Source of the DNA: Streptomyces coelicoflavus
GTDB lineage: Bacteria; Actinomycetota; Actinomycetes; Streptomycetales; Streptomycetaceae
Assembly (NCBI RefSeq): GCF_003112555.1
Contig: NZ_BEWB01000010.1
Coordinates: 62,001-126,000, forward strand
DNA: 64,000 nucleotides
Direction of reading: 5' to 3'
The notes under the pieces were generated by a model. That model was given only the letters and a program-made list of their open reading frames with translations. It ran no database searches and was not told the DNA's origin. This document shows, one piece after another, positions 1 through 64,000 of the stretch (the first letter of the stretch is position 1; each line of letters begins with the position of its first letter). Both the position numbers and the translations under genes were made by a program.

Positions 1-83
1 CGATCCGTCCCGCCTGGTGAACCCGGTCCGCCGTCACCTGCGGCGTCGGCGTCGGCGGTTATCGCTGGAAGTTTTTACTGACG

Positions 84-118
84 CGTAACTTCACACTTGC
101 ACTACTCGCCCGTAACTT
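84..118 (+). promoter_or_regulatory. Direct repeat upstream of the secreted lipase gene
   Basis: The octamer CGTAACTT occurs twice, at 84-91 and 111-118, 27 bp apart, in the 200 bp before the lipase start. This could be a tandem activator site or part of the promoter. Streptomyces lipA genes are known to be under LuxR-type activator control in some species, but no activator gene is visible here because the window begins just upstream. The role is inferred. Confidence 0.3.
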
Positions 119-200
119 GACGGGTGAACAGCATCCCGTGATCCGGATCACAGGGCATCCCTGCCGTCGCAACTCCCCCGATCCGCAAGGAGATCACCCG

Positions 201-1073
201 ATGCTGCCCTGGAACCGGATATTCAGACCGCTGGCCGCGCTGCTGCTGGCCGTCGCGGTCGCCCTCGTCCCCACCGTCACCGCCACCGCCGCCCCCACCG
301 CGGACGCCCGCCCCGGCTCCGGCTGGAACGACTACACCTGCGAGCCCTCCGCCGCCCATCCCCGTCCCGTCGTCCTGGTCCACGGCACCTTCGGGAACTC
401 CGTCGACAACTGGCTGGGTCTCGCGCCCTACCTGAAGAACCGCGGCTACTGCGTCTTCTCCCTGGACTACGGCCAACTGCCCGGGGTCCCGCTCTTCAAC
501 GGACTCGGCCCGGTCGAGAAGTCGGCCGGGCAACTGGCCGCCTACGTCGACAAGGTGCTCACCGCGACCGGCGCCGCCGAGACCGACCTCGTCGGCCACT
601 CGCAGGGCGGCATGATGCCCCGCTACTACCTCAAATTCCTCGGCGGGGCCGACAAGGTGAACGCCCTGGTCGGCATAGCGCCCAGCAACCACGGCACCAC
701 CCTGTCCGGCCTCACCCGGCTGCTGCCGTACTTCCCCGGCGTCGAGGACCTGCTGAACGAGCACACCCCCGCCCTCGCCGACCAGATCGTCGGCTCGGAC
801 GTCCTCACCGAGCTCAACGCGGGCGGCGACACCGTGCCCGGCGTGCGCTACACCGTCCTCGCCACGAAGTACGACGAGGTGGTCACGCCGTACCGCAGCC
901 AGTTCCTCGACGGTCCCGGGGTGCGCAACGTCCTGCTCCAGGACCTGTGCCCGCTCGACTTCTCCGAGCACCTGGCGATCGGGCTGTTCGACCGGATCGC
1001 CTTCCACGAGGTGACCAACGCCCTGGACCCGGCGCACGCCACGCCCACCACCTGCGCCTCGGTCTTCGGCTGA
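201..1073 (+). CDS. lipA: Secreted triacylglycerol lipase, alpha/beta hydrolase
   Basis: A 290-residue exported lipase that hydrolyses ester bonds of triglycerides outside the cell. It starts at an ATG preceded by AAGGAG. Residues 1-30 form a signal peptide (charged start, alanine/leucine/valine-rich core, TATA-A cleavage region). The oxyanion motif LVHG lies at 59-62, the nucleophile elbow GHSQG at 132-136 with Ser134, and likely Asp225 and His257 complete the triad. It resembles the LipA lipases of S. exfoliatus and S. coelicolor. It is convergent with the LPMO gene and separated from it by a strong hairpin. Function is well supported by motifs; substrate chain length is not visible. Confidence 0.9.
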   Translation: MLPWNRIFRPLAALLLAVAVALVPTVTATAAPTADARPGSGWNDYTCEPSAAHPRPVVLVHGTFGNSVDNWLGLAPYLKNRGYCVFSLDYGQLPGVPLFNGLGPVEKSAGQLAAYVDKVLTATGAAETDLVGHSQGGMMPRYYLKFLGGADKVNALVGIAPSNHGTTLSGLTRLLPYFPGVEDLLNEHTPALADQIVGSDVLTELNAGGDTVPGVRYTVLATKYDEVVTPYRSQFLDGPGVRNVLLQDLCPLDFSEHLAIGLFDRIAFHEVTNALDPAHATPTTCASVFG

Positions 1074-1110
1074 CGGGAGACCCGGGTGCTCCGGCGCCCC
1101 GGCGCACGTC

Positions 1111-1153
1111 ACGCGGGGTCCGCCCGGCCTGAGCCGCCGGACGGACCCCGCGT
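1111..1153. terminator. Bidirectional hairpin terminator between lipase and LPMO genes
   Basis: A perfect 12-bp inverted repeat (ACGCGGGGTCCG at 1111-1122 with its complement at 1142-1153) lies midway between two convergent genes. There is no long T-run, which is common for Streptomyces terminators. Confidence 0.7.
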
Positions 1154-1179
1154 TCCCCCGCGTTCCCCCGAGTTTTGGG

Positions 1180-2259
1180 TCAGCGGCCGTGCCGGCCACC
1201 GGTCGCCGCGCGCCGGCGGACCGACGCGAACAGGGTGGCCGCGCCGAGCGCCAGGGCGGCGGCGCCGCCGACGGCGATGTAGGGCGTGCTGCTGTCCCCG
1301 CCGGTTTCGGCGAGGTTCTCGGTGCCCCCGCCGGCGGCCTTCACCTGGTTGGGTTCGGCGGCGGCGGTCCCGGCCGCCTCCTCCGGAGCGTCGGGGGCGG
1401 CCGCCGGATCCGTCGGGTCCGTGGTGGTCTCCGCGTCCTGGTCGCCGTGGCCGTGGTGCTCGATCGTCGACTTGTCGGCCGCCGCCGCGATCTGCTCCTC
1501 GGACGGCGCGGAGGCCTCGGGCGCCGGCGCGTCGCCGCCGGCCGCGTTGCCGCCACCGTCGCTGCTGCTGCCGTCGCTCCCGCTCCCGCTCCCGCTGCCG
1601 GAGCCGGAGCCGGAGCCGCCGAAGGAGACGTCCGAGCAGGAGTAGAACGCCTCCGGGCTGTCCGAGCGCTGCCACACCGCGTACAGCAGGTGCTTGCCGG
1701 AGCGCTCCGGCAGCGTGCCGGAGAAGGTGTAGAAGCCGCCCGAGGCGACCGGGTCGGTGGCGGTCGCCACCGGCGCCGACAGGTCCAGGTCGCCCCAGCC
1801 GAGCGGCTGCGAGGGGTCGTAGCCCGGCTTGGTGATGTACACCTTGAAGGTGCCCTTGTGCGGGGCCGTCACGCGGTACTTGAAGGTGTACGAGCCGCTG
1901 TTCACGCCGGTCGCGGGCCAGTCGTCGCGGGCCAGGTCCAGGCCCTTGAAGGCCGGGTCGTTGGCGCTGCACAGCTTGCCGTCCGGGATCAGCTCCTGGT
2001 GCTTGCCGGCGGCGTTGCCGATGCGGACGCCGTTCCAGTCGTAGAGCGCCTGGGTGCCGCCCGCGGCCACCACCGCCCTGCACGCCGCCGACTTGGGGTT
2101 CTCGGGCCCCTCGGCGTGGCACTGCGACACCCGGCTGACCGGGTCGCCCATCGAACCGTGCGCCGAGGCCGGGGCGGTGGCCAGCGTGGTCAGGGCGAGC
2201 GGGGCGAGACCGGCGACGGCGACGGCGGCGGCCCTGCGGGACGCGGACGGTGCGGGCAT
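1180..2259 (-). CDS. Cell-wall-anchored AA10 lytic polysaccharide monooxygenase
   Basis: A 359-residue copper-dependent oxygenase of the AA10 (chitin/cellulose-active) family. The start at 2259 follows a GAGGAG site. Residues 1-33 are a signal peptide ending ASA, so the mature protein begins with His34 (HGSMGDP), the N-terminal histidine of the copper brace. The second brace histidine is probably in VTAPHKG. The catalytic domain ends near CSDVSF. A Gly-Ser repeat linker and a long Pro/Ala/Glu-rich spacer follow, then LAETG, a hydrophobic helix and an arginine-rich tail. That is a sortase class E sorting signal, so the enzyme should be displayed on the wall. No carbohydrate-binding module is apparent. 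I recall an orthologue, SCO1734, in S. coelicolor. Confidence 0.9.
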   Translation of the reverse strand: MPAPSASRRAAAVAVAGLAPLALTTLATAPASAHGSMGDPVSRVSQCHAEGPENPKSAACRAVVAAGGTQALYDWNGVRIGNAAGKHQELIPDGKLCSANDPAFKGLDLARDDWPATGVNSGSYTFKYRVTAPHKGTFKVYITKPGYDPSQPLGWGDLDLSAPVATATDPVASGGFYTFSGTLPERSGKHLLYAVWQRSDSPEAFYSCSDVSFGGSGSGSGSGSGSGSDGSSSDGGGNAAGGDAPAPEASAPSEEQIAAAADKSTIEHHGHGDQDAETTTDPTDPAAAPDAPEEAAGTAAAEPNQVKAAGGGTENLAETGGDSSTPYIAVGGAAALALGAATLFASVRRRAATGGRHGR

Positions 2260-2437
2260 GCGGAACTCCTCGAAACGGTCACGGGGGACTGGGGAACTCG
2301 GGCCGGAACCCGTGGGGTTGATCAGCAAGCTAGCCCCAGGACACCGTGGAATCGCCCGCTGGAGGCGGGTGACGGAGATCCTTATGGTCGCGTTAAGGGA
2401 GTGCTCAGGCTGGGCTGAGGTAGCTACCGTGCGCGGC

Positions 2438-2914
2438 ATGGAACGAGAACGGGTCCGGCCGGCGGTCGCCTCCGACGTGCCGGCGGTCAAGGCGGTGACC
2501 GACGCCGCGTACCGGCCCTACATCGAGCGCATCGGGGTGGTGCCGCAGCCCATGGAGGCGGACCACGCGGCGAACGTGGCGGCGGGGAAGGTGTTCGTCA
2601 CGGACGAGCCCGGCACCGGCCCCGCGGGGCTCGCGGGCGTCCTGGGACTCGTGGTCGTGGAGGCCTCGGCCGGCCACCTGTTCCTCGACAGCATCGCCGT
2701 CCACCCCGGCGCGCACGGCAGGGGCGTGGGGCGGCGGCTGCTGCGGTTCGTGGACGCGCACGCGCGTGCGCTGGGGCTGCCCGAGGTCAGGCTCTACACG
2801 AACGCGCTGATGTGGGAGAACCAGGAGATCTACCCGAGGTACGGGTACGACGTCGTGGAACGCCGAGTGGACGGGCCCTACGACCGCGTCCACTACCGCA
2901 AGCGGCTGCTCTGA
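2438..2914 (+). CDS. GNAT family N-acetyltransferase
   Basis: A 158-residue acetyltransferase that should transfer acetyl from acetyl-CoA to an unknown amine. Motif A of the GNAT fold is visible as HPGAHGRGVGRRLL, matching the R/Q-x-x-G-x-G/A acetyl-CoA pyrophosphate loop. The later LYTNALMWENQEIYPRYGY segment fits the motif B region. The start at ATG 2438 gives MERERVRPA, which aligns with the first beta strand. A GTG nine bases upstream is an alternative. The gene lies alone between the LPMO gene, divergent from it, and a small opposite-strand gene. The substrate cannot be inferred. Confidence 0.8.
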   Translation: MERERVRPAVASDVPAVKAVTDAAYRPYIERIGVVPQPMEADHAANVAAGKVFVTDEPGTGPAGLAGVLGLVVVEASAGHLFLDSIAVHPGAHGRGVGRRLLRFVDAHARALGLPEVRLYTNALMWENQEIYPRYGYDVVERRVDGPYDRVHYRKRLL

Positions 2915-2939
2915 GGCGTCTCATGGCCGCCCTGCCCGG

Positions 2940-3077
2940 TCAGCAGCTCTCCGGCCACCAGGTGCGCGCGATGTCCTTGCGGACCTCCGGGCGCCTCGAG
3001 GCGTGCTCGTCGGTCTCCTCGCGGACTCGGCGGGCGTCGTTCTTCTTCAGGGGCTTCTGCACGGTCAGACGGCGCAT
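2940..3077 (-). CDS. Small basic protein of 45 residues, unknown function
   Basis: A short gene starting MRRLTVQKPLKKNDAR and ending ARTWWPESC. It begins at ATG 3077 with a strong ribosome site (AAGGAGG, 6 bases upstream) and stops at 2940. The product is strongly basic at the N-terminus, has no signal peptide or membrane segment, and ends in a conserved-looking WWPESC tail. I do not recognise a domain. The excellent ribosome site and codon bias argue for a real gene. It lies between the acetyltransferase and methyltransferase genes on the opposite strand. Confidence 0.65.
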   Translation of the reverse strand: MRRLTVQKPLKKNDARRVREETDEHASRRPEVRKDIARTWWPESC

Positions 3078-3160
3078 GGCTGCCTCCTTACGGATCCACC
3101 GGGTTCCGCGTTCTCACGGAGGTAGACCCTTTCCCCGAGACTCACTCATCGATGCATCCC

Positions 3161-3220
3161 TGTCAGTGGCGGTTGTCACGTTCCCGTGGCCCGACTCCGT
3201 TGTCAGTGGCCCCTGTCACG
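3161..3220 (+). repeat. Tandem 20-bp near-identical repeats before the methyltransferase gene
   Basis: The sequence TGTCAGTGGC-nnn-TGTCACG occurs at 3161-3180 and 3201-3220, 40 bp apart (about four helical turns), with only the three central bases differing. The second copy ends 8 bp before the ATG. Related TGTCAGTGGC motifs are, from memory, frequent upstream of Streptomyces genes. It may be a regulator site or a promoter element. Confidence 0.5.
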
Positions 3221-3228
3221 CTGGGCGC

Positions 3229-3846
3229 ATGAGTGGGAACAGTGACGGAACGAACGCGCCGGGTGTCGACTGGGACGCCCAGGCCGCCTCCTTCGACGAC
3301 GAACCGGACCACGGCCTGCACGACGCGGACGTACGCCGGGCCTGGGCCGCCCGGCTGGCCTCCTGGCTGCCCGAGCGGCCCGGTGACGTCCTCGACCTGG
3401 GCTGCGGCACCGGCAGCCTGTCGCTCCTCGCGGCCGAGCAGGGGCACCGCGTCACCGGCGTCGACCGCTCCCCGGCCATGGTGGAGCTGGCCAGGACCAA
3501 ACTCGCCGGCCGTGACGCGGTGTTCCTCACCGGTGACGCGGCGGTACCGCCCGTGGGCGAGCAGCGCTTCGACGCCGTGCTGGTCCGGCACGTGCTGTGG
3601 ACGCTGCCCGGCCCCGGCCGGGTCCTGCGGCACTGGCGGCAGTTGCTGCGCCCCGCGGGACGGCTGGTCCTGGTGGAGGGCGTGTGGGGGAGTGCCGCCC
3701 CGGTCGGCATACCCGCCGGCCGGCTCCTCGACCTGCTCGGTCCGCTCGCCGGGCAGGCCCGCGTGGAGCGGCTGTCGGACGACGCGTCGTTGTGGGGCAG
3801 AGAGGTGACGGACGAGCGGTACGCGGTGGTGGCGACGTACGGGTGA
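3229..3846 (+). CDS. SAM-dependent class I methyltransferase
   Basis: A 205-residue Rossmann-fold methyltransferase. Motif I (DVLDLGCGTGS, residues 53-63) binds S-adenosylmethionine and an acidic residue in HRVTGVDRS marks motif II. It belongs to the UbiE/Methyltransf_11 type by these motifs. The ATG at 3229 is chosen because it gives the MSGNSDGT start directly downstream of the second 20-bp repeat; earlier in-frame codons would overlap the opposite-strand small gene. The acceptor substrate is unknown. It converges on the DUF402 gene with a gap of 13 bases. Confidence 0.8.
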   Translation: MSGNSDGTNAPGVDWDAQAASFDDEPDHGLHDADVRRAWAARLASWLPERPGDVLDLGCGTGSLSLLAAEQGHRVTGVDRSPAMVELARTKLAGRDAVFLTGDAAVPPVGEQRFDAVLVRHVLWTLPGPGRVLRHWRQLLRPAGRLVLVEGVWGSAAPVGIPAGRLLDLLGPLAGQARVERLSDDASLWGREVTDERYAVVATYG

Positions 3847-3859
3847 GCCGGGCGGCCCG

Positions 3860-4360
3860 CTAGGCGAGCAGGTCCGTGAAGTCCTCCCCGAGGGCCAGCC
3901 GCTCCAGTTCGTCCAGCGCGGCCACGGCGGCGGCAGCGGCCCCCGGATCCCGGTCCGCCAGCCCGTTCCCGGCGAACTCGTCCTCGTCGAGCCGCCGTAC
4001 GTCCGTGCCGTCGGCGGAGCGCCACAGGTCCAGGTCGAGGTCCTCGACGACCAGTTCCGTGCCGGTCAGGACGGCGGGGCGGGTGACGTCGCAGTACCAG
4101 CCCTTCAGCACCCCGGCCGCGGTGCGGACCTCCTTCACCGCGTACCACCGGTCGCGCCAGTAGTACTCGGTGAAGACGTCCCCGGCCTCGAAGCGCACGA
4201 AGCCGAAGTCGCGCACGCCGTCACCGGCCCAGGGGGCGCGGACGGCGAGGCGGGTCCCGTCGTCGTGCAGCAGTGCGGCCGCGTACCGGATCTTCGTCCG
4301 GCCCGCCTTGACCAGCACGATACTCAGCCCGGCCGCCGGCTCAGCCGAGTTCGCGGACAT
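3860..4360 (-). CDS. DUF402 family protein, probable nucleoside polyphosphate phosphatase fold
   Basis: A 166-residue DUF402 protein. The family signature is visible as WYCDVTRPAV followed by VVEDLDLDLWRSADG and RRLDEDEFA, whose acidic residues would bind metal. Characterised relatives hydrolyse nucleoside di- and triphosphates or phosphonate-CMP (FomD). The start at 4360 lies 20 bases inside the end of the upstream acetyltransferase gene, so the two are translationally coupled. The true substrate is not known. Confidence 0.8.
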   Translation of the reverse strand: MSANSAEPAAGLSIVLVKAGRTKIRYAAALLHDDGTRLAVRAPWAGDGVRDFGFVRFEAGDVFTEYYWRDRWYAVKEVRTAAGVLKGWYCDVTRPAVLTGTELVVEDLDLDLWRSADGTDVRRLDEDEFAGNGLADRDPGAAAAAVAALDELERLALGEDFTDLLA

Positions 4361-5267
4361 GCCGCACCTCCGTCGCGCAGATCTCGTACCCGAGCCACTT
4401 GTTGATGGCGAGCATCGGGCCGTTGTCGGTGTCGTTGCCGGTGAGCGCCTCCGTGTACCCGGCCGCGCGGGCCCGGTGCAGGGAGTCGGTCTTGGCGAGT
4501 TTGGCCAGGCCCCGGCCGCGCTGGTCGCGGACCGTGCCCGTCATCGCCGTCGAGTACCGGGTGCCGTCGGTGTAGGCGACGCTGAAGGCGGCCGGGCGGC
4601 CGTCGACGAGCGCGACGGTGGTCAGTTCCCGGTTGAGCAGCGGGTGCCGCCAGGTCGCCGCCAGCCAGGCCTCGTAGTTCGTGAACTCGATGTCGACGTC
4701 GCTCGGTTCGTCCGCCACCGTCTCCGCGTCCAGTTCGAACATGGGCCGGGGGTCGTCGGTGAAGTCGGCGGCCGTGCGCAGCTCGACGCCCGGGGGAGGG
4801 GACCACAGGGGCGGCAGCGTGGCGTGCGACAGGTCCAGCCGGAGGAAATGCGCGGCGCGGCGCCGTCGGTAGCCGTGCCGCTCGGCGAAGGCCAGGTTGG
4901 CGGGCCCGTCCAGTGCCCAGGCGTACAGCTTCGTCGCGCCCTCGCAGGCCAGGTACTCCTCGGCCGTCCGCACCAGCAGGCCGCCGGCCCCGCGCCGCAG
5001 CCGCTCCGGGTGGACGTAGACGTTCAGGAAGGCCTGACCGGGCTCCGGGCTGTCGTGCACCAGCCCGACCTGGGCCGTGCCGATCACCTCCCCGTCCTCC
5101 TCGGCGACCAGGCACCGGCTCCGGGCCCGAGGAGGGGTGTGGGCGAGCCGGTGCACGACGGCTTCCGGCGTCCACAGGATGAACGGCAGGGCGCGATGGC
5201 GGGCATGGGTGAAGGCCGCGACATCGGCCGGATCGTCGGAACGCAGGTCGCGTACGAGAACGGTCAT
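4341..5267 (-). CDS. Two-domain GNAT acetyltransferase
   Basis: A 308-residue protein with two GNAT-like halves. The first half contains VYVHPERLRRGAGGLLV (acetyl-CoA loop, about residues 85-101) and FAERHGY. The second half has FSVAYTD then TGTVRDQRGRGLAKLAK, a second acetyl-CoA loop. Tandem GNAT proteins of this size include mycothiol synthase, but the neighbourhood gives no support for that role. It is the first gene of a two-gene unit with the DUF402 gene, which overlaps its end by 20 bases. Confidence 0.8.
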   Translation of the reverse strand: MTVLVRDLRSDDPADVAAFTHARHRALPFILWTPEAVVHRLAHTPPRARSRCLVAEEDGEVIGTAQVGLVHDSPEPGQAFLNVYVHPERLRRGAGGLLVRTAEEYLACEGATKLYAWALDGPANLAFAERHGYRRRRAAHFLRLDLSHATLPPLWSPPPGVELRTAADFTDDPRPMFELDAETVADEPSDVDIEFTNYEAWLAATWRHPLLNRELTTVALVDGRPAAFSVAYTDGTRYSTAMTGTVRDQRGRGLAKLAKTDSLHRARAAGYTEALTGNDTDNGPMLAINKWLGYEICATEVRHVRELG

Positions 5268-5338
5268 GTGGGCGCACGCTACGGCGGCCGGACGGTCCGG
5301 TGCCTCTCATTTTCCCGGGGATACGGGACAATCACCGG

Positions 5339-5704
5339 GTGACCCTGAAGATCCGTATCGACGACGGCACACCGCCCTACGAGCAGGTGCGCGCGCAGAT
5401 CTCCGAACAGGCGCGGTCGGGCGCCCTGCCGGTCGGCCACCGGCTGCCCACCGTGCGCGGACTGGCCGAGTCCCTCGGGCTCGCCGCGAACACGGTCGCC
5501 AAGGCGTACCGGGCGCTGGAGGCGGACGGGGTGATCGAGACGCGGGGGCGCAACGGAACGTTCGTCGCTGCCGCGGGCTCCGCGGCGGAGCGGGAGGTGG
5601 CCGGCGCGGCCCAGGGGTACGCCGAGCGGGCTCGGCGGCTGGGGGTGACGGAGGCGGAGGCGCTTGCCGCGGTGCGGGATGCCCTGCGGGCGGCTTACGG
5701 GTGA
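5339..5704 (+). CDS. GntR family regulator, YtrA subfamily
   Basis: A 121-residue transcription factor made almost entirely of the GntR winged helix (PPYEQVRAQISEQARSGAL to RGRNGTFVA) plus a short C-terminal helix pair, the layout of the YtrA subfamily. It starts at GTG 5339 (VTLKIRIDDGTPPYEQ). YtrA regulators usually control neighbouring ABC transporters, but none is adjacent here. I recall the S. coelicolor orthologue SCO1728 being studied as a YtrA-type regulator. The short divergent interval upstream (5268-5338) probably holds its promoter and operator. Confidence 0.85.
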   Translation: MTLKIRIDDGTPPYEQVRAQISEQARSGALPVGHRLPTVRGLAESLGLAANTVAKAYRALEADGVIETRGRNGTFVAAAGSAAEREVAGAAQGYAERARRLGVTEAEALAAVRDALRAAYG

Positions 5705-5719
5705 GCGCCGTTCGGGTGG

Positions 5720-5810
5720 GGGGTTGCTTTTCGGCTGCGGGTGCGTTGTGGCTTGTCGCGCCCACGCGGCGGAGCCGCACATGTCTCAGCCCCGCGCCCC
5801 TTTGGGGCGC
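5720..5810. repeat. Dispersed Streptomyces intergenic repeat with hairpin terminator
   Basis: The segment GGCTGCGGGTGCGTTGTGG followed by a GTCGCGC core and the hairpin GCGCCCC-TTT-GGGGCGC (5794-5810) matches, from memory, a short repeat scattered through Streptomyces intergenic DNA. It lies between two convergent genes and probably works as a bidirectional terminator. The stop codon of the DUF72 gene falls inside it. Confidence 0.6.
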
Positions 5811-6556
5811 GTTCGGGTGACCGTCAGGTTTGATGCGCGGGCCAGATCGGCCAACACCGCCGCGTCGGTCACCGCCGCCGCGTTCGGGTCGTTGTTGAAG
5901 TAGGTGTAGACGTCGCTCGAGTTCGGCCAGGCCGTGGCGATGCGGGTGAGCCACGTCGACAGTGACCGGCGGCCGTAGTGCGGCCACGGCGTGGCCCGGC
6001 CCTCGTGGAAGCGGACGTAGCCCCAGTCGGCGGTGCGCCAGAGGGGCGTGACCGGGCGGGACCGGACGTCCGCCCAGCACAGGGCCGCGTGCCGGGACAC
6101 GAGGACCTCGCGGACCTCCGGCGTCCACCACGACGGGTGCCGGGGCTCCACCGCGACCCGGGTGCCGGGCGGGAAGCAGGCGAGGCAGGTCTCCAGGAGG
6201 GCCGGGTCGGCGCGCAGGGTCGGGGGCAGTTGCAGCAGGATCGGGCCGAGACGGTCGCCCAGGCCGGCCGCGTGGGTCATCAGGCGGTCGACCGGTTCCG
6301 CCGGGTCGCGCAGGCGCTTGATGTGCGTCAGGTAGCGGCTCGCCTTGACCGCGACCGTGAAGTCCGGCGGCAGCCGGTCCCGCCACGCCGCGAAGGTCTC
6401 CCGGGCGGGCAGGCGGTAGAAGGCGTTGTTGATCTCGACCGTCGCGAAGCCGGCCGCGTAGTGCTCCAGCCAGAGCCGGACGGGCAGACCGGGCGGGTAG
6501 AAGGCGTCCCGCCAGTCCCGGTACTGCCAGCCCGACGTGCCGACGAACAGGGGCAT
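5786..6556 (-). CDS. DUF72 (YecE) family protein
   Basis: A 256-residue TIM-barrel DUF72 protein. The family signature MPLFVGTSGWQYRDWRDAFYP opens the protein. Internal blocks EINNAFYRLPA, VKASRYLTHIKRL, VEPRHPSW, WGYVRFHEG and VYTYFNNDPNAAA are all characteristic. The biochemical role of DUF72 is not established. The gene follows the AAA ATPase gene by 20 bases and is probably co-transcribed. Its last eight residues (TRPKGARG) are encoded by the dispersed repeat, so the C-terminus seems to have been extended by repeat insertion. Confidence 0.85.
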   Translation of the reverse strand: MPLFVGTSGWQYRDWRDAFYPPGLPVRLWLEHYAAGFATVEINNAFYRLPARETFAAWRDRLPPDFTVAVKASRYLTHIKRLRDPAEPVDRLMTHAAGLGDRLGPILLQLPPTLRADPALLETCLACFPPGTRVAVEPRHPSWWTPEVREVLVSRHAALCWADVRSRPVTPLWRTADWGYVRFHEGRATPWPHYGRRSLSTWLTRIATAWPNSSDVYTYFNNDPNAAAVTDAAVLADLARASNLTVTRTRPKGARG

Positions 6557-6576
6557 ACCCCCATCAAAGCACCGGC

Positions 6577-7671
6577 TTACAGATACAGCCCGGCGTCCGC
6601 TCCCGTCCGCGGCTCCGGCAGCGCGGTCGGCGAGGTGCCCCGGCGCAGTGCGTACAGCTCCGCCAGCGTGGCGCCCTCGCGGCCGATCCCTTCCTCGGTG
6701 CCGAGCCAGTCCACCGCCTCCCGCCGGGTGAGCGGTCCGACCTCGATGCGGGCCAGGCAGCGGCCGGGGCGGACGACGGCGGGGTGCAGGCGCTCCAGGT
6801 CCTCGTTGGTGGTGACGCCGACCAGGACGTTGCGGCCCTGGCCGAGGAGCCCGTCGGTGAGGTTGAGCAGCCGGGAGAGCGCCTGGCCCGCGGTGTGCTT
6901 GGCCTCGCCGCGGATCAGTTCGTCGCAGTCCTCCAGGAGCAGCAGCCGCCAGCGGCCCTTGCCCGCCGCGTCCTCCTCGCCGATGGCGATGTCCATCAGA
7001 TAGCCGACGTCGGAGAAGAGCCGCTCCGGGTCGAGGACGCAGTCCACCTGGCACCAGTCCCGCCAGGAGCGGGCGAGGGTGCGCAGCGCGGAGGTCTTGC
7101 CGGTGCCCGGCGGACCGTGCAGGAGCAGCAGCCGGCCCGCGATGTCCTCGGGCGTCGTCTTCATCAGGCCGTCCATCGCCTCCGCCACCGGCGCCGTGTA
7201 GTTGGGCCGGACCTCGTCCCAGGTGCCCGCGGCGATCTGGCGGGTGGTGCGGTGCGGGCCGCGCCGCGGGGAGACGTACCAGAAGCCCATCGTCACGTTC
7301 TCCGGCTGCGGTTCGGGCTCGTCCGCCGCCCCGTCCGTCGCCTCGCCGAGCACCTTCTCGGCCAGGTCGGCGCTGGTCGCCGTCACCGTGACGTCGGCGC
7401 CCCGGCTCCAGCGCGAGACCAGCAGGGTCCAGCCGTCGCCCTCCGCCAGCGTCGCGCTGCGGTCGTCGTCGCGGGCGATCCGCAGGACGCGCGCGCCCGG
7501 TGGCAGCAGCGTGGCGCCGGGCCGTACGCGGTCGATGTTCGCCGCGTGCGAGTACGGCTGCTCACCCGTGGCGAAACGGCCGAGGAACAGCGCGTCGACG
7601 ACGTCGGACGGGGCGTCACTGTCGTCCACGTTGAGCCGGATCGGCAGGACTTCGTGCGGGTTCACGGACAT
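6577..7671 (-). CDS. AAA ATPase with DUF5925-type N-terminal domain
   Basis: A 364-residue actinobacterial AAA protein. Residues 1-160 form a non-catalytic N-terminal domain, which I recall as DUF5925. The ATPase core has Walker A GPPGTGKT (186-193), Walker B LLLLEDCD (243-250), a sensor-like VGVTTNED and an arginine-containing RPGRCLARIE segment typical of classical AAA proteins. Such proteins remodel substrates, but no partner is identifiable. The start MSVNPHEV at 7671 is preferred over upstream codons, which have atypical composition. Likely operon with the downstream DUF72 gene. Confidence 0.85.
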   Translation of the reverse strand: MSVNPHEVLPIRLNVDDSDAPSDVVDALFLGRFATGEQPYSHAANIDRVRPGATLLPPGARVLRIARDDDRSATLAEGDGWTLLVSRWSRGADVTVTATSADLAEKVLGEATDGAADEPEPQPENVTMGFWYVSPRRGPHRTTRQIAAGTWDEVRPNYTAPVAEAMDGLMKTTPEDIAGRLLLLHGPPGTGKTSALRTLARSWRDWCQVDCVLDPERLFSDVGYLMDIAIGEEDAAGKGRWRLLLLEDCDELIRGEAKHTAGQALSRLLNLTDGLLGQGRNVLVGVTTNEDLERLHPAVVRPGRCLARIEVGPLTRREAVDWLGTEEGIGREGATLAELYALRRGTSPTALPEPRTGADAGLYL

Positions 7672-7894
7672 GCCGCCATGATCCGGCACCCGGCCGCCGC
7701 GTGCACGCGCTTTCCCCGGCACGCGCGGCGCGCGGACGCTCACGGCACCGGCACCCGGCACCGGCGGTCGTTCAAACCCCCGATTTTTCGTCCGAACTTG
7801 AACGAGTGTCAGCCATTCCTTGGCATGAACACTTCCAGTCAACGCGCGTAGCCGCTACCACGGTTGTGGCAGCAATCCTGCTAAGGGAGGTTCC
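7672..7894 (+). promoter_or_regulatory. Divergent promoter region upstream of the SGNH lipase gene
   Basis: This 223-bp interval separates the AAA gene from the lipase gene. It contains an AT-richer block near 7780-7810 followed by a conserved-looking stretch. There is an imperfect inverted repeat CTACCAC-GGTT-GTGGCAG near 7855-7872, 20 bp before AAGGGAGG. From memory, similar sequences precede other Streptomyces secreted-protein genes. No consensus promoter hexamers are certain. Confidence 0.35.
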
Positions 7895-8701
7895 ATGAGA
7901 CGTTTCCGACTTGTCGGCATCCTGAGTTCACTCCTCCTCGCCGCCGGCGCGGTCCTCACCGGGGCCGCGACCGCCGAGGCAGCCCAACCCGCCGCAGCCG
8001 ACGGCTATGTGGCCCTCGGCGACTCCTACTCCTCCGGGGTCGGAGCGGGCAGCTACATCGGCTCGAGCGGCGACTGCAAGCGCAGTACGAAGTCCCACCC
8101 GTACCTGTGGGCGGCCGCCCACTCACCCTCCACGTTCGACTTCACCGCCTGCTCCGGCGCCCGTACGGGTGATGTTCTCGCCGGACAACTCGGCCCGCTC
8201 GGCTCCGGCACCGGCCTCGTGTCGATCAGTATCGGCGGCAACGACGCGGGATTCGCCGACGTCATGATGACGTGCGTGCTCCAGTCCGACAGTTCCTGCC
8301 TGTCGCGGATCGCCACCGCGGAGGCCTACGTCGACTCGACGCTGCCCGGCAAGCTCGACGGCGTCTACTCGGCGATCAGCGACAAGGCCCCCAACGCCCA
8401 CGTCGTCGTCATCGGCTACCCGCGCTTCTACGAGCTCGGCAACGTCTGCGTCGGCCTGTCCGAGACCAAGCGCGAGGCGATCAACAAGGCCTCCGACCAC
8501 CTCAACACCGTCATCGCCCAGCGCGTCGCCGCGCACGGCTTCACCTTCGGCGACGTCCGCACCACCTTCACCGGCCACGAACTGTGCTCCGGCGACTCCT
8601 GGCTGCACAGCGTCAACTGGCTGAATATCGGCGAGTCGTACCACCCCACCGCGGCCGGCCAGTCCGGCGGCTACCTGCCGGTCCTCAACGGCGCCGCCTG
8701 A
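7895..8701 (+). CDS. Secreted SGNH/GDSL lipase-esterase
   Basis: A 268-residue exported esterase. Residues 1-30 form a signal peptide with an ATAEAA cleavage site. Block I GDSYSSG contains the nucleophile Ser44, block III GGND contains Asn116, and block V ends with His250 in SYHPTAAGQ, giving a complete SGNH set. Six cysteines (CKRS, TACSG, MTCVL, SSCLS, NVCVG, ELCSG) should form the three disulfides of the Streptomyces SGNH lipase family. AAGGGAGG precedes the ATG. From memory it matches S. coelicolor SCO1725, a characterised phospholipase/lipase. Confidence 0.92.
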   Translation: MRRFRLVGILSSLLLAAGAVLTGAATAEAAQPAAADGYVALGDSYSSGVGAGSYIGSSGDCKRSTKSHPYLWAAAHSPSTFDFTACSGARTGDVLAGQLGPLGSGTGLVSISIGGNDAGFADVMMTCVLQSDSSCLSRIATAEAYVDSTLPGKLDGVYSAISDKAPNAHVVVIGYPRFYELGNVCVGLSETKREAINKASDHLNTVIAQRVAAHGFTFGDVRTTFTGHELCSGDSWLHSVNWLNIGESYHPTAAGQSGGYLPVLNGAA

Positions 8702-8930
8702 CCCGGGGCGGAGGGAGAAGAAGGAGAAGAGGAGGAGGGGGAGGCTCCGTCCGCCGGGGTCTCCGTCTCCAAGTGGCCCAAACCGGTGCGGACGCGACCC
8801 CTGAGTCCGGTCCCGACCCGATGACTGGCGTTTTCGGGCCGCCCGTCCGTAACCCCTGCGGAGGGCGTGCCGTCGCGCGCGCCCGCTCCGACGTCGACGG
8901 GCCGGGCACGGTCCGCGGAGAGGGGGACCG
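8702..8930. other. Intergenic region with purine-rich tract
   Basis: These 229 bases hold no gene I can support. Positions 8706-8745 are an almost pure G/A tract. The rest presumably contains the promoter of the sigma factor gene, but I see no clear hexamers. Confidence 0.4.
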
Positions 8931-9472
8931 GTGGAGGCGGACGAGCTGCTGACGCTCGTGGCGGACGGCGACCAGAAGGCCTTCGAGGAGCTGTACGGGC
9001 TGGTGTCCGGCCCGGTGTTCGGACTCGTACGGCGGGTGGTGCGCGATCCCGCCCAGTCGGAGGAGGTCAGCAGGAGGTGCTGCTCGAACTGTGGCGGTCC
9101 GCCGCACGGTTCGACCCGCGCCGGGGCAGCGCCCTGTCATGGATCCTCACCGTCGCCCACCGCCGTGCCGTCGACCGGGTGCGCAGCGCCCGCGCGGCCG
9201 GCGAACGCGACCGGCGCGAGGCCCGCCGTGCCCACCACCCCGCCTACGACCAGGTCTCGGAGGAGGTCGAGGCCGGACTCGAACGCGAGTGGGTGCGCCG
9301 CTGTCTGGACCGGCTGACCGCGCTTCAGCGCCAGTCGGTCACCCTCGCCTACTACGACGGTTACACCTACCGGGAGGTGGCCGAGCGCCTCTCCCTCCCG
9401 CTGGGCACGGTGAAGACCAGGATGCGGGACGGGCTGGGGCGCCTGCGCGACTGCCTGGGAGAGGCCGCATGA
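8931..9472 (+). pseudogene. SigK-like ECF sigma factor gene with apparent frameshift
   Basis: The gene opens at GTG 8931 behind GAGAGGGGG and encodes a normal ECF region 2 (MEADELLTLVADGDQKAFEE to RDPAQSEEV). At 9066-9071 the reading frame changes. From CAG 9071 the next frame encodes QEVLLELWRSAARFDP, SWILTVAHRRAVDRVR and region 4 (LTALQRQSVTLAYYDGYTYR, EVAERLSLPLGTVKTRM) up to TGA 9470-9472. One base is missing between GTC and CAG (AG where a full codon is expected). A joined product would be about 181 residues, the usual ECF length. The stop overlaps the anti-sigma ATG. This is either a real inactivating deletion or a sequence error. Confidence 0.8.
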
Positions 9473-10308
9473 GCCCCACCCGCCGGCTGCCGGGACGCCG
9501 CGCCGCCCTCCACTCGCTCGCCGCCCCCTACGCCCTGGACGCCCTGGACGGCGCCGAACGGGTCCGCTTCGAACGGCACCTGGAGCGCTGCGACCGCTGT
9601 GCCGCCGAGGTGCGGGCGCTGTCCGAGGACGCCGTCCGGCTGGCCTGGTCCACGGCCGCCCCGGCGCCGCCCGCACTGCGCGAGCGGGTCCTGGCCGCCG
9701 TACGCGGCACCGCGCAGGGGCCCACGCCCACGCGCACGCCCATGCACACGCCCTCGCCCCGGTCCGTGCTGCGGCTGCCGGCCCAGGTGCGGGGCGGCCG
9801 GCCGAACGCCGGGCGTTCCCGCGGGCCCCGGCCGCGCCCCCTGTTCGTACCGTTCGCCACGGCGACGGCCGCCGCGGCGCTCGTGGTCGCCTCGCTCTTC
9901 GCCGTGCAGGCGGGCCGCACCCGGGACGAGCTGGACACCGCACGGGACCGGGCACGTGAGATCGCCCACGTTCTCGCGGCCCCGGACGCCCGCGCCGCCA
10001 GGGGCGCGGACGAGCGGGGCCGCGGTGTCGCGGTGGTCGCCTCCGCGTCCGAGGGGCGCGCGGTGGTCACCCTGAGCGGGTACGGCGAGCCGCCGGGCGA
10101 CCGCGTGCGCCAACTGTGGCTGATGCGCCCCGGCGCCGCGCCGCGCTCCCTCGGGCTCTTCGACGGCGACACGCCCCTGATCGCGTCGGGCCTGAACCGC
10201 GCCGCCACGTCACTCGCGGTGACGGTCGAGCCCGCCGGGGGATCGGCCCTGCCGACGACCGGGCCGGTTGTCCAACTCGCCCTGGAATCTGTTGGATTCG
10301 GAGAGTAA
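9469..10308 (+). CDS. RskA-type membrane anti-sigma factor
   Basis: A 279-residue anti-sigma factor expected to hold the upstream SigK-like factor at the membrane. The N-terminal zinc-type anti-sigma motif H-x3-C-x2-C is present (His37, Cys41, Cys44 in HLERCDRC). A basic proline-rich linker leads to one membrane helix (residues 128-149, FATATAAAALVVASLFAVQ). The extracytoplasmic RskA domain ends with SLAVTVEPAGGS, where such proteins are usually processed. The ATGA overlap with the sigma gene shows translational coupling. If the sigma gene is truly broken, this protein has lost its partner. Confidence 0.88.
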   Translation: MSPTRRLPGRRAALHSLAAPYALDALDGAERVRFERHLERCDRCAAEVRALSEDAVRLAWSTAAPAPPALRERVLAAVRGTAQGPTPTRTPMHTPSPRSVLRLPAQVRGGRPNAGRSRGPRPRPLFVPFATATAAAALVVASLFAVQAGRTRDELDTARDRAREIAHVLAAPDARAARGADERGRGVAVVASASEGRAVVTLSGYGEPPGDRVRQLWLMRPGAAPRSLGLFDGDTPLIASGLNRAATSLAVTVEPAGGSALPTTGPVVQLALESVGFGE

Positions 10309-10423
10309 TCGTCAACCCCCTTACGGGGAAGGTGAATCCTGTGACCGCGATACACGCATGCCGTACCGGGGCGATAGGGTTACTCTGCCCGGGCCGGGTG
10401 GACTCGTACGGGTGGGGAGTGAC

Positions 10424-10693
10424 ATGGAACAGATAACAGTGCGCAGCAGGGCAAGGGTCCCTGCCATCACGTGCGGAAGCAGCGCGACCAGCTCGCGCCT
10501 CGACCGTCATCTCGCGGTACTCGGAGGGCCTGCCCTCCCGCCGCGGGAGACCGTGGAGGCGACGTCGCTGATGCGTGAGCTGACCGCGCGTGAGCCCGCG
10601 CACAAGCGCAGCAACAGGGGTGTCCGGGTACGCCGGGTCTCGCTGTTCGCGCCGCTGCGCCGCCTGCGCCGTTCGCTGTTCGGCGGCAACTGA
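10424..10693 (+). CDS. Small basic protein of 89 residues, unknown function
   Basis: Starts at ATG 10424 (MEQITVRSRARVPAITCG) behind GGGGAG. The middle contains LDRHLAVLGGPALPPRETVEATSLMRELT, a mixed amphipathic segment, and the C-terminus is very arginine-rich (RVRRVSLFAPLRRLRRSLFG), suggesting nucleic-acid or membrane-surface contact. No known domain is recognised. It has its own upstream interval of 115 bp containing TAGGGT-like hexamers and the small hairpin CCCC-TTAC-GGGG at 10317-10328. It may depend on the neighbouring sigma factor, but this is a guess from position only. Confidence 0.65.
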   Translation: MEQITVRSRARVPAITCGSSATSSRLDRHLAVLGGPALPPRETVEATSLMRELTAREPAHKRSNRGVRVRRVSLFAPLRRLRRSLFGGN

Positions 10694-10895
10694 GGCCCGC
10701 GCACCGGAGGTCACACCCTCCCGGCGCGGCGCCGCGGCACTCGCCCGTCCCCCTCACGGCACGCAGCGGCGCCCCGATGTGCTCCCCGAGCGCGGGCCGT
10801 CCCCGGCAGATCCGGCCCGTACGCGTGCTCACCCTTACCGTCCCGCGTCCGCGTGTCCGCCGTCTCCCCACCGGCGGTGACGCTCCCCGGGCCGC

Positions 10896-11711
10896 TCAGC
10901 GGGCCCCGTGCGCGTACCGGCGCACGGCGAGCGGGACGAACACCGCGAGCAGAACCGCACACCAGGCGAGCGACCCCGCCACGGGATGCGTCACCGGCCA
11001 GGCGGCGCCCTCCGGCACGGGCGCGTTGCCGAAGAGGTCCCGCAGTGCCGTGGTGACCGCGCTGATCGGGTTCCACTCGGCGACCGTGCGCAGCCACCCC
11101 GGCAGTCCGCCGGTCGGGATGTAGGCGTTGGACAGCAGCGGAAGGATGAAGGTCGCGCCGCCCAGTTGACCGGCGGCCTCCTCGCTGCGGGTGAGCAGCC
11201 CCAGGAAGATGCCGATCCACGTCGTCGCGAACCGGAACAGCAGCAACAGCCCCACCGCGCCCACCGCGCCGAGCGCACCGCCCTCCACCCGCCAGCCCAC
11301 CGCGAGCCCGACCAGCAGCAGGGGCACCGTCCCGGCGGCCGTCACGAGCACGTCGGCGACCGACTGTCCGAGCGGCACGGCGGCCCGGCTCACCGGCAGG
11401 GTGCGCAGCCGGTCCGTCACGCCCCGATGGGTGTCCTGGGCGGCCTGGAACATGCCGGTCATGATGCCGTTCGCGGCCGTGGCGACCAGCAACCCCGGCA
11501 CCAGGAAGGCCCGGTACTCCGCGCCCGGCATCGCCAGCGCGCTGCCGAAGACGTAGCCGAAGAACAGCAGCATGGTGATCGGCATGGTCTGGGTGAGGAT
11601 CAGCAGCCCCGGATTGTTGCGCGCCCGCCGCAACTGGCGGCCCAGCATGGCCGCCCCGTCGTACGCCAGGCCGGGTGCCGAACCGTACGGCCTCGTCGTC
11701 ACCGTGCTCAT
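10896..11711 (-). CDS. ABC-2 type exporter permease, DrrB family
   Basis: A 271-residue integral membrane permease with six hydrophobic segments (for example ILTQTMPITMLLFFGYVFGSA, LVPGLLVATAANGIM, DVLVTAAGTVPLLLVGLAVG, LLLFRFATTWIGIFLGLL, ATFILPLLSNAYIPTG and SLAWCAVLLAVFVPLAV). The AQDTHRGVTDRLRTLPVSRAA cytoplasmic loop and NAYIPTGGLPGWLR before the last helices are typical of the daunorubicin-resistance DrrB group. Its start overlaps the stop of the ATPase gene (ATGA, 11708-11711), so both are made together. The likely role is export of a hydrophobic compound or drug. Confidence 0.88.
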   Translation of the reverse strand: MSTVTTRPYGSAPGLAYDGAAMLGRQLRRARNNPGLLILTQTMPITMLLFFGYVFGSALAMPGAEYRAFLVPGLLVATAANGIMTGMFQAAQDTHRGVTDRLRTLPVSRAAVPLGQSVADVLVTAAGTVPLLLVGLAVGWRVEGGALGAVGAVGLLLLFRFATTWIGIFLGLLTRSEEAAGQLGGATFILPLLSNAYIPTGGLPGWLRTVAEWNPISAVTTALRDLFGNAPVPEGAAWPVTHPVAGSLAWCAVLLAVFVPLAVRRYAHGAR

Positions 11712-12682
11712 GCCACCAGCTCCTTGCTGTTGCCGCTGTCGCTGCTGTCGCCGCTGCCGCCGGTCAGGCGGAGGAAGACGTCGTCGAGGGTCGGCGGCCG
11801 CAGGCTCGCGTCCACCAGGGGCACGCCCGCCGCGTCGAGTGCGCGCACCAGGCGGGGCAGGGTCAGCGTCGGATCGGTGCTGACGACGCCGACGGTGCGC
11901 CGCTCGTCGTCGAGGACCGGCTCCGCGCCGGTCAGCCGGTCCAGCACCCCCGCCGCCCGCGCCAGGGCGTCCGTGTCCGCGACGACCGCCTCCGCGTACG
12001 CCCCCACCAGCGCCTTCAGTTCGGCCGGCGACCCGGTGTGCGCGACCCGGCCCCGGTCCATCAGGGCGATGTCGTCGGCGAGGCGGTCGGCCTCCTCCAG
12101 ATACTGCGTGGTGAGCAGCACGGTCGTGCCCTCCTCCTTCAGGGCGCGCACCGCCTCCCAGATGCGATTGCGGCTGGCCGGGTCGAGTCCGGTCGTCGGT
12201 TCGTCCAGGAACAGCACGTCGGGGCGGCGCACCAGGCTCGCGGCCAGGTCGAGACGGCGCCGCATGCCCCCGGACAGGGTGGCGGCGGGCCGGTCGGCGG
12301 CGTCGGCCAGGCCGAAGCGCTCCAGCAGCTCGTCGGCGCGCGCCGCCGCGTCCCGCACCCGGTGCAGGCGGGCGAACAGCCGCAGGTTCTGCCGCCCGGT
12401 GAGGTCCCCGTCCACCGAGGCGTACTGCCCGGTCACCCCGATCAGGCGGCGCACCGCGGCCGCCTCCCGGACCAGGTCGTGCCCGGCGATCCGGGCCGAC
12501 CCCGCGTCCGGCCGCAGTAGCGTCGTCAACAGCCGGACCGCCGTGGTCTTGCCCGCCCCGTTCGGCCCGAGCAGCCCGCACACCGTGCCCTCGGCCACCG
12601 CGAGATCCAGGCCGCGCAGCGCGCGCACGGGGCCGAAGCGCTTCTCCAGACCTTCACTAAGTACAGCGTACGTAGTCGTCAT
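11708..12682 (-). CDS. ABC exporter ATPase, DrrA family
   Basis: A 324-residue ATP-binding subunit. It has Walker A GPNGAGKTT, signature LSGGMRRRLDLA, Walker B VLFLDEPTTGLDP and the H-loop replaced by Gln in LLTTQYLEEA, which is usual in DrrA. The C-terminal extension (residues 225-310) ends in the DrrA-type RPPTLDDVFLRLTG. The start at 12682 (MTTTYAVLSEGL) is chosen because an upstream in-frame ATG at 12700 has no ribosome site. The divergent TetR gene and palindromes in the shared promoter suggest drug-responsive control. Confidence 0.9.
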   Translation of the reverse strand: MTTTYAVLSEGLEKRFGPVRALRGLDLAVAEGTVCGLLGPNGAGKTTAVRLLTTLLRPDAGSARIAGHDLVREAAAVRRLIGVTGQYASVDGDLTGRQNLRLFARLHRVRDAAARADELLERFGLADAADRPAATLSGGMRRRLDLAASLVRRPDVLFLDEPTTGLDPASRNRIWEAVRALKEEGTTVLLTTQYLEEADRLADDIALMDRGRVAHTGSPAELKALVGAYAEAVVADTDALARAAGVLDRLTGAEPVLDDERRTVGVVSTDPTLTLPRLVRALDAAGVPLVDASLRPPTLDDVFLRLTGGSGDSSDSGNSKELVA

Positions 12683-12717
12683 GCGTCGACCATAGCGCAC
12701 TACGTACGGTGTACGTA
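12660..12717. promoter_or_regulatory. Probable TetR operator between exporter and regulator genes
   Basis: TACGTAC-GGT-GTACGTA (12701-12717) is a perfect 7-bp inverted repeat in the 63-bp divergent interval. A related partial copy GTAC-AGC-GTACGTA occurs at 12661-12674, inside the start of the exporter ATPase gene. Occupancy of both would block the exporter promoter and the regulator's own promoter. Assignment to the adjacent TetR protein is inferred from position. Confidence 0.65.
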
Positions 12718-12745
12718 ACTAGGATGGTGACCGAGGTGATGCACG

Positions 12746-13450
12746 ATGGCGGGCCGAGCGGCCGTACCCGAAGTGATCTGGTCGCGCCCCGAGCGCACCG
12801 GCCGGGGGCCGAGACCGGCGTACACCCGCGCCGACATCGCCGCCGCGGCCGTGCGGATCGCCGACGCCGAGGGCCTGGACGCGGTCTCGATGCGCCGCGT
12901 CGCCGGGGAACTGGGCTGCGGCACCATGTCGCTGTACAACTACGTCCCCCGCAAGGAGGACCTGTACGAGCTGATGATGGACGCGGTCAGCGGCGAGCAC
13001 GAACTGTGGGAACCGAGCGGCGACTGGCGCGCGGACATGGTCCGGGTCGCCCACCAGACCCGCGCGCTGATGCACCGCCACACCTGGCTGCCCCGCCTGA
13101 TGTCCCCCGTCTACGGCTTCAGTCCCAACGCCCTGCGCTACCTCGAGCACTGCCTGGCCTGCCTCGACCCCTTCGAGGCGCCCTACGGCACCAAGATGGA
13201 GCTGGTCGCGATGGTCAACGGCGTCGTGACCACGTACGTCACCAACGAGATCGCCACCGTCGAGCGCACCCGCTCGCTGCCCTGGTCCCAGGAGCAGGAG
13301 AACGCGGTGCGCATCGCCTACCTCGGCCGGCAGGTCGCGAGCGGCGCCTATCCGCGGCTGGCGGCGTCCTTCGCCGAGGACGCGGGGCCGATCGACCTGG
13401 AGGGGGTCTTCGAGCGGGCGCTGACGCGGGTGCTGGACGGGTTCGCCTGA
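12746..13450 (+). CDS. TetR family repressor of the divergent ABC exporter
   Basis: A 234-residue TetR protein with the helix-turn-helix ADIAAAAVRIADAEGLDAVSM-RRVAGELGCGTMSLYNYV (about residues 28-66). The C-terminal domain is of the TetR_C_1 tetracycline-repressor type found next to DrrAB exporters. It begins at ATG 12746. It is divergent from the exporter, and the perfect palindrome at 12701-12717 is the natural operator. The ligand is probably the exported compound, which is unknown. Confidence 0.88.
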   Translation: MAGRAAVPEVIWSRPERTGRGPRPAYTRADIAAAAVRIADAEGLDAVSMRRVAGELGCGTMSLYNYVPRKEDLYELMMDAVSGEHELWEPSGDWRADMVRVAHQTRALMHRHTWLPRLMSPVYGFSPNALRYLEHCLACLDPFEAPYGTKMELVAMVNGVVTTYVTNEIATVERTRSLPWSQEQENAVRIAYLGRQVASGAYPRLAASFAEDAGPIDLEGVFERALTRVLDGFA

Positions 13451-13475
13451 GCGGGACCGCCGACTCCGCCGGGGG

Positions 13476-14636
13476 TCACAGCAGCGCCAGCTGCCCCTCC
13501 GGTCCCTCCTCCCGGTCGTCCAGGACGGAGGCCGGCCGACGGGCCGCGGCCGGCACCGGCAGGACGCCCGCCGCGCGCAGCTCGCCCGCGGTGATCCCGT
13601 CGCCGACCGTCAGCTCCCGGCAGCGGTCCCGCACTTCGGCCAGCAGGGCGAGGACCGTGATCAGCTCCAGCAGCTCGGACGTCCAGCTCTGGGGCCAGCC
13701 GGCCGGGCGGATCGCCGGCAGCGTGCCCGGCTCGCCCTGCGCCGTGCGGGCCGCGAACCACTGTTCGAGCACCCGGACCCCGCCCACCTCGAAGTCCCAG
13801 GCCCCGGGCGGCACGGGGGAGACGCGGCCCTCGTCCAGGAAGAGGGCCTCCTCGTCCCGGTCGTAGCGCAGGGTCCCCGGGCGCGGAGGCAGCGGGGCGC
13901 GGACGTACGGGCGCCGGCCGCCGGGCAGCTTGGGGCGCTCGCCGTCACGGCGCATCAGCCACAGCGCGCGCCGGCCCAGCCCGACCCCGTGCTCCCACAC
14001 CGCCGGGTCCGCGGTGAGCGGGACCAGCGCGCCGGGCCGCACGGCCGCCACCGACCAGGCGAGCACGTCCGGCGGACCGGGGCGCACACCGAGGCGGGCG
14101 GCCAGGTGGTCCAGGAGACCCGGGGCGAGGTTGGGCTCCGCACCGCCGGGACGGCGGTACAGCGGACGGATCCGGGCGGGGCCGAACAGCGGCAGCAGCG
14201 AGGTCGCGAGCAGCAGCGGCGCTCCGGCGGCCTCGGGCGCCTCCACCACGAACACCTGCCGTTCGTCCGCCACCCGCCACAGCTCCGGACGGGCCGCGTC
14301 GATCAGCCGGTGGTCGGGAATCAGCCACTGCTCGTCGAACGGCGCCCGCAGCACCCGGACCGGCTCCGGACACGGCCCCGAGGCGCGCGCCAGCCGCTCG
14401 GTGCCCCCGGCGCCGCCCGGCAGCCGCCCGACCGCCGAATGCGGAGTGCGCGAGCGGGTCGGCTCGAACAGGGCCGCGCGGTCGGGCCCCTCGGCCTTCA
14501 CCAGGGCCTCCCAGCGGGCCTTCAGGGACCTCGCGTCGGGAGCCGCCGGCCACCCCCGGCCGAGCCGCGGCGGTGCGACGGACCACGGCATGAGGTCCGC
14601 CAGCGGCGGGGCGTCGTCGTGCGTCACGCCGGGCAT
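13476..14636 (-). CDS. Orphan Type ISP restriction-modification specificity-domain protein
   Basis: A 386-residue protein that I recognise as the C-terminal specificity (target recognition) domain of Type ISP restriction enzymes. Visible blocks are LMPWSVAPPRLGRGWPAAPD, FDEQWLIPDHRLIDAARPELW, VFVVEAP, VLAWSVAAV and GVRVLEQWFAARTA. Full Type ISP enzymes are about 1600 residues and carry nuclease, helicase and methylase parts; none is present here or nearby. The protein may therefore have a different job, for example as a standalone DNA-binding or accessory factor. It follows the GntR gene by 22 bases. The start MPGVTHDD at 14636 is uncertain. Confidence 0.6.
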   Translation of the reverse strand: MPGVTHDDAPPLADLMPWSVAPPRLGRGWPAAPDARSLKARWEALVKAEGPDRAALFEPTRSRTPHSAVGRLPGGAGGTERLARASGPCPEPVRVLRAPFDEQWLIPDHRLIDAARPELWRVADERQVFVVEAPEAAGAPLLLATSLLPLFGPARIRPLYRRPGGAEPNLAPGLLDHLAARLGVRPGPPDVLAWSVAAVRPGALVPLTADPAVWEHGVGLGRRALWLMRRDGERPKLPGGRRPYVRAPLPPRPGTLRYDRDEEALFLDEGRVSPVPPGAWDFEVGGVRVLEQWFAARTAQGEPGTLPAIRPAGWPQSWTSELLELITVLALLAEVRDRCRELTVGDGITAGELRAAGVLPVPAAARRPASVLDDREEGPEGQLALL

Positions 14637-14658
14637 CGTACGACGGGGCGCCGCGCCC

Positions 14659-15408
14659 TCACGTGGCATCCAGGGTGACCGTGAAGGAGAAGCGGTCGCC
14701 GCGGTAGTGGATGACGGCCACGTCGAGGACCCGGCCGTCGGTGTCGTAGGTGATGCCCGTGTAGTGCAGGATCGGGCTGAGCAGCGGGACTTCGAGCAGC
14801 CGCGCCGTCTCCGGGTCGGCGAGCCGCGCCTCGACGGTGTCCGTGATCCGGCTGATGTCCATGCCCACCACGTCCCGCAGCACCTTCGTCATCGGCCACC
14901 GGACGAGGTCGTCCAGGTCGATGCGCCCGGCCAGTTCGGGACGGATGTAGTTGCGGGCGTGGTTGGTCGGCTCGCCCGTCTTCGCGTCGCAGCGCAGCCG
15001 GTGGTACAGCGCCACCTCCGGCACCCGGGGGAAGTACTCGGCGAGTTCGGACGGCACCGGCGCGGTGCCGTGATCCAGCAACTCGGCCTTCATCCCGGAC
15101 TGCTGGGCCACGATCGCGTCCACCGAGCCGAGCAGCCGTACCGGGGAACCCCGGCGGGCGTCCGGCTCGATGAACGTGCCCCGCCGGCGGTGGCGGGTGA
15201 TCAGCCCCTCGTCCTCCAGCTCCTTCAGCGCCTGCCGCATGGTCAGCACGCTCACCCCGTAGTGCCCGGCCAGCTGCTCCTCGGTGGGCAGGCGCAGCGG
15301 GTCCCGGGGCGAGCGGCCGAGTATCGAGGCGCGCAGCGACTGCGACACCTGGTACCAGAGCGGCAGCTTGCGGTTCAGGACGATGGAGTCCGGGGCGAAG
15401 GAGGTCAC
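14659..15408 (-). CDS. GntR family regulator, HutC/UTRA type, next to hmgA
   Basis: A 249-residue regulator with an N-terminal winged helix (PLWYQVSQSLRASILGR to LITRHRRRGTFIEPD) and a C-terminal UTRA ligand domain ending in VAVIHYRGDRFSFTVTLD, the HutC subfamily. It starts at GTG 15408 behind GAAGGAG-like purines. It sits directly downstream of homogentisate dioxygenase on the same strand (gap of 27 bases), so it probably senses an aromatic catabolite and controls hmgA. This assignment is from position only. Confidence 0.85.
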   Translation of the reverse strand: MTSFAPDSIVLNRKLPLWYQVSQSLRASILGRSPRDPLRLPTEEQLAGHYGVSVLTMRQALKELEDEGLITRHRRRGTFIEPDARRGSPVRLLGSVDAIVAQQSGMKAELLDHGTAPVPSELAEYFPRVPEVALYHRLRCDAKTGEPTNHARNYIRPELAGRIDLDDLVRWPMTKVLRDVVGMDISRITDTVEARLADPETARLLEVPLLSPILHYTGITYDTDGRVLDVAVIHYRGDRFSFTVTLDAT

Positions 15409-15435
15409 GGGCCATCCGTACCGGTAGGGGAAACC

Positions 15436-16761
<1,326 letters not shown>

Positions 16762-16785
16762 CGCTCGCTCCCTCGCAACCCGAAT

Positions 16786-16866
16786 CCTCGCAACCCGATT
16801 CCTATGGCACACCGTAGGATTGCGGTTTCCCCAGCGCAAGAGGGCGCTCGTGCAAGAGGGCACTCG
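16786..16866. promoter_or_regulatory. Inverted and direct repeats upstream of hmgA
   Basis: The 225-bp divergent interval 16762-16986 contains an inverted repeat ATTCCTA (16798-16804) and TAGGATT (16815-16821), and a tandem direct repeat GCAAGAGGGC-G/A-CTCG at 16836-16850 and 16852-16866. Either could be the operator of the adjacent GntR regulator. The lipoprotein promoter must also lie here. Confidence 0.45.
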
Positions 16867-16986
16867 CGCGGGGCGGCATGAGAGGACTTCCCCGCTTCCC
16901 TCCTTCTTGGCCGTCCGTCGCAGGGATGACCGGAACCACACCCCCGGGGGATCCGGACTGTCGGACCCGTGTTCTAGTCTCACGTC

Positions 16987-17556
16987 ATGTCGTGGACGCG
17001 GGGAGTGCTCGCCGTGCTCGCGGTCTGTGTCCTGCTGTTGACGGGATCGGCGGGCTGCGGCTCCGGTGACGTGGATGAGCCGGGGGCCGGAGATTCGGTC
17101 GCGCCGGTGGGCAGGCTGCTCGACGCCACCGACGAGCAGGGCCGGCGCTATCGCGAGGTGGACGCCGAGCACGCGCCCGAGGTCGGGATCGAGGTGCAGC
17201 CCGAGGCCGACGACACCTGGGACGTCCGCCTGACCGTCCGCGACTTCAGGTTCTCGCCGGACGGCACGGAGGAGAAGGCGGTGGCCGGCCGCGGCGTGGC
17301 CCACCTCTTCCTCGACGGCGACCACCTCACCCGCCTGCGCGGCCCCCGCTACCGCCTCGCAGCCGACCTGGTGTCGCGCGGCACCCACCAGCTCACGGTC
17401 CGCCTGTACGCCGACGACGGCACCGTCTGGGCCGTCGACGGCGAGCCCGTCGAGAGCACGGCGGACATCACGGCGTCGGACGCCGAGCCGACCGGGGCGA
17501 CCGAGCCGGAGGAGATCGAGGGCCGGACGGTCACCGAACCGGCGGCGGAGCGGTGA
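16987..17556 (+). CDS. Secreted lipoprotein of unknown function
   Basis: A 189-residue lipoprotein. The N-terminus [20 protein letters not shown] is a signal peptide and the lipobox SAGC places the lipid on Cys24. The mature part is acidic and beta-rich. Its core, [18 protein letters not shown] to [16 protein letters not shown] and [21 protein letters not shown], resembles a small immunoglobulin-like or YtkA-like domain, though I cannot name the family with certainty. Cell-surface location is well supported. It is divergent from hmgA but a functional link is not evident. Confidence 0.8.
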
Positions 17557-17659
17557 CGGCGGCGGCCGTCCGCCCCCGGCGCTCCGGGGGACGGGATCCG
17601 CGAGGCGTACCCCGCCGTACCGGAGGCGGCGGTTCACCCGACCGGCCCCGCAGGGCATC

Positions 17660-18289
17660 ATGAGGACCGTGTCCCACGCGACCCCGCTCCGCCGTGCCCC
17701 CGTGCAGCGCCGCAGCGCCGAACGGCTGACCCGGATCCTCGACGCCTGCGCCGACCTCCTCGACGAGGTCGGGTACGACGCCCTGAGCACCCGGGCCGTG
17801 GCGCTGCGCGCGGACGTCCCCATCGGGTCGGTCTACCGCTTCTTCGGCAACAAGCGGCAGATGGCCGACGCCCTGGCCCAGCGCAACCTGGAACGCTACG
17901 TGGAACGCGTGACCGAACGGCTGACGGAGACGGACTCGGGTCCGGACGGCGGCGGCTGGCGTGCCGCGCTGGACGCCGTGCTCGACGAGTACCTCGCGAT
18001 GAAGCGGACCGCGCCCGGCTTCTCCCTGATCGACTTCGGCAACCAGATCCCGGTCGGCGACCGCCACGCCGTCCCCAACCACCGCGTCGCCGAGCGGCTC
18101 ACCGAGCTGCTCTCCGGCTACCTGGGCCGCCGCCCCGACGAAGACATGCGCCGCGTCTTCCTCGTCGCCGTGGAGACCGCCGACACCCTCGTGCAGCTCG
18201 CCTTCCGGGTCGCACCGGACGGGGACGAGAAGATCATCGAGGAGGCCCGGGAGCTGCTGCGGGCGTATCTGGGACGCGTACTCGACTGA
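17660..18289 (+). CDS. TetR family regulator
   Basis: A 209-residue TetR protein. The helix-turn-helix spans [20 protein letters not shown] to [19 protein letters not shown] (about residues 19-64). The C-terminal ligand domain is of a general type ([21 protein letters not shown]). The start may be ATG 17660 or GTG 17669. It lies directly upstream of the molybdenum oxidoreductase gene in the same direction, and a palindrome (18343-18360) lies between them, so it probably controls that gene. Confidence 0.83.
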
Positions 18290-18342
18290 CGGAACGGGGC
18301 GCCCGGCGACGTCCAGGCGTCCGGCCGACCCCTCCCCAACAT

Positions 18343-18360
18343 GCGTACCGGTCGGTATGC
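18343..18360. promoter_or_regulatory. Probable TetR operator before the molybdenum oxidoreductase gene
   Basis: GCgTACCG-GT-CGGTAtGC is an 18-bp palindrome with one mismatched pair. It lies 42 bp before the GTG start. The TACCG/CGGTA half-sites resemble sites used by TetR regulators of acyl-CoA and related genes. The upstream TetR gene is the obvious candidate binder. Confidence 0.55.
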
Positions 18361-18401
18361 TCGCTCGCGACGAGTGCCACCGCCGCGTCCCGGGAGGACC
18401 C

Positions 18402-20651
18402 GTGTCCCGCACCGCCCTGCGCATCTGCCCCCTCTGCGAGGCCACCTGCGGCCTGACCCTCACCGTCGACGGCAGCACGGTCACGGCCGCCCGCGGGGAC
18501 CGCGACGACGTCTTCAGCCGCGGCTTCATCTGCCCCAAGGGCGCCGCCTTCGGGGCCGTCGACTCCGACCCCGACCGGCTGCGCACGCCCCTGGTGCGCA
18601 GGGACGGCGTGCTGCGCGAGGCCGGCTGGGAGGAGGCGTTCGACGCGGTCGCCGCCGGTGTCCGGCCGGTCGTCGAGCGGTACGGGCCGCACGCCGTCGG
18701 CGTCGTCCTCGGCAACCCCAACGTCCACACCATGGCCGGCGCCCTCTACCCGAACGTCCTGCTCGGCGCCCTCGGCACCCGCAGCCTCTTCACCGCGTCC
18801 ACGCTCGACCAGATGCCCAAGCACGTCTCCAGCGGCCTGCTCTTCGGCGACGCCAACGCCATCCCGGTGCCCGACCTCGACCGCACCGACCACCTGCTGC
18901 TCATCGGCGCCAACCCGCTGGAGTCCAACGGCAGTCTGTGCACCGCACCCGACTTCCCCGGCCGTCTCAAGGCCCTCCGGGCCCGCGGCGGCACCCTCAC
19001 CGTCGTCGACCCGCGCCGCACCCGCACCGCGAAGCTCGCCGGCCGGCACGTGGCGATCCGCCCCGGCACCGACGCGCTGCTGCTCGCGGCGATGGTCCAC
19101 GTGCTGTACGAGGAGGACCTGGCCGACCTCGGCGCCCTCGCCCCGCACGTCGAAGGGACCGACGACGTCCGGGACGCCGTACGCGACTTCACCCCCGAGT
19201 CCGTCGCCGCCGCCTGCGACGTGGACGCCGACGTGACGCGCGCCCTCGCCCGCGAACTCGCCGCCGCACCCACCGCCGCCGTCTACGGCCGCATCGGCAG
19301 CTGCACCGTCCCGCACGGCACCCTCGCCAGCTGGCTCGTGGACGTCCTCAACATCCTCACCGGCAACCTCGACCGGCCCGGCGGCGCCCTCTTCCCGCAG
19401 GCCGCCACCGACCGGACCCCGCGCCCCGCCGGACCCGGCCGCGGGTTCGCGCTGGGCCGCTGGCACTCCCGGGCGAGCGGACACCCCGAGGCGAAGGGCG
19501 AACTGCCGCTGTCCGCCCTCGCCGAGGAGATCGACACCGCGACCGACGCGGGCGAACCCGTCCGCGCGCTGCTCACCGTCGCCGCCAACCCGGTCCTGTC
19601 CGCGCCCGACGGCGACCGGCTCGACAAGGCACTGGGCTCCCTCGACTTCATGGTCAGCGTCGACCCGTACCTCAACGAGACCTCCCGCCACGCCGACGTC
19701 GTCCTGCCGCCGCCCCCGCCGGCCCAGAGCCCGCACCACGACTTCGCCTTCAACACCCTCGCCGTGCGCAACCAGGTCCGCTACACCCGTCCCGCGGTCC
19801 CGCTGGAGCCCGGCCGGATGGCCGAGACGGAGATCCTCGCCCGGCTCACCCTGGCCGTCACCGGCGCGCACGGCACCGATCCCGCCGCCGTCGACTCCAT
19901 GGTGATCGAGCAGACCCTCGCCAAGGCCGTGCGCGAGCCGCACTCGCCCGTGCACGGCCGCGACCCCGGCGAACTCACCGCCCTGCTCACCGGAGAGAAC
20001 GGCCCCGAACGCCGCCTCGACCTGATGCTGCGCCTCGGCCCCTACGGCGACGGCTTCGGCGCCCGGCCGGACGGGCTGACCCTGGAGCGGCTCCTCGCCC
20101 ACCCGCACGGCATCGACCTCGGCCCGCTGCGCCCGCGCCTGCCGCAGCCGCTGAAGACCCGCAGCGGCAAGGTGGAGCTGCTCCCGGGACCGATCGCCGC
20201 CGACCTGCCGCGCCTGCGGCAGGCCCTCGCCGAAGCCGGCCGGCCCGCCGGGCTCGTCCTCGTCGGCCGCCGCCACCTGCGCTCCAACAACAGCTGGATG
20301 CACAACATCCCGGTCCTCACCAGCGGTTCCAACCGCTGCACCCTGCACCTGCACCCCGAGGACGCCGCACGGCTGGGCGTGCGCGACGCGCAGCCCGTGC
20401 GCGTGAAGGGGCCCGGGGGAGCGGTGACCGCCCCCGCCGAGGTCACCGACACCGTCCGCCCCGGCGTGGTCAGCCTCCCGCACGGCTGGGGCCACGACCG
20501 GCCCGGCACCCGCCAGACCCACGCCGCCGGTGCTCCCGGCGTCAACGTCAACCAGCTCCTCGACGGCAGCATGCTCGACCCGCTCTCGGGCAACGCCGTC
20601 CTCAACGGCGTACCCGTAACGCTCACACCGCTGACCGACGCAAAGCTGTGA
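18402..20651 (+). CDS. Molybdopterin oxidoreductase, formate dehydrogenase/nitrate reductase family
   Basis: A 749-residue DMSO-reductase superfamily enzyme. The start VSRTALRICPLCEATCG at GTG 18402 follows GGGAGG. Cys9, Cys12, Cys16 and Cys44 (CPKG) bind an N-terminal 4Fe-4S cluster. The molybdopterin guanine dinucleotide domain covers HLLLIGANPLESNG to DVVLPPPPPAQSPHH, and the C-terminal molydopterin-binding domain contains RRHLRSNNSWMHNIPVL and VSLPHGWGHDRPGTRQ. Residue 136-148 region FTASTLDQMPKHV lacks an obvious Cys or Sec ligand. No signal peptide or electron-transfer subunit is adjacent, so it probably works in the cytoplasm with an unlinked partner. Substrate unknown. Confidence 0.88.
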   Translation: MSRTALRICPLCEATCGLTLTVDGSTVTAARGDRDDVFSRGFICPKGAAFGAVDSDPDRLRTPLVRRDGVLREAGWEEAFDAVAAGVRPVVERYGPHAVGVVLGNPNVHTMAGALYPNVLLGALGTRSLFTASTLDQMPKHVSSGLLFGDANAIPVPDLDRTDHLLLIGANPLESNGSLCTAPDFPGRLKALRARGGTLTVVDPRRTRTAKLAGRHVAIRPGTDALLLAAMVHVLYEEDLADLGALAPHVEGTDDVRDAVRDFTPESVAAACDVDADVTRALARELAAAPTAAVYGRIGSCTVPHGTLASWLVDVLNILTGNLDRPGGALFPQAATDRTPRPAGPGRGFALGRWHSRASGHPEAKGELPLSALAEEIDTATDAGEPVRALLTVAANPVLSAPDGDRLDKALGSLDFMVSVDPYLNETSRHADVVLPPPPPAQSPHHDFAFNTLAVRNQVRYTRPAVPLEPGRMAETEILARLTLAVTGAHGTDPAAVDSMVIEQTLAKAVREPHSPVHGRDPGELTALLTGENGPERRLDLMLRLGPYGDGFGARPDGLTLERLLAHPHGIDLGPLRPRLPQPLKTRSGKVELLPGPIAADLPRLRQALAEAGRPAGLVLVGRRHLRSNNSWMHNIPVLTSGSNRCTLHLHPEDAARLGVRDAQPVRVKGPGGAVTAPAEVTDTVRPGVVSLPHGWGHDRPGTRQTHAAGAPGVNVNQLLDGSMLDPLSGNAVLNGVPVTLTPLTDAKL

Positions 20652-20710
20652 CCTGGAGTTTTGCGCTTATTGCTCGCATGTCAACGTCTTGTTAACGCTC
20701 CATGGCGCCA

Positions 20711-20766
20711 CCTAACGTCGCTCGCGACCGCCTGCCCCGGTGGGATGTTCAAGGGCGAACGTTAGG
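20711..20766. promoter_or_regulatory. Widely spaced inverted repeat before the CitMHS transporter gene
   Basis: A perfect 8-bp inverted repeat CCTAACGT (20711-20718) and ACGTTAGG (20759-20766) frames 40 bp and ends 9 bp before the ATG. It could be a pair of operator half-sites or form a stem near the ribosome site. Upstream bases 20652-20710 are unusually AT-rich (TTTTGCGCTTATTG, TTGTTAACG) and probably contain the promoter. Confidence 0.45.
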
Positions 20767-20775
20767 TACTCACTC

Positions 20776-22230
20776 ATGCTGACCATCCTCGGCTTCGCCA
20801 TGATCGCGACCTTCCTGGTCCTGATCATGATGAAGAAGATGTCGCCGATCGCGGCGCTCGTGCTGATCCCCGCATTGTTCTGCGTGATCGTCGGCAAGGG
20901 CGCCCATCTCGGCGACTACGTCATCGACGGCGTGTCCAGCCTCGCCCCCACCGCGGCGATGCTCATGTTCGCGATCGTCTACTTCGGGGTGATGATCGAC
21001 GTCGGGCTCTTCGACCCGATCGTCCGGGCCATCCTGAAGTTCTGCAAGGCCGACCCGATGCGCATCGTCGTCGGCACGGCGCTGCTCGCCGCGATCGTCT
21101 CGCTGGACGGCGACGGGTCCACCACCTTCATGATCACGGTGTCGGCGATGTACCCGCTGTACAAGCGGCTGAAGATGAGCCTGGTCGTGATGACCGGTGT
21201 CGCCGCGATGGCCAACGGTGTGATGAACACGCTGCCCTGGGGCGGCCCCACCGCCCGCGCCGCCACGGCGCTGAAGGTCGACGCCACCGACATCTTCGTC
21301 CCCATGATCCCGGCCCTGGCCGTCGGCCTCGTCGCGGTCGTCGTCCTGGCGTACGTGCTCGGTCTGCGCGAGCGCAGGCGGGTGGGCACGCTGTCGCTGG
21401 ACGGGGCGCCGGTGCGGGAGCCCGAGCCGGAGAGCGAGACGGTGCTGGTCGGTGCGGGTGCGGGTGTGGCCTCCGGGGGGTCCGGTGCGCGTGCCGGTGC
21501 TGGTGCCGGTGCGGCTCGCGGTGCCGCGGGGGGCTCCGGCGCGGCGGGCGACCGGGACGCCGAGTCCGGCGGTGAGTCCGACGACGACTTCAAGGGTCTC
21601 GACCCGAACCGGCCCACCCTGCGGCCCAAGCTGTACTGGTTCAACGCGCTGCTCACGGTCGCGCTGCTCACCGCCATGATCATGGAGCTGCTGCCGATCC
21701 CGGTGCTCTTCCTGATCGGCGCCGCGCTCGCCCTCACCGTCAACTTCCCGCACATCCCCGACCAGAAGGCCCGCATCGCGGCCCACGCCGACAACGTCCT
21801 CAACGTCTCCGGCATGGTCTTCGCCGCCGCCGTCTTCACCGGCGTCCTCACCGGCACCGGCATGGTCGACCACATGGCCAACTGGCTCGTGGACACCATT
21901 CCCGACGGCATGGGTCCGCAGATGGGCCTGGTCACCGGACTGCTGAGCCTGCCGCTGACCTACTTCATGTCGAACGACGGCTTCTACTTCGGCGTCCTGC
22001 CGGTGCTCGCCGAGGCCGGCCAGGCGCACGGCGTGTCGACGCTGGAGATCGCCCGCGCCTCGATCGTCGGCCAGCCCCTGCACATGTCCAGCCCGCTCGT
22101 TCCGGCCGTGTACGTCCTGGTCGGCATGGCCAAGGTCGAGTTCGGCGACCACACGCGGTTCGTGGTGAAGTGGGCCGTCCTGACGAGCCTGGTGATCCTC
22201 GCGGCGGGCATCGTGTTCGGCATCATCTGA
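20776..22230 (+). CDS. CitMHS family metal-citrate/H+ symporter
   Basis: A 484-residue secondary transporter with about 12 membrane segments, expected to import citrate complexed with a divalent metal. Family blocks include GFAMIATFLVLIMMKKMSPI, TAAMLMFAIVYFGVMIDVGLF, SLDGDGSTTFMITVSAMYPLY, NGVMNTLPWGGPTARA and PLTYFMSNDGFYFGVLPVL. Between the two halves (about residues 213-283) lies a long Gly/Ala/Ser-rich then acidic cytoplasmic linker, which is much longer than in the Bacillus CitM proteins as I recall them. The ATG at 20776 opens the first helix. A MFS gene follows across a tandem repeat. Confidence 0.88.
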   Translation: MLTILGFAMIATFLVLIMMKKMSPIAALVLIPALFCVIVGKGAHLGDYVIDGVSSLAPTAAMLMFAIVYFGVMIDVGLFDPIVRAILKFCKADPMRIVVGTALLAAIVSLDGDGSTTFMITVSAMYPLYKRLKMSLVVMTGVAAMANGVMNTLPWGGPTARAATALKVDATDIFVPMIPALAVGLVAVVVLAYVLGLRERRRVGTLSLDGAPVREPEPESETVLVGAGAGVASGGSGARAGAGAGAARGAAGGSGAAGDRDAESGGESDDDFKGLDPNRPTLRPKLYWFNALLTVALLTAMIMELLPIPVLFLIGAALALTVNFPHIPDQKARIAAHADNVLNVSGMVFAAAVFTGVLTGTGMVDHMANWLVDTIPDGMGPQMGLVTGLLSLPLTYFMSNDGFYFGVLPVLAEAGQAHGVSTLEIARASIVGQPLHMSSPLVPAVYVLVGMAKVEFGDHTRFVVKWAVLTSLVILAAGIVFGII

Positions 22231-22355
22231 CCGACGGAGAACAACCGACGGAGAACGACCGACGGAGAACGACCGACGGAGAACGACCGACGGAGAACGA
22301 CCGACGGAGAACGACCGACGGAGAACGACCGACGGAGAACCCCCGGCGGAGATCG
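22230..22355 (+). repeat. Eight-copy 14-bp tandem repeat between transporter genes
   Basis: The unit ACCGACGGAGAACR is repeated eight times with near-perfect identity from 22230 to 22341, followed by a degenerate ninth copy to 22355. The first base overlaps the citrate transporter stop codon. Each unit contains a GGAG Shine-Dalgarno-like core. The period of 14 is not a multiple of three, so it is not coding. Such arrays vary in copy number by slippage. Confidence 0.95.
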
Positions 22356-22381
22356 TCGGATCATCGGAAGGGAACACGATC

Positions 22382-23635
22382 ATGGTGCCCGGTGGGAACC
22401 GCGGCTGGCTGCTCCGCCTCGTCATCGCCTTCGGCTTCGCACAGGCCGCGGTGTCGATGGCCCGGCCCGCCGTCTCCTACCGGGCCCTCGCACTCGGCGC
22501 CGACGAACGGGCCGTCGGTGTCATCGCCGGTGTGTACGCGCTGCTGCCGCTGTTCGCCGCCGTTCCGCTGGGCCGCCGCACCGACCACGGCCGCTGTGCG
22601 CCGCTGCTGCCCGTCGGGGTGGTGCTCATCGCCGGGGGCTGCGCGCTGAGCGGCGTCGCCGGGTCCCTGTGGGCGATGGCCCTGTGGAGCGGTGTGATGG
22701 GCCTCGGGCACCTCTGCTTCGTGATCGGCGCCCAGTCCCTGGTCGCCCGCCAGTCCGCGCCGCACGAACAGGACCGCAACTTCGGCCACTTCACCATCGG
22801 CGCCTCGCTCGGCCAGCTGATCGGTCCCATCGCCGCGGGCGCGCTGATCGGCGGCCCCGACATGGCCGACAGCAGCGCGCTCGCCCTGGTGGTGGCGGGC
22901 GCGGGCGCGGCGGTCGCCTTCACGTCCCTGTGGCGCATAGAGCACCCGGGGGCCGCCAAGTCCCGTACGCGGCAGGGCGCGCGTGTCCCGGTGGGCGGCA
23001 TCCTGCGGGCCCGGGGTGTGCCCGCGGGCATCCTGATCAGTCTCTCGGTGCTGTCCGCGACCGACATCCTCACCGCCTACCTGCCGGTGGTCGGCGAACA
23101 CCGGGGGATCTCCCCGGCCGTGATCGGCGTACTGCTCAGCCTGCGGGCCGCCGCCACGATCGCCTGCCGGCTGGTGCTGACGCCCCTGCTGCGGCTGCTC
23201 GGCCGCACGGTGCTGCTCACCGTCACCTGTCTGCTGGCCGCCCTGCTGTGCGCCGGCGTCGCGCTGCCGGTGCCGGTGTGGGCGCTCGCCGCGATGCTGG
23301 TCGTCCTCGGCTTCTGCCTGGGCGTCGGGCAGCCCCTGTCCATGACGACGGTCGTGCAGGCGGCCCCCGACGAGGCGCGCTCCACGGCCCTCGCGCTGCG
23401 CCTGACCGGCAACCGGCTCGGCCAGGTCGCCGCACCCGCGGCCGCGGGCCTGATCGCGGGCGTCGCGGGCGTGGCCGCGCCGTTCGTGATGCTGGGTGGC
23501 CTTCTGCTGCTCTCTTCGGGCATCGCCCTGCGGGCCCCCTCGGCGGACCTGCCCGACCGGCGGCGTCCGGCGGTCGGGCAGGATGTCCCGGACCGGGCCG
23601 GCGGACGCCGGCCGTGCCGTGAACCGAAGGGATGA
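22382..23635 (+). CDS. Major facilitator superfamily transporter
   Basis: A 417-residue transporter with 12 predicted helices, starting at ATG 22382. The MFS loop 2-3 motif is GRRTDHGR (about residues 64-71). The second half has RAAATIACRLVLTPLLRLLGR, matching the loop 8-9 region. The C-terminal tail is hydrophilic (DLPDRRRPAVGQDVPDR). It resembles sugar/drug efflux MFS proteins, but the substrate is unknown. It follows the 14-bp repeat array, and its stop overlaps the start of a small membrane protein gene (ATGA). Confidence 0.85.
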   Translation: MVPGGNRGWLLRLVIAFGFAQAAVSMARPAVSYRALALGADERAVGVIAGVYALLPLFAAVPLGRRTDHGRCAPLLPVGVVLIAGGCALSGVAGSLWAMALWSGVMGLGHLCFVIGAQSLVARQSAPHEQDRNFGHFTIGASLGQLIGPIAAGALIGGPDMADSSALALVVAGAGAAVAFTSLWRIEHPGAAKSRTRQGARVPVGGILRARGVPAGILISLSVLSATDILTAYLPVVGEHRGISPAVIGVLLSLRAAATIACRLVLTPLLRLLGRTVLLTVTCLLAALLCAGVALPVPVWALAAMLVVLGFCLGVGQPLSMTTVVQAAPDEARSTALALRLTGNRLGQVAAPAAAGLIAGVAGVAAPFVMLGGLLLLSSGIALRAPSADLPDRRRPAVGQDVPDRAGGRRPCREPKG

Positions 23636-23841
23636 GCATGATCCTCATCGTTCTGTCCGCCGTCCTGCTCCTCGTCGTCGGCGGCTGCGCCTGCGTCGTG
23701 TGGGCGGCCCGCGGCGGCCCGCCCTGGACGCGCGCGGTGGCGACGGCGACCCTGGCGGCGGGCGAGCTGGTCCGCTCCTCCCGCCGCTCCGGCGGCCGCC
23801 GCGGAGGCGGCGGCGACTCGGACGGCTCGTCGGACGGCTGA
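23632..23841 (+). CDS. Small single-helix membrane protein
   Basis: A 69-residue protein with one N-terminal membrane helix (MSMILIVLSAVLLLVVGGCACVVW, residues 1-24), a short basic stretch, and a Gly/Ser/Asp-rich tail. The start ATG overlaps the upstream MFS stop codon, so the gene is translationally coupled and may encode a small partner of that transporter. No known family is recognised. Confidence 0.6.
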   Translation: MSMILIVLSAVLLLVVGGCACVVWAARGGPPWTRAVATATLAAGELVRSSRRSGGRRGGGGDSDGSSDG

Positions 23842-24148
23842 CCCGGTGGCTGGAACGGCCGCTGGTCCGGCGGCTGGTCCGGCGGCTGATCCGGTGGCTG
23901 CCACGACTGCCGATCGGGCGGCCGACACGGTGCCCAGCCCCGGCATGATCGCGTAGTGAGACGCCCCGCCCCCTGAATTCGGCCGTCCGCTTTCTCACCA
24001 GATGGACGGTCGCGCCGAGATGTCGTCCGGTGTCTTCCCCCGGCCGGGCACGGTCCGTTAACTTCCGTGACTCACACGCCCCGTACGACCCGCACGAGGG
24101 CGACCGACCGCGGAGCACCAGCGCTCAGTGAGCCCCGGGGGCACCTCC
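23842..24148. other. Intergenic region with short GC-rich repeats
   Basis: No gene is supported in these 307 bases. Positions about 23843-23902 hold five imperfect 12-bp copies of CCGGYGGCTGGT. Bases 23950-24060 are less GC-rich and probably contain the promoter of the ABC ATPase gene, with CCGTTAACTTCCGTGACT near 24055-24072. Confidence 0.4.
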
Positions 24149-25486
24149 ATGACACGCGCCATCACCCTGCACGACGTGAGCAAGACCTACGCGCGAGGCG
24201 TCCGCGTGGTGGACCGGCTGTCGCTGGACATCGCGCCGGGCGAGTTCCTCGTCCTGCTGGGTCCCTCCGGCTGCGGCAAGTCGACCGTGCTGCGCATGAT
24301 CGCCGGGCTGGAGGAGATCACCGACGGGGAGCTGATGCTGGACGGCGCCTACGCCAACGACCTGCTCCCGGCCGAGCGGCGCATGGCCATGGTCTTCCAG
24401 AACTTCGCCCTGTACCCCAACATGACCACCCGCGGGAACATCGGCTTCCCGCTGCGCGTCGAGGACCCGCAGACCGACCACACCCCCCGCGTGGACGCCA
24501 CCGCCCGGATGCTCGGCATCGAGGACCTGCTCGACCGCTTTCCCGCCCAGCTCTCCGGCGGCGAACGCCAGCGGGTCGCCATGGGGCGGGCCATCTCCCG
24601 CCACCCCAGCGCCTTCCTGATGGACGAGCCGCTGTCCAACCTCGACGCCAAACTCCGCAACCACCTGCGCGCCGAGATCACCCGGCTGACCCGGGAGCTG
24701 GGCGTCACCACGATCTACGTCACCCACGACCAGTCCGAGGCCATGTCCCTCGGCGACCGCGTCGCCGTGCTGCGCGGCGGGATCCTGCAGCAGGTGGACA
24801 CCCCGCGCGCCGTCTACGCCCTGCCCCGCAACGTCTTCGTCGCCGCCTTCATCGGCACCCCGCGCATCAACCTGCTGCGCGGTCTCGTACGCGCCCCGCT
24901 GGACGGGGCGATGACCATCAGTCTCGGCAAGCAGTTCCTGCGCCTGCCCGAACCGCTGTCCCTGGACCACCAGTTGCTCCGGGTCCAGCAGGGCCGCGAG
25001 GTGATCGTGGGCCTGCGCTCGGAGGCCGTACGGATCGCCAAGCCCTCGTCCGCCCGCCCCGGCGAGGTGCTGCTCACCGGGCTCGTGGAGCACGTCGAGT
25101 TCCAGGGGCACGAAGTGCTCGTGCACTTCAACACCGGTTCGCGGCCGGCCGTCGTGCCCGACCTGGAGGCCCCGCGCCTGTCGACCCGCCCCGACAGGCG
25201 CCGCCGCCGCGACGGCACGGTCCTGGAGCGGCTGAGGGAACGGGCGGGTGCGCTGCGCGCCGGCCCGGTGGTCGTCATGGACGAACCGCCGGAGCCCGAG
25301 CCCGTCGTCGCCAGCCCCGACGGCCGCCTCCCCGGCGACCTGATCGTCCGGACCACGCCCGACACCGAACTCCGACACGGCATGCAGGTGCCCCTGCTCG
25401 TCGACCTCGCCCACCTGTTCGTCTTCGACCAGCACGGCGACCGCATCTGCCCGGCCCCGGCGCGGCTGCCCGAGCTGGAGGAGTGA
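24149..25486 (+). CDS. MalK/UgpC-type ABC sugar transporter ATPase, orphan
   Basis: A 445-residue ATPase. It has Walker A GPSGCGKST, the Q-loop VFQNFALYPNM, signature LSGGERQRVA, Walker B FLMDEPLSNLDAKLR and H-loop VTHDQSEAM, followed by a TOBE domain. In S. coelicolor and other streptomycetes one such ATPase (MsiK) energises several importers. The TOBE region contains an unusual basic then Pro/Glu-rich insertion (STRPDRRRRRDG to PPEPEPVVASPDG). No permease or binding protein is adjacent. The start could also be GTG 24128. Confidence 0.85.
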   Translation: MTRAITLHDVSKTYARGVRVVDRLSLDIAPGEFLVLLGPSGCGKSTVLRMIAGLEEITDGELMLDGAYANDLLPAERRMAMVFQNFALYPNMTTRGNIGFPLRVEDPQTDHTPRVDATARMLGIEDLLDRFPAQLSGGERQRVAMGRAISRHPSAFLMDEPLSNLDAKLRNHLRAEITRLTRELGVTTIYVTHDQSEAMSLGDRVAVLRGGILQQVDTPRAVYALPRNVFVAAFIGTPRINLLRGLVRAPLDGAMTISLGKQFLRLPEPLSLDHQLLRVQQGREVIVGLRSEAVRIAKPSSARPGEVLLTGLVEHVEFQGHEVLVHFNTGSRPAVVPDLEAPRLSTRPDRRRRRDGTVLERLRERAGALRAGPVVVMDEPPEPEPVVASPDGRLPGDLIVRTTPDTELRHGMQVPLLVDLAHLFVFDQHGDRICPAPARLPELEE

Positions 25487-25553
25487 TCCGGCACAGATTT
25501 CGCACTCCGGGAGGGTGAGCCGCGCCACCATCGGGGGAGCCCCTGGTGCCGTA

Positions 25554-25572
25554 AAACTATCGGCGCTAGTTT
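25554..25572. promoter_or_regulatory. 19-bp palindrome upstream of the ALDH/ADH pair
   Basis: AAACTATCGGCGCTAGTTT is a near-perfect palindrome located 35 bp before the aldehyde dehydrogenase ATG. It shares 15 of 19 bases with the palindrome at 30729-30747 between the TetR and acyl-CoA dehydrogenase genes, so both are probably bound by the same repressor. Confidence 0.6.
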
Positions 25573-25607
25573 GGGGCTGACGACGAGGCCCGCCCGGAAG
25601 GAACGCG

Positions 25608-26996
25608 ATGAAGGCACACGACGGCATGTACATCGACGGAGCCTGGCGCCCCGCCGACGGCCGGGACACGATCGACGTCGTGAACCCGGCCGACGAGCAG
25701 GTGATCGGCCGCGTCCCCGCGGGCAACGCCCTGGACGTCGACACCGCCGTACGGGCCGCCCGCGCCGCGCTGCCCGGCTGGGCCGCCACCCCGCCCGCCG
25801 AGCGCGCCGCACGGCTGGCCGCCCTGCGGGACGTGCTCGTGGCCCGAAAGGACGAGGTCGCGGAGACGGTCACCGCGGAGCTGGGCGCCCCGCTGAAGCT
25901 CTCCCAGGCCGTGCACGCCGCCGTCCCCGTCGCGGTCGCCGGGTCCTACGCCGAGCTGGCGGCGACGTACGCCTTCGAGGAGAAGGCCGGTACGTCCGTC
26001 GTCCACCACGAGCCGGTCGGCGTGGTCGGTGCCATCACTCCCTGGAACTATCCGCTCCACCAGATCGTCGCCAAGGTCGCCCCGGCCCTCGCGGCCGGCT
26101 GCACGATCGTGCTCAAGCCCGCCGAGGACACCCCGCTCACCGCCCAGCTCTTCGCCGAGGCGGTGCACGAGGCGGGCGTCCCGGCCGGCGTCTTCAACCT
26201 GGTCACCGGCCTCGGCCCGGTCGCGGGCCAGGCGCTCGCCGAACACCCCGGCGTGGACCTGGTCTCCTTCACCGGCTCCACCGCCGTCGGCCGCCGCATC
26301 GGCGCCACCGCGGGCGCCGCCGTCAAGCGGGTCGCCCTCGAACTCGGCGGCAAGTCCGCCAACGTCATCCTCCCGAGCGCCGACCTCGCCAGGGCCGTGA
26401 ACGTCGGCGTCGCCAACGTCATGTCCAACTCCGGCCAGACGTGCAGCGCCTGGACCCGCATGCTCGTCCACCGCGACCAGTACGACGAGGCCGTGGCGCT
26501 CGCCGCCGAGGCCGCCGCGAAGTACGGCGACCGGATCGGCCCCGTCGTCAACGCCAAGCAGCAGGAGCGGGTGCGCGGCTACATCGAGAAGGGCGTCGCC
26601 GAGGGCGCGCGCCTGGTCGCGGGCGGCCCCGAAGCCCCGCGCGAGCAGGGGTACTTCGTCAGCCCGACGGTCTTCGCCGACGTCACCGAGGAGATGACCA
26701 TCGCCCAGGAGGAGATCTTCGGGCCGGTCCTGTCCATCCTCCGCTACGAGGACGAGGACGACGCCCTGCGCATCGCCAACGGCACGGTCTACGGCCTCGC
26801 CGGCGCCGTCTGGGCCGGGGACGAGGCCGAGGCGGTCGCCTTCGCCCGCCGCATGGACACCGGGCAGGTCGACATCAACGGTGGCCGGTTCAACCCGCTG
26901 GCGCCCTTCGGCGGCTACAAGCAGTCAGGCGTGGGCCGCGAACTGGGCGCCCACGGGCTCGCCGAGTACCTCCAGACCAAGTCCCTCCAGTACTAG
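25608..26996 (+). CDS. NAD(P)-dependent aldehyde dehydrogenase
   Basis: A 462-residue ALDH that oxidises an aldehyde to the acid. The cofactor region is PWNYPLHQIVAKVAPALAAG and FTGSTAVGRRI. The general base is Glu245 in ALELGGKS and the nucleophile is Cys279 in SNSGQTCSA. EEIFGPVLSI is the conserved substrate-pocket segment. The start follows AAGGAA. A zinc alcohol dehydrogenase gene follows after 19 bases, so the pair should convert an alcohol to an acid in two steps. The substrate is not defined. A TetR-type palindrome lies in the promoter. Confidence 0.92.
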   Translation: MKAHDGMYIDGAWRPADGRDTIDVVNPADEQVIGRVPAGNALDVDTAVRAARAALPGWAATPPAERAARLAALRDVLVARKDEVAETVTAELGAPLKLSQAVHAAVPVAVAGSYAELAATYAFEEKAGTSVVHHEPVGVVGAITPWNYPLHQIVAKVAPALAAGCTIVLKPAEDTPLTAQLFAEAVHEAGVPAGVFNLVTGLGPVAGQALAEHPGVDLVSFTGSTAVGRRIGATAGAAVKRVALELGGKSANVILPSADLARAVNVGVANVMSNSGQTCSAWTRMLVHRDQYDEAVALAAEAAAKYGDRIGPVVNAKQQERVRGYIEKGVAEGARLVAGGPEAPREQGYFVSPTVFADVTEEMTIAQEEIFGPVLSILRYEDEDDALRIANGTVYGLAGAVWAGDEAEAVAFARRMDTGQVDINGGRFNPLAPFGGYKQSGVGRELGAHGLAEYLQTKSLQY

Positions 26997-27015
26997 CCCG
27001 GGAGTCGTCCACGTC

Positions 27016-28113
27016 ATGGCCGTCCGTACCGCAGTCCGTGCCGCCGTCGTCCCCGCCGTAGGCGCCCCCCTGGAGGTCACCGGGATCGAGCTGCCCGAAC
27101 CCGGCCCGGGGCAGGTCCGGGTGAGGCTCGCCGCCGCCGGGGTCTGCCACTCCGACCTGTCCCTGTCCAACGGCACCATGCGCGTGCCGTTGCCCGCCGT
27201 CCTCGGCCACGAGGGCGCCGGCACCGTCGTCGCCGTCGGCGAGGGCGTCACCCACGTCGCACCCGGCGACGCGGTCGTCCTCAACTGGGCCCCGTCCTGC
27301 GGCGCCTGCCACGCCTGCTCGCTGGGCGAGGTCTGGCTGTGCGCGAACGCCCTGGCCGGCGCGGCGAACGTGCACGCCCGCCGCGCCGACGACGGCACCG
27401 ACCTGCACCCCGGCCTGAACGTCGCCGCGTTCGCCGAGGAGACGGTGGTGTCCGCGTCCTGCCTCCTGCCCGCCCCCGAGGGCATTCCCCTCACCGAGGC
27501 GGCGCTCCTCGGCTGCGCCGTCCTCACCGGCTACGGAGCCGTCCACCACTCGGCGAAGGTCCGCGAGGGCGAGACGGTCGCGGTCTTCGGCGCCGGGGGA
27601 GTGGGCCTCGCGACCCTCCAGGCGGCCCGGATCGCGGGCGCGTCGAAGATCGTCGCCGTCGACGTGTCCCCCGACAAGGAGGAACTGGCCCGCGCCGCGG
27701 GCGCCACCGACTACCTCCTCGCCTCCGACACCACCGCCCGCGAGATCCGCGCCCTCACCGGCAAGCAGGGCGTCGACGTCGCCGTGGAGTGCGTGGGCCG
27801 CGCGGCCACCATCCGCACCGCCTGGGAATCCACCCGGCGGGGCGGCCGCACCACGGTCGTCGGCATCGGCGGCAAGGACCAGCAGGTCACCTTCAACGCC
27901 CTGGAGATCTTCCACTGGGGCCGCACCCTGTCCGGCTGCGTCTACGGCAACGCCGACCCCGCCCGCGACCTCCCGGTCATCGCCGCACACGCCCGTGCCG
28001 GCCGCCTCGACCTCGGCGCCCTGGTCACGGAACGCATCGCCCTGGACGGCATCCCGGCCGCCTTCGAGAACATGCTCGCGGGCAAGGGCGGGCGGGCACT
28101 GGTGGTGTTCTAG
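27016..28113 (+). CDS. Zinc-dependent alcohol dehydrogenase, MDR superfamily
   Basis: A 365-residue medium-chain dehydrogenase. Catalytic zinc ligands are in GVCHSD and GHEGAG. The structural zinc set of four cysteines is intact in SCGACHACSLGEVWLC. The Rossmann motif FGAGGVGLATLQAARIAG binds NAD(P). It resembles the class III/aryl-alcohol branch found paired with ALDH genes in actinobacteria. It starts at ATG 27016 and is almost certainly co-transcribed with the upstream aldehyde dehydrogenase. The two enzymes would oxidise an alcohol through its aldehyde. Confidence 0.9.
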   Translation: MAVRTAVRAAVVPAVGAPLEVTGIELPEPGPGQVRVRLAAAGVCHSDLSLSNGTMRVPLPAVLGHEGAGTVVAVGEGVTHVAPGDAVVLNWAPSCGACHACSLGEVWLCANALAGAANVHARRADDGTDLHPGLNVAAFAEETVVSASCLLPAPEGIPLTEAALLGCAVLTGYGAVHHSAKVREGETVAVFGAGGVGLATLQAARIAGASKIVAVDVSPDKEELARAAGATDYLLASDTTAREIRALTGKQGVDVAVECVGRAATIRTAWESTRRGGRTTVVGIGGKDQQVTFNALEIFHWGRTLSGCVYGNADPARDLPVIAAHARAGRLDLGALVTERIALDGIPAAFENMLAGKGGRALVVF

Positions 28114-28250
28114 CCCCGGGCCGTGCCTTCGAGGCGTGGCTGGTGCGCGGGTGCGGACCCGTTCCGGTGTGCGCGGCCGTGCGTCGCCGTGAGCCGCCCC
28201 GGAGGCCCCGGCGGCGTCTTGGCGGTGCTGGGGTGCTGCGGGGCGGGTGG

Positions 28251-29216
28251 CTAGACCCGCCCCGCGTCCTCCTGCCGGGGCTCCGCCGTGGGCTCGGCCC
28301 TCTCCGGGGTCGCTGCCGGGGCCGCCGCCGCGCGCCGCCGGGACCGCGACACCGCCACGCCCGCCAGACACAGGGCGCCGCCCGCCAGCGTGAGCAGCCC
28401 CGGCACCTCGCCCAGCGCCAGCCAGGACATCAGCACGACCAGCGCGGGCACGGCGTACGTGGTCGCGCCCATGCGGCCGGCGGTCGTACGGGCCAGCGCG
28501 TACGCCCACGTCGTGAAGGCCAGCGCGGTCGGGAACACGCCCAGGTAGACCATGTTGAGCGTCGCGGAGGCCGGCGCCTCGGCCGCCTCCCGCACCAGCT
28601 GACCCGTGAACGGCAGGCAGAGCACCGCCCCGACCAGGCAGCCGAACGTCGTCACCTGAAGCGCGCTCGCGTGCGCCAGTGCGGGCTTCTGCGCGACCAC
28701 CCCGCCCGCGTACGCCACCGCGGCCAGCAGGCACAGCACCACCCCGAACAGCGAGGAGCCGCCCTCGCCGGACATCGACAGGCCCACCGTCACCGCACCG
28801 GCGAACGACACCGCCATCCCCGCCAGCAGCCGCGGCGGCAGCGCGTCGCCCAGCAGCCGGGCACCCAGCAGCGCGATGAGGATCGGGCCGACGTTCACCA
28901 CCAGGGCGGCCGTACCGGCGTCCACCTGCTGCTCGCCCCAGTTCAGGACGACCATGTAGAAGCCGAACCACAGCAGCCCCGATATCGCGATCCCGCGCCA
29001 GGCCGGACGCGGCGGCAGCCCCTCCCGGCGCAGGAGGCAGATCAGCCCGAGCGCCAGCACGCCCGACAGCAGCCGGCCGAGCGCCAGCGCGCCCGGCGAG
29101 TACACCTCGCCCGCGCTGCGGATGGAGACGAAGGCGGAGGCCCACAGCACGACGGTGACGGTGGCCGCGCCGGCGGCGAACAGTTCCGGACGGCGGGACG
29201 GGGTGGTACGCATCAT
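28251..29216 (-). CDS. DMT superfamily transporter, EamA type
   Basis: A 321-residue membrane protein with ten predicted helices arranged as two EamA repeats (LFAAGAATVTVVLWASAFVS in the first, SLFGVVLCLLAAVAYAGGVV opening the second). The Pro/Glu-rich C-terminus is cytoplasmic. EamA proteins export amino acids or metabolites. The ArsR regulator gene lies upstream on the same strand, 74 bp away, and probably controls it. It is convergent with the alcohol dehydrogenase gene across 137 bp that hold no gene. Confidence 0.87.
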   Translation of the reverse strand: MMRTTPSRRPELFAAGAATVTVVLWASAFVSIRSAGEVYSPGALALGRLLSGVLALGLICLLRREGLPPRPAWRGIAISGLLWFGFYMVVLNWGEQQVDAGTAALVVNVGPILIALLGARLLGDALPPRLLAGMAVSFAGAVTVGLSMSGEGGSSLFGVVLCLLAAVAYAGGVVAQKPALAHASALQVTTFGCLVGAVLCLPFTGQLVREAAEAPASATLNMVYLGVFPTALAFTTWAYALARTTAGRMGATTYAVPALVVLMSWLALGEVPGLLTLAGGALCLAGVAVSRSRRRAAAAPAATPERAEPTAEPRQEDAGRV

Positions 29217-29290
29217 GCTCCCGAGACTAGGAGGAGAAGGAAGGGACGACCGGCGGATTTCGGACGGGGAGCCGGTGCCGGGCCGGGCGC

Positions 29291-30004
29291 TCAGCGCAGC
29301 GCCGCCGCACCGATGTCCAGCAGTCGGGACAGCGCCCGCTCACCCGCGGACGTCACCTTCACCGCCCGCTCGGACCCGATGCGCACGCACCAGCCGGCGT
29401 CCAGGGCGTGCCGGCACAGCGCCGCGCCCGCCACGCCCGCGAGGTGCGGACGGCGTTCCGTCCAGTCCAGGCACGCCCGGGCCAGCGGCCGGCGACCGGT
29501 GGGGCGCAGCGGGATTCCGGCGGCGTCGAACCAGCCGAGGCCCGCGTCCGTGAGCGCGAACCCGGTGTCCTGGCGCAGCAGTCCGCGCCCGGTCAGCGCG
29601 TCGGTCACCGCGATGCCGAGCCGCCCGGCGAGATGGTCGTAGCAGGTGCGTCCCCGGGCCATCGCGGACCCGGCGCTCGACGCCCGCAGGGTGCGGGGAC
29701 GCCGGGCGGCGGCGTCGGGCGCCACCTGCGCCGCCAAGTCCTCCACGAGCTGTGCGACCCGGTCGTCGGCCAGCCGCACGTACCGGTGCCGCCCCTGCCG
29801 TTCCTCGGCGAGCAGTCCGCCCGCGACGAGTTTGCCCAGGTGCTCGCTGAGCGTCGACGCGGCGACCCCGGCGTGCCGGGCCAGCTCACCGGCGGTCCAC
29901 GCCCGCCCGTCCAGCAGGGCCAGCAGACAGGCGGCCCGCGTCTCGTCGGCGATCAGCCCGGCCAGCCGGGCGAGGCCGGGGGCCCCGGCGTCCTTCTCGG
30001 TCAT
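29291..30004 (-). CDS. ArsR family regulator with long C-terminal domain
   Basis: A 237-residue helix-turn-helix protein. The winged helix covers LARLAGLIADETRAACLLALLDGRAWTAGEL to AEERQGRHRYVRLAD (about residues 11-80). A C-terminal domain of about 140 residues contains ARTCYDH-like sequence (RGRTCYDHLAGRLGIAV) and CLDWTERRPHLAG, the common layout of larger actinobacterial ArsR-type regulators. No clear metal-binding cysteine cluster is seen. The EamA transporter gene downstream is the likely target. Confidence 0.85.
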   Translation of the reverse strand: MTEKDAGAPGLARLAGLIADETRAACLLALLDGRAWTAGELARHAGVAASTLSEHLGKLVAGGLLAEERQGRHRYVRLADDRVAQLVEDLAAQVAPDAAARRPRTLRASSAGSAMARGRTCYDHLAGRLGIAVTDALTGRGLLRQDTGFALTDAGLGWFDAAGIPLRPTGRRPLARACLDWTERRPHLAGVAGAALCRHALDAGWCVRIGSERAVKVTSAGERALSRLLDIGAAALR

Positions 30005-30060
30005 GCGTCCAGAATGGGCCACGCACGGTTCGGCGGGCACCGAAGTGTGGCCGGAACCTC

Positions 30061-30702
30061 TCAGACGCCCTGCGAGACCTGCGCGTACTGCTGCGCCAGC
30101 CCGTCCAGCAGTGCCGTCAGACCGGTCTCGAAGGCCCGCTCGTCGATCTTCTCCTGCTGTTCGGCCAGCAGGTGGGCCTGCTGGAGGTGCGGGTAGTCGG
30201 CGGGGTCGTAGGCGCCGGCGTCGGTCACGAAGCCGCCGGCGAAGGAGCCGAGCGCCGAGCCCATGATGAAGTACCGCATCAGCGCGCCGATGGACGTGGC
30301 CTGCGCCGGGGGCCAGCCCGCCCGGACCATCGCGCCGTAGACGGCGTCCGCGAGGTGCAGCGCGGCCGGGCGGCGGCCGGGCCCGTGGGCCAGCACCGGG
30401 ACGATGTTGGGATGGTCGCGCAGCGCCGTCCGGTAGGAGACGGCCCAGTCGTGCAGCGCGGTCCGCCACTCCCGCCCGTCCTCGAACATCGACAGGTCGA
30501 CCTGCGCGCTCACCGAGTCGGCGACGGCCTCGAGGATCTCGTCCTTGGTGCGGAAGTGGTTGTAGAGCGAGGGCCCGCTGACCCCCAGTTCCGCGGCCAG
30601 CCGGCGCGTGGAGACGGCCGCGAGGCCCTCCGCGTCCACCAGCGCGCGGGCCGTCTCGACGATCCGGTCGGTGCTCAGCAGGGGCTTGCGCGGTCGGGCC
30701 AT
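30061..30702 (-). CDS. TetR family regulator divergent from acyl-CoA dehydrogenase
   Basis: A 213-residue TetR protein. The DNA-binding part is LSTDRIVETARALVDAEGLAAVSTRRLAAELGVSGPSLYNHF (about residues 9-50), and the C-terminal domain is TetR_C_1-like. The start MARPRKPLL at 30702 is preferred; an ATG nine bases upstream is also in frame. It faces the acyl-CoA dehydrogenase gene across 139 bp with the palindrome at 30729-30747. A matching palindrome before the ALDH/ADH genes suggests that it controls both units. Confidence 0.87.
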   Translation of the reverse strand: MARPRKPLLSTDRIVETARALVDAEGLAAVSTRRLAAELGVSGPSLYNHFRTKDEILEAVADSVSAQVDLSMFEDGREWRTALHDWAVSYRTALRDHPNIVPVLAHGPGRRPAALHLADAVYGAMVRAGWPPAQATSIGALMRYFIMGSALGSFAGGFVTDAGAYDPADYPHLQQAHLLAEQQEKIDERAFETGLTALLDGLAQQYAQVSQGV

Positions 30703-30728
30703 GGCGCACATAGTAGGGCTGCGCGTAT

Positions 30729-30747
30729 AAACTAGCAGTGCTAATTT
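30729..30747. promoter_or_regulatory. TetR operator candidate in the TetR/acyl-CoA dehydrogenase interval
   Basis: AAACTAGCAGTGCTAATTT is a 19-bp palindrome (TAGCA-G-TGCTA core plus AAA/TTT ends) located 27 bp before the TetR start. The AT-rich surroundings (TATAAACTAG, AATTTAAATG) are probably the promoter. It matches the palindrome at 25554-25572. Confidence 0.65.
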
Positions 30748-30841
30748 AAATGTACGGCTTTCCATGTACTTCCTGTGCTGCTTGTACTGCTTGCGCCGCT
30801 TGTACCGTTTCCAAGATCTCTTTCCTGTGGGGTGACTCGGC

Positions 30842-31993
30842 ATGAACCTGGAGCTCAGCGAGGAGCAGACCGCCGTACGGCAGCTCGCGCGGGACTTCGT
30901 GTCCCGTGAGATCGCCCCGCACGTCGTCGCGTGGGACCGTGCCGAGGAGGTGGACCGGGGCATCGTGAAGAAGCTCGGCGAGGTCGGGTTCCTCGGGCTC
31001 ACGATCGACGAGGAGTACGGCGGCTCGGGCGGAGACCACCTCGCGTACTGCCTGGTCACGGAGGAGCTGGGGCGCGGCGACAGCTCCGTGCGCGGGATCG
31101 TCTCCGTCTCCCTCGGCCTGGTCGCCAAGACCGTCGCCGCCTGGGGGAGCGAGGAGCAGAAGCGGCGCTGGCTGCCCGGCCTGACCTCCGGCGAGTACGT
31201 CGGCTGCTTCGGCCTCACCGAGCCCGGCACGGGGTCGGACGCGGGCAACCTCTCCACCCGCGCGGTGCGCGACGGCGACGACTACGTCGTCAACGGCACC
31301 AAGATGTTCATCACCAACGGCACCTGGGCCGACGTCGTCCTGCTCTTCGCCCGCTCCACCGACGCGCCCGGGCACAAGGGCGTCTCCGCCTTCCTCGTGC
31401 CCACCGACACGCCCGGCCTGACCCGGCGCACCATCCACGGCAAGCTCGGGCTGCGCGGCCAGGCCACCGCCGAACTGGTCCTGGAGGACGTCCGCGTCCC
31501 CGCCTCGGCGATGCTGGCCCCCGAGGGCAAGGGCTTCTCGGTCGCCATGTCGGCCCTCGCCAAGGGGCGGATGTCGGTCGCGGCCGGCTGCGTCGGCATA
31601 GCCCAGGCCGCGCTGGACGCGGCCGTGAAGTACGCGGGGGAGCGCGAGCAGTTCGGCAAAACCATCGCCCACCACCAGCTGGTGCAGGAGCTGATCAGCG
31701 ACATCGCCCTCGACGTGGACGCGGCCCGGCTGCTGACCTGGCGGGTCGCCGACCTGATCGACCGCGGGCAGCCCTTCACCGTCGAGTCCTCCAAGGCCAA
31801 GCTCTTCGCCTCGGAGGCCGCCGTCCGCGCCGCCAACAACGCCCTCCAGGTCTTCGGCGGCTACGGCTACATCGACGAGTACCCGGCCGGCAAGCTGCTG
31901 CGCGACGCCCGTGTGATGACCCTCTACGAGGGCACCAGTCAGATCCAGAAGCTCGTCATCGGGCGGGCGCTGACCGGGGTTTCGGCGTTCTGA
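30842..31993 (+). CDS. Acyl-CoA dehydrogenase
   Basis: A 383-residue FAD enzyme of the short/medium-chain acyl-CoA dehydrogenase group, which introduces the alpha-beta double bond in acyl-CoA. Family blocks are GLTEPGTGSDAGNL (FAD binding), KMFITNGTWAD, REQFGKTIAHHQLVQ and QVFGGYGYIDEYP. The catalytic base is Glu363 in LYEGTSQIQ. It starts at ATG 30842. It is divergent from the TetR gene and followed by a hairpin and a YiaA/B-type gene. Chain-length preference cannot be read from the sequence. Confidence 0.92.
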   Translation: MNLELSEEQTAVRQLARDFVSREIAPHVVAWDRAEEVDRGIVKKLGEVGFLGLTIDEEYGGSGGDHLAYCLVTEELGRGDSSVRGIVSVSLGLVAKTVAAWGSEEQKRRWLPGLTSGEYVGCFGLTEPGTGSDAGNLSTRAVRDGDDYVVNGTKMFITNGTWADVVLLFARSTDAPGHKGVSAFLVPTDTPGLTRRTIHGKLGLRGQATAELVLEDVRVPASAMLAPEGKGFSVAMSALAKGRMSVAAGCVGIAQAALDAAVKYAGEREQFGKTIAHHQLVQELISDIALDVDAARLLTWRVADLIDRGQPFTVESSKAKLFASEAAVRAANNALQVFGGYGYIDEYPAGKLLRDARVMTLYEGTSQIQKLVIGRALTGVSAF

Positions 31994-32011
31994 GTACCCG
32001 ACCTGAGTATC

Positions 32012-32043
32012 TCGGCGGATGTGGCCGGCGCCACATCCGCCGA
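32012..32043 (+). terminator. Perfect 14-bp hairpin after the acyl-CoA dehydrogenase gene
   Basis: TCGGCGGATGTGGC (32012-32025), a CGGC loop and the exact complement (32030-32043) form a 14-bp stem, 18 bp after the stop codon and 11 bp before the next ATG. There is no T-run. It is either a terminator for the upstream gene or an attenuator shaping expression of the downstream gene. Confidence 0.7.
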
Positions 32044-32054
32044 CCCTTGTCCCC

Positions 32055-32369
32055 ATGAGTGAGACACCGGTCAAGCAGCAGAACACGGCGGCCTTCTACG
32101 GTCAGGCCGTCGCCTCGTTCTCGGTGGCCATGGCCGCCACCGCCATCGGCATCTACCAGCTCCAGGCCGACGCCTGGGTGCGGGCCTTCCTCGCCATCGC
32201 CGTCCTGTACCTCGTCACGTCGGCCTTCACCCTGGCCAAGATCATCCGTGACCGCCAGGAGGTCGGCCAGATAGTGAGCCGGGTGGACCAGGCGCGGCTC
32301 GACAAGATCCTCGTCGAGCACGACCCCTTCCAGAAGCCGGGCGGCGCCCCCGCGGGCCAGCGCCCCTAA
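32055..32369 (+). CDS. YiaA/YiaB family two-helix membrane protein
   Basis: A 104-residue membrane protein with a hydrophilic N-terminus (MSETPVKQQNTAAFYGQ) and two closely spaced helices (AVASFSVAMAATAIGIYQLQ and VRAFLAIAVLYLVTSAFTLA) typical of the YiaA/YiaB domain, then a charged C-terminal segment (KIIRDRQEVGQIVSRVDQARLDKIL). The function of the family is unknown. The start lies immediately after a strong hairpin, so it may have its own regulation. Confidence 0.8.
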   Translation: MSETPVKQQNTAAFYGQAVASFSVAMAATAIGIYQLQADAWVRAFLAIAVLYLVTSAFTLAKIIRDRQEVGQIVSRVDQARLDKILVEHDPFQKPGGAPAGQRP

Positions 32370-32429
32370 GCGGTCGCTCACCTTCGGCGGTATGGTGGTG
32401 CTCCTGTCACCGAGAGGGGCGAACAAGCG

Positions 32430-33071
32430 ATGAGTACGGCGGCCGAGACGACGGGCGGCGACATCGAGCCGTGGGAAGAGGTCACGCCCGACGCGGCCCG
32501 GCGGCTCCTGGTCGCCGCCGTGGAGGCGTTCGCCGAACGCGGGTACCACGCGACCACGACCCGCGACATCGCCGGCCGGGCCGGCATGAGCCCGGCCGCG
32601 CTCTACATCCACTACAAGACCAAGGAAGAGCTGCTCCACCGCATCAGCCGCATCGGTCACACCCGGGCGGTGGCCATCCTCCGCTCCGCGGCCCAGGGCG
32701 AGGGCGGTGCCACCGAACGGCTCGCCGACGCGGTGAGCTCCTTCGTCCGCTGGCACGCCGGCCGCCGCACGACGGCGCGGGTCGTGCAGTACGAACTGGA
32801 CGCGCTCGGGCCCGAGGCCCGCGAGGAGATCCTCACGCTCCGCCGGCAGTGCGACGCCGCGGTGCGCGGCATCATCGACGACGGTGTGGCGGCGGGCGAG
32901 TTCGACGTGCCGGACGTCAAGGGCACGACGCTGGCCGTGCTGTCGCTCTGCATCGACGTGGCCCGCTGGTTCAACGTGAACGGCCCCCGGACGCCCGACG
33001 AGGTCGGCGCGCTCTACGCCGACCTCGTGCTGCGCATGGTGGGAGCCCGGGACCGCTCCGGCGCGGCCTAG
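32430..33071 (+). CDS. TetR/AcrR family regulator
   Basis: A 213-residue TetR protein. The helix-turn-helix is AARRLLVAAVEAFAERGYHATTTRDIAGRAGMSPAALYIHY (about residues 22-63). The C-terminal domain contains LRRQCDAAVRGIIDDGVAAGEF, common in regulators of lipid and acyl-CoA metabolism (TetR_C_33/KstR-like). It starts at ATG 32430 behind GAGAGGGG. The closest metabolic gene is the MaoC hydratase, convergent with it, whose promoter carries a CTAAGC-GACT-GCTTAG palindrome typical for this class. Confidence 0.84.
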   Translation: MSTAAETTGGDIEPWEEVTPDAARRLLVAAVEAFAERGYHATTTRDIAGRAGMSPAALYIHYKTKEELLHRISRIGHTRAVAILRSAAQGEGGATERLADAVSSFVRWHAGRRTTARVVQYELDALGPEAREEILTLRRQCDAAVRGIIDDGVAAGEFDVPDVKGTTLAVLSLCIDVARWFNVNGPRTPDEVGALYADLVLRMVGARDRSGAA

Positions 33072-33096
33072 GAAGTGTCCGCCGGACAGGCCCCGG

Positions 33097-33558
33097 TCAG
33101 ACGTAGTAGCGCGAGACGGACTCGGCGACGCACACCGGCTTGTCGCCGCCCTCGCGCTCCACGGTGAAGGCGACGCTCACCTGGACGCCGCCCTTGACGT
33201 CCTCGACCCCCGTGATCGTCGCCGTGGCGCGCAGGCGCGAGCCGACCGGGACGGGGGAGGGGAAACGGACCTTGTTGGTGCCGTAGTTGACGCCCATCTT
33301 CACGCCCTCGACCTGGATCAGCTGCGGTCCGAAGAGGGGCAGCAGCGACAGGGTCAGATAGCCGTGCGCGATCGTGGTGCCGAACGGCCCGGCGGCCGCC
33401 TTCGCCGGGTCCACGTGGATCCACTGGTGGTCCCCGGTCGCCTCCGCGAACAGGTCGATCCGCTTCTGGTCGACCTCCACCCAGTCGGTGTACCCCAGCT
33501 GCTCGCCCACCGCCGCCTTCACGTCGTCGGCGGACGCGAAGATCCTCGGCTCTGCCAT
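33097..33558 (-). CDS. MaoC-like (R)-specific enoyl-CoA hydratase
   Basis: A 153-residue single hot-dog-fold hydratase that adds water to trans-2-enoyl-CoA. The hydratase 2 motif is clear in [15 protein letters not shown] followed by [17 protein letters not shown], giving the catalytic Asp and His. The start MAEPRIFAS at 33558 has GGAGG purines upstream. It is close to acyl-CoA dehydrogenase and TetR genes and could serve the same beta-oxidation route. It is divergent from soxR across 115 bp. Confidence 0.9.
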
Positions 33559-33587
33559 GTTCCGGCCTCCCAAGTCACACAGTTTGA

Positions 33588-33603
33588 CTAAGCGACTGCT
33601 TAG
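33588..33603. promoter_or_regulatory. Palindrome in the MaoC/SoxR divergent promoter
   Basis: CTAAGC-GACT-GCTTAG is a perfect 6-bp inverted repeat 30 bp before the MaoC start. The form resembles operators of TetR/AcrR acyl-CoA regulators. The TetR protein at 32430 is the nearest candidate. It does not look like a SoxR site. Confidence 0.55.
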
Positions 33604-33673
33604 CATGGTGGTCCCCGCGGCCCGTGTCAACGAGCCCGCCGGACGGGTGACCAAGGTCGGTAGGGTTCGAGGG

Positions 33674-34201
33674 GTGCCGCAGATTCCAGAGAAGATCCAA
33701 GAGCTCACGGTCGGCCAGCTCGCCGCACGCAGCGGCGCCGCCGTCTCCGCCCTGCACTTCTACGAGTCCAAGGGCCTGATCCACAGCCGCCGGACCTCGG
33801 GCAACCAGCGCCGCTACAGCCGTGACGCGCTGCGCCGGGTCGCCTTCGTCCGCGCCGCGCAGCGGGTCGGCATCCCGCTGGCCACGATCCGCGAGGCGCT
33901 CGCGGAGCTGCCGGAGGGACGCACCCCCACCGAGGAGGACTGGGCCCGGCTCTCCCGGTCCTGGCGCTCCGAACTGGACGAGCGGATCAAACAGCTCAAC
34001 CGGCTGCGCGACCACCTCACCGACTGCATCGGCTGCGGCTGCCTGTCCCTGGAGACCTGTGTCCTGTCCAACCCCGACGACGCCTTCGGCGAACGCAGCG
34101 CCGGCTCGCGCCTGCTCGTGGAGCGACGGGCCTCCGCCACCGGGGGCGGCCGACGGCCGAGCCGCGCACAGGAGCCGGAGGTGCCGTGCTGCGGCGACTG
34201 A
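33674..34201 (+). CDS. soxR: Redox-sensitive MerR family regulator SoxR
   Basis: A 175-residue 2Fe-2S transcription factor that senses redox-active compounds and in Streptomyces responds to antibiotics such as actinorhodin. The MerR helix-turn-helix is [25 protein letters not shown]. The cluster ligands Cys118, Cys121, Cys123 and Cys129 ([12 protein letters not shown]) have the same spacing as E. coli SoxR. It starts at GTG 33674 (VPQIPEKIQ). Its C-terminal tail has two further cysteines (PCCGD). None of the nearby genes shows an obvious SoxR box. Confidence 0.93.
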
Positions 34202-34254
34202 CCGCGCGGTGAACCCGGCCCGGTGACCGCGAGGTGAACCGGTCCGGCCGCCCG

Positions 34255-34992
34255 TCAGCCGTCGCCGCGTCGCGCCGAGGCCCACTCCCTCGTCCCCGCG
34301 ACGACCAGTTCGGCGTTCGAGGCGGCCCGGCCGCCGTCCGGCAGGAACAGGGTGTCCTCCAGGCCGGTCCGGGGCGCCAGGCCCAGCCGGCCGGCCAGCC
34401 GCAGCACCGGCCACGCCCCGCCGTCCTCGCCGTGGAGCAGGACGGGGCGGCCGTGAGCGGCGCCGAGGGCGGTGAGCAGGGCGCGCGCCGAGTCCCGGGC
34501 GGTCGCCGGGTCGGTGTCCGTGACCTCCGCCAGGACCCGCAGCACCTTCGGCCCGAGCGGTGAGTCCAGGAAGCGGGCCGCCCCGTCCGTGCCGGACCAC
34601 ACACCCGCCTCCACTCCCACCCCGCGCTCGATCAGGGCGGCGGCCGTCTCCTCGGCGCCCGGTTCGTGCCAGTTGACCGACGCGTGGTCGGGCAGCACCG
34701 TCCAACTCGCTATCCGTGCCACCCGCGCCGCCGGATCCGGCTCGGCCCAGGCGCCCGTCGTCACGCCGACCGGCACGCGCGCCGGAACCCGGGCCCGGAT
34801 CGCCGTCAGCGTCGCGGCGAGGACGCGCGGCGACAACGTGTCCCGTCCGCACGGTGTCTTCGGGTGGACGTGGACGTCCGTGGCGCCGGCGGCGACCGCG
34901 TCGGCCACCGAGCCGGCGATCGCCTCCGGCGACAGCGGCACCGCGGCGCCGTCGGCGCCGCCCCGCGCCCCGTTCACACACAACTGCACCAT
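34255..34992 (-). CDS. BKACE family (DUF849) beta-keto acid cleavage enzyme
   Basis: A 245-residue member of the beta-keto acid cleavage enzyme family, whose prototype splits 3-keto-5-aminohexanoate using acetyl-CoA. Visible blocks are VQLCVNGARG, the zinc-binding VHVHPKT, VGVTTGAW, SVNWHEPGAEE and PVLLHGEDGGAWPVLR. It is shorter than the usual 270-310 residues; the N-terminus is complete and the loss is spread over internal loops. The start at 34992 gives MVQLCVNG. It is convergent with soxR. The actual keto acid is unknown. Confidence 0.78.
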   Translation of the reverse strand: MVQLCVNGARGGADGAAVPLSPEAIAGSVADAVAAGATDVHVHPKTPCGRDTLSPRVLAATLTAIRARVPARVPVGVTTGAWAEPDPAARVARIASWTVLPDHASVNWHEPGAEETAAALIERGVGVEAGVWSGTDGAARFLDSPLGPKVLRVLAEVTDTDPATARDSARALLTALGAAHGRPVLLHGEDGGAWPVLRLAGRLGLAPRTGLEDTLFLPDGGRAASNAELVVAGTREWASARRGDG

Positions 34993-35089
34993 TCCCCCAT
35001 GGTGCCGGGCGTCACCGACAACGCCCGCCGGGCTCCGTGCCGTACCGGCCACCGGGGGTGCGGCATCGCCGGCGCACCCCCGCGGCCGG

Positions 35090-35692
35090 TCACGCCGACA
35101 TCAGCAACCGGCCCCGCCGGGCGTCCGCCCGCGCGCCCGGGGTGAGGACGGGCCGCGGCACGAGGATGCCGCAGTCCGTGCAGACGGGGCCCGTCGAGGG
35201 CTCGTGGTCCAGGTCGTACTTCCACACGAGGCGCTCGCCGTGGCACACCGGGCACACCGAGCCCGGTTCACGCTCCAGCGCCGCGATCAGCCGGCGCAGC
35301 ACCTCCGCCAGCGGCCCGTCGGGGTGGATCCGGGGATCGTCGCACCAGGCCACCCCGAAACCGCCCCAGGTCAGCCGGTGCCAGTCGTCCGTGCTGCCGG
35401 GCCTGCGCAGCCCGTCGTGCTTCTCCTTCCTGCGCCGCTCGGCGAACTCGACCTCGTAGGCCAGCCACACCGAACGCGCCTCCTCCAGCTCCTCCAGTGC
35501 GGCCACGAGCCGCGCTGGGTCGGGGGAGCGGTCCTCGGGACCGAACCCGGCCCGGGAGCAGAGATGGTCCCAGGTCGCCCTGTGCCCATAAGGGGCAAAA
35601 CGCTCAAGGCACTTGCGCAGCGAATAGCGCCGCAGCGCCAGGTCGCACCGTGGATCGCGGACCTGTCTCGCCAGACTTCGGAAACCGGCCAT
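35090..35692 (-). CDS. Conserved hypothetical protein with zinc ribbon
   Basis: A 200-residue soluble protein. The first half is helical and charged (LEELEEARSVWLAYEVEFAERRRKEKHDG). The C-terminal part has two CxxC knuckles (CPVC and CTDC, about residues 146-149 and 169-172) that should bind zinc, joined by HGERLVWKYDLDHEPSTG. I do not recognise the family and see no catalytic motif. The start MAGFRSLARQ at 35692 is the first ATG. It lies between the BKACE gene and the Ntn hydrolase gene without an evident operon partner. Confidence 0.68.
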   Translation of the reverse strand: MAGFRSLARQVRDPRCDLALRRYSLRKCLERFAPYGHRATWDHLCSRAGFGPEDRSPDPARLVAALEELEEARSVWLAYEVEFAERRRKEKHDGLRRPGSTDDWHRLTWGGFGVAWCDDPRIHPDGPLAEVLRRLIAALEREPGSVCPVCHGERLVWKYDLDHEPSTGPVCTDCGILVPRPVLTPGARADARRGRLLMSA

Positions 35693-35734
35693 CGCCCTGC
35701 ACCTCCGTCACACCTGCACCTGTACTCGGCTCAT

Positions 35735-35763
35735 TTCGGCGTCGTCGTACGGACGTCGCCGAA
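35735..35763. promoter_or_regulatory. Inverted repeat upstream of the secreted acylase gene
   Basis: TTCGGCGTCGTC (35735-35746) and GACGTCGCCGAA (35752-35763) form a 12-bp inverted repeat with one mismatch, in the 221-bp divergent interval 35693-35913. It may be an operator for the acylase gene or part of its promoter. GGGAGGAGC at 35899-35907 is the acylase ribosome site. Confidence 0.45.
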
Positions 35764-35913
35764 TAGACGTATCGACAACCGATTCGGCTCCATCCGATTT
35801 CCGATGCCCCCCATAAGCCGATCCACCCGCTCCAAAAAGTGACGCATGTTCATCTTCCCACTCGGGGATACCGGCGGTAACGTCCCGCCACACCCCCGTC
35901 GGGAGGAGCTGCC

Positions 35914-38724
35914 ATGCCACGGCGCACCCCACGCAACGCCCTCGACAGACTGAGAACTCCCCGCGGCTTCCACGGGTTCCTGAAGACCGCATCCGTATGC
36001 GCGCTCATTGCCGGAGTTTTGTCACCGCTTTCCCCGGCGATGGCCGCCGAGACCGCGTCCACCGAGGTCACGGCCGCCCAAGCGGCCCCCAACGACCACT
36101 GCGGCGGCCAGTGTTCCGACATCCTGCCGCCCGGCCAGAACGGCAACGCCACCCTCGCCCAGATCCTCCTCAACCAGGCGTTCGGCACCCAGCCCGCGCA
36201 CGCCGAGGACCAGCTCGGCCCCTACGCGAACCTCGCCACCGGCTACAAGGGCCTCACCAACGACAAGATCAACGACTTCTTCAACGACGCCTCCTTCGGC
36301 GTCCCGGACGGCCAGGCCGCCTCCACCGTCCGCCCCGCCGGACGCGACGACGTGACCATCGTCCGCGACAAGAGGACCGGTGTGCCGCACATCACCGGCA
36401 CCACCCGCTACGGCACCGAGTTCGGCGCGGGCTACGCGGCCGCACAGGACCGGCTCTGGCTGATGGACCTCTTCCGGCACGTCGGACGCGGCCAGTTGAC
36501 CCCCTTCGCCGGCGGCGCCCCCGCCAACCAGGGCCTGGAACAGCAGTTCTGGCGCAGCGCCCCCTACACCGAGGCCGACCTGGAGGCGCAGATCGAGAGC
36601 GCCGCCGCCAAGGCCGGGGAGCGCGGCGAGCTGGCCCTGGCCGACGTGGACGCCTACGTCGCCGGTGTCAACGCCTACATCGACGCCTCCGACAAGGGCC
36701 GCTACTTCCCCGGCGAGTACGTCCTGACCGGACACAAGGACGCCATCACCAACGCCGGCACCATCGAGCACTTCAAGCGGTCCGACCTGATCGCCCTGGC
36801 CTCCGTCATCGGCTCCCTCTTCGGCGCCGGAGGCGGCGGCGAGGTCACCAACGCGCTCTCCCTCCTCGCCGCCCAGGAGAAGTACGGCGTCGCCGAGGGC
36901 ACCGAGGTCTGGGAGTCCTTCCGCCAGCGCAACGACCCCGAGGCCGTCCTCACCCAGCAGGACGGCAGCTTCCCGTACCTGCCCACCCCGGACGACCCGC
37001 AGGGCCGCGCCCTGCCCGACGCCGGCTCGGTCGAGGCGGAACCGCTGGTGTACGACCGTACGGGCAGCGCGGGTGCGGCGAGTGCGACCGGTGCCTCCGC
37101 GAAGGCGGCGGACGCGGCCGTGTCCTCGGCGCGGCGCGGCATGTCCAACGCCCTCGTCGTCAGCGGCGAGCACACCGCGAGCGGCCACCCGGTCGCCGTC
37201 TTCGGACCGCAGACCGGCTACTTCGCCCCGCAACTGCTCATGCTCCAGGAGATCCAGGGCCCCGGCATCAGCGCCCGCGGCGCCTCCTTCGCGGGCCTGA
37301 GCATGTACGTCGAACTCGGCCGAGGCCAGGACTACGCCTGGAGCGCGACCACCTCCGGCCAGGACATCATCGACACCTACGCGGTCGAGCTGTGCCAGGA
37401 CGACTACCACTACCTCTACCGCGGCACCTGCACGCCCATGGAGAAGGTAGAGCGGCACAACGCCTGGAAGCCGACCGTCGCCGACTCCACCGCCGCAGGC
37501 TCCTACACGATGCGCGTCTGGCGCACCAAGTACGGCCCCGTCGAGTCCCGCGCCACGGTCGACGGCAAGAAGGTCGCCTACACCACCCTGCGCTCCTCCT
37601 ACCTCCACGAGGCCGACTCCATCATCGGCTTCCAGATGCTGAACGACCCGGACTACCTCAACAGCCCGGAGCGCTTCCAGGAAGCCGTCCAGCACATCAA
37701 CTACACCTTCAACTGGTTCTACGCCGACTCCGAGCACACCGCGTACTACAACAGCGGCGACAACCCGGTACGGGCGGGCGGCGTCGACGCCGAGTTCCCG
37801 GTCTGGGCCCGGCCGGCGTACGAGTGGCAGGGCTGGGACCCGGCCGGCAACACCGCCCGGTACACCGGCGCGTCCGCCCACCCGCAGTCGGTCGACCAGG
37901 ACTACTACATCTCCTGGAACAACAAGCAGGCCAAGGACTACCCGGCCGCCTCCTGGGGCAACGGCTCCGTCCACCGGGGCAACCTCCTCGACGACCGGGT
38001 GAGGAAACTGGTCGCCGAAGGCGGCGTCACCCGCACCGCGCTGGTCAAGGCCATGGCCGAGGCGGCCCTCGCCGACCTGCGCGCCGAGGACGTCCTGCCC
38101 GACCTGCTGAAGGTGGTCGAGTCCGCGCCGGTGACCGACCCGGCGGCCAAGTCGGCCGTGGACGGGCTGAAGGCGTGGCTGTCGGACGGCGGCGGCCTGC
38201 GCACGGAGACCTCGGCGGGATCCAGGAAGTACGCGCACGCCGACGCGATCCGCACCCTGGACGCCTGGTGGCCGCTGCTGGTGAAGGCCGAGTTCGAACC
38301 CGGCCTCGGCACCGACCTGTACACCGCCTTCACCCGCAACCTGCCCGTCGACGAGTCACCGTCCGCCGCCCACGGCCCGACCGGCGCCCACGCCGGCAGC
38401 GCCTTCCAGTACGGCTGGTGGAGCTATGTCGACAAGGACATCCGGTCCGTGCTCGGTGAGTCCGTCAAGGGCCCGCTGGCACACACCTACTGCGGCGACG
38501 GCGACCTCGCCGCCTGCCGGGACACCCTGGTCTCCACCCTGAAGGAGGCGGCGGGCCGCACGGCCGCCCAGGTCTATCCCGGCGACGACAGCTGCTCGGC
38601 CGGGGACCAGTGGTGCGCCGACTCGGTGATCCACCGCACCCTCGGAGGCATCAAGCACGGCGGCATCAGCTGGCAGAACCGGCCGACCTACCAGCAGGTC
38701 GTGGAGTTCACCTCCCACCGGTGA
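35914..38724 (+). CDS. Secreted penicillin acylase family Ntn hydrolase
   Basis: A 936-residue exported amide hydrolase precursor. Residues 1-45 are a long signal peptide ending SPAMAA. The alpha chain covers residues up to Met410 and includes the family block GAGYAAAQDRLWLMDLFRHVGRGQL. Cleavage before Ser411 (RRGM then SNALVVSGEHTASG) would create the N-terminal nucleophile of the beta chain. GYFAPQLLMLQEIQGPGI and FNWFYADSEHTAYYNSGD are further conserved blocks. Relatives deacylate penicillins, acyl-homoserine lactones or lipopeptides such as aculeacin. The substrate here is unknown. GGGAGGAG precedes the start. Confidence 0.9.
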   Translation: MPRRTPRNALDRLRTPRGFHGFLKTASVCALIAGVLSPLSPAMAAETASTEVTAAQAAPNDHCGGQCSDILPPGQNGNATLAQILLNQAFGTQPAHAEDQLGPYANLATGYKGLTNDKINDFFNDASFGVPDGQAASTVRPAGRDDVTIVRDKRTGVPHITGTTRYGTEFGAGYAAAQDRLWLMDLFRHVGRGQLTPFAGGAPANQGLEQQFWRSAPYTEADLEAQIESAAAKAGERGELALADVDAYVAGVNAYIDASDKGRYFPGEYVLTGHKDAITNAGTIEHFKRSDLIALASVIGSLFGAGGGGEVTNALSLLAAQEKYGVAEGTEVWESFRQRNDPEAVLTQQDGSFPYLPTPDDPQGRALPDAGSVEAEPLVYDRTGSAGAASATGASAKAADAAVSSARRGMSNALVVSGEHTASGHPVAVFGPQTGYFAPQLLMLQEIQGPGISARGASFAGLSMYVELGRGQDYAWSATTSGQDIIDTYAVELCQDDYHYLYRGTCTPMEKVERHNAWKPTVADSTAAGSYTMRVWRTKYGPVESRATVDGKKVAYTTLRSSYLHEADSIIGFQMLNDPDYLNSPERFQEAVQHINYTFNWFYADSEHTAYYNSGDNPVRAGGVDAEFPVWARPAYEWQGWDPAGNTARYTGASAHPQSVDQDYYISWNNKQAKDYPAASWGNGSVHRGNLLDDRVRKLVAEGGVTRTALVKAMAEAALADLRAEDVLPDLLKVVESAPVTDPAAKSAVDGLKAWLSDGGGLRTETSAGSRKYAHADAIRTLDAWWPLLVKAEFEPGLGTDLYTAFTRNLPVDESPSAAHGPTGAHAGSAFQYGWWSYVDKDIRSVLGESVKGPLAHTYCGDGDLAACRDTLVSTLKEAAGRTAAQVYPGDDSCSAGDQWCADSVIHRTLGGIKHGGISWQNRPTYQQVVEFTSHR

Positions 38725-38740
38725 CCGGCCGGTACAGCGG

Positions 38741-40003
38741 TCACCTGTAGAGCAGGTACTGGCGGCGCGTCCTGCGGAACGCCGCCAGTTCCCGCTCCCA
38801 GCCGTGCACCACCTCGTCGGTGTCCGCGCCCGCGTCGATCATCGTGCGCACCTGCGTGGACCCGGTGAGCTTGTCGATCCAGTGGTCCGACCGCCAGGCG
38901 AAGCCGTCCCAGGTCCGCCTGGCGGTCACCAGCAGCGCGATCCCGGTGCGCACCGGGTCGAACGCGGCCCGGTCGTGCACGTGGAGCTGCACACCGCCGA
39001 CGGTCCTGCCCGCGAACTTGGAGAAGGTGGGCGCGAAGTACGCCTCCCTGAACCGCACACCCGGCAGCCCGACCTCGTTCGCGGCGGCGGCCCAGCCCCC
39101 GTCGACGCCCTCCGCGCCCAGCAGTTCGAACGGGCGGGTCGTACCGCGCCCCTCGGAGAGGTTCGTGCCCTCGAACAGACAGGTCCCCGAGTACACCAGC
39201 GCACACTCCGGCGTCGGCATGTTCGGGCTCGGCGGCACCCAGGGCAGCCCGGAGACGTCGTAGAACTCGGAGCGCTTCCAGCCCGTCATCGTCACCGTCT
39301 CCAGCGGCACCGGCGCATCGAGGAACTCGCCGTTGAAGAGCAGCGCCAGCTCGGCGACCGTCATGCCGTGCGCCTGCGCGATCGGCTGCCGGCCGACGAA
39401 GGTGGCGAACTCCTTGTGCAGGACCGGGCCGAGGGCCGCCCGCCCGGTCACCGGGTTCGGCCGGTCCAGGACCACGAACCGCTTCCCCGCGAGCGAGGCC
39501 GCCTCCATGCAGTCGAACAGGGTCCAGATGTACGTGTAGAAGCGCGCGCCCACGTCCTGGATGTCGAAGACGACGGTGTCCACGCCGGACGCCGTGAACA
39601 CGTCGGCGAGGGGCTGCCCGCTCTTCAGGTACGTGTCGTAGACGGGCAGTCCCGTCGCGGGGTCGTCGTAGCGCCCTTCGGAGCCGCCCGCCTGCGCCGT
39701 GCCGCGGAAGCCGTGCTCGGGCCCGAAGACGGCGGTCAGGTTCACTCGGTCGTCGGCGTGCATGACGTCGACGATGTGGCGCACGTCGCGGGTGATGCCG
39801 GTCGGGTTGGTGACGATGCCGACCTTCTGCCCGTCGAGCGGGGCGTAGCCGCCGTCGGCGAGGCGCTCGAATCCGGTGCGCAGCCGACGGCCCCCGTGCC
39901 CCGCGGGCGCCGCGTGTGCCGTGCCCGCCGACGCGGCGGCGGCGGTGGTTCCGGCCGCCACCGCGGCCGTCGTGGCGAGCAGATTACGTCTGGACAGCGT
40001 CAT
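38741..40003 (-). CDS. DUF1343/NamZ-type exo-beta-N-acetylmuramidase, Tat-exported
   Basis: A 420-residue glycoside hydrolase of family GH171 (formerly DUF1343), whose characterised member NamZ removes N-acetylmuramic acid from peptidoglycan fragments. The N-terminus MTLSRRNLLATTAAVAAG is a twin-arginine signal. Family blocks are KVGIVTNPTGITRD, VFGPEHGFRG, VFDIQDVGARFYTYIWTL, DRPNPVTG, PPSPNMPTPECALVYSGTC and FEGTNLSEGRGTTRPFELLGA. Export suggests cell-wall turnover or recycling outside the membrane. It starts at 40003 behind GGAGGT. It is convergent with the acylase gene, 16 bases away. Confidence 0.88.
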   Translation of the reverse strand: MTLSRRNLLATTAAVAAGTTAAAASAGTAHAAPAGHGGRRLRTGFERLADGGYAPLDGQKVGIVTNPTGITRDVRHIVDVMHADDRVNLTAVFGPEHGFRGTAQAGGSEGRYDDPATGLPVYDTYLKSGQPLADVFTASGVDTVVFDIQDVGARFYTYIWTLFDCMEAASLAGKRFVVLDRPNPVTGRAALGPVLHKEFATFVGRQPIAQAHGMTVAELALLFNGEFLDAPVPLETVTMTGWKRSEFYDVSGLPWVPPSPNMPTPECALVYSGTCLFEGTNLSEGRGTTRPFELLGAEGVDGGWAAAANEVGLPGVRFREAYFAPTFSKFAGRTVGGVQLHVHDRAAFDPVRTGIALLVTARRTWDGFAWRSDHWIDKLTGSTQVRTMIDAGADTDEVVHGWERELAAFRRTRRQYLLYR

Positions 40004-40109
40004 GCGGTGACCTCCGTGATCGCGGCGGGTGTCATGCGCACGCACGCTAACCCGCACCCCGGGCCGCGGGGAATGGAGTAGACCGCGGTTCGCCTCTTCC
40101 GTCGCACAT

Positions 40110-40123
40110 ACCGACTGGTTAGT
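40110..40123. promoter_or_regulatory. TetR-type operator (ACYRACYRGTYRGT) before the SDR gene
   Basis: ACCGACTGGTTAGT matches the degenerate palindrome ACYRACYRGTYRGT at all 14 positions. It lies 60 bp before the SDR ATG in the interval divergent from the muramidase gene. A near-copy is found before the phosphotransferase/acyl-CoA dehydrogenase operon at 44078-44091. Confidence 0.6.
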
Positions 40124-40183
40124 CTGGCGCTGCCAGGGGAGAGCGAGCAGTGCCCGAGCCGTGTCGCGTGTCGAAGGAGACCG

Positions 40184-40954
40184 ATGGTGGAAGCCGTGCA
40201 GGATGCCGGAGTCGTCGTCACCGGGGCGGGAGGCGGGATCGGGGCCGCGCTGGCCCGCCGCTTCGCCGCCGAGGGAGCCAGGGTCGTCGTCAACGACCTG
40301 GACGCCGACCGGGCGAAGGCCGTCGCCGACGAGATCGGCGGCACAGCGGTCCCCGGCGACGCCTCCGTGATCGTCTCCGAGGCCCGTGACGCGCTGGGCG
40401 GCACGGTCGACGTGTACTGCGCCAACGCGGGCGTCGGCTCCGGCGGCTCGGAGGCCGCGGAGGAGTCCGTCTGGGCGCTCGCCTGGGACGTCAACGTCAT
40501 GGCCCACGTCCGCGCGGCCCACGAACTGCTCCCCGACTGGCTGGAGCGCGGCAGCGGCCGCTTCGTCTCCACCGTGTCGGCCGCCGGACTGCTCACCATG
40601 ATCGGCGCCGCCCCCTACAGCGTCACCAAGCACGGCGCGTACGCCTTCGCCGAGTGGCTGTCCCTGACGTACCGCCACCGCGGGATCAAGGTCCACGCCA
40701 TCTGCCCGCAGGGCGTGCGCACCGACATGCTGGCCGCCACCGGCGGCGCCGGCGACCTGGTGCTCCAGCCCACCGCCATCGAACCGCAGGACGTCGCGGA
40801 CGCCCTGTTCAAGGGCATCGAGGAGGACCGCTTCCTCGTCCTCCCGCACCCCGAGGTCGCCGCGTACTACCAGGCGCGGGCCGCCGACCCCGACCGCTGG
40901 ATGCACGGCATGAACCGGCTCCAGCGGCAGTGGGAGGAATCGACGGCCGGGTGA
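40184..40954 (+). CDS. Short-chain dehydrogenase/reductase
   Basis: A 256-residue SDR. The cofactor motif is TGAGGGIG (residues 13-20), NND-like NAGVG is present at about 80-84, and the catalytic Ser, Tyr and Lys are in VSTVSAAGL and PYSVTKHGAYAF. NDLDADR after strand 2 suggests NAD(H). Its position with acyl-CoA dehydrogenase and phosphotransferase genes and a shared operator suggests a role in a hydroxy- or keto-acyl-CoA pathway, perhaps as the keto reductase that makes or uses a 4-hydroxyacyl-CoA. That role is inferred. Confidence 0.87.
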   Translation: MVEAVQDAGVVVTGAGGGIGAALARRFAAEGARVVVNDLDADRAKAVADEIGGTAVPGDASVIVSEARDALGGTVDVYCANAGVGSGGSEAAEESVWALAWDVNVMAHVRAAHELLPDWLERGSGRFVSTVSAAGLLTMIGAAPYSVTKHGAYAFAEWLSLTYRHRGIKVHAICPQGVRTDMLAATGGAGDLVLQPTAIEPQDVADALFKGIEEDRFLVLPHPEVAAYYQARAADPDRWMHGMNRLQRQWEESTAG

Positions 40955-41042
40955 CCGCCCGGCCCCGTGCCCGCCCGGCGCCCGCCCGCGCCGGGCCGCC
41001 CTGCCCGACGTGCCGGAGCCGGAAAGTGGGAAGATCCTCCGT

Positions 41043-41059
41043 CGGGAACGGCGTTCCCG
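41043..41059. promoter_or_regulatory. Probable autoregulatory TetR operator
   Basis: CGGGAAC-GGC-GTTCCCG is a perfect 7-bp inverted repeat 47 bp before the TetR start. GGAAC-n3-GTTCC palindromes are common operators for TetR proteins. The sequence differs from the ACYRACYRGTYRGT sites, so the TetR protein may recognise only one of the two kinds. Confidence 0.55.
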
Positions 41060-41106
41060 TACGCAGCAGGACACGACAGTGAACGGACAGTGAAACGGAA
41101 AGGCAG

Positions 41107-41709
41107 GTGACGGCAGTGCCCAGGACCACGGACGGGGACGGCACTCCGGTGCCGCAGCGGCTCCTGGCCGCCGCCACCCGGCTCTTCGCCGAGCAGGGCT
41201 ACGACCGCACCTCGGTGCAGGAGATCGTCGAGGCGGCAGGCGTCACCAAGGGGGCGCTCTACCACTACTTCGGCTCCAAGGACGACCTCCTGCACGAGGT
41301 GTACGCGCGCGTGCTGCGCCTCCAGCAGGAACGCCTGGACGCCTTCGCGGACGCCGACGAGCCGGTCGAGAAGCGGGTACGGGACGCGGCGGCCGACGTC
41401 GTCGTCACCACCATCGACAACCTCGACGACGCGTCGATCTTCTTCCGCTCCATGCACCAGCTCAGCCCGGAGAAGAACAAGCAGGTGCGCGCGGAGCGCC
41501 GGCGCTACCACGAACGCTTCCGCGCGCTGATCGAGGAGGGCCAGCGGACCGGCGTCTTCACCAAGGAGACCCCGGCCGACCTGGTGGTGGACTACCACTT
41601 CGGGTCCATCCACCACCTGTCCACCTGGTACCGCCCCGACGGCCCGCTCAGCCCGCAGGAGGTCGCCGACCACCTCGCCGACCTGCTGCTGCGCGCACTG
41701 CGCCCGTGA
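41107..41709 (+). CDS. TetR family regulator of acyl-CoA metabolism genes
   Basis: A 200-residue TetR protein. The helix-turn-helix PQRLLAAATRLFAEQGYDRTSVQEIVEAAGVTKGALYHYF (about residues 16-55) and the C-terminal block FFRSMHQLSPEKNKQVRAERRRYHERF place it in the KstR2/FadR-like TetR_C_17 group, many of which bind acyl-CoA ligands. It starts at GTG 41107. It is flanked by the SDR gene and the ACAD/phosphotransferase operon and probably controls one or both. A palindrome precedes its own gene. Confidence 0.86.
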   Translation: MTAVPRTTDGDGTPVPQRLLAAATRLFAEQGYDRTSVQEIVEAAGVTKGALYHYFGSKDDLLHEVYARVLRLQQERLDAFADADEPVEKRVRDAAADVVVTTIDNLDDASIFFRSMHQLSPEKNKQVRAERRRYHERFRALIEEGQRTGVFTKETPADLVVDYHFGSIHHLSTWYRPDGPLSPQEVADHLADLLLRALRP

Positions 41710-41727
41710 CCCACGCGTGAGGCGACG

Positions 41728-41749
41728 GCCCCCGGGGAGTTCCGGGGGC
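41728..41749. terminator. Bidirectional hairpin between TetR and acyl-CoA dehydrogenase genes
   Basis: GCCCCCGG-GGAGTT-CCGGGGGC is a perfect 8-bp stem in the 50-bp gap between two convergent genes. Confidence 0.7.
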
Positions 41750-41759
41750 GCCGCCCCGC

Positions 41760-42974
41760 TCAGAGGTACTTCTTGATCTCCCGGCGGGCCAGCGAACGCT
41801 GGTGCACCTCGTCCGGGCCGTCGGCGATCATCAGCGTCCGCGCACCCGCGTACAGCTCGGCCAGCGGGAAGTCCTGGCTCACGCCGCCCGCGCCGTGCAG
41901 CTGGATCGCCCGGTCGATGATGTCGACCACCGCGCGGGGCGTGGCGATCTTGATGGCCTGGATCTCGGTGTGCGCGCCCCGGTTGCCGACGGTGTCCATC
42001 AGCCAGGCGGTCTTCAGCACCAGCAGCCGCAGCTGCTCCACGGTGACCCGGGCGTCCGCGATCCAGTTGTGCACCACGCCCTGCTGTGCCAGCGCCTTGC
42101 CGAAGGCCTCGCGGGACACCGCGCGGCGGCACATCAGCTCGATCGCCCGCTCGGCCATGCCGATCAGCCGCATGCAGTGGTGGATGCGGCCGGGACCGAG
42201 CCGCGCCTGGGCGATGGCGAAGCCGCTGCCCTCCTCGCCGATCAGGTTCGACACCGGCACGCGCGCGTGGTCGAAGGTCACCTCGGCGTGGCCGCCGTGG
42301 TAGTGGTCCTCGTAGCCGAAGACCTGCATGGCGCGATTCACCGTCACGCCGGGCGTGTCGCGCGGGACCAGCACCATGGACTGCTGGCGGCGGATGTCCG
42401 CGCCGTCCGGGTCGGTCTTGCCCATCACGATGAAGATCTTGCAGTCCGGGTTCATCGCCCCGGAGATGTACCACTTGCGGCCCGTGACGACGTACTCGTC
42501 ACCCTCGCGCTCGATGTGCGTGGTGATGTTCGTGGCGTCCGAGGAGGCCACGTCCGGCTCGGTCATCGCGAACGCCGAGCGGATCTCACCCGCGAGCAGC
42601 GGCTCCAGCCACTGCTTCCGCTGGGCCTCGTCGGCGAACTGGGCCAGCACCTCCATGTTCCCGGTGTCCGGCGCCGCGCAGTTCGTCGCGGTCGGCGCCA
42701 GCTGCGGGCTGCGGCCGGTGATCTCGGCGAGCGGGGCGTACTGGAGGTTGGTGAGGCCGGCGCCGTGCTCGGCGTCGGGGAGGAAGAGGTTCCACAGGCC
42801 CTGGCGGCGTGCCTCGGCCTTGAGGTCCTCCACGACCTGCGGGGTGTCCCACGGGGAGGCCAGCCGGGCGCGCTGCTCGTGGGCGGTCTGTTCGGCCGGG
42901 TAGACGTACTCGTCCATGAAGGCGAGCAGCCGGGCGCGGAGTTCCTCGGTGCGTGCGTCGTAGGCGAAGTCCAT
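41760..42974 (-). CDS. ACAD10/11-type acyl-CoA dehydrogenase
   Basis: A 404-residue FAD enzyme. FAD and substrate blocks are FAMTEPDVASSDATNI, GRKWYISGAMNPDC, RLGPGRIHHCMRLIGMAERA and QLHGAGGVSQDFPLAELYAGARTL. The end of the active-site region reads ADGPDEVHQRSLAR, the hallmark of the mammalian ACAD10/ACAD11 branch, instead of the YEGT motif of normal acyl-CoA dehydrogenases. The gene begins six bases after the stop of the phosphotransferase gene. In ACAD10/11 the two activities are fused; here they are separate subunits in one operon. Confidence 0.9.
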   Translation of the reverse strand: MDFAYDARTEELRARLLAFMDEYVYPAEQTAHEQRARLASPWDTPQVVEDLKAEARRQGLWNLFLPDAEHGAGLTNLQYAPLAEITGRSPQLAPTATNCAAPDTGNMEVLAQFADEAQRKQWLEPLLAGEIRSAFAMTEPDVASSDATNITTHIEREGDEYVVTGRKWYISGAMNPDCKIFIVMGKTDPDGADIRRQQSMVLVPRDTPGVTVNRAMQVFGYEDHYHGGHAEVTFDHARVPVSNLIGEEGSGFAIAQARLGPGRIHHCMRLIGMAERAIELMCRRAVSREAFGKALAQQGVVHNWIADARVTVEQLRLLVLKTAWLMDTVGNRGAHTEIQAIKIATPRAVVDIIDRAIQLHGAGGVSQDFPLAELYAGARTLMIADGPDEVHQRSLARREIKKYL

Positions 42975-42980
42975 GGCGGG

Positions 42981-44036
42981 TCAGCCCTTCTGGAGGGTGG
43001 TCAGGCCGTGCTCGATGAAGACGGGGACGAGGTCGCCGATGCGGTCGAAGCCGCGGCCGACCGTCTGGCCCAGCGTGTAGCGGTAGTGGATGCCCTCCAG
43101 GATCACGGCGAGCTTGAACCACGCGAACGCCGTGTACCAGGCGACCGCGGTGACGTCGCGCCCCGAGCGGGCGGCGTACCGCTCGATCAGTTCGGCGGGG
43201 GCGGGGTGGCCGGGGGCCTGGGCGGTGGTGGAGACGGGGGAGTCGGGCATGCCGAGCGGGCTGCTGTACATCACCAGCAGGCCGAGGTCGGTCAGCGGGT
43301 CGCCGAGCGTGGACATCTCCCAGTCGAGGATCGCCCTGATCCTGCTTCTCGCGCCGTTCCCGTCGCCGTTCTCGCCGTTCTCGTCACCGATGAGGACGTT
43401 GTCGAGGCGGTAGTCGCCGTGCACGACGGTCGGTGCGGGGGAGCGCGGCAGTTCCCGGCCGAGCGTGGCGTGCAGCTCGTCGATGCCGGCCAGGTCGCGG
43501 TTGCGGGAGGCGTCGAGCTGCTTGGCCCAGCGGCGCAGCTGGCGGTCCAGGAAGCCCTCGGGGCGGCCGAAGTCCGCGAGGCCCACCCGGTCGGGGTCCA
43601 CCGCGTGCAGGTGGACCAGTGTGTCGACGAGGTCCAGCACGGCGGCGCGGGTGCGCTCGGGCCCGAGGGGGGCGAGCTGCTCGGCGGTGCGGTACGGGGT
43701 GCCGTCCACGAACTCCATCACGTAGAACGGTGCCCCCAGCACCTCCTCGTCCTCGCACAGCAGCACCGGGCGCGGCACCGGCACGTCCGTCGGGTGCAGC
43801 GCGCTGATGACGCGGTGCTCGCGCCGCATGTCGTGCGCGGTGGCCAGGACGTGGCCGAGCGGGGGGCGCCGTACCACCCAGCGGGCGGTGCCGTCCGAGA
43901 CGGCGTAGGTGAGGTTCGACCGTCCGCCCTCGATCAGCCGGCCGGACAGCGGACCGGTCACCAGGCCGGGCCGCTCGCGGTCGAGCAGGACGCGCAACCG
44001 GTCGAGATCGAGTCCGGGCGGGTGGTCGGGGCTCAT
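42981..44036 (-). CDS. ACAD11/LvaA-like phosphotransferase (APH fold kinase)
   Basis: A 351-residue kinase-like protein of the aminoglycoside phosphotransferase fold. The catalytic loop is VVHGDYRLDNVLI and the metal motif is ILDWEMSTLGDPLTDLG, nearly identical in pattern to the kinase half of ACAD11 and to Pseudomonas LvaA, which phosphorylates the 4-hydroxyl of 4-hydroxyacyl-CoA. The Gly-rich N-terminal part (LIEGGRSNLTYAV) binds ATP. The start at 44036 (MSPDHPPGLD) is preferred. It is first in an operon with the ACAD gene and has a TetR-type operator in its promoter. An antibiotic-resistance role is unlikely. Confidence 0.9.
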   Translation of the reverse strand: MSPDHPPGLDLDRLRVLLDRERPGLVTGPLSGRLIEGGRSNLTYAVSDGTARWVVRRPPLGHVLATAHDMRREHRVISALHPTDVPVPRPVLLCEDEEVLGAPFYVMEFVDGTPYRTAEQLAPLGPERTRAAVLDLVDTLVHLHAVDPDRVGLADFGRPEGFLDRQLRRWAKQLDASRNRDLAGIDELHATLGRELPRSPAPTVVHGDYRLDNVLIGDENGENGDGNGARSRIRAILDWEMSTLGDPLTDLGLLVMYSSPLGMPDSPVSTTAQAPGHPAPAELIERYAARSGRDVTAVAWYTAFAWFKLAVILEGIHYRYTLGQTVGRGFDRIGDLVPVFIEHGLTTLQKG

Positions 44037-44077
44037 CGGCTCTCCCTGGGGCAGGCGAACAGTACCCGACATATGAT

Positions 44078-44091
44078 GCCGACCGGTCGGT
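44078..44091. promoter_or_regulatory. TetR-type operator before the phosphotransferase/ACAD operon
   Basis: GCCGACCGGTCGGT matches ACYRACYRGTYRGT at 13 of 14 positions and lies in a longer palindrome (AT-G-CCGACCGGTCGG-T-AT). It sits 42 bp before the operon start. It is paired in type with the site at 40110-40123. Confidence 0.65.
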
Positions 44092-44150
44092 ATGCCGTCC
44101 AGTGGGCGGACGGAACGTGATCGGCGTTACGGGCGGGCCGGCGCCGTTCC

Positions 44151-44480
44151 TCAGAGGACGAGGAGCGCCCCGCAGACGGCGAGGGCGAGGATGCACAGGG
44201 TGGCGGCGGTGACGCGCGGCGGGGTGATCGCCGGGGGTCTGCTCGCCTCGGCGAGGGCGCGGATACGGCCGTGCGCGATCCGGACGAAGGCGAGCCACAG
44301 GGCACAGCACAGGGCGGCGGCCAGCACCGAGAGGGTCGTCGCGCCGCCGTGCAGCGCCGCCTTCACGGCGAGTACGGCGACGACCGTGCCGGACAGCGTG
44401 GTGCGGCGCCAGGCGAGCCGGGTGCGCTCCGGCTGGAGCCCGGGGTCGCGGTCCGCGGGTGCCGCGTCGGCGCCGGGCAC
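44151..44480 (-). CDS. DUF202 family membrane protein
   Basis: A 109-residue DUF202 protein. The family start LQPERTRLAWRRTTLS is followed by three helices (GTVVAVLAVKAAL, LSVLAAALCCALWLAFVRIA, ATLCILALAVCGALLVL). It starts at GTG 44480 with GGGAGG just upstream, two bases after the stop codon of the preceding DUF202 gene, so the two are coupled and may form a complex. The function of DUF202 proteins in bacteria is unknown. Confidence 0.8.
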   Translation of the reverse strand: MPGADAAPADRDPGLQPERTRLAWRRTTLSGTVVAVLAVKAALHGGATTLSVLAAALCCALWLAFVRIAHGRIRALAEASRPPAITPPRVTAATLCILALAVCGALLVL

Positions 44481-44482
44481 GC

Positions 44483-44875
44483 TCAGCCCTCCCAGCCGAC
44501 GAGGACCACGACGACCATCACGACGGCGACGACCGCCACGACCAGGCTGAGCAGTGCCGGGAAACGGGAGACGGGCAGGTCCTCGCCCCGGCGCATGGCG
44601 CGTTCGCAGCGCGCCCAGTGGTTCACGGCCCGCAGCGAGCACACCACGCCGGCGGCGAGCAGCGCGAGCGCGAGCCCGACCCGCCAGCCCCACCGCAGGT
44701 CGGGCAGGAACTGATCCACCGCGAACCCGCCGCCGATCAGCGCGAGGGCGGTACGCAGCCAGGCCAGGAACGTACGCTCGTTGGCCAGCGAGAACCGGTA
44801 GTCGGGGGTCCGCCCTTCCCGCCGCACCTCCTCAGGCGCAAACCACAACCGAACACTCCGCACAAATTCACTCAC
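44483..44875 (-). CDS. DUF202 family membrane protein, YidH-like
   Basis: A 130-residue YidH-like DUF202 protein. DYRFSLANERTFLAWLRTALALIGGGFAV is the family signature, followed by helices GWRVGLALALLAAGVVCSLRAV and ALLSLVVAVVAVVMVVVVLVG. It is the first gene of a two-gene unit with a second DUF202 gene. Function unknown. Confidence 0.85.
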   Translation of the reverse strand: MSEFVRSVRLWFAPEEVRREGRTPDYRFSLANERTFLAWLRTALALIGGGFAVDQFLPDLRWGWRVGLALALLAAGVVCSLRAVNHWARCERAMRRGEDLPVSRFPALLSLVVAVVAVVMVVVVLVGWEG

Positions 44876-45002
44876 CCAGGGACCCTATCCGGCACTCCCG
44901 CCGCCACCGCGGGCAGTCGTCCGCCGGAGGCACCCCGCCACGCCGGGCCGCGCACCCGCCCCCGCGCCCACCGCGACACCAATCACCCGAACGCACCCCG
45001 GT

Positions 45003-45524
45003 TCAGCGAACGCCCCGCCAGGCCCGCAGCCGCGCATACGCCGCCACCCCGTCCGGCACGAACTCCCACACCCCCTCCCCGACCCGCCCCTCCAGCTCCC
45101 CCTCGGAGAGAAACGCGTACCAGTCCACCTCCTCCACCTGCGGAGACACCGCCCCCGCCACCCGCACCTCGTACACCGCCGACCACCACGTCCGCCCACC
45201 CCCGTCGTCGTACAGGAACTTGAACAGGAACTCCGGCCGCGGCAGCCCGCTCACCCCCAGCTCCTCCTCCGCCTCCCGCAGCGCCGCGTCGTCGTAGGAC
45301 TCACCCGCGCCGACCACCCCGCCGACGAACATGTCGTACAACGCGGGAAACACCAGCTTCGAAGCCGTACGGCGATGGACGAAGACCCGCCCCTCGGGGT
45401 CCCGGGCCCACACGAACACGCACCGGTGCCGCAGCCCGCGGGCGTACACGTCGCCCCGCCGGGCCCGCCCGACGACGCGGTCGTCCTCGTCGACGACGTC
45501 GAGAATCTCGTCAGCAGAACTCAT
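45003..45524 (-). CDS. Nudix hydrolase, YfcD/isopentenyl-isomerase-like subgroup
   Basis: A 173-residue Nudix protein. The Nudix box is complete in GGVVGAGESYDDAALREAEEELGV, with the metal-binding REAEEEL. The N-terminal DEILDVVDEDDRVVGRARRGDVYARGLRHRCVFVW is typical of the YfcD branch related to isopentenyl-diphosphate isomerase. The substrate is a nucleoside diphosphate derivative or similar compound and cannot be fixed. It starts at ATG 45524. The 127 bp downstream (44876-45002) are GC-rich without a visible gene. Confidence 0.88.
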   Translation of the reverse strand: MSSADEILDVVDEDDRVVGRARRGDVYARGLRHRCVFVWARDPEGRVFVHRRTASKLVFPALYDMFVGGVVGAGESYDDAALREAEEELGVSGLPRPEFLFKFLYDDGGGRTWWSAVYEVRVAGAVSPQVEEVDWYAFLSEGELEGRVGEGVWEFVPDGVAAYARLRAWRGVR

Positions 45525-45555
45525 CCCCCCATCCAAACAGCGGACGGCGCAGGCC

Positions 45556-46485
45556 TCAGCTCCGCTCCAGCGCCCGTTCGCGCCCGCTCTCGCCCGTCCC
45601 CGTGCCCTGCGGCAGCGCCGGATGCAGCCCCAGCAGGACGATGCCCACCACGATCGCCGCGAGACCGGCCGCCTCCCACGCGAGGGCGCCGGCGTCGGTG
45701 CGCAGCCGGTCGCCGAGGAAACCGACCCCGCAGACGATGCCCGCCAGCGGCTGGGCCGCCGTCAGCGCGGGCAGCGACCTGCGCAGGGGTGCCGTCTCGA
45801 AGGCGCTCTGGACCAGGACCAGACCGGTGATGCCGAGCACCACCACGGCGTACGGCTGCCAGCCCGTCAGCAGCTCCGACAGGCCGCCCGCCGAGAAGCG
45901 CCGGCCGCTGACCCGGGTCAACGCGTCCTGCACCCCGTACACCAGGCCGGCGGCCAGGGCCAGCAGCGCCGGACCCCAGGTCAGCCGTAGGCGGCCGGCG
46001 CACAGCGTGAGCAGGAGCGCCAGGCCCAGCATCACGCCGACGATCAGCCAGTGCCGTACCGGGTCGGTCACCGCGCTGCCCCCGCGCGGCTCGCCCGCGA
46101 CGATGAACGCGCTCACCCCGCCCGCGAGCAGGGCGAGGCCGGCCCAGCCCTGGCGGCCCAGCGGCTGCCGGGTCTGCACGCGGGACAGCGCGAGGGCGAA
46201 GAGGAGGTTCGTCGCCAGGAGGGGTTCCACCAGCGTGAGTTCACCGCCGCCCAGCGCGATCGCACCGAGGACCAGACCGGCCACCATCAGCCCCATGCCG
46301 GCCAGCCAGCGCGGCACCCGCACGAGGTCGAGCAGGAGGCGGGGCGAGAGGAAGTCGCCCAGCGGGGCACGCTCGGCCGCGTTCTGCTGGAGGACGAAAC
46401 CGAAACCCAGACAGCACGCGGCGCACACGGCGAGAACGAGAACCAGAACCGACACGCTGCGTACCTCGATCGTCAGTCGGGTCAC
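45556..46485 (-). CDS. DMT family transporter
   Basis: A 309-residue membrane protein with nine or ten helices (for example SVLVLVLAVCAACCLGFGFVL, WLAGMGLMVAGLVLGAIALGG, LVEPLLATNLLFALALSRV, HWLIVGVMLGLALLLTLCAG and AAGLAAIVVGIVLLGL). The layout resembles the NIPA/DMT group of metabolite transporters in actinobacteria. The start at GTG 46485 is a choice among several; upstream codons read through a Pro/Arg-rich stretch unlike a transporter. Substrate unknown. It is downstream of no clear regulator. Confidence 0.78.
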   Translation of the reverse strand: MTRLTIEVRSVSVLVLVLAVCAACCLGFGFVLQQNAAERAPLGDFLSPRLLLDLVRVPRWLAGMGLMVAGLVLGAIALGGGELTLVEPLLATNLLFALALSRVQTRQPLGRQGWAGLALLAGGVSAFIVAGEPRGGSAVTDPVRHWLIVGVMLGLALLLTLCAGRLRLTWGPALLALAAGLVYGVQDALTRVSGRRFSAGGLSELLTGWQPYAVVVLGITGLVLVQSAFETAPLRRSLPALTAAQPLAGIVCGVGFLGDRLRTDAGALAWEAAGLAAIVVGIVLLGLHPALPQGTGTGESGRERALERS

Positions 46486-46652
46486 GGGGGCGTCGCGGCC
46501 GACTCTAGTGCGGGTGGCCGCCGGGTGCCGGGCGAGCGGCGCATTCGGGGGCACGGGCCGGCGACGGGCGCCGGACACGCGGACGGCGACCGCCGATCGG
46601 CACAAGTTCCCCTGCTGTAACGCGAGTTGACGCGTGTAACGGGCCGGATCCT

Positions 46653-46724
46653 CTTGACGTCAAGCCTTGGCTGCCGGTTTGCTGTGCGTGATCAGTTCAT
46701 GGCAATCCGGTCATGGCAGTCCGG
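46653..46724 (+). promoter_or_regulatory. Palindrome and tandem duplication upstream of the 46.7-kb gene
   Basis: CTTGACGTCAAG (46653-46664) is a perfect 12-bp palindrome that includes a TTGACG -35-like hexamer. Downstream, TCATGGCARTCCGG is tandemly duplicated at 46697-46710 and 46711-46724, giving two ATG codons in different frames. This makes the start of the following gene uncertain. Confidence 0.45.
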
Positions 46725-47715
46725 CTACGACGACCTACCGCGTCGCGTGAGGAAGTTTCCCGCGGTGTCCCCACCCCCGCCTCCCCTCGGCCGCGGCCGC
46801 AAACGCGCGGCCCAGACCTTCGACGAGGCCCTCGACGACGCCGAACTCGCCGCCGCACGTGCCGCGTTGGCCCAGGGGCGCTGGCAGTCCGTCCGGTCCC
46901 TGCTGGTCCACACGGGTGACGACTGGGACCGCCGGGGGCACCGGGTGTCCGTCCTGGCGCGCGAATCCCACTGCGCGCCCTGGGCCCGCGAGTGGCTGCT
47001 CGCCGACCCCGGCTCCGCCGACGCGTCGGTGCTGCTCGCCTTCGCCCTGGTCCACCGCGCCCTGCGGGGCAAGGAGAAGCCCGCGCGGGTCCGCGAGGCG
47101 TGCCGGGACGCCGCGGCCCTCGTGCCGGACGATCCCACGCCCTGGCTCGGGCTGCTCGTGCTGGAACGCTCGCTGGGCACCGACCAGGACGCCGTCCGCG
47201 TCTTCGACGAGGTGCGCGGACGGTACGCCGACCACCACCACGCCCACCACCTGATGGTGGCCCGGCTCGCCGAGCGCGGCGTCGACGGCGGCTCCGACCC
47301 GCTGCACGAGGTGTACGACTTCGCCAACTGGGCCGCCGAGCAGGCCCCCGCCGACTCCCCGCTGGCCATCCTCCCGGTCGTCGCGCACGCCGAGCGCTAC
47401 CGGGTGCTGGCCGCCGCCGGGCACGAGTCGCCCGACCCGGCCGCCTCGGGCCACTGGGTCGGCCGGCGCGCCCGGCTGGTGATGAAGGCGGCCTTCGACT
47501 GGTGGCTGGAATGGGAGCAGGACGGCCACCCGCGCCGGCTGATCGACCTCAACTTCCTCGCCCACGCCAAGTCCTGCGAGGGCCGCGGCGCCGAGGCCGC
47601 CGCGCTGTTCCACCGCATCGGCGAGCACGCCACGCCGGCCCCGTGGTCCTACCCGGACCGCGACCCGTTCGCCGCCTTCCGGGCCGCCCGCGAGGGCGCG
47701 CTCGGCACGGCCTGA
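46699..47715 (+). CDS. Hypothetical protein with helical repeat-like fold
   Basis: About 338 residues, almost entirely alpha-helical by composition, with alternating Ala/Leu/Arg-rich helices (DDAELAAARAALAQGRWQSVRSLL, REACRDAAALVPDDPTPWLGLLVLERSLG) resembling tetratricopeptide-type repeats. A conserved-looking histidine-rich stretch RYADHHHAHHLMVARL and FDWWLEWEQDGHPRRLIDLNFLAHAKSCEGRG are present. No enzyme motif is recognised. The start may be ATG 46699 or a GTG near 46765 that has GGAAG upstream and gives VSPPPPPLGRGRKRA. It precedes an APC permease gene by 64 bp in the same direction. Confidence 0.7.
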   Translation: MAIRSWQSGYDDLPRRVRKFPAVSPPPPPLGRGRKRAAQTFDEALDDAELAAARAALAQGRWQSVRSLLVHTGDDWDRRGHRVSVLARESHCAPWAREWLLADPGSADASVLLAFALVHRALRGKEKPARVREACRDAAALVPDDPTPWLGLLVLERSLGTDQDAVRVFDEVRGRYADHHHAHHLMVARLAERGVDGGSDPLHEVYDFANWAAEQAPADSPLAILPVVAHAERYRVLAAAGHESPDPAASGHWVGRRARLVMKAAFDWWLEWEQDGHPRRLIDLNFLAHAKSCEGRGAEAAALFHRIGEHATPAPWSYPDRDPFAAFRAAREGALGTA

Positions 47716-47779
47716 CCGCCCGGAAGACCCGACGCACACCACCCCGCACGAAAGCCACACGAGAGAGGGACGTCCTGCG

Positions 47780-49318
47780 ATGACCACGGGCAGTTCGAGT
47801 ACGAGCAGATCCGCGAGCGGTGGAGCCATCAGCACCTTCAAGGGCGAGGAGCGCGCCCTGCGCGCCGACCGGCTGGGCACGGGAGGACTGCTCCTGTCCG
47901 TGCTCGCCGCCACCGCCCCGCTGATGGTGGTCGCGGGCGTCATGCCCACCACCTTCGCGGTCATGGGCATCGTCGGACAGCCCCTGCTCTTCGTGGTGCT
48001 CGGCGTGGTGCTGATCCTGTTCAGCATCGGGTACGCCGAGATGAGCCGGCACGTCCACAACGCGGGCGCCTTCTACGCGTACATCTCCCGGGGCCTGGGC
48101 GGTACCGCCGGCGCGGGCGCCGCCCTGGTCGCGCTGGTCGCCTACAACGCCCTCCAGGTCGGCATCTACGGCATCTTCGGCTTCGAGGTCTCCGGCCTGC
48201 TGTCCACCTACGCCGACCTCGACGTGGCCTGGTGGATCCCGGCCCTGCTGGCGGTCCTCGCGGTCGGCGCGCTGGGCTGGCTGAAGATCGACGTCAACGC
48301 GCGCGTGCTGGGCGTCCTGCTGCTCATCGAGGTCGTCCTCGTGGTGGTGTTCGACATCGCCGCCGTCGCCGACCCGGGCGCACAGGGCCTGTCGTTGCAC
48401 GCCTTCAACCCGGACACCCTGACCGGCGCCGGGGTCGGCACCGCGCTCTGCTTCTGCATCGCCGCCTTCCTCGGCTTCGAGCAGGCACCGGTGTACGCCG
48501 AGGAGACCAGCCGGCCGCACGTACTGGTTCCGCGTGTCATGTTCCTGGCGGTCGCGGGGGTCGCCGTCTTCTTCGCGCTCAGCAGCTGGGCCCTGACCGT
48601 GGCCACCGGACCCGACAGGATCGTCGGCACCGCGCGGGAGCAGAGCGCCGGACTGCTGTTCTTCCTGACCGAGTCACGGCTCGGCGGCACCTTCACCGAC
48701 GTCCTGCACGTCCTGTTCGTCACCGGCATGTTCGCCGCCCTGCTCAGCTTCCACAACGTCGTCGCCCGGTACGCCTTCGCCATGGGCCGCGAGGGCCTGC
48801 TGCCCGCCGCCTTCGGACGGACCAGCGGCACCAGCGGCGCGCCCGGCACCGGCTCGCTGCTCCAGACCGCCGTGTCCGCGGTCGTCGTCATCGGCTTCGC
48901 GATCGCCGACGACAAGCCGAACGGCGACCCCACCCAGCCCGTGCTGCACCTGTTCACCTGGGGCGGCAACATCGGGGCCCTCGGCGTGATCGTGCTGATG
49001 GCCGCCGCCTCGTTCTCCGTCGTGGCCTTCTTCGTCCGGCGCGGCGCCGCCGGGGCCCAGGGCGTACGCCTGGTCACCTCCACCGTCGCGGGCCTCGCCC
49101 TGCTGGTGATCGCCGGCTACACGGTCAAGGACTTCGACGTGCTCGTCGGCGCGGGACCCGGCTCCGCCCTCAGCTGGGTGCTGCCCGGCATCATCGGCCT
49201 CGCCGCGGTCGCCGGCGTGGTGCAGGGTCTGCTCCTGCGCTCCCGCGCCCCCGAACGGCACGCCCGCATCGGCCAGGGCAACGAGGCGTTCCAACTGGAC
49301 AAGGCCGCCTCCTCCTGA
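47780..49318 (+). CDS. APC family amino acid permease
   Basis: A 512-residue transporter with 12 or more helices. The consensus amphipathic region GYAEMSRHVHNAGAFYAYISRGLGG after helix 2 and GFEQAPVYAEETSRPHVLVPR in the loop after helix 6 are signatures of amino acid-polyamine-organocation permeases. The N-terminal SSSTSRSASGGAIST tail is cytoplasmic. GAGAGAGGGA-like purines (GAGAGAGGGA at 47761-47770) precede the ATG. Substrate unknown; members of this branch import amino acids or amines such as putrescine or ethanolamine. Confidence 0.88.
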   Translation: MTTGSSSTSRSASGGAISTFKGEERALRADRLGTGGLLLSVLAATAPLMVVAGVMPTTFAVMGIVGQPLLFVVLGVVLILFSIGYAEMSRHVHNAGAFYAYISRGLGGTAGAGAALVALVAYNALQVGIYGIFGFEVSGLLSTYADLDVAWWIPALLAVLAVGALGWLKIDVNARVLGVLLLIEVVLVVVFDIAAVADPGAQGLSLHAFNPDTLTGAGVGTALCFCIAAFLGFEQAPVYAEETSRPHVLVPRVMFLAVAGVAVFFALSSWALTVATGPDRIVGTAREQSAGLLFFLTESRLGGTFTDVLHVLFVTGMFAALLSFHNVVARYAFAMGREGLLPAAFGRTSGTSGAPGTGSLLQTAVSAVVVIGFAIADDKPNGDPTQPVLHLFTWGGNIGALGVIVLMAAASFSVVAFFVRRGAAGAQGVRLVTSTVAGLALLVIAGYTVKDFDVLVGAGPGSALSWVLPGIIGLAAVAGVVQGLLLRSRAPERHARIGQGNEAFQLDKAASS

Positions 49319-49346
49319 CCGGGGGAGGGGCGGCCTTGGGGGTGTC

Positions 49347-49377
49347 CGGGCTCCGGCGTCTCGTGAGTCGGAGCCCG
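49347..49377. terminator. Bidirectional hairpin between APC permease and sugar-acid dehydrogenase genes
   Basis: CGGGCTCCG (49347-49355) pairs perfectly with CGGAGCCCG (49369-49377) in the 80-bp gap between convergent genes. Confidence 0.65.
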
Positions 49378-49398
49378 AACATGCGGGGCGTGCCGGAC

Positions 49399-50478
49399 TC
49401 AGCCGGCCGGAGCCGCGCCGAAGTCCAGCAGCACCTTGCAGGACCGGCTCCGGTCCGCGGCCAGCTCGAACGCCGACGCCGCGTCCCGCACCGGCACCAC
49501 CGCGCTGACCAGCGCGTCGAACGCGGGCTCGGCCGCGAGCAGGCGCAGCGCGTCGTCGAACTCGCCGTCGAAGCGGAACGCCCCGCGCAGCTCGATCTCC
49601 CGGCTCACCACCAGGTTCCCGGGGAAGGGGCTCTGCCCCGGCGGCAGCATGCCGAGCTGGACGACCACACCGCCGCGCCGCACCAGCCGCAGACAGGTGT
49701 CGAGACCCGCGGCCACCCCGGAGGCCTCGACGGCCGTGTCCACCTCTCCCGGCCAACCGGAGTCGTCCGGGTCGTCGGCCCGTACGAGGGTGTCGGCACC
49801 GGCCGCCCGCGCGTACTCCAGAGCCGCGGGCAGCAGGTCCGTCACCGTCACGCGTGCCGCGCCCGCCGCCTTCGCCGCCGCGACCACCAGGCACCCGATC
49901 GGCCCGGCGCCGGTGACCAGCACGTGCCGGCCCGTCAGGTCCCCGGCCCGGCGCACGGCGTGCAGGGCGACGGACAGGGGCTCGGCGAGCGCGCCCCGGC
50001 GCGGGTCCAGTCCGGCCGGGAGGGCGCGCACCTGCTCGGCGGGGACGACGATCCGCGCCGCGAATCCGCCCTGGACGTGCGGGAACCGGGCCGCGCTGCC
50101 CAGGTAACGGGTGTCCCGGCAGACGTTGCGCCGTCCGTCCACGCACTCCGGACACACCCCGCACGGGGTCGCCGGGTGCACGGCGACGGACGCACCGGCC
50201 GCCGGACGCGGCCCACCCGCCGGACCGGCGGTGTCCGGGGAGCCGTACGCCACGAGCGTCCCGACCACCTCGTGCCCGAGCAGCATCGGCTCCCGCAGGC
50301 GGAAGTCGCCGACGCCGCCGTGCCGCCAGTAGTGCAGGTCGGAGCCGCAGACACCGCCGTAGCGGACCGCGACCAGCGCCTCGCCGGGACCGGGCACGGG
50401 GGAGGGCACGTCCTCCACCCGCAGGTCACCCGCGCCGTGGATCACGCAGCCCGGCACGGAAGCCTCCCGCGCGCTCAC
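49399..50478 (-). CDS. idnD: Zinc-dependent sugar-acid dehydrogenase, L-idonate 5-dehydrogenase-like
   Basis: A 359-residue MDR dehydrogenase. Catalytic zinc motifs are YGGVCGSDLHYW and GHEVVGTL, the structural zinc cysteines are in TPCGVCPECVDGRRNVC, and the NAD(P) motif is VTGAGPIGCLVVAAAKAAG. CGSDLHYWRHG is typical of L-idonate and sorbitol dehydrogenases. The GTG start at 50478 overlaps the stop of the upstream SDR gene. As last gene of the gluconate operon it should oxidise L-idonate to 5-ketogluconate. The precise sugar acid is inferred. Confidence 0.82.
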   Translation of the reverse strand: MSAREASVPGCVIHGAGDLRVEDVPSPVPGPGEALVAVRYGGVCGSDLHYWRHGGVGDFRLREPMLLGHEVVGTLVAYGSPDTAGPAGGPRPAAGASVAVHPATPCGVCPECVDGRRNVCRDTRYLGSAARFPHVQGGFAARIVVPAEQVRALPAGLDPRRGALAEPLSVALHAVRRAGDLTGRHVLVTGAGPIGCLVVAAAKAAGAARVTVTDLLPAALEYARAAGADTLVRADDPDDSGWPGEVDTAVEASGVAAGLDTCLRLVRRGGVVVQLGMLPPGQSPFPGNLVVSREIELRGAFRFDGEFDDALRLLAAEPAFDALVSAVVPVRDAASAFELAADRSRSCKVLLDFGAAPAG

Positions 50479-51236
50479 AGGACGCTCGTCATTCCGCCGT
50501 CGACGTACAGGATCTGTCCGCCGACGAAGTCCGCCGCGGGCGAGGCGAGGAACAGCAGCCCGCCCACCAGGTCCTCCGTACGGCCCCACCGGCCGGCCGG
50601 AGTGCGCCCGCGCACCCAGGTGCTGAACTTCTCGTCCTCGACCAGCGGCCGGGTCAGCTCGGTCTCGATGTAGCCGGGGCCGAGCCCGTTGACCTGGACG
50701 CCGTACGGGCCCCAGTCGGCGCACATGCCCTTGGTGAGCATCTTGAGCGCGCCCTTGGTGGCGGCGTAGGGCGCGATGCCCGGGCGGACCACCTCGCTCT
50801 GCAGCGAGCAGATGTTGACGATCTTGCCGTGGCCGCGTTCCGTCATCCGGCGCGCCGCCTCCCGGCCCACCAGGAAGGCGCTGGTGAGATTGGTGTCCAG
50901 GACGCGGTGCCAGTCCGTGTCCGCGAACTCCAGCAGGGGAGCCCGGAGCTGCATCCCGGCGTTGTTGACCAGGATGTCGAGCGGACCCACCCGCTCCTCG
51001 ACCTCCGCGATCCCGGCGGCCACGGACGGACCGTCGGTCACGTCGAACACCGCCGTGCGGACCTCGCCGGGAAGTCCGGCGGCGGCCTCGGCGAGACGGT
51101 CGCCGTCGCGTCCGTTGAGGACCACCCGGCAGCCGGCCTCCGCGAGGCCCCGGGCCAGGGCCAGCCCGATGCCCCGGCTGGAGCCGGTCACCAGGGCGGT
51201 GCGCCCGCCGATGTCGAAGAGGGGGTGGGCCGTCAT
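50475..51236 (-). CDS. idnO: SDR family gluconate 5-dehydrogenase
   Basis: A 253-residue SDR. TGSSRGIG binds the cofactor, NNAGMQLRAPL follows, and the active site is CSLQSEV then YAATKGALK. NGRDGDR after strand 2 favours NADP(H). NAGMQ-R-P and WVRGRTPAGRWGRTEDLVGG match gluconate 5-dehydrogenases, which interconvert gluconate and 5-ketogluconate. The start MTAHPLFDIGG at 51236 fits the family. It lies between the permease and the idonate dehydrogenase in one operon, 46 bases after the permease. Confidence 0.87.
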   Translation of the reverse strand: MTAHPLFDIGGRTALVTGSSRGIGLALARGLAEAGCRVVLNGRDGDRLAEAAAGLPGEVRTAVFDVTDGPSVAAGIAEVEERVGPLDILVNNAGMQLRAPLLEFADTDWHRVLDTNLTSAFLVGREAARRMTERGHGKIVNICSLQSEVVRPGIAPYAATKGALKMLTKGMCADWGPYGVQVNGLGPGYIETELTRPLVEDEKFSTWVRGRTPAGRWGRTEDLVGGLLFLASPAADFVGGQILYVDGGMTSVL

Positions 51237-51282
51237 CGTCGTACTCCCGTTCCTGCTCGCTGGTACTGGATGCCTGGTGCGG

Positions 51283-52680
51283 CTATATGACCAGGGACAA
51301 CAGCAGCACCAGGGCACCGGCGACCACCGAGATGATCGTCTCCATGACGGACCAGGTCTTGATGGTCTGGCCGACGTTCAGCCCGAAGTACTCCTTCACC
51401 AGCCAGAAGCCGGCGTCGTTGACGTGGCTGAAGAAGAGCGAACCGGCGCCGATGGCCAGGACCAGCAGAGCGGCGTGCGTGGTCGACATGTCGGCCGCCA
51501 GCGGCGCGACCAGGCCGGCCGCCGAGACGGTCGCGACCGTCGCCGAACCGGTCGCCAGCCGGATCGCCACCGCGATCAGCCAGGCCAGCAGCAGCGCCGG
51601 GATCGACCAGTCCTTGGAGATCTCCAGGATCATCTGGCCCACGCCGGAGTCGATCAGCGTCTGCTTGAAGCCGCCGCCCGCGCCGACGATCAGGAGGATG
51701 CCGGCGATGGGCGCGAGGCCCTTCTCGACCAGGCCGGTCAGACGGTCCTTGCCGAACCCGGCGGGCCGCAGCAGCGTGAAGATACCGACGATCACGGAGA
51801 CCAGCAGGGCGATCAGCGGGTTGCCGATGACGTCGAAGGTGCGCTGCACCACGTTCTCCGGGTCGTCGACGACGATGTCGACGAGCGCCTTCAGCAGCAT
51901 CAGCACGACCGGCAGCAGGATCGTGGCCAGGGTGGCACCGAAGCCGGGGCGCTTGTCCAGCTGCTCGGAGGCGCGCTGCGGGATCATGCGGTCGGGGGCC
52001 GGGACGTCCACCCAGCGGGCCGCGTACTTCGAGAACACCGGACCGGCGATGATCACCGTCGGGATCGCGATCAGCACGCCCAGCGCCAGGGTCACACCGA
52101 GGTTGGCGTCCACCGCGTCGATGGCGACCAGCGGACCGGGGTGCGGCGGGACCAGACCGTGCATCACGGACAGACCGGCCAGCGCCGGGATGCCGATCCG
52201 CATCAGGGAGTAGTTGCCGCGCTTGGCGACCATCAGGACCACCGGGATCAGCAGCACGATGCCGACCTCGAAGAACAGCGGCAGCCCGATGACCGAGGCG
52301 ATCAGCACCATCATCCACGGCATCGAGCGGCGCGTCGCCCTGGCGAGGATGGTGTCCACGATCTGGTCGGCGCCGCCGGAGTCGGCGAGCATCTTGCCGA
52401 GGATCGCACCGAGGGCGATCAGGACGCCGACGCCCGCGACGGTGGAGCCGAGTCCGGAGGTGAAGCTGGTGATGACCTTGTCCAGCGGAGCCCCGGCGAA
52501 GGCGCCGAGCGCCAGCGACCCGATGGTCAGCGACAGGAAGGCATGCAGCTTGAACTTGGTGATGAGCAGGACGATGACGGCGATGCCCAGGAGCACGGCG
52601 ATGCCCAGCTGGGCGTGGCCCGCCGAGGTGATCGGCTCGACGGGGTCCGCTGCCAGCATCTCGACGCTGAGTCTGGTCAC
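51283..52680 (-). CDS. gntP: GntP family gluconate:H+ symporter
   Basis: A 465-residue transporter with about 12-14 helices. Signature blocks are GSLALGAFAGAPLDKVITSFTSG, GKMLADSGGADQIVDTI, VIGLPLFFEVGIVLLIPVV, AGLSVMHGLVPPHPGPLVAI, and SATVATVSAAGLVAPL, all characteristic of GntP. It starts at GTG 52680 behind AAGGGAA. It is the second gene in the gluconate operon, after the kinase (90 bp gap), and should import gluconate or idonate. Confidence 0.94.
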   Translation of the reverse strand: MTRLSVEMLAADPVEPITSAGHAQLGIAVLLGIAVIVLLITKFKLHAFLSLTIGSLALGAFAGAPLDKVITSFTSGLGSTVAGVGVLIALGAILGKMLADSGGADQIVDTILARATRRSMPWMMVLIASVIGLPLFFEVGIVLLIPVVLMVAKRGNYSLMRIGIPALAGLSVMHGLVPPHPGPLVAIDAVDANLGVTLALGVLIAIPTVIIAGPVFSKYAARWVDVPAPDRMIPQRASEQLDKRPGFGATLATILLPVVLMLLKALVDIVVDDPENVVQRTFDVIGNPLIALLVSVIVGIFTLLRPAGFGKDRLTGLVEKGLAPIAGILLIVGAGGGFKQTLIDSGVGQMILEISKDWSIPALLLAWLIAVAIRLATGSATVATVSAAGLVAPLAADMSTTHAALLVLAIGAGSLFFSHVNDAGFWLVKEYFGLNVGQTIKTWSVMETIISVVAGALVLLLSLVI

Positions 52681-52770
52681 GGTGGTTCCCTTGCGGTGAT
52701 GGGGATTGGGGGGATGCGGGGCCGTGCGCGCGGAGGGCGGCACGACCCCGGGGGAGGTGGGTGCGGGGGG

Positions 52771-53298
52771 TTACCGGACCGGCTCGGGAAGACCCTTCAG
52801 GGCGTCGGCCGCCCGTGCGGTGATCTCCTCGGGGGTGCCGGAGACGTCCACCGCGACTCCCGCCTCGTCCGGCTCCAGCGGCTGGAGCGTGGCGAACTGG
52901 GAGTCGAGCAGGGCCGTCGGCATGAAGTGGCCCTCACGGTGCGACATCCGGTCCTCGATCAGCTCACGGCTGCCCGTGAGGTGCACGAAGACGACACCGG
53001 GAGCGGCGGCCCGCAAGCGGTCGCGGTACGACCGCTTCAGCGCGGAACTGCTCACCACCCCACCGAGCCCGGCCCGCCCGTGCGCCCAGTCGCCGATGGC
53101 GTCCAGCCAGGGCCAGCGGTCCTCGTCGGTGAGCGGGGTGCCGGCCGTCATCTTGGCGATGTTGGCCGGCGGGTGGAAGTCGTCGCCCTCGGCGTAGGGA
53201 ACGCCGAGCCGGGCCGCGAGCAGGGGACCGATGGTGGTCTTCCCGGTGCCCGCGACGCCCATGACCACGACCACGTGGGGGGTGTGCAGTTGCTGCAT
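52771..53298 (-). CDS. gntK: Gluconokinase
   Basis: A 175-residue kinase that converts gluconate to 6-phosphogluconate. Walker A GVAGTGKT is at residues 14-21. Substrate and fold blocks AEGDDFHPPANIAKM, GTPLTDEDRWPWLD, SSSALKRSYRDRLR, GSRELIEDRMSHREGHFMP and LLDSQFATLQPLEPDE are those of the GntK/IdnK family. It starts at 53298 and is the first gene of the operon, divergent from the GntR regulator gene. Confidence 0.95.
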   Translation of the reverse strand: MQQLHTPHVVVVMGVAGTGKTTIGPLLAARLGVPYAEGDDFHPPANIAKMTAGTPLTDEDRWPWLDAIGDWAHGRAGLGGVVSSSALKRSYRDRLRAAAPGVVFVHLTGSRELIEDRMSHREGHFMPTALLDSQFATLQPLEPDEAGVAVDVSGTPEEITARAADALKGLPEPVR

Positions 53299-53322
53299 CG
53301 CACTCTCGCTGTCTGCTGTCTT

Positions 53323-53420
53323 CGTCGACACCTGATGTCGACGCAACTGAAACTCATTGGTACGACAACTTCAAGAGTCTGTGACATATAAGTCTGACTT
53401 TTTGTTCCCGTGATCTGCCC
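53323..53420. promoter_or_regulatory. Divergent promoter and operator region of the gluconate operon
   Basis: The 136-bp interval 53299-53434 contains a 21-bp palindrome, CGTCGACA-CCTGA-TGTCGACG, at 53323-53343. An AT-rich segment at 53365-53407 has two AGTCTG copies around GACATATA, and TTGGTACGACAA (53357-53368) resembles a FadR-subfamily GntR half-site pair. The divergent GntR protein is the probable ligand of one of these sites. Confidence 0.55.
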
Positions 53421-53434
53421 CGTACGCTGAGTGC

Positions 53435-54136
53435 ATGAGCACACCGGGCCGGGGGCTGCACGGCCGCGTACTGGACACCCTCGGCCCCGCGATCACAGCG
53501 GGCGAATACCCCGCGGGCAGCGTGCTGCGCACGGACGAGCTCGCCCAGCGTTTCGAGGTGTCGCGCTCGGTGATGCGGGAGGCGGTCCGGGTGCTGGAGT
53601 CCATGCACCTCGTCGAGTCCCGCCGCCGCGTCGGCGTCACCGTCCTCGCCGAGTGCGAGTGGAACGTCTACGACCCGCAGGTCATCCGCTGGCGCCTGGC
53701 CGGCTCCGAGCGTCCCCGGCAGCTGCGCTCCCTGACCGTGCTGAGGTCGGCCGTCGAACCGGTGGCCGCGGGCCTGGCGGCGCGGCTCGCGACGCCCGAG
53801 CAGTGCGCCGAGCTGACCGAGTGCGCGCTCGGCATGGTCGCCAACTCACGCGGTCACCGGCTGGAGGAGTACCTCTTCCACGACGTGGCCTTCCACCGCG
53901 TCGTCCTCACCGCCTCCGGCAACGAGATGTTCGCCCGCCTCGGCGGCGTCGTCGCGGAGGTCCTGGCCGGCCGCACCCACCACGACGTGATGTTCGAGGA
54001 CCCCGACCCGGCCGCCGTCACCCTGCACGTCCAGGTCGCCGAGGCGGTCCGCGCCCGTGACGCCGAGCGCGCGGAGCGGCTGACCCGGGAGATCACCGAG
54101 GGGGCGCTGCAGGAGCTGGACATCCTGGCGCCGTAG
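53435..54136 (+). CDS. gntR: GntR/FadR subfamily regulator of gluconate genes
   Basis: A 233-residue regulator. The winged helix is RVLDTLGPAITAGEYPAGSVL to SRSVMREAVRVLESMHLVESRRRVGVTV (about residues 11-70). The C-terminal FCD domain has the helical metal-binding pattern (LFHDVAFHRVVLTASGN, VTLHVQVAEAV). It is divergent from the gluconate operon, and I recall its S. coelicolor orthologue SCO1678 as the repressor of gluconate metabolism genes. Gluconate or 6-phosphogluconate is the likely inducer. Confidence 0.9.
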   Translation: MSTPGRGLHGRVLDTLGPAITAGEYPAGSVLRTDELAQRFEVSRSVMREAVRVLESMHLVESRRRVGVTVLAECEWNVYDPQVIRWRLAGSERPRQLRSLTVLRSAVEPVAAGLAARLATPEQCAELTECALGMVANSRGHRLEEYLFHDVAFHRVVLTASGNEMFARLGGVVAEVLAGRTHHDVMFEDPDPAAVTLHVQVAEAVRARDAERAERLTREITEGALQELDILAP

Positions 54137-54184
54137 AGAGCCGCGGAGAGCCGCGGTGTGCCGGGGGGTGCCGGGGGAGCGGCG

Positions 54185-54565
54185 TCAGTCGAGGAACTCC
54201 CCGTCCACGTACACCCACGCCCCGTCCACCCGCTCGAACCGGCTCCGCTCGTGCAGCGAGCCGCCCCGGTAGGACGCCCGGAACGTCACGGTCCCGGTGG
54301 CGTGGAAGGCGGAGCCGTCGGCCGTGCCCAGGATCTCCAGGCCGGTCCACCGCATGCCCGCGTCCAGGTCCAGCCGCGCCGGCCGCGTCCGCGGGTGCCA
54401 GGTGCGCAGCAGATAGCCCGCGTCCTGCCTCACGAAGGCGCTGTAGCGCGAGCGCATCAGAGCCTCGGCGGTCGGGGCGGCGGCGGTCCCGGCGTGGAAC
54501 CGGCCGCAGCACGTCTCGTACGGCTCGGACCGGCCGCAGGGGCAGGAGAGGGTGGGCGTGGGCAT
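54185..54565 (-). CDS. YchJ/UPF0225 family protein
   Basis: A 126-residue protein with an N-terminal SEC-C-like zinc motif ([17 protein letters not shown]) followed by a cystatin/NTF2-like YchJ middle domain ([27 protein letters not shown] and [32 protein letters not shown]). The function of the family is not established. The start MPTPTLSC at 54565 or the codon nine bases upstream are both possible. It is convergent with the GntR gene and downstream of tRNA-Leu on the same strand. Confidence 0.85.
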
Positions 54566-54592
54566 GGCGTCCACTGTAGGGGAAAAGCAGAA

Positions 54593-54613
54593 AACCCCTG
54601 CTCAGCAGGGGTT
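54593..54613 (-). terminator. Rho-independent terminator of tRNA-Leu
   Basis: A perfect 9-bp stem (AACCCCTGC-TGA-GCAGGGGTT when read on the minus strand) is followed by TTCTGCTTTT on that strand. It lies five bases after the tRNA CCA end. This is the most classical terminator in the window. Confidence 0.88.
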
Positions 54614-54618
54614 CTCAC

Positions 54619-54706
54619 TGGTGTCCGAGGGGGGACTTGAACCCCCACGCCCGATAAAGGGCACTAGCACCTCAAGCTAGCGCGTCTGCCATTCCGCCAC
54701 CCGGAC
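54619..54706 (-). tRNA. tRNA-Leu (anticodon GAG)
   Basis: An 88-nt class II tRNA gene including an encoded CCA end. The acceptor stem GTCCGGG pairs with CTCGGAC (one G-U). The anticodon stem CTAGC/GCTAG encloses TTGAGGT, giving anticodon GAG for CUC/CUU leucine codons. A long variable arm (TGCCC-TTTATC-GGGCG) and the T-loop GGTTCAAGTCC are present. I looked for a flanking integrase or duplicated 3' end, as expected for an integrated element, and found none. Confidence 0.96.
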
Positions 54707-54867
54707 AAGGTGTCTGTCGCGCGGGGTGTTCCCCTTGGCGACGACGTAAACATTACCAGGCTTTCCGGGGTGGCCGATCACCCCCTCCTTGGGTCCGGAC
54801 GGCCGCAGGGGGAGGATGAGGGGGACCCAGGAGCAGGAACATCGGCAGCGACAGCGGGAGGAACCAC

Positions 54868-56193
54868 GTGAGCGACTCGGGCACGGCCAGGAGCGTCACC
54901 GGCGAGGACGAGGTCGTCGACCTCTGCCGCGAGCTGATCCGGATCGACACCAGCAACTACGGCGACCACTCGGGCCCCGGCGAGCGCAAGGCGGCCGAGT
55001 ACGTCGCCGAGAAGCTCGCCGAGGTGGGACTGGAGCCGAAGATCTTCGAGTCCCACCCCGGACGCGCCTCCACGGTGGCCCGGATCGAGGGCGAGGACCC
55101 GTCCCGGCCCGCACTGCTCATCCACGGCCACACCGACGTCGTCCCGGCCAACGCGGACGACTGGACCCATCACCCCTTCTCCGGGGAGGTCGCCGACGGG
55201 TGCGTGTGGGGGCGCGGTGCCGTCGACATGAAGGACATGGACGCGATGACCCTCGCGGTCGTGCGCGACCGGCTGCGCAGCGGGCGCAAGCCCCCGCGGG
55301 ACATCGTCCTCGCGTTCCTCGCCGACGAGGAGGCCGGCGGCACGTACGGCGCCCGCCACCTCGTGGACAACCACCCCGACCTGTTCGAGGGCGTCACCGA
55401 GGCGATCAGCGAGGTGGGCGGCTTCTCCTTCACCGTGAACGAGCAGCGCCGCCTCTACCTGATCCAGACGGCCGAGAAGGGCATCCACTGGATGAAGCTG
55501 ACGGTGGCCGGCACCGCGGGGCACGGATCGATGATCCACCGCGACAACGCCATCACCGAGCTGTCGGAGGCCGTCGCGCGCCTCGGACGGCACAAGTTCC
55601 CCGTCCGCGTCACCAAGACCACCCGGGCCTTCCTCGACGAACTCGGCGACGCGCTCGGCACCGACCTCGACCCGGAGAACATGGAGGGCACGCTCGCCAA
55701 GCTCGGCGGCATCGCCAAGCTCATCGGCGCGACCCTCAGCAACACCGCCAACCCGACCCAGCTGGGCGCCGGTTACAAGGTCAACGTCATCCCCGGCGAG
55801 GCCACCGCACACGTCGACGGACGCTATCTGCCCGGGTACGAGGAGGAGTTCCTCGCCGACGTCGACCGCATCCTCGGACCGCACGTGCGGCGCGAGGACG
55901 TGCACGCCAACAAGGCCGTCGAGACCACCTTCGACGGCGCGCTGGTCGACGCGATGCAGTCCGCGCTGGTGGCCGAGGACCCGGCCGCGAAGGCGGTCCC
56001 CTACATGCTCTCCGGCGGCACGGACGCCAAGTCCTTCGACGAACTCGGCATCCGGGGCTTCGGCTTCGCGCCGCTCAAGCTGCCGCCGGAGCTGGACTTC
56101 GCGGGCATGTTCCACGGCGTCGACGAGCGGGTTCCGGTGGAAGGACTCCAGTTCGGCGTGCGGGTGCTCGACCGTTTCATCGACGCGTCCTGA
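54868..56193 (+). CDS. M20 family zinc metallopeptidase
   Basis: A 441-residue dipeptidase/deacylase of the M20 (ArgE/DapE) type. Zinc ligands are visible in LLIHGHTDVVPA (His and Asp), GRGAVDMKDMDA (bridging Asp), LADEEAGGTYGAR (Glu-Glu) and the C-terminal MFHGVDERV. The lid dimerisation domain lies between about residues 205 and 330. It starts at GTG 54868 behind GGGAGGA. No signal peptide, so it acts in the cytoplasm on an unknown N-acyl amino acid or peptide. Confidence 0.9.
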   Translation: MSDSGTARSVTGEDEVVDLCRELIRIDTSNYGDHSGPGERKAAEYVAEKLAEVGLEPKIFESHPGRASTVARIEGEDPSRPALLIHGHTDVVPANADDWTHHPFSGEVADGCVWGRGAVDMKDMDAMTLAVVRDRLRSGRKPPRDIVLAFLADEEAGGTYGARHLVDNHPDLFEGVTEAISEVGGFSFTVNEQRRLYLIQTAEKGIHWMKLTVAGTAGHGSMIHRDNAITELSEAVARLGRHKFPVRVTKTTRAFLDELGDALGTDLDPENMEGTLAKLGGIAKLIGATLSNTANPTQLGAGYKVNVIPGEATAHVDGRYLPGYEEEFLADVDRILGPHVRREDVHANKAVETTFDGALVDAMQSALVAEDPAAKAVPYMLSGGTDAKSFDELGIRGFGFAPLKLPPELDFAGMFHGVDERVPVEGLQFGVRVLDRFIDAS

Positions 56194-56269
56194 AACGCCG
56201 GTGTGGGCGCGTCCCGAATCGGCCGTGTGTGCGGGAGGCGACCGGGACGAGTGAATGCACTCATAAGCT

Positions 56270-56297
56270 CGTAGCCTCATTACTCCCTCCTCGTTAC
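56270..56297 (+). promoter_or_regulatory. Candidate sigma-BldN promoter of chpH
   Basis: CGTAGC (56270-56275), a 16-bp spacer and CGTTAC (56292-56297) match the sigma-BldN consensus CGTAAC-N16-CGTTGA at 9 of 12 positions. Chaplin genes are established BldN targets. The start of transcription would be near 56304, giving a leader of about 45 nt that contains the inverted repeat GCGATC/GATCGC (56305-56327). Confidence 0.55.
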
Positions 56298-56348
56298 AGG
56301 TAATGCGATCGGCAACTTTGGGATCGCGTTTGCCAACTAGGAGGAACA

Positions 56349-56582
56349 ATGCTCAAGAAGGTCGTCGCCGCTGCGGCTGCCACCGGTGGTCTGGTTCTCG
56401 CGGGCGCGGGCATGGCCGTCGCCGACTCCGGTGCGCAGGGTGCCGCCGTGCACTCGCCCGGCGTCCTTTCCGGCAACGTCGTTCAGGTTCCCGTGCACGT
56501 GCCGGTGAACGTCTGCGGCAACACCATCGACGTGATCGGCCTGCTGAACCCGGCCTTCGGCAACGTCTGCATCAACAAGTGA
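56349..56582 (+). CDS. chpH: Short chaplin ChpH
   Basis: A 77-residue secreted amyloid-forming surface protein that lowers water surface tension so aerial hyphae can emerge. Residues 1-25 are the signal peptide (MLKKVVAAAAATGGLVLAG to MAVA). The mature part is one chaplin domain (SPGVLSGNVVQVPVHVPVN then CGNTIDVIGLLNPAFGNVC) with the conserved cysteine pair Cys56 and Cys74. The short length and the GNVVQVPVHVPVNVCGN sequence identify ChpH, one of the essential minimal chaplins. It starts behind AGGAGGAA. chpC lies 178 bp downstream. Confidence 0.96.
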   Translation: MLKKVVAAAAATGGLVLAGAGMAVADSGAQGAAVHSPGVLSGNVVQVPVHVPVNVCGNTIDVIGLLNPAFGNVCINK

Positions 56583-56616
56583 CGTTGTGCCTCGCCCCGT
56601 GAGGACGTGATGCCGC

Positions 56617-56651
56617 CGGCCCCGGAGCGCGCGCCATGCGCTCCGGGGCCG
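56617..56651 (+). terminator. Strong hairpin terminator after chpH
   Basis: CGGCCCCGGAGCGC (56617-56630) and its perfect complement (56638-56651) form a 14-bp stem with a 7-nt loop, 34 bp after the chpH stop and followed by CTTT. It should separate chpH from chpC transcription. Confidence 0.82.
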
Positions 56652-56760
56652 ACGGCCTTTCGGGGGACATTCGAGGCGAGTGGACGACAGTGACGCCGGA
56701 ATTCCGGCACTCTCGGCATTCTCGGTACCACGGGACCAGGACAAGGCAGGGATTCAGGAA

Positions 56761-57525
56761 ATGCGACAGGTCACCCGCAAGGGCCTGATGACGATGGCGG
56801 CGGCCACCGGCGTGATCGCCGCCGCGGGCGGTGCCGCCCACGCGGACTCGGGTGCGCACGGTTCGAGTTCGGGCTCGCCCGGCGTGCTGTCCGGCAACAC
56901 GGTGCAGGCGCCGGTGCACGTGCCGGTCAACGTCTGCGGCAACACGGTGGACGTGGTCGGCGTCCTCAACCCGGCGATGGGCAACTCGTGCGCCAACCAG
57001 GGCGGCGACGCCTCCGGAGGGCACGGCGACCCGGGCGGATACGGCGACTCCGGGAGCCACGACGGGGCGCACGGGGACTCCGGGGGCTCTCACGCGGGCG
57101 GTCACGCCACCGACTCGCCGGGCGTCGGCTCCGGCAACCACGTCGAGGTGCCGATCGACGTGCCGGTGAACGTGTGCGGCAACAGCATCGACGTGGTCGG
57201 CGCCCTCAATCCGGCCTTCGGCAACGACTGCGACAACGGGGGAGGAGGCGGGGACCACTCGACGCCCCCCGGCGACCACGAGACGCCTCCGGAGAAGCCG
57301 GACAACCCCGATACTCCGGACAACCCGTCCGGTCCGGACGGCGATACGCCGGGCGACTCCACGGAGCACAACCGGCCGGGCACCCAGACGGTCGCCCAGC
57401 CCGGCGGCCACGCGGCGCTCGCCGAGACCGGCAGCGACCTGCCGCTGGGCCTCGTCCTGCCGGTGGGCGCCGGCGCGCTGCTCGCCGGCACGGTGCTCTA
57501 CCGCAAGGCACGCGCCTCGGCGTGA
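56761..57525 (+). CDS. chpC: Long sortase-anchored chaplin ChpC
   Basis: A 254-residue wall-anchored chaplin. Residues 1-28 form a signal peptide. Two chaplin domains (about residues 39-78 and 119-158) each carry the cysteine pair and the VPVNVCGN core. A Gly/His/Ser/Asp-rich spacer joins them, and a Pro/Asp-rich stalk follows. LAETG (220-224), a hydrophobic helix and RKARASA form the sortase E signal. The order next to chpH identifies ChpC. The ATG at 56761 follows GGGATTCAGGAA. A 14-bp palindrome GCCGGAATTCCGGC lies at 56695-56708 upstream. Confidence 0.95.
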   Translation: MRQVTRKGLMTMAAATGVIAAAGGAAHADSGAHGSSSGSPGVLSGNTVQAPVHVPVNVCGNTVDVVGVLNPAMGNSCANQGGDASGGHGDPGGYGDSGSHDGAHGDSGGSHAGGHATDSPGVGSGNHVEVPIDVPVNVCGNSIDVVGALNPAFGNDCDNGGGGGDHSTPPGDHETPPEKPDNPDTPDNPSGPDGDTPGDSTEHNRPGTQTVAQPGGHAALAETGSDLPLGLVLPVGAGALLAGTVLYRKARASA

Positions 57526-57549
57526 GAGGGACACACCGGCACACGGAAC

Positions 57550-57571
57550 GGGCTCCGCATCGGCGGGGCCC
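57550..57571. terminator. Bidirectional hairpin after chpC
   Basis: GGGCTCCGC-ATCG-GCGGGGCCC forms a 9-bp stem with one T-G pair in the 96-bp gap between chpC and the convergent DUF5703 gene. Confidence 0.65.
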
Positions 57572-57621
57572 GCTCCGCGTCCACCTCCGTCACTCGCGCC
57601 CGACCGGTCCCGGACACCGGA

Positions 57622-57810
57622 TCACCAGGTGGCGCGCACCTGGCGGATGATCCGCCGCCGCAACCGCACCTTGCGGCTGCCGTCACGCAGCAGGGTCAGG
57701 CGGTACAACTCCCAGTGTCCGTACTCGGCATGGTCCGTCAGCTGACGTGTCGCCTCCTTGCGGGTGACCCCGCGCGGTAGGTACACATCGACAAATTCGT
57801 ATTCCGGCAT
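57622..57810 (-). CDS. Small conserved DUF5703-type protein
   Basis: A 62-residue basic protein (MPEYEFVDVYLPRGVTRKEA to RRRIIRQVRATW). It is well conserved in streptomycetes as I remember it, where it is assigned to DUF5703. It has no signal peptide or membrane helix. The compact alpha-beta composition and basic C-terminus suggest RNA or protein binding, but the function is unknown. It is divergent from the acidic-protein gene across 47 bases. Confidence 0.82.
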   Translation of the reverse strand: MPEYEFVDVYLPRGVTRKEATRQLTDHAEYGHWELYRLTLLRDGSRKVRLRRRIIRQVRATW

Positions 57811-57857
57811 CGAATCTATTGTGCGGGCTGGGGCCCGGTACGGATAGCGTCTGCACT

Positions 57858-58637
57858 ATGTCTGATGCTGCGCAGCCCACCGCTGCCGAGGTACGCGCCG
57901 CCGCCGAGGCGGTCAAGACCGCGCTCGACCGCCACCTTGCGGCGGTCGAACGCCGGTCGGGAGAGGAAGACCCGGCCGTCTACGACGCGTTCAACGAGCT
58001 GGCCGCGGCCGCGGAGGCGTACGACGAACTGCTCTACGACCGGTACGACGAGGTCACTCCCTTCGAGATCCCCGGCGAGGACACGCTGCCGCCGTACACG
58101 GGCCCCGAGGAACCCAGCGCGCTCAGCGTCCTGATCCGCCGCGACTACGCCGTGGCCGAGCCGCAGCGGCTGATGGCCCAGGCCCGACGGGTCGAGGCGG
58201 CGGACGAGGAGGGGCCGGGCGTGGAGGCCTCGAACACGGTGCACGGGGCGCTCGGCCTCCTGTTCGGCGAGTTCGAGCCGGACGAGATCGCCTCGCGGCA
58301 CAAGGAGTTCGGGCTGGAGGAGGGCGACTCCACGCTCTGGGTGACGGCCGCGGACGAGAGTGCCGACCCCGGCGAGTGGCTGGAGGCGCCGTTCGAGGAG
58401 GCCGACCCGGAGCGGGTGGTCTGCCGCTTCGACGTCAGCGCGGTCTTCGACGAGGAGCTCGACGACGACATCGACGACGTCGACGACGCGGACGACGAAG
58501 ACGACGAAGACGACGACGGCGACCTGCCGGAGCTGGACGAGGACCTCGACGCCAGCCTCGACACGGACACGGACACGGACACGGACGAGGACGACGACCC
58601 GGCCGGTGACCCGGCCCGTCTGGAGGGCGACCGCTGA
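57858..58637 (+). CDS. Conserved hypothetical protein with acidic C-terminal tail
   Basis: A 259-residue protein. The N-terminal 60 residues are helical (TAAEVRAAAEAVKTALDRHLAAVERRSG), the middle contains LSVLIRRDYAVAEPQRLMAQARR and ASNTVHGALGLLFGEFEPDEIASRHKEFGLEEGDSTLWV, and the last 60 residues are extremely acidic, including repeated Asp-Asp runs and (DT)4. No enzyme motif is recognised. The start MSDAAQPTAAE at 57858 is clear from composition. It is convergent with the RecD2-like gene across a perfect 15-bp hairpin. Confidence 0.8.
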   Translation: MSDAAQPTAAEVRAAAEAVKTALDRHLAAVERRSGEEDPAVYDAFNELAAAAEAYDELLYDRYDEVTPFEIPGEDTLPPYTGPEEPSALSVLIRRDYAVAEPQRLMAQARRVEAADEEGPGVEASNTVHGALGLLFGEFEPDEIASRHKEFGLEEGDSTLWVTAADESADPGEWLEAPFEEADPERVVCRFDVSAVFDEELDDDIDDVDDADDEDDEDDDGDLPELDEDLDASLDTDTDTDTDEDDDPAGDPARLEGDR

Positions 58638-58640
58638 GCG

Positions 58641-58678
58641 CCCGGGGCCACGGCACGGGACGATGCCGTGGCCCCGGG
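58641..58678. terminator. Perfect 15-bp bidirectional hairpin
   Basis: CCCGGGGCCACGGCA (58641-58655) pairs fully with TGCCGTGGCCCCGGG (58664-58678), loop of 8, four bases after the stop of the acidic-protein gene and 72 bp from the convergent RecD2-like gene. Confidence 0.88.
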
Positions 58679-58750
58679 GCGGTGTCGGCTGCGTGCCGTG
58701 GCCGCCCGGCGCGGGGCGGCCGGGCGGGTTGCAGGGGTCGGGCGCCCGGA

Positions 58751-61090
58751 TCAGTCGGTGGCCGGGACCTGCGGCGTGAGCAGGACCGGCAGCCGGGTCG
58801 TCCGGGGTTTGGCCGGGATCTCCGACACGGCGCGCGGAAGCGCCTGCTCCACACCGTGCACCACGGACAGGTGGCGGGCGGCCCGGCCGAACGCCGTGTA
58901 GATCCAGGGGCGGCTGAGGGCCGGCACGGCGTCGCCGGGCAGCACCACGACCACCGCGGGCCAGCGGCCGCCCAGCGCCTGGTGGGCGGTCAGCGCCCAG
59001 CCGTGCCGCACGGAACCCTCCACCCGGTCCTGGGGCACGACCACGGTCTCACCCGCGCACGACAGGTGCAGCCCGTCGGCGTCCGCCCCGACCACCCGGC
59101 CCGGCAGCACCCGGCCCGGCGCCGGGGTGTGGACGACACGGTCGCCGGGGTCGAAGCCGCCGAAGCGGCCGGGACCCGGGTTCAGCCGTTCCTTCAGGGC
59201 CGCGTTGAGCACCCGAGTGCCCGCGGCGCCGCCGTGGCCCGGGGTGATCACCTGGGTCTCCTCGGCCGGAACGCCGATCGCGCGCGGCACCGAGTCCGCG
59301 ACGAGCTGGACGGTGCGGTGGACCGCCTCGCCCGCGTCGCGCACCGGCACGATCACGACCTCCTTGCCGGGCGCCTCCACCTGGCCCAGCTCGCCGATGC
59401 CGATGCCGGAGACCAGTTCGCCGAGGGGACCGGGATCCGGGCGCCGTGAGGCGACCTGGGGGCAGAGCCGGGCCGCCAGCAGATCCGCGAAGACCCGCCC
59501 GGGACCCACGGACCAGAGCACCGCGGGGTCCCCGGTCAGCACCAGCCGGGCCCCGTCCGGCAGCGACTCCGCGAGGAGGGCGCCCGCCTCCACGTCGAGC
59601 TGCGGCGCGTCGAGCACGACGAGCAGGTCGAGGTCCAGCGCCCCGTCGGCGTCCCGCCCCGGCCCCTCGGCGCCGGTCAGCAGCCCGGTCACGGTGACGG
59701 CGGCAGGGGCGGTGGCGGGGGCGGGTGCGGCCTGTCCCGGTCCGGGGGAGGGTGACTCGGACGATGGGTCGCCCAGCAGGGCGGCGAAGCGGTCGCGGCC
59801 GAGCGGGCCGGGCGCGGCGGCCCAGGCCCGCAGGCCCAGGGCGTGCGCCGCCCGCAGCAGGGCGGCGGGCTCGGCCAGGGACGCCTCGCCTCCGGTGTGC
59901 AGGACCAGCCCGTGGCCCGCGACGGCGCGGATCAGCTCGGCGGCGGAGCCCTGTGCGGAGGCGGCGGCCTGCTCCCAGTCCGCGGCGGAGCCGTCCTGCT
60001 TGGGCGGCGAGTTGACCAGCCGGGACAGGCCGTCGGCGAGGCTCTCCTCGGCGAGCGCGTACCGCTCGAGGCCGATCAGCACCCGCACGGGGCGTTCCTC
60101 GCCCTCGCCCTCCGCGCTCTCGCCCTCCGCACCCGCTCCGTCCGTGCCGCCCGCCGCTCCGCCCGCCGCGCGCTCGGGCCGGGCACCGGGCTCGTCCAGG
60201 GCGTCCTGGAAAGCCAGTGCCTCGCCCTCGGCCAGCGCGCCCTGCACGGCCGCGTCGGGATCGGGGACGCCCCGCTGGGCCAGTGTGGCGGTGAGCCGCG
60301 GCAGCTCCAGCGCCGTGTGCCCGGCCAGGGCCGCCTGCTCCAGCAGCCAGACGGTGATGGCACGGCCGCGCCGCTCGTCGTCCGGACCGCACTGGGCGCC
60401 GAGCAGTGCGCGGGCGAACCCGTCGGCCTGCTCCGGCCGCACTCCGGCGACCCGGAGCAGCTGCCAGGGATCCGCGCGCAGCGCCTCCTCCGCACCCTCG
60501 CCGAGGAGCGCGGCGGTCTGCGGGGCGAGCGACTCGGGGGCGCCTCCCTCGGCCAGGACGTCCCGCACCGACCGCACGGTCTCCGGCGCCGGTCCCACCG
60601 GCCCGGCGGGGGTGGCGGCCGGCTCGGGGTGCGCCGGACGGGGCCGTCGTACCGGCTCCGGGGCGGGGCGGCGCGCGGGCTCGGGGGCGCCGAAGACCGC
60701 GGCCGCCGGCTTCTCGCCGCTCTCCACGGCGCGTACGGCCGCGAGCAGATCGGCCGCCGTGCCGCTCAGCTTGCCGCCGGCGTCGATCGGCCCCTGCTTC
60801 CCAGCCTTCCGCCGCTCGATCCGCTCCCGCTCGACCCGCTGCGCGGCCAGCTCGGCCTCGCCCTCGGACACCTGCGCGGCCGCTTCGCCCCCGTCACCGG
60901 AGCCGGCCGCGGACTCGGCCGGGGCGTCCGGCTCCGCGGCGTCCGGTTCTGCGGCGTCCGGTTCTGCGGCGTCCGGCTCCGCGGCGTCCGGAGTGTCCGG
61001 CGCGGACACCTCGGCCGTGCCCGGGGTCTCCGGCCCGGCGTCCACGGCGTCCGTGGTGTCCTTCGAGGCGGGCTCGGGCTCCGTGCTCAC
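58751..61090 (-). CDS. RecD2-like helicase-fold protein with degenerate ATPase motifs
   Basis: A 779-residue protein. Residues 1-60 contain a DAAEP tandem repeat and a low-complexity region. A RecD2-type helix-hairpin-helix segment (DPWQLLRVAGVRPEQADGFARALL, 208-230) is followed by the helicase core. Where Walker A should be, the sequence reads LHTGGEASLAEPAALL (398-412) without GKT. Walker B reads VVLDAPQLD (491-499) instead of DE. GDPAVLWSVGPGRV (520-533) and LTAHQALGGRWPAVVVVLPG (UvrD_C_2 region) keep the RecD fold. It is probably not an active helicase. It overlaps the aldo-keto reductase gene (ATGA). Confidence 0.8.
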   Translation of the reverse strand: MSTEPEPASKDTTDAVDAGPETPGTAEVSAPDTPDAAEPDAAEPDAAEPDAAEPDAPAESAAGSGDGGEAAAQVSEGEAELAAQRVERERIERRKAGKQGPIDAGGKLSGTAADLLAAVRAVESGEKPAAAVFGAPEPARRPAPEPVRRPRPAHPEPAATPAGPVGPAPETVRSVRDVLAEGGAPESLAPQTAALLGEGAEEALRADPWQLLRVAGVRPEQADGFARALLGAQCGPDDERRGRAITVWLLEQAALAGHTALELPRLTATLAQRGVPDPDAAVQGALAEGEALAFQDALDEPGARPERAAGGAAGGTDGAGAEGESAEGEGEERPVRVLIGLERYALAEESLADGLSRLVNSPPKQDGSAADWEQAAASAQGSAAELIRAVAGHGLVLHTGGEASLAEPAALLRAAHALGLRAWAAAPGPLGRDRFAALLGDPSSESPSPGPGQAAPAPATAPAAVTVTGLLTGAEGPGRDADGALDLDLLVVLDAPQLDVEAGALLAESLPDGARLVLTGDPAVLWSVGPGRVFADLLAARLCPQVASRRPDPGPLGELVSGIGIGELGQVEAPGKEVVIVPVRDAGEAVHRTVQLVADSVPRAIGVPAEETQVITPGHGGAAGTRVLNAALKERLNPGPGRFGGFDPGDRVVHTPAPGRVLPGRVVGADADGLHLSCAGETVVVPQDRVEGSVRHGWALTAHQALGGRWPAVVVVLPGDAVPALSRPWIYTAFGRAARHLSVVHGVEQALPRAVSEIPAKPRTTRLPVLLTPQVPATD
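60924..60990 (-). repeat. 15-bp tandem repeat coding for DAAEP
   Basis: Four full copies of a 15-bp unit (GCGTCCGGYTCYGCG on the plus strand) at 60924-60983 plus a partial fifth copy encode consecutive Asp-Ala-Ala-Glu-Pro repeats in the N-terminal linker of the RecD2-like protein. Copies differ only at synonymous positions. Confidence 0.92.
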
Positions 61091-62085
61091 AGCGTGCTCC
61101 AGTCGTGATCGGGATAGCGGTGCACGGGCGCCGACACGTCGTCGAGAGCCCGGCAGATCTCGTCAGGAAGACTAAGGGCCTCCACTGACAACGCCGCCGT
61201 GAGCTGCTGCGCGGTGCGCGGGCCAATGATCGGGGCGACCACCCCGGGCCGGTCGCGGACCCAGGCCAGCGCCACCTGGAGCGGCGTCACCGCGAGCCCG
61301 TCCGCCGCCGTCGCCACCGCGTCCACGATGTGCCCGGCCGTGTCGTCGAGGTAGGGCTCGACGAACGGAGCCAGATGGTCCGAGGCACCCCGCGAGTCCG
61401 GCGGGGTCGCGTCCTTGCGGTACTTGCCCGTGAGCACCCCGCGGCCCAGCGGGGACGAGGGCAGCAGACCGATGCCCAGGTCCAGGGCGGCCGGCAGCAC
61501 CTCCCGCTCGACGCCCCGCTGGAGCAGCGAGTACTCCATCTGGGTGCTCGCCACCCGGTTGCGGACGCCCGGCGCCGCCAGCTGCCAGGTCGCCGCCTTG
61601 GCCAGCTGCCAGCCGCAGAAGTTGGACACCCCCGCGTAGCGCGCCCGGCCGCTGCTCACCGCCACGTCGAGGGCGTGCAGCGTCTCCTCCAGCGGGGTGT
61701 GCGGGTCGAAGGCGTGCAGGTGCCACACGTCCACGTGGTCCGTGCCCAGGCGGGCCAGGGAGGCGTCCAGCGCGGAGAGGAGGTGGGCGCGCGAACCGTC
61801 GAAGCGGCGGTCCGGGTCGGGCACGCTGCCCGCCTTGGTCGAGATCACCAGGTCCCGGCGCGGCACCAGGCCCTCCATCAGCCGCCCGAGCAGGTACTCG
61901 GACTCCCCGTCGCCGTACACGTCCGCCGTGTCGACGAGGGTCCCGCCCGCTTCCCAGAAGGTCTTCAAGAGGTCCGCGGCGTCATGCTCGTCCGTGTCCC
62001 GGCCCCAGGTCAGGGTGCCGAGACCGATGCGGGACACGCGCAGGCCGGTGCGGCCGAGATGCCTCTGCTCCATGAACGCCGACAT
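61087..62085 (-). CDS. Aldo/keto reductase
   Basis: A 332-residue NADPH-dependent reductase with the TIM-barrel AKR fold. LGRTGLRVSRIGLGTLTWG opens the barrel. VDTADVYGDGESE carries catalytic Asp and Tyr, VISTKAG the Lys, and VDVWHLHAFD the His. The cofactor loop is PIIGPRTAQQL. The substrate is not predictable. The start may also be the in-frame ATG at 62073 (MEQRHLGRTG). Its stop overlaps the start of the RecD2-like gene, so the two are translated together, although a functional link is not evident. Confidence 0.9.
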   Translation of the reverse strand: MSAFMEQRHLGRTGLRVSRIGLGTLTWGRDTDEHDAADLLKTFWEAGGTLVDTADVYGDGESEYLLGRLMEGLVPRRDLVISTKAGSVPDPDRRFDGSRAHLLSALDASLARLGTDHVDVWHLHAFDPHTPLEETLHALDVAVSSGRARYAGVSNFCGWQLAKAATWQLAAPGVRNRVASTQMEYSLLQRGVEREVLPAALDLGIGLLPSSPLGRGVLTGKYRKDATPPDSRGASDHLAPFVEPYLDDTAGHIVDAVATAADGLAVTPLQVALAWVRDRPGVVAPIIGPRTAQQLTAALSVEALSLPDEICRALDDVSAPVHRYPDHDWSTL

Positions 62086-62186
62086 TACTGGCCACGGCTT
62101 GCCCTGTGGGGGCCTGTGGACAACCGAATTCCGCGCGCTAAGGTCGGGGCACCAGCCACGTTACTGATCGGTAAGGGGAATCGGCC

Positions 62187-63242
62187 ATGCAGCTCGGGAT
62201 CAACCTCGGCTACTGGGGTGCCGGAATGGACGCGGACAACCTGGCCGTCGCCCAGGAGGCCGACCGGCTCGGATACGCCGTGTGCTGGGCCGCCGAGGCC
62301 TACGGCTCCGACGCGGCCACCGTGCTGACCTGGGTCGCCGCCCAGACCGAGCGCATCGACGTGGGCTCGGCCATCTTCCAGATCCCGGCCCGCCAGCCCG
62401 CCATGACCGCGATGACCGCCGCCACCCTGGACTCCCTGTCGAAGGGCCGCTTCCGCCTCGGCCTCGGTGTGTCGGGACCGCAGGTCTCCGAGGGCTGGTA
62501 CGGCGTCAAGTTCGACAAGCCGCTCGCCCGCACGCGTGAATACGTCGAGATCGTGCGCAAGGCGATGACCCGGGAGCGGCTGTCCTACGAGGGGCGGCAC
62601 TGGACGCTGCCGCTGCCCGACGGCCCCGGCAAGCCGATCAAGCTGACCGTGCACCCGCAGCGCGAGCACATCCCGCTGTACATCGCGGCGATCGGCCCGA
62701 AGAACCTGGAGCAGACCGGCGAGATCGCCGACGGCGCCCTGCTCATCTTCCCCTCCGCCGACCACCTGGAGGAGACCGCCGTCAAGCACCTGCGCGCCGG
62801 ACGCGAGAAGGCCGGCAAGACCCTCGACGGCTTCGACATCTGCCCCACACTGCCGCTCGCCCTCGGCGACGACAAGGACGTCACCGCCCTCGCCGACACC
62901 TTCCGGCCGTACACCGCGCTGTACGTCGGCGGCATGGGCAGCCGCAAGCAGAACTTCTACAACCAGCTCGCCCAGCGCATGGGCTACGAGCAGGAGGCCG
63001 CCGAGATCCAGGACAAGTACCTGTCCGGCGACAAGCAGGGCGCCGCCGAGGCCGTACCGCACGAGCTGATCGACCGGACGACGCTGCTCGGCTCCGTCGA
63101 CCGCATCGCCGACCGGATGAAGGCCTACGCCGCGGCCGGGGTCACCACCCTCACCCTCGCCCCCGCGGGCTTCACCCTGGACGAGCGGCTCGCCGCGCTC
63201 CGGGCCGGCACCGACGCCCTGGAGCGCGCCGGACTGGCGTGA
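62187..63242 (+). CDS. LLM class F420-dependent oxidoreductase
   Basis: A 351-residue luciferase-like TIM-barrel enzyme. MQLGINLGYWGAGMDADNLA, AEAYGSDAATVLTWVAAQTERI, SAIFQIPARQPAMTAMTAATLD and FRLGLGVSGPQVSEGWYGV are characteristic of the mycobacterial and streptomycete F420-dependent branch. The reaction and substrate are unknown. It starts at ATG 62187. It is divergent from the aldo-keto reductase gene across 101 bp. Confidence 0.9.
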   Translation: MQLGINLGYWGAGMDADNLAVAQEADRLGYAVCWAAEAYGSDAATVLTWVAAQTERIDVGSAIFQIPARQPAMTAMTAATLDSLSKGRFRLGLGVSGPQVSEGWYGVKFDKPLARTREYVEIVRKAMTRERLSYEGRHWTLPLPDGPGKPIKLTVHPQREHIPLYIAAIGPKNLEQTGEIADGALLIFPSADHLEETAVKHLRAGREKAGKTLDGFDICPTLPLALGDDKDVTALADTFRPYTALYVGGMGSRKQNFYNQLAQRMGYEQEAAEIQDKYLSGDKQGAAEAVPHELIDRTTLLGSVDRIADRMKAYAAAGVTTLTLAPAGFTLDERLAALRAGTDALERAGLA

Positions 63243-63262
63243 CACGGGAGGAAAGTTTCTGC

Positions 63263-63301
63263 GGCCGTGGTGGGGGCTCGGGGGTCTTCCCCGCCACGGC
63301 C
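63263..63301 (+). terminator. Hairpin terminator after the LLM oxidoreductase gene
   Basis: GGCCGTGG (63263-63270) pairs with CCACGGCC (63294-63301), and inner GGGG/CCCC bases extend the stem. It begins 20 bp after the stop codon. The rest of 63302-63480 probably holds the promoter of the ferritin-like gene (TTGACT at 63416-63421). Confidence 0.7.
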
Positions 63302-63480
63302 GTCACGAGGAACAACGCGCCCACGCGCGCGGGGTTACGCCTCCCGTCGGCCCCGGCCCTCCTTCTTTCGGCGCAGTCGTCCGCCGCACCTGTTGCCGCG
63401 CACCCGCACCCGCACTTGACTCGTGCATCGCGGAGTGTGCGGAACCTGCGGAACCACGCAGCGGCAGAGAGGTGCCCCCG

Positions 63481-64000
63481 ATGCTTTCGGCCAAGAGTCT
63501 CTTCCAGGAGATCCTCGACAACGACGAGTCGTTCCGTCTCTTCTGCTCCATCGCGGCCAGCGGCGAGTCCCAGGGAGGCTGGGAGAACGCGCGCATCGCC
63601 GCGCTGGTCCCCGACAGCGAACGGCACCTCGCCCCCAAGATCACCCGGCACGGCGCGGACGAGGACAAGCACGGCCGGATCTTCAACGCCCTGCTGAAGA
63701 AGCGCGGTCTCGAGCCCGTCGACGTCCCGCCCGAGACCGACTACACGATGCTCCTCGAGCGGCACGGCATCGGCCTCGCCCACGAGAAGCTCAAGGCCGA
63801 CCAGCCACTCACCGTGCGGGACGTCATCACCTACCTCGCCCACAGCAGGGTCACCGAGCAGCGCGCCGCCGAACAGATGGCCATGCTCCTCAAGCACTTC
63901 GCCGACCACCCCGACCTCGGCCGGGCGGTCCGGATGATCTCGGCCGACGAGGACAACCACCTCGCCTACTCCCACGAGGAACTGCTCCACTACGCGGCCG
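63481..64000 (+). CDS. Ferritin-like di-iron protein, truncated by window end
   Basis: The reading frame opens at ATG 63481 (MLSAKSLFQEILDNDESFRL) and is still open at 64000, giving at least 173 residues. It is a four-helix ferritin-like fold. Helix 1 has GESQGGWENARI. Two ExxH motifs are visible, in HGADEDKHGRIF and ISADEDNHLAYSHEE, and VTEQRAAEQM supplies a further Glu, together forming a typical di-iron site. The function (iron storage, or oxidative chemistry) is unclear. AGAGAGGTGCCCCC precedes the start. Confidence 0.82.
   Translation, partial: MLSAKSLFQEILDNDESFRLFCSIAASGESQGGWENARIAALVPDSERHLAPKITRHGADEDKHGRIFNALLKKRGLEPVDVPPETDYTMLLERHGIGLAHEKLKADQPLTVRDVITYLAHSRVTEQRAAEQMAMLLKHFADHPDLGRAVRMISADEDNHLAYSHEELLHYAA

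Follow-up and report, generated by a model that had tools for sequence, protein, structure and literature searches.

The window, a 64,000-nucleotide stretch of a Streptomyces coelicoflavus contig, contains a group of four genes enclosed by two matching operators. On the plus strand lie an SDR gene (40184-40954; 256 aa), whose product is a candidate 4-keto(acyl-CoA) reductase in the role of LvaD, the 3' end of an acyl-CoA synthetase gene (41001-41093; LPDVPEPESGKILRRERRSRTQ and onward to a stop codon), and the gene for a PfmR-like TetR-family repressor (41107-41709; 200 aa; PF00440 and PF17932). The minus strand carries the gene for an acyl-CoA dehydrogenase (ACAD) of the ACAD11/LvaC type (41760-42974; 404 aa; motif ADGPDEVH) and, upstream of it with 6 bp between them, the gene for a phosphotransferase, a kinase of the LvaA/ACAD11 type (42981-44072; 363 aa in the longest frame; HGDYRLDN and ILDWEMSTLGDPL). 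The operators, to which no strand is assigned, lie at 40107-40126 on the SDR side (beginning CATACCGACTGGTTAGTC and resembling the PfmR site TTTACCGACCGGTTGG) and at 44075-44094 upstream of the kinase-ACAD pair (CATACCGACCGGTCGGCAT, near-identical to the PfmR site CCTACCGACCGGTCGG); both match the operator pattern with no mismatch. Because the longest kinase frame begins 2 bp from an operator, the ATG at 44036 (codon 13), after AGGGAGAG, is preferred as the probable start. The layout in the original prediction, a split ACAD11 plus an SDR with a shared TetR-type site and a TetR gene in the middle, was found in place in all its parts.

This arrangement is conserved in the genus. Of 61 Streptomyces genomes searched, 58 contain the dehydrogenase. 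Gene order was read from 40 of the 57 relatives in the genus that carry the main ACAD, the other 17 lying outside this sample. The kinase is adjacent in all 40, with the kinase and ACAD genes 6-60 bp apart, and the order SDR-TetR-ACAD-kinase is seen in 38, counts that allow inserted genes; the gap between TetR and ACAD ranges from 70 bp to 4.6 kb. In eight of 80 named loci no kinase was seen: six of these loci are short contigs, L204 has its ACAD 5.7 kb away, where the stretch ends, and L200 has neither ACAD nor kinase in a 12.6-kb stretch. Across Actinomycetota, 49 of 53 ACAD-positive genomes hold the kinase and the other four have no kinase match, while an ACAD match is lacking in 12 of 61 kinase-positive genomes. 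In other genera the ACAD gene mostly has no kinase gene next to it; a kinase lies within 1.5 kb in 5 of 27 phylum loci scanned (1 Streptomyces), and the two are within 3 kb of each other in 11 of the 53 ACAD-positive genomes, four of which are Streptomyces. Two of nine second-copy Streptomyces loci showed no kinase close to the ACAD. A Streptomyces plasmid carries a related pair in a locus with AfsA-domain and ketosynthase genes.

The acyl-CoA dehydrogenase had been proposed to be one half of ACAD11, and scores, residues and tree all bear this out. It matches mouse ACAD11 (8v3u) at 464.5 bits and 55% identity, whereas the best chain outside the ACAD11 group scores 134.5 bits. Four ACAD11 residues tied to the phosphorylated substrate and to catalysis, R626, H634, R637 and D753 (PMC12440821, excerpts), align with R258, H266, R269 and D385 of the dehydrogenase, so that all four are kept. 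In a quick tree, with long branches among the other families, the protein groups with mouse ACAD11 and apart from eight other ACADs, and clustering with non-ACAD11 families was not seen. In 36 of 36 ACAD11-group rows of the tree alignment, and in none of the eight others, the residues aligned with 258, 269 and 385 are Arg, Arg and Asp. D385 is a catalytic Asp in place of Glu, and none of the eight others has an Asp there. The enzyme is predicted to eliminate phosphate from a 4-phosphoacyl-CoA. The likeness of the pair to LvaA and LvaC is taken from published identities of these proteins to ACAD10/11.

The kinase matches the APH family of Pfam (PF01636, 8e-54), which could suggest an aminoglycoside-resistance kinase that merely neighbors an ordinary fatty acyl-CoA dehydrogenase, with no common pathway. 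This is hardly credible, as the NCBIfam antibiotic-kinase models, whose cut-offs are 205 and 390, give a score of 24.6 bits, ACAD11 (8v3v) reaches 158 bits, and the two genes stay together in every relative fetched. Pairwise scores to solved structures are 231 bits for 9o56, 171 for 3dxp and the 158 for ACAD11, with 35% identity to the ACAD11 kinase. The catalytic D220 and N225 are conserved, with the same numbers in the longest window frame and in ACAD11, and the CoA-contacting R176 of ACAD11 is conserved as R177; R86, by its number in the excerpted text of PMC12440821, does not land on an Arg when the offset fitting the other residues is applied to the PDB sequence. For the AlphaFold model (pLDDT 84.4), the best folds in Foldseek were 3dxp and 25-hydroxysteroid kinase, with ACAD11 at rank 7; by sequence 25-hydroxysteroid kinase scores a marginal 29.5 bits. 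The claim that the kinase is the other half of ACAD11 stands as to family, by pairwise scores, and as to fold, but the solved structure nearest to it is 9o56 and not ACAD11. The protein is predicted to be a 4-hydroxyacyl-CoA kinase, with less certainty about the substrate than for the dehydrogenase, because the kinase is nearer to 9o56 than to ACAD11 (231 versus 158 bits) and because its fold is common to 25-hydroxysteroid and antibiotic kinases.

The same phosphorylate-then-eliminate chemistry might serve another CoA ester, whether branched or derived from a steroid, polyketide or butyrolactone, and not simple 4-hydroxy fatty acids. The proximity to 9o56 and the close fold of 25-hydroxysteroid kinase are in keeping with such a substrate, as are the position of the plasmid pair inside its AfsA-domain and ketosynthase locus and the operator type, which also serves PaaR of phenylacetate degradation, a process for which PfmR is partly named. 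We nevertheless consider it unlikely, given that the dehydrogenase conserves all four ACAD11 residues tested and that the likeness of the kinase to 25-hydroxysteroid kinase is marginal in sequence.

The SDR matches PF00106 (1.1e-34) and has a YSVTK motif in its translation. Among the matches listed (the best 25 of 197 in NCBIfam) it resembles generic SDR families only, and its best solved match by sequence is the (3R)-hydroxyacyl-CoA dehydrogenase 2et6 (108 bits). None of the NCBIfam rows listed for the SDR (these 25 of 197), TetR, ACAD or kinase passed its cut-off, so NCBIfam names were not used. The gene is present in 38 of the 40 relatives fetched and lost in two. These family matches and 2et6 would suit an enzyme with a later step, such as a 3-hydroxyacyl-CoA dehydrogenase that takes the hydrated product, in which case the cluster would serve 4-hydroxy acids only and not 4-keto acids of the levulinate type. 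Such a late role is possible, though we do not favor it; it concerns a single step and would leave the other parts of the favored reading intact. Against it, the 4-keto role in Pseudomonas belongs to the oxidoreductase LvaD (PMC6692424, excerpts), and four of the nine second-copy Streptomyces loci, three of them with a kinase, have an SDR of 48-50% identity close to the ACAD.

The original prediction also held that the cluster has no acyl-CoA synthetase, which is correct for an intact gene but passed over the remnant at 41001-41093. The remnant was detected by tblastn against the 64-kb window at an E of 3e-7 (next best 0.022), and its DNA is 86% identical over 113 bp (E 1e-31) to that of L148, the closest relative fetched. 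An acyl-CoA ligase gene sits between SDR and TetR in 32 of 38 SDR-bearing relatives and is present in 55 of the 78 named loci that could be judged, two of the 80 being too short and the L063 frame of 458 codons being counted as present. Since the gene is present in most relatives that have the SDR, and its 3' end is still readable in the window, its absence in this strain is a deletion and the remnant is its scar; loss of the ligase recurs within the genus Streptomyces. Relocation of the gene was rejected, as the best relative of the lost ligase in the strain's own genome is only 39% identical, and no orthologue was found elsewhere in that genome.

This deletion with its remnant, together with the loss of the SDR in 2 of 40 relatives, could indicate a cluster in decay that no longer works in this strain. 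We regard this as very unlikely: the SDR, TetR, ACAD and kinase genes have open frames and share 89-98% identity with their counterparts in L148, which keeps the ligase; both operators are intact; TetR, ACAD and kinase are kept in 40 of 40 relatives, including eight with a lost or truncated ligase; and Pseudomonas putida mutated in lvaE is reported to retain growth on levulinate (PMC6692424, excerpts).

A site that fits the TetR-type palindrome at 14 or more of 18 positions precedes the SDR in 36 of 38 relatives, and one precedes the kinase in 39 of 40. The SDR-side site of L077 is degenerate (12 of 18), and L053 has no site on either side, its kinase start lying in a run of N. Among named loci, the SDR-side operator was found in 76 of 78 and the kinase-side operator in 69 of 69 judged. 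The matching TetR-type sites first noted in the letters alone are both real, with their conservation among relatives as the stronger support. The only two perfect operator matches in the whole genome are the cluster sites. At up to three mismatches the window has six matches (three places, both strands) versus 1.55 expected, and none of 100 shuffles was as high, a weak test as the pattern was built from two of those places. The third place (18342-18359) lies upstream of a molybdopterin oxidoreductase gene, where a site at up to three mismatches was found in 29 of 30 loci versus 16 of 600 random stretches, the test covering 30 of 45 genomes with that gene. It was set aside as a regulon member because, on inspection of the sequence, its symmetry looks like TACC-N4-GGTA, unlike the TACC-N8-GGTA of the cluster operators, and another TetR gene lies next to it. 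A regulon search with a first, loose pattern was dropped after 158 hits versus 215 in the control. A better pattern gave 18 places at up to two mismatches in the strain's own genome versus 11 in the control, with zero mismatch only at the cluster, and this search found no further regulon gene. One site with a single mismatch lies on contig C7 between two ORFs resembling regulator genes.

The best solved relative of the TetR protein is 3vpr (95.7 bits), and the protein shares 35% identity with the TetR encoded in the pTT27 operon of Thermus. By sequence comparison, the window operators fit the measured, published PfmR sites of the TACCGACCGGTCGGT type. In the Thermus operon, the ACAD11-like and kinase genes are upregulated in a pfmR deletion (logFC 1.68 and 1.86). 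Presumably the PfmR-like TetR of Streptomyces represses both arms of the cluster through its two operators.

Sequence and residues, the tree, the predicted fold of the kinase, the linkage of the genes and the regulator all speak for a split ACAD11, or LvaA plus LvaC, system with an SDR under one TetR, and homology gives the 4-hydroxyacyl-CoA reading good support. The cluster is quite probably the Streptomyces form of the lva or ACAD10/11 route, bringing 4-hydroxy acids, and perhaps 4-keto acids by way of the SDR, into beta-oxidation. A CoA ligase, in this strain one encoded elsewhere since the cluster gene is deleted, would form the acyl-CoA; the SDR would reduce a 4-keto group where present; the kinase would phosphorylate the 4-hydroxyl; and the dehydrogenase, using Asp385 and FAD, would expel the phosphate and leave a 2-enoyl-CoA, which would pass to ordinary beta-oxidation. 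TetR, bound to both operators, would presumably be released by an acyl-CoA or free acid of the pathway. In this scheme the genes present, their families and residues, the conserved operators, the deletion and the persistence of the arrangement are observed, and we infer every catalytic step, the SDR substrate, the inducer and the chain length; lipid peroxidation, lactones and biomass acids are guesses at where the acid comes from.

Because the TetR-ACAD-kinase core is kept in every Streptomyces relative fetched while the ligase has been lost repeatedly, the substrate might instead be produced intracellularly in CoA-ester form. Such a 4-hydroxyacyl-CoA of the cell's own making could come, for example, from breakdown of gamma-butyrolactone-type signals or polyketide by-products, or from lipid damage. 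The route would then serve housekeeping or signal recycling and not the scavenging of acids from outside, and these 4-hydroxyacyl-CoAs would be what PfmR-type TetRs sense in the various phyla. This is a speculative and rather improbable extension. Under the favored lva-like route, Streptomyces, a genus with good genetics, would offer a conserved two-protein version of ACAD11 and a clear deletion set with which to find the natural substrate, and PfmR, vaguely named as a repressor of "phenylacetic acid and fatty acid" metabolism, would be linked to 4-hydroxy acid chemistry. Among the literature matches listed, as titles and the starts of abstracts, none described a Streptomyces kinase-ACAD11 pair, and the excerpted text of PMC13118837, on Streptomyces synteny, does not describe the cluster.

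Several known systems resemble this one in part. ACAD10 and ACAD11 carry out 4-hydroxy acid steps; the mammalian enzymes were published in 2024 and 2025, and Burkholderia orthologues can replace ACAD10 domains (PMC11342911, PMC12440821; excerpts of both). The cluster shares with them the kinase family, an ACAD with an Asp base and an R/H/R pocket and, by prediction, the two-step chemistry. Here, however, kinase and ACAD are separate proteins encoded by closely spaced genes under a TetR, and the HAD domain of ACAD10 is absent from the cluster. 25-Hydroxysteroid kinase (9fsg, 9ft5) has the same fold as the cluster kinase and, by its entry titles, phosphorylates a lipid hydroxyl, but it is about 20% identical in structural alignment and marginal by sequence; no steroid genes were seen in the cluster.

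The lva operon of Pseudomonas putida (LvaA, LvaC, LvaD and LvaE) likewise combines a kinase, an ACAD and an SDR in one regulated cluster (PMC6692424, excerpts), and most Streptomyces relatives also have a CoA ligase. The original lva study, as cited in PMC6692424 (excerpts), reported homologues in Alpha-, Beta- and Gammaproteobacteria. The lva operon differs in having the sigma54-type LvaR, where the Streptomyces cluster has a PfmR-like TetR with its own operators, in being one cluster and not two arms under two operators, and in having an LvaE ligase of which only a remnant is left here. LvaB, LvaF and LvaG are not among the four cluster genes; no 12-kDa LvaB partner is seen in the cluster, which the four genes fill, with only 6 bp between kinase and ACAD, and the P. 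citronellolis cluster is likewise without LvaB as described in the excerpted text of PMC6692424. The PfmR (TTHB023) operon of Thermus thermophilus pTT27 is a single ten-gene operon with additional MaoC, thioesterase, hydrolase and second ACAD genes, and the name of PfmR refers to phenylacetate and fatty-acid metabolism and not to 4-hydroxy acids. It shares with the cluster a TetR homologue (35% identical), near-identical operators, and the gene types of an ACAD11-like ACAD (40% identical), a kinase (28% identical), SDRs and a short AMP-binding gene.

The region 40107-44094 holds four genes flanked by two operators. An SDR gene (40184-40954, + strand, Pfam adh_short) and a TetR gene (41107-41709, + strand, TetR_N with TetR_C_24) face an acyl-CoA dehydrogenase (ACAD) gene (41760-42974, - strand, Pfam acyl-CoA dehydrogenase domains) and a phosphotransferase, or kinase, gene (42981-44072, - strand, likely start 44036, Pfam APH). 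Among the matches listed, no NCBIfam model reached its cut-off for the cluster proteins. Upstream, at 35914-40003, lie genes for a penicillin amidase family protein (+ strand) and a NamZ exo-beta-N-acetylmuramidase family protein (- strand); relatives of one or both adjoin the cluster in many of 40 fetched loci.

By its sequence, the window dehydrogenase is ACAD11-type, in line with the original prediction that it corresponds to one half of ACAD11. Its best four PDB chains are ACAD11 (8v3u, 8v3v, 2wbi) and 4hr3, at 447-465 bits against 134.5 bits for the next, and it is 55% identical to mouse ACAD11 over 395 aligned residues. Residues R626, H634, R637 and the catalytic D753 are described as distinguishing ACAD10/11 and LvaC, the dehydrogenase of the Pseudomonas levulinate pathway (PMC12440821); in the alignment they correspond to R258, H266, R269 and D385, the PDB chain index being one below the published numbering. 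The protein grouped with ACAD11 in a quick tree of 44 ACADs, in which long branches make the placement of Thermus and of several outgroup rows less certain. Arg, Arg and Asp occupy positions 258, 269 and 385 in 36/36 ACAD11-group rows of this tree and in 0/8 other ACADs. Position H266 is Tyr in three Streptomyces rows from second-copy loci (those with an additional ACAD11-type ACAD), and H265 is Thr in the Thermus row.

Judged by pairwise scores and residues, the kinase belongs in the ACAD11 kinase family. It scored 158 and 155 bits against mouse ACAD11, with 35% identity, but 9o56 (231) and 3dxp (171) scored higher. D220, N225 and the CoA-contacting R176 of ACAD11 are kept in the alignment, and no match was obtained there for R86 as numbered in PMC12440821. 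The structure prediction proposed earlier also recovered ACAD11: with an AlphaFold model built from an eight-row alignment (pLDDT 84.4, pTM 0.84), the top Foldseek match was 3dxp, followed in the next two places by 25-hydroxysteroid kinase; ACAD11 (8v3v) came seventh, and antibiotic kinases made up much of the remaining ranking.

With a threshold of E <= 1e-100, the ACAD search was positive for 58 of 61 Streptomyces genomes, own genome counted, and gene order was read in 40 fetched loci of the 57 ACAD-bearing relatives. The order SDR-TetR-ACAD-kinase, with the same orientation, was seen in 38 of the 40; the SDR was absent in two. ACAD and kinase genes lie 6-60 bp apart in all 40. The space separating TetR from ACAD, where the two arms converge, varies in length (70 bp to 4.6 kb), which means that additional genes frequently occupy it (e.g. 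relatives L041, L053, L054 and L062). The operator is conserved upstream of the SDR in 36/38 relatives and of the kinase in 39/40, which, with homology and residues, upholds the predicted split ACAD11-type system under TetR control. In 80 loci found via TetR, allowing at most one mismatch, the site precedes the SDR in 76/78 and the kinase in 69/69 judgeable cases.

The cluster had been said to contain no acyl-CoA synthetase; this holds for a full gene, but a C-terminal remnant is present. In 32/38 SDR-bearing relatives, the SDR and TetR genes are separated by an additional gene of roughly 555 codons. Its product, tested in a single case, is an AMP-binding acyl-CoA ligase, scoring 424 bits against PRK08314, a long-chain-fatty-acid--CoA ligase model with a cut-off of 705. 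The same interval in the window is 152 bp without a ligase gene and encodes LPDVPEPESGKILRRERRSRTQ up to a stop, the C-terminal end of the ligase (tblastn E 3e-7; next best 0.022); its DNA is 86% identical to that of Streptomyces sp. WAC 04229 over 113 bp (E 1e-31). No orthologue of the lost ligase was found elsewhere in the own genome, where the best match has 39% identity. The ligase is lost or truncated in 9 of 41 rows, window counted, requiring seven changes on the tree, at least five of them forced by well-supported branches, and a full-length ligase is absent from 23 of 78 judged loci found via TetR. Streptomyces violaceoruber (locus L160) is one species in which the five genes are complete. 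P. putida lacking the CoA ligase gene lvaE is reported still to grow on levulinate (PMC6692424), which means that the route may survive such a loss. All 41 rows retain TetR, ACAD and kinase.

Of 149 Actinomycetota genomes, 53 have the ACAD and 61 the kinase; 49 have both (Fisher p 5e-23, uncorrected for relatedness). Adjacency was rarer than co-occurrence, at 5/27 Actinomycetota loci scanned and, by coordinates, 11/53 ACAD-positive genomes, four being Streptomyces. In the six annotated plasmid regions examined (Sphingobium, Deinococcus, Methylobacterium, Tsukamurella and two Streptomyces), the pair is adjacent or, in Deinococcus, one gene apart; a seventh region, from Rhodococcus, had no annotation. 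Of the nine second-copy Streptomyces loci, seven have a kinase near the ACAD and four have an SDR 48-50% identical to that of the window; three have both. A second Streptomyces cluster (L080, 1326-15180) has an operator-like site followed by a ligase, SDR, ACAD11-type ACAD, kinase and second ligase, the last sharing 59% identity with the type of ligase that the window has lost. On a Streptomyces cathayae plasmid (L104, 4247-10250), copies of kinase, ACAD and SDR have IS3-family transposase genes on both sides. A Streptomyces sp. NBC_00388 plasmid locus (L147, 4853-13203) carries a related kinase-ACAD11 pair amid ketosynthases, a CoA-transferase, a HAD hydrolase and an AfsA-domain gene (PF03756), and looks biosynthetic rather than catabolic.

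The best solved relative of the window TetR is 3vpr (95.7 bits), which we take to be PfmR of Thermus thermophilus. The TetR is also 35% identical to that of an operon on plasmid pTT27, identified as TTHB023 from site coordinates in PMC7022988. The TTHB023 sites listed in that source are CCTACCGACCGGTCGG (KD 0.32 nM) and TTTACCGACCGGTTGG (KD 0.98 nM); for comparison, the window operators read CATACCGACCGGTCGG and CATACCGACTGGTTAG. The operon runs TetR, ACAD, hydrolase, SDR, MaoC, thioesterase, short AMP-binding, SDR, ACAD, phosphotransferase. Of its two ACADs, the second shares 40% identity with the window ACAD and has DGPSEVH and R..HCMR. Deletion of pfmR raised TTHB015 and TTHB014 (logFC 1.68 and 1.86, adjusted p 0.02; PMC7022988), matched by gene order to this second ACAD and the kinase. 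B. cenocepacia PaaR is likewise tied to ACCGACCGGTCGGT (PMC2770484), so operator type alone is no proof of substrate. The pTT27 kinase is followed by DUF6285 and histidine phosphatase genes (L134, 2045-4015), a Deinococcus plasmid kinase by a histidine phosphatase gene (L145, 4604-6431), and in P. citronellolis a histidine phosphatase gene lies beside the kinase gene lvaA (PMC6692424); these could possibly encode an LvaB-like partner or a salvage phosphatase. Elsewhere in the window, a palindrome resembling TACC-N4-GGTA (18342-18359) precedes a molybdopterin oxidoreductase gene by about 45-60 bp and lies beside another TetR gene (17660-18289), whose own operator it probably is; of 30 Streptomyces loci inspected, 29 have a similar site.

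The analysis adds a genus-wide five-gene form, recurrent ligase loss with a remnant visible in the window, and the link to PfmR. The ACAD11-type function predicted by homology is well founded, since Burkholderia orthologues are reported to substitute for the ACAD10 domains (PMC11342911). In contrast to mammalian ACAD11, kinase and dehydrogenase are here split over two genes.
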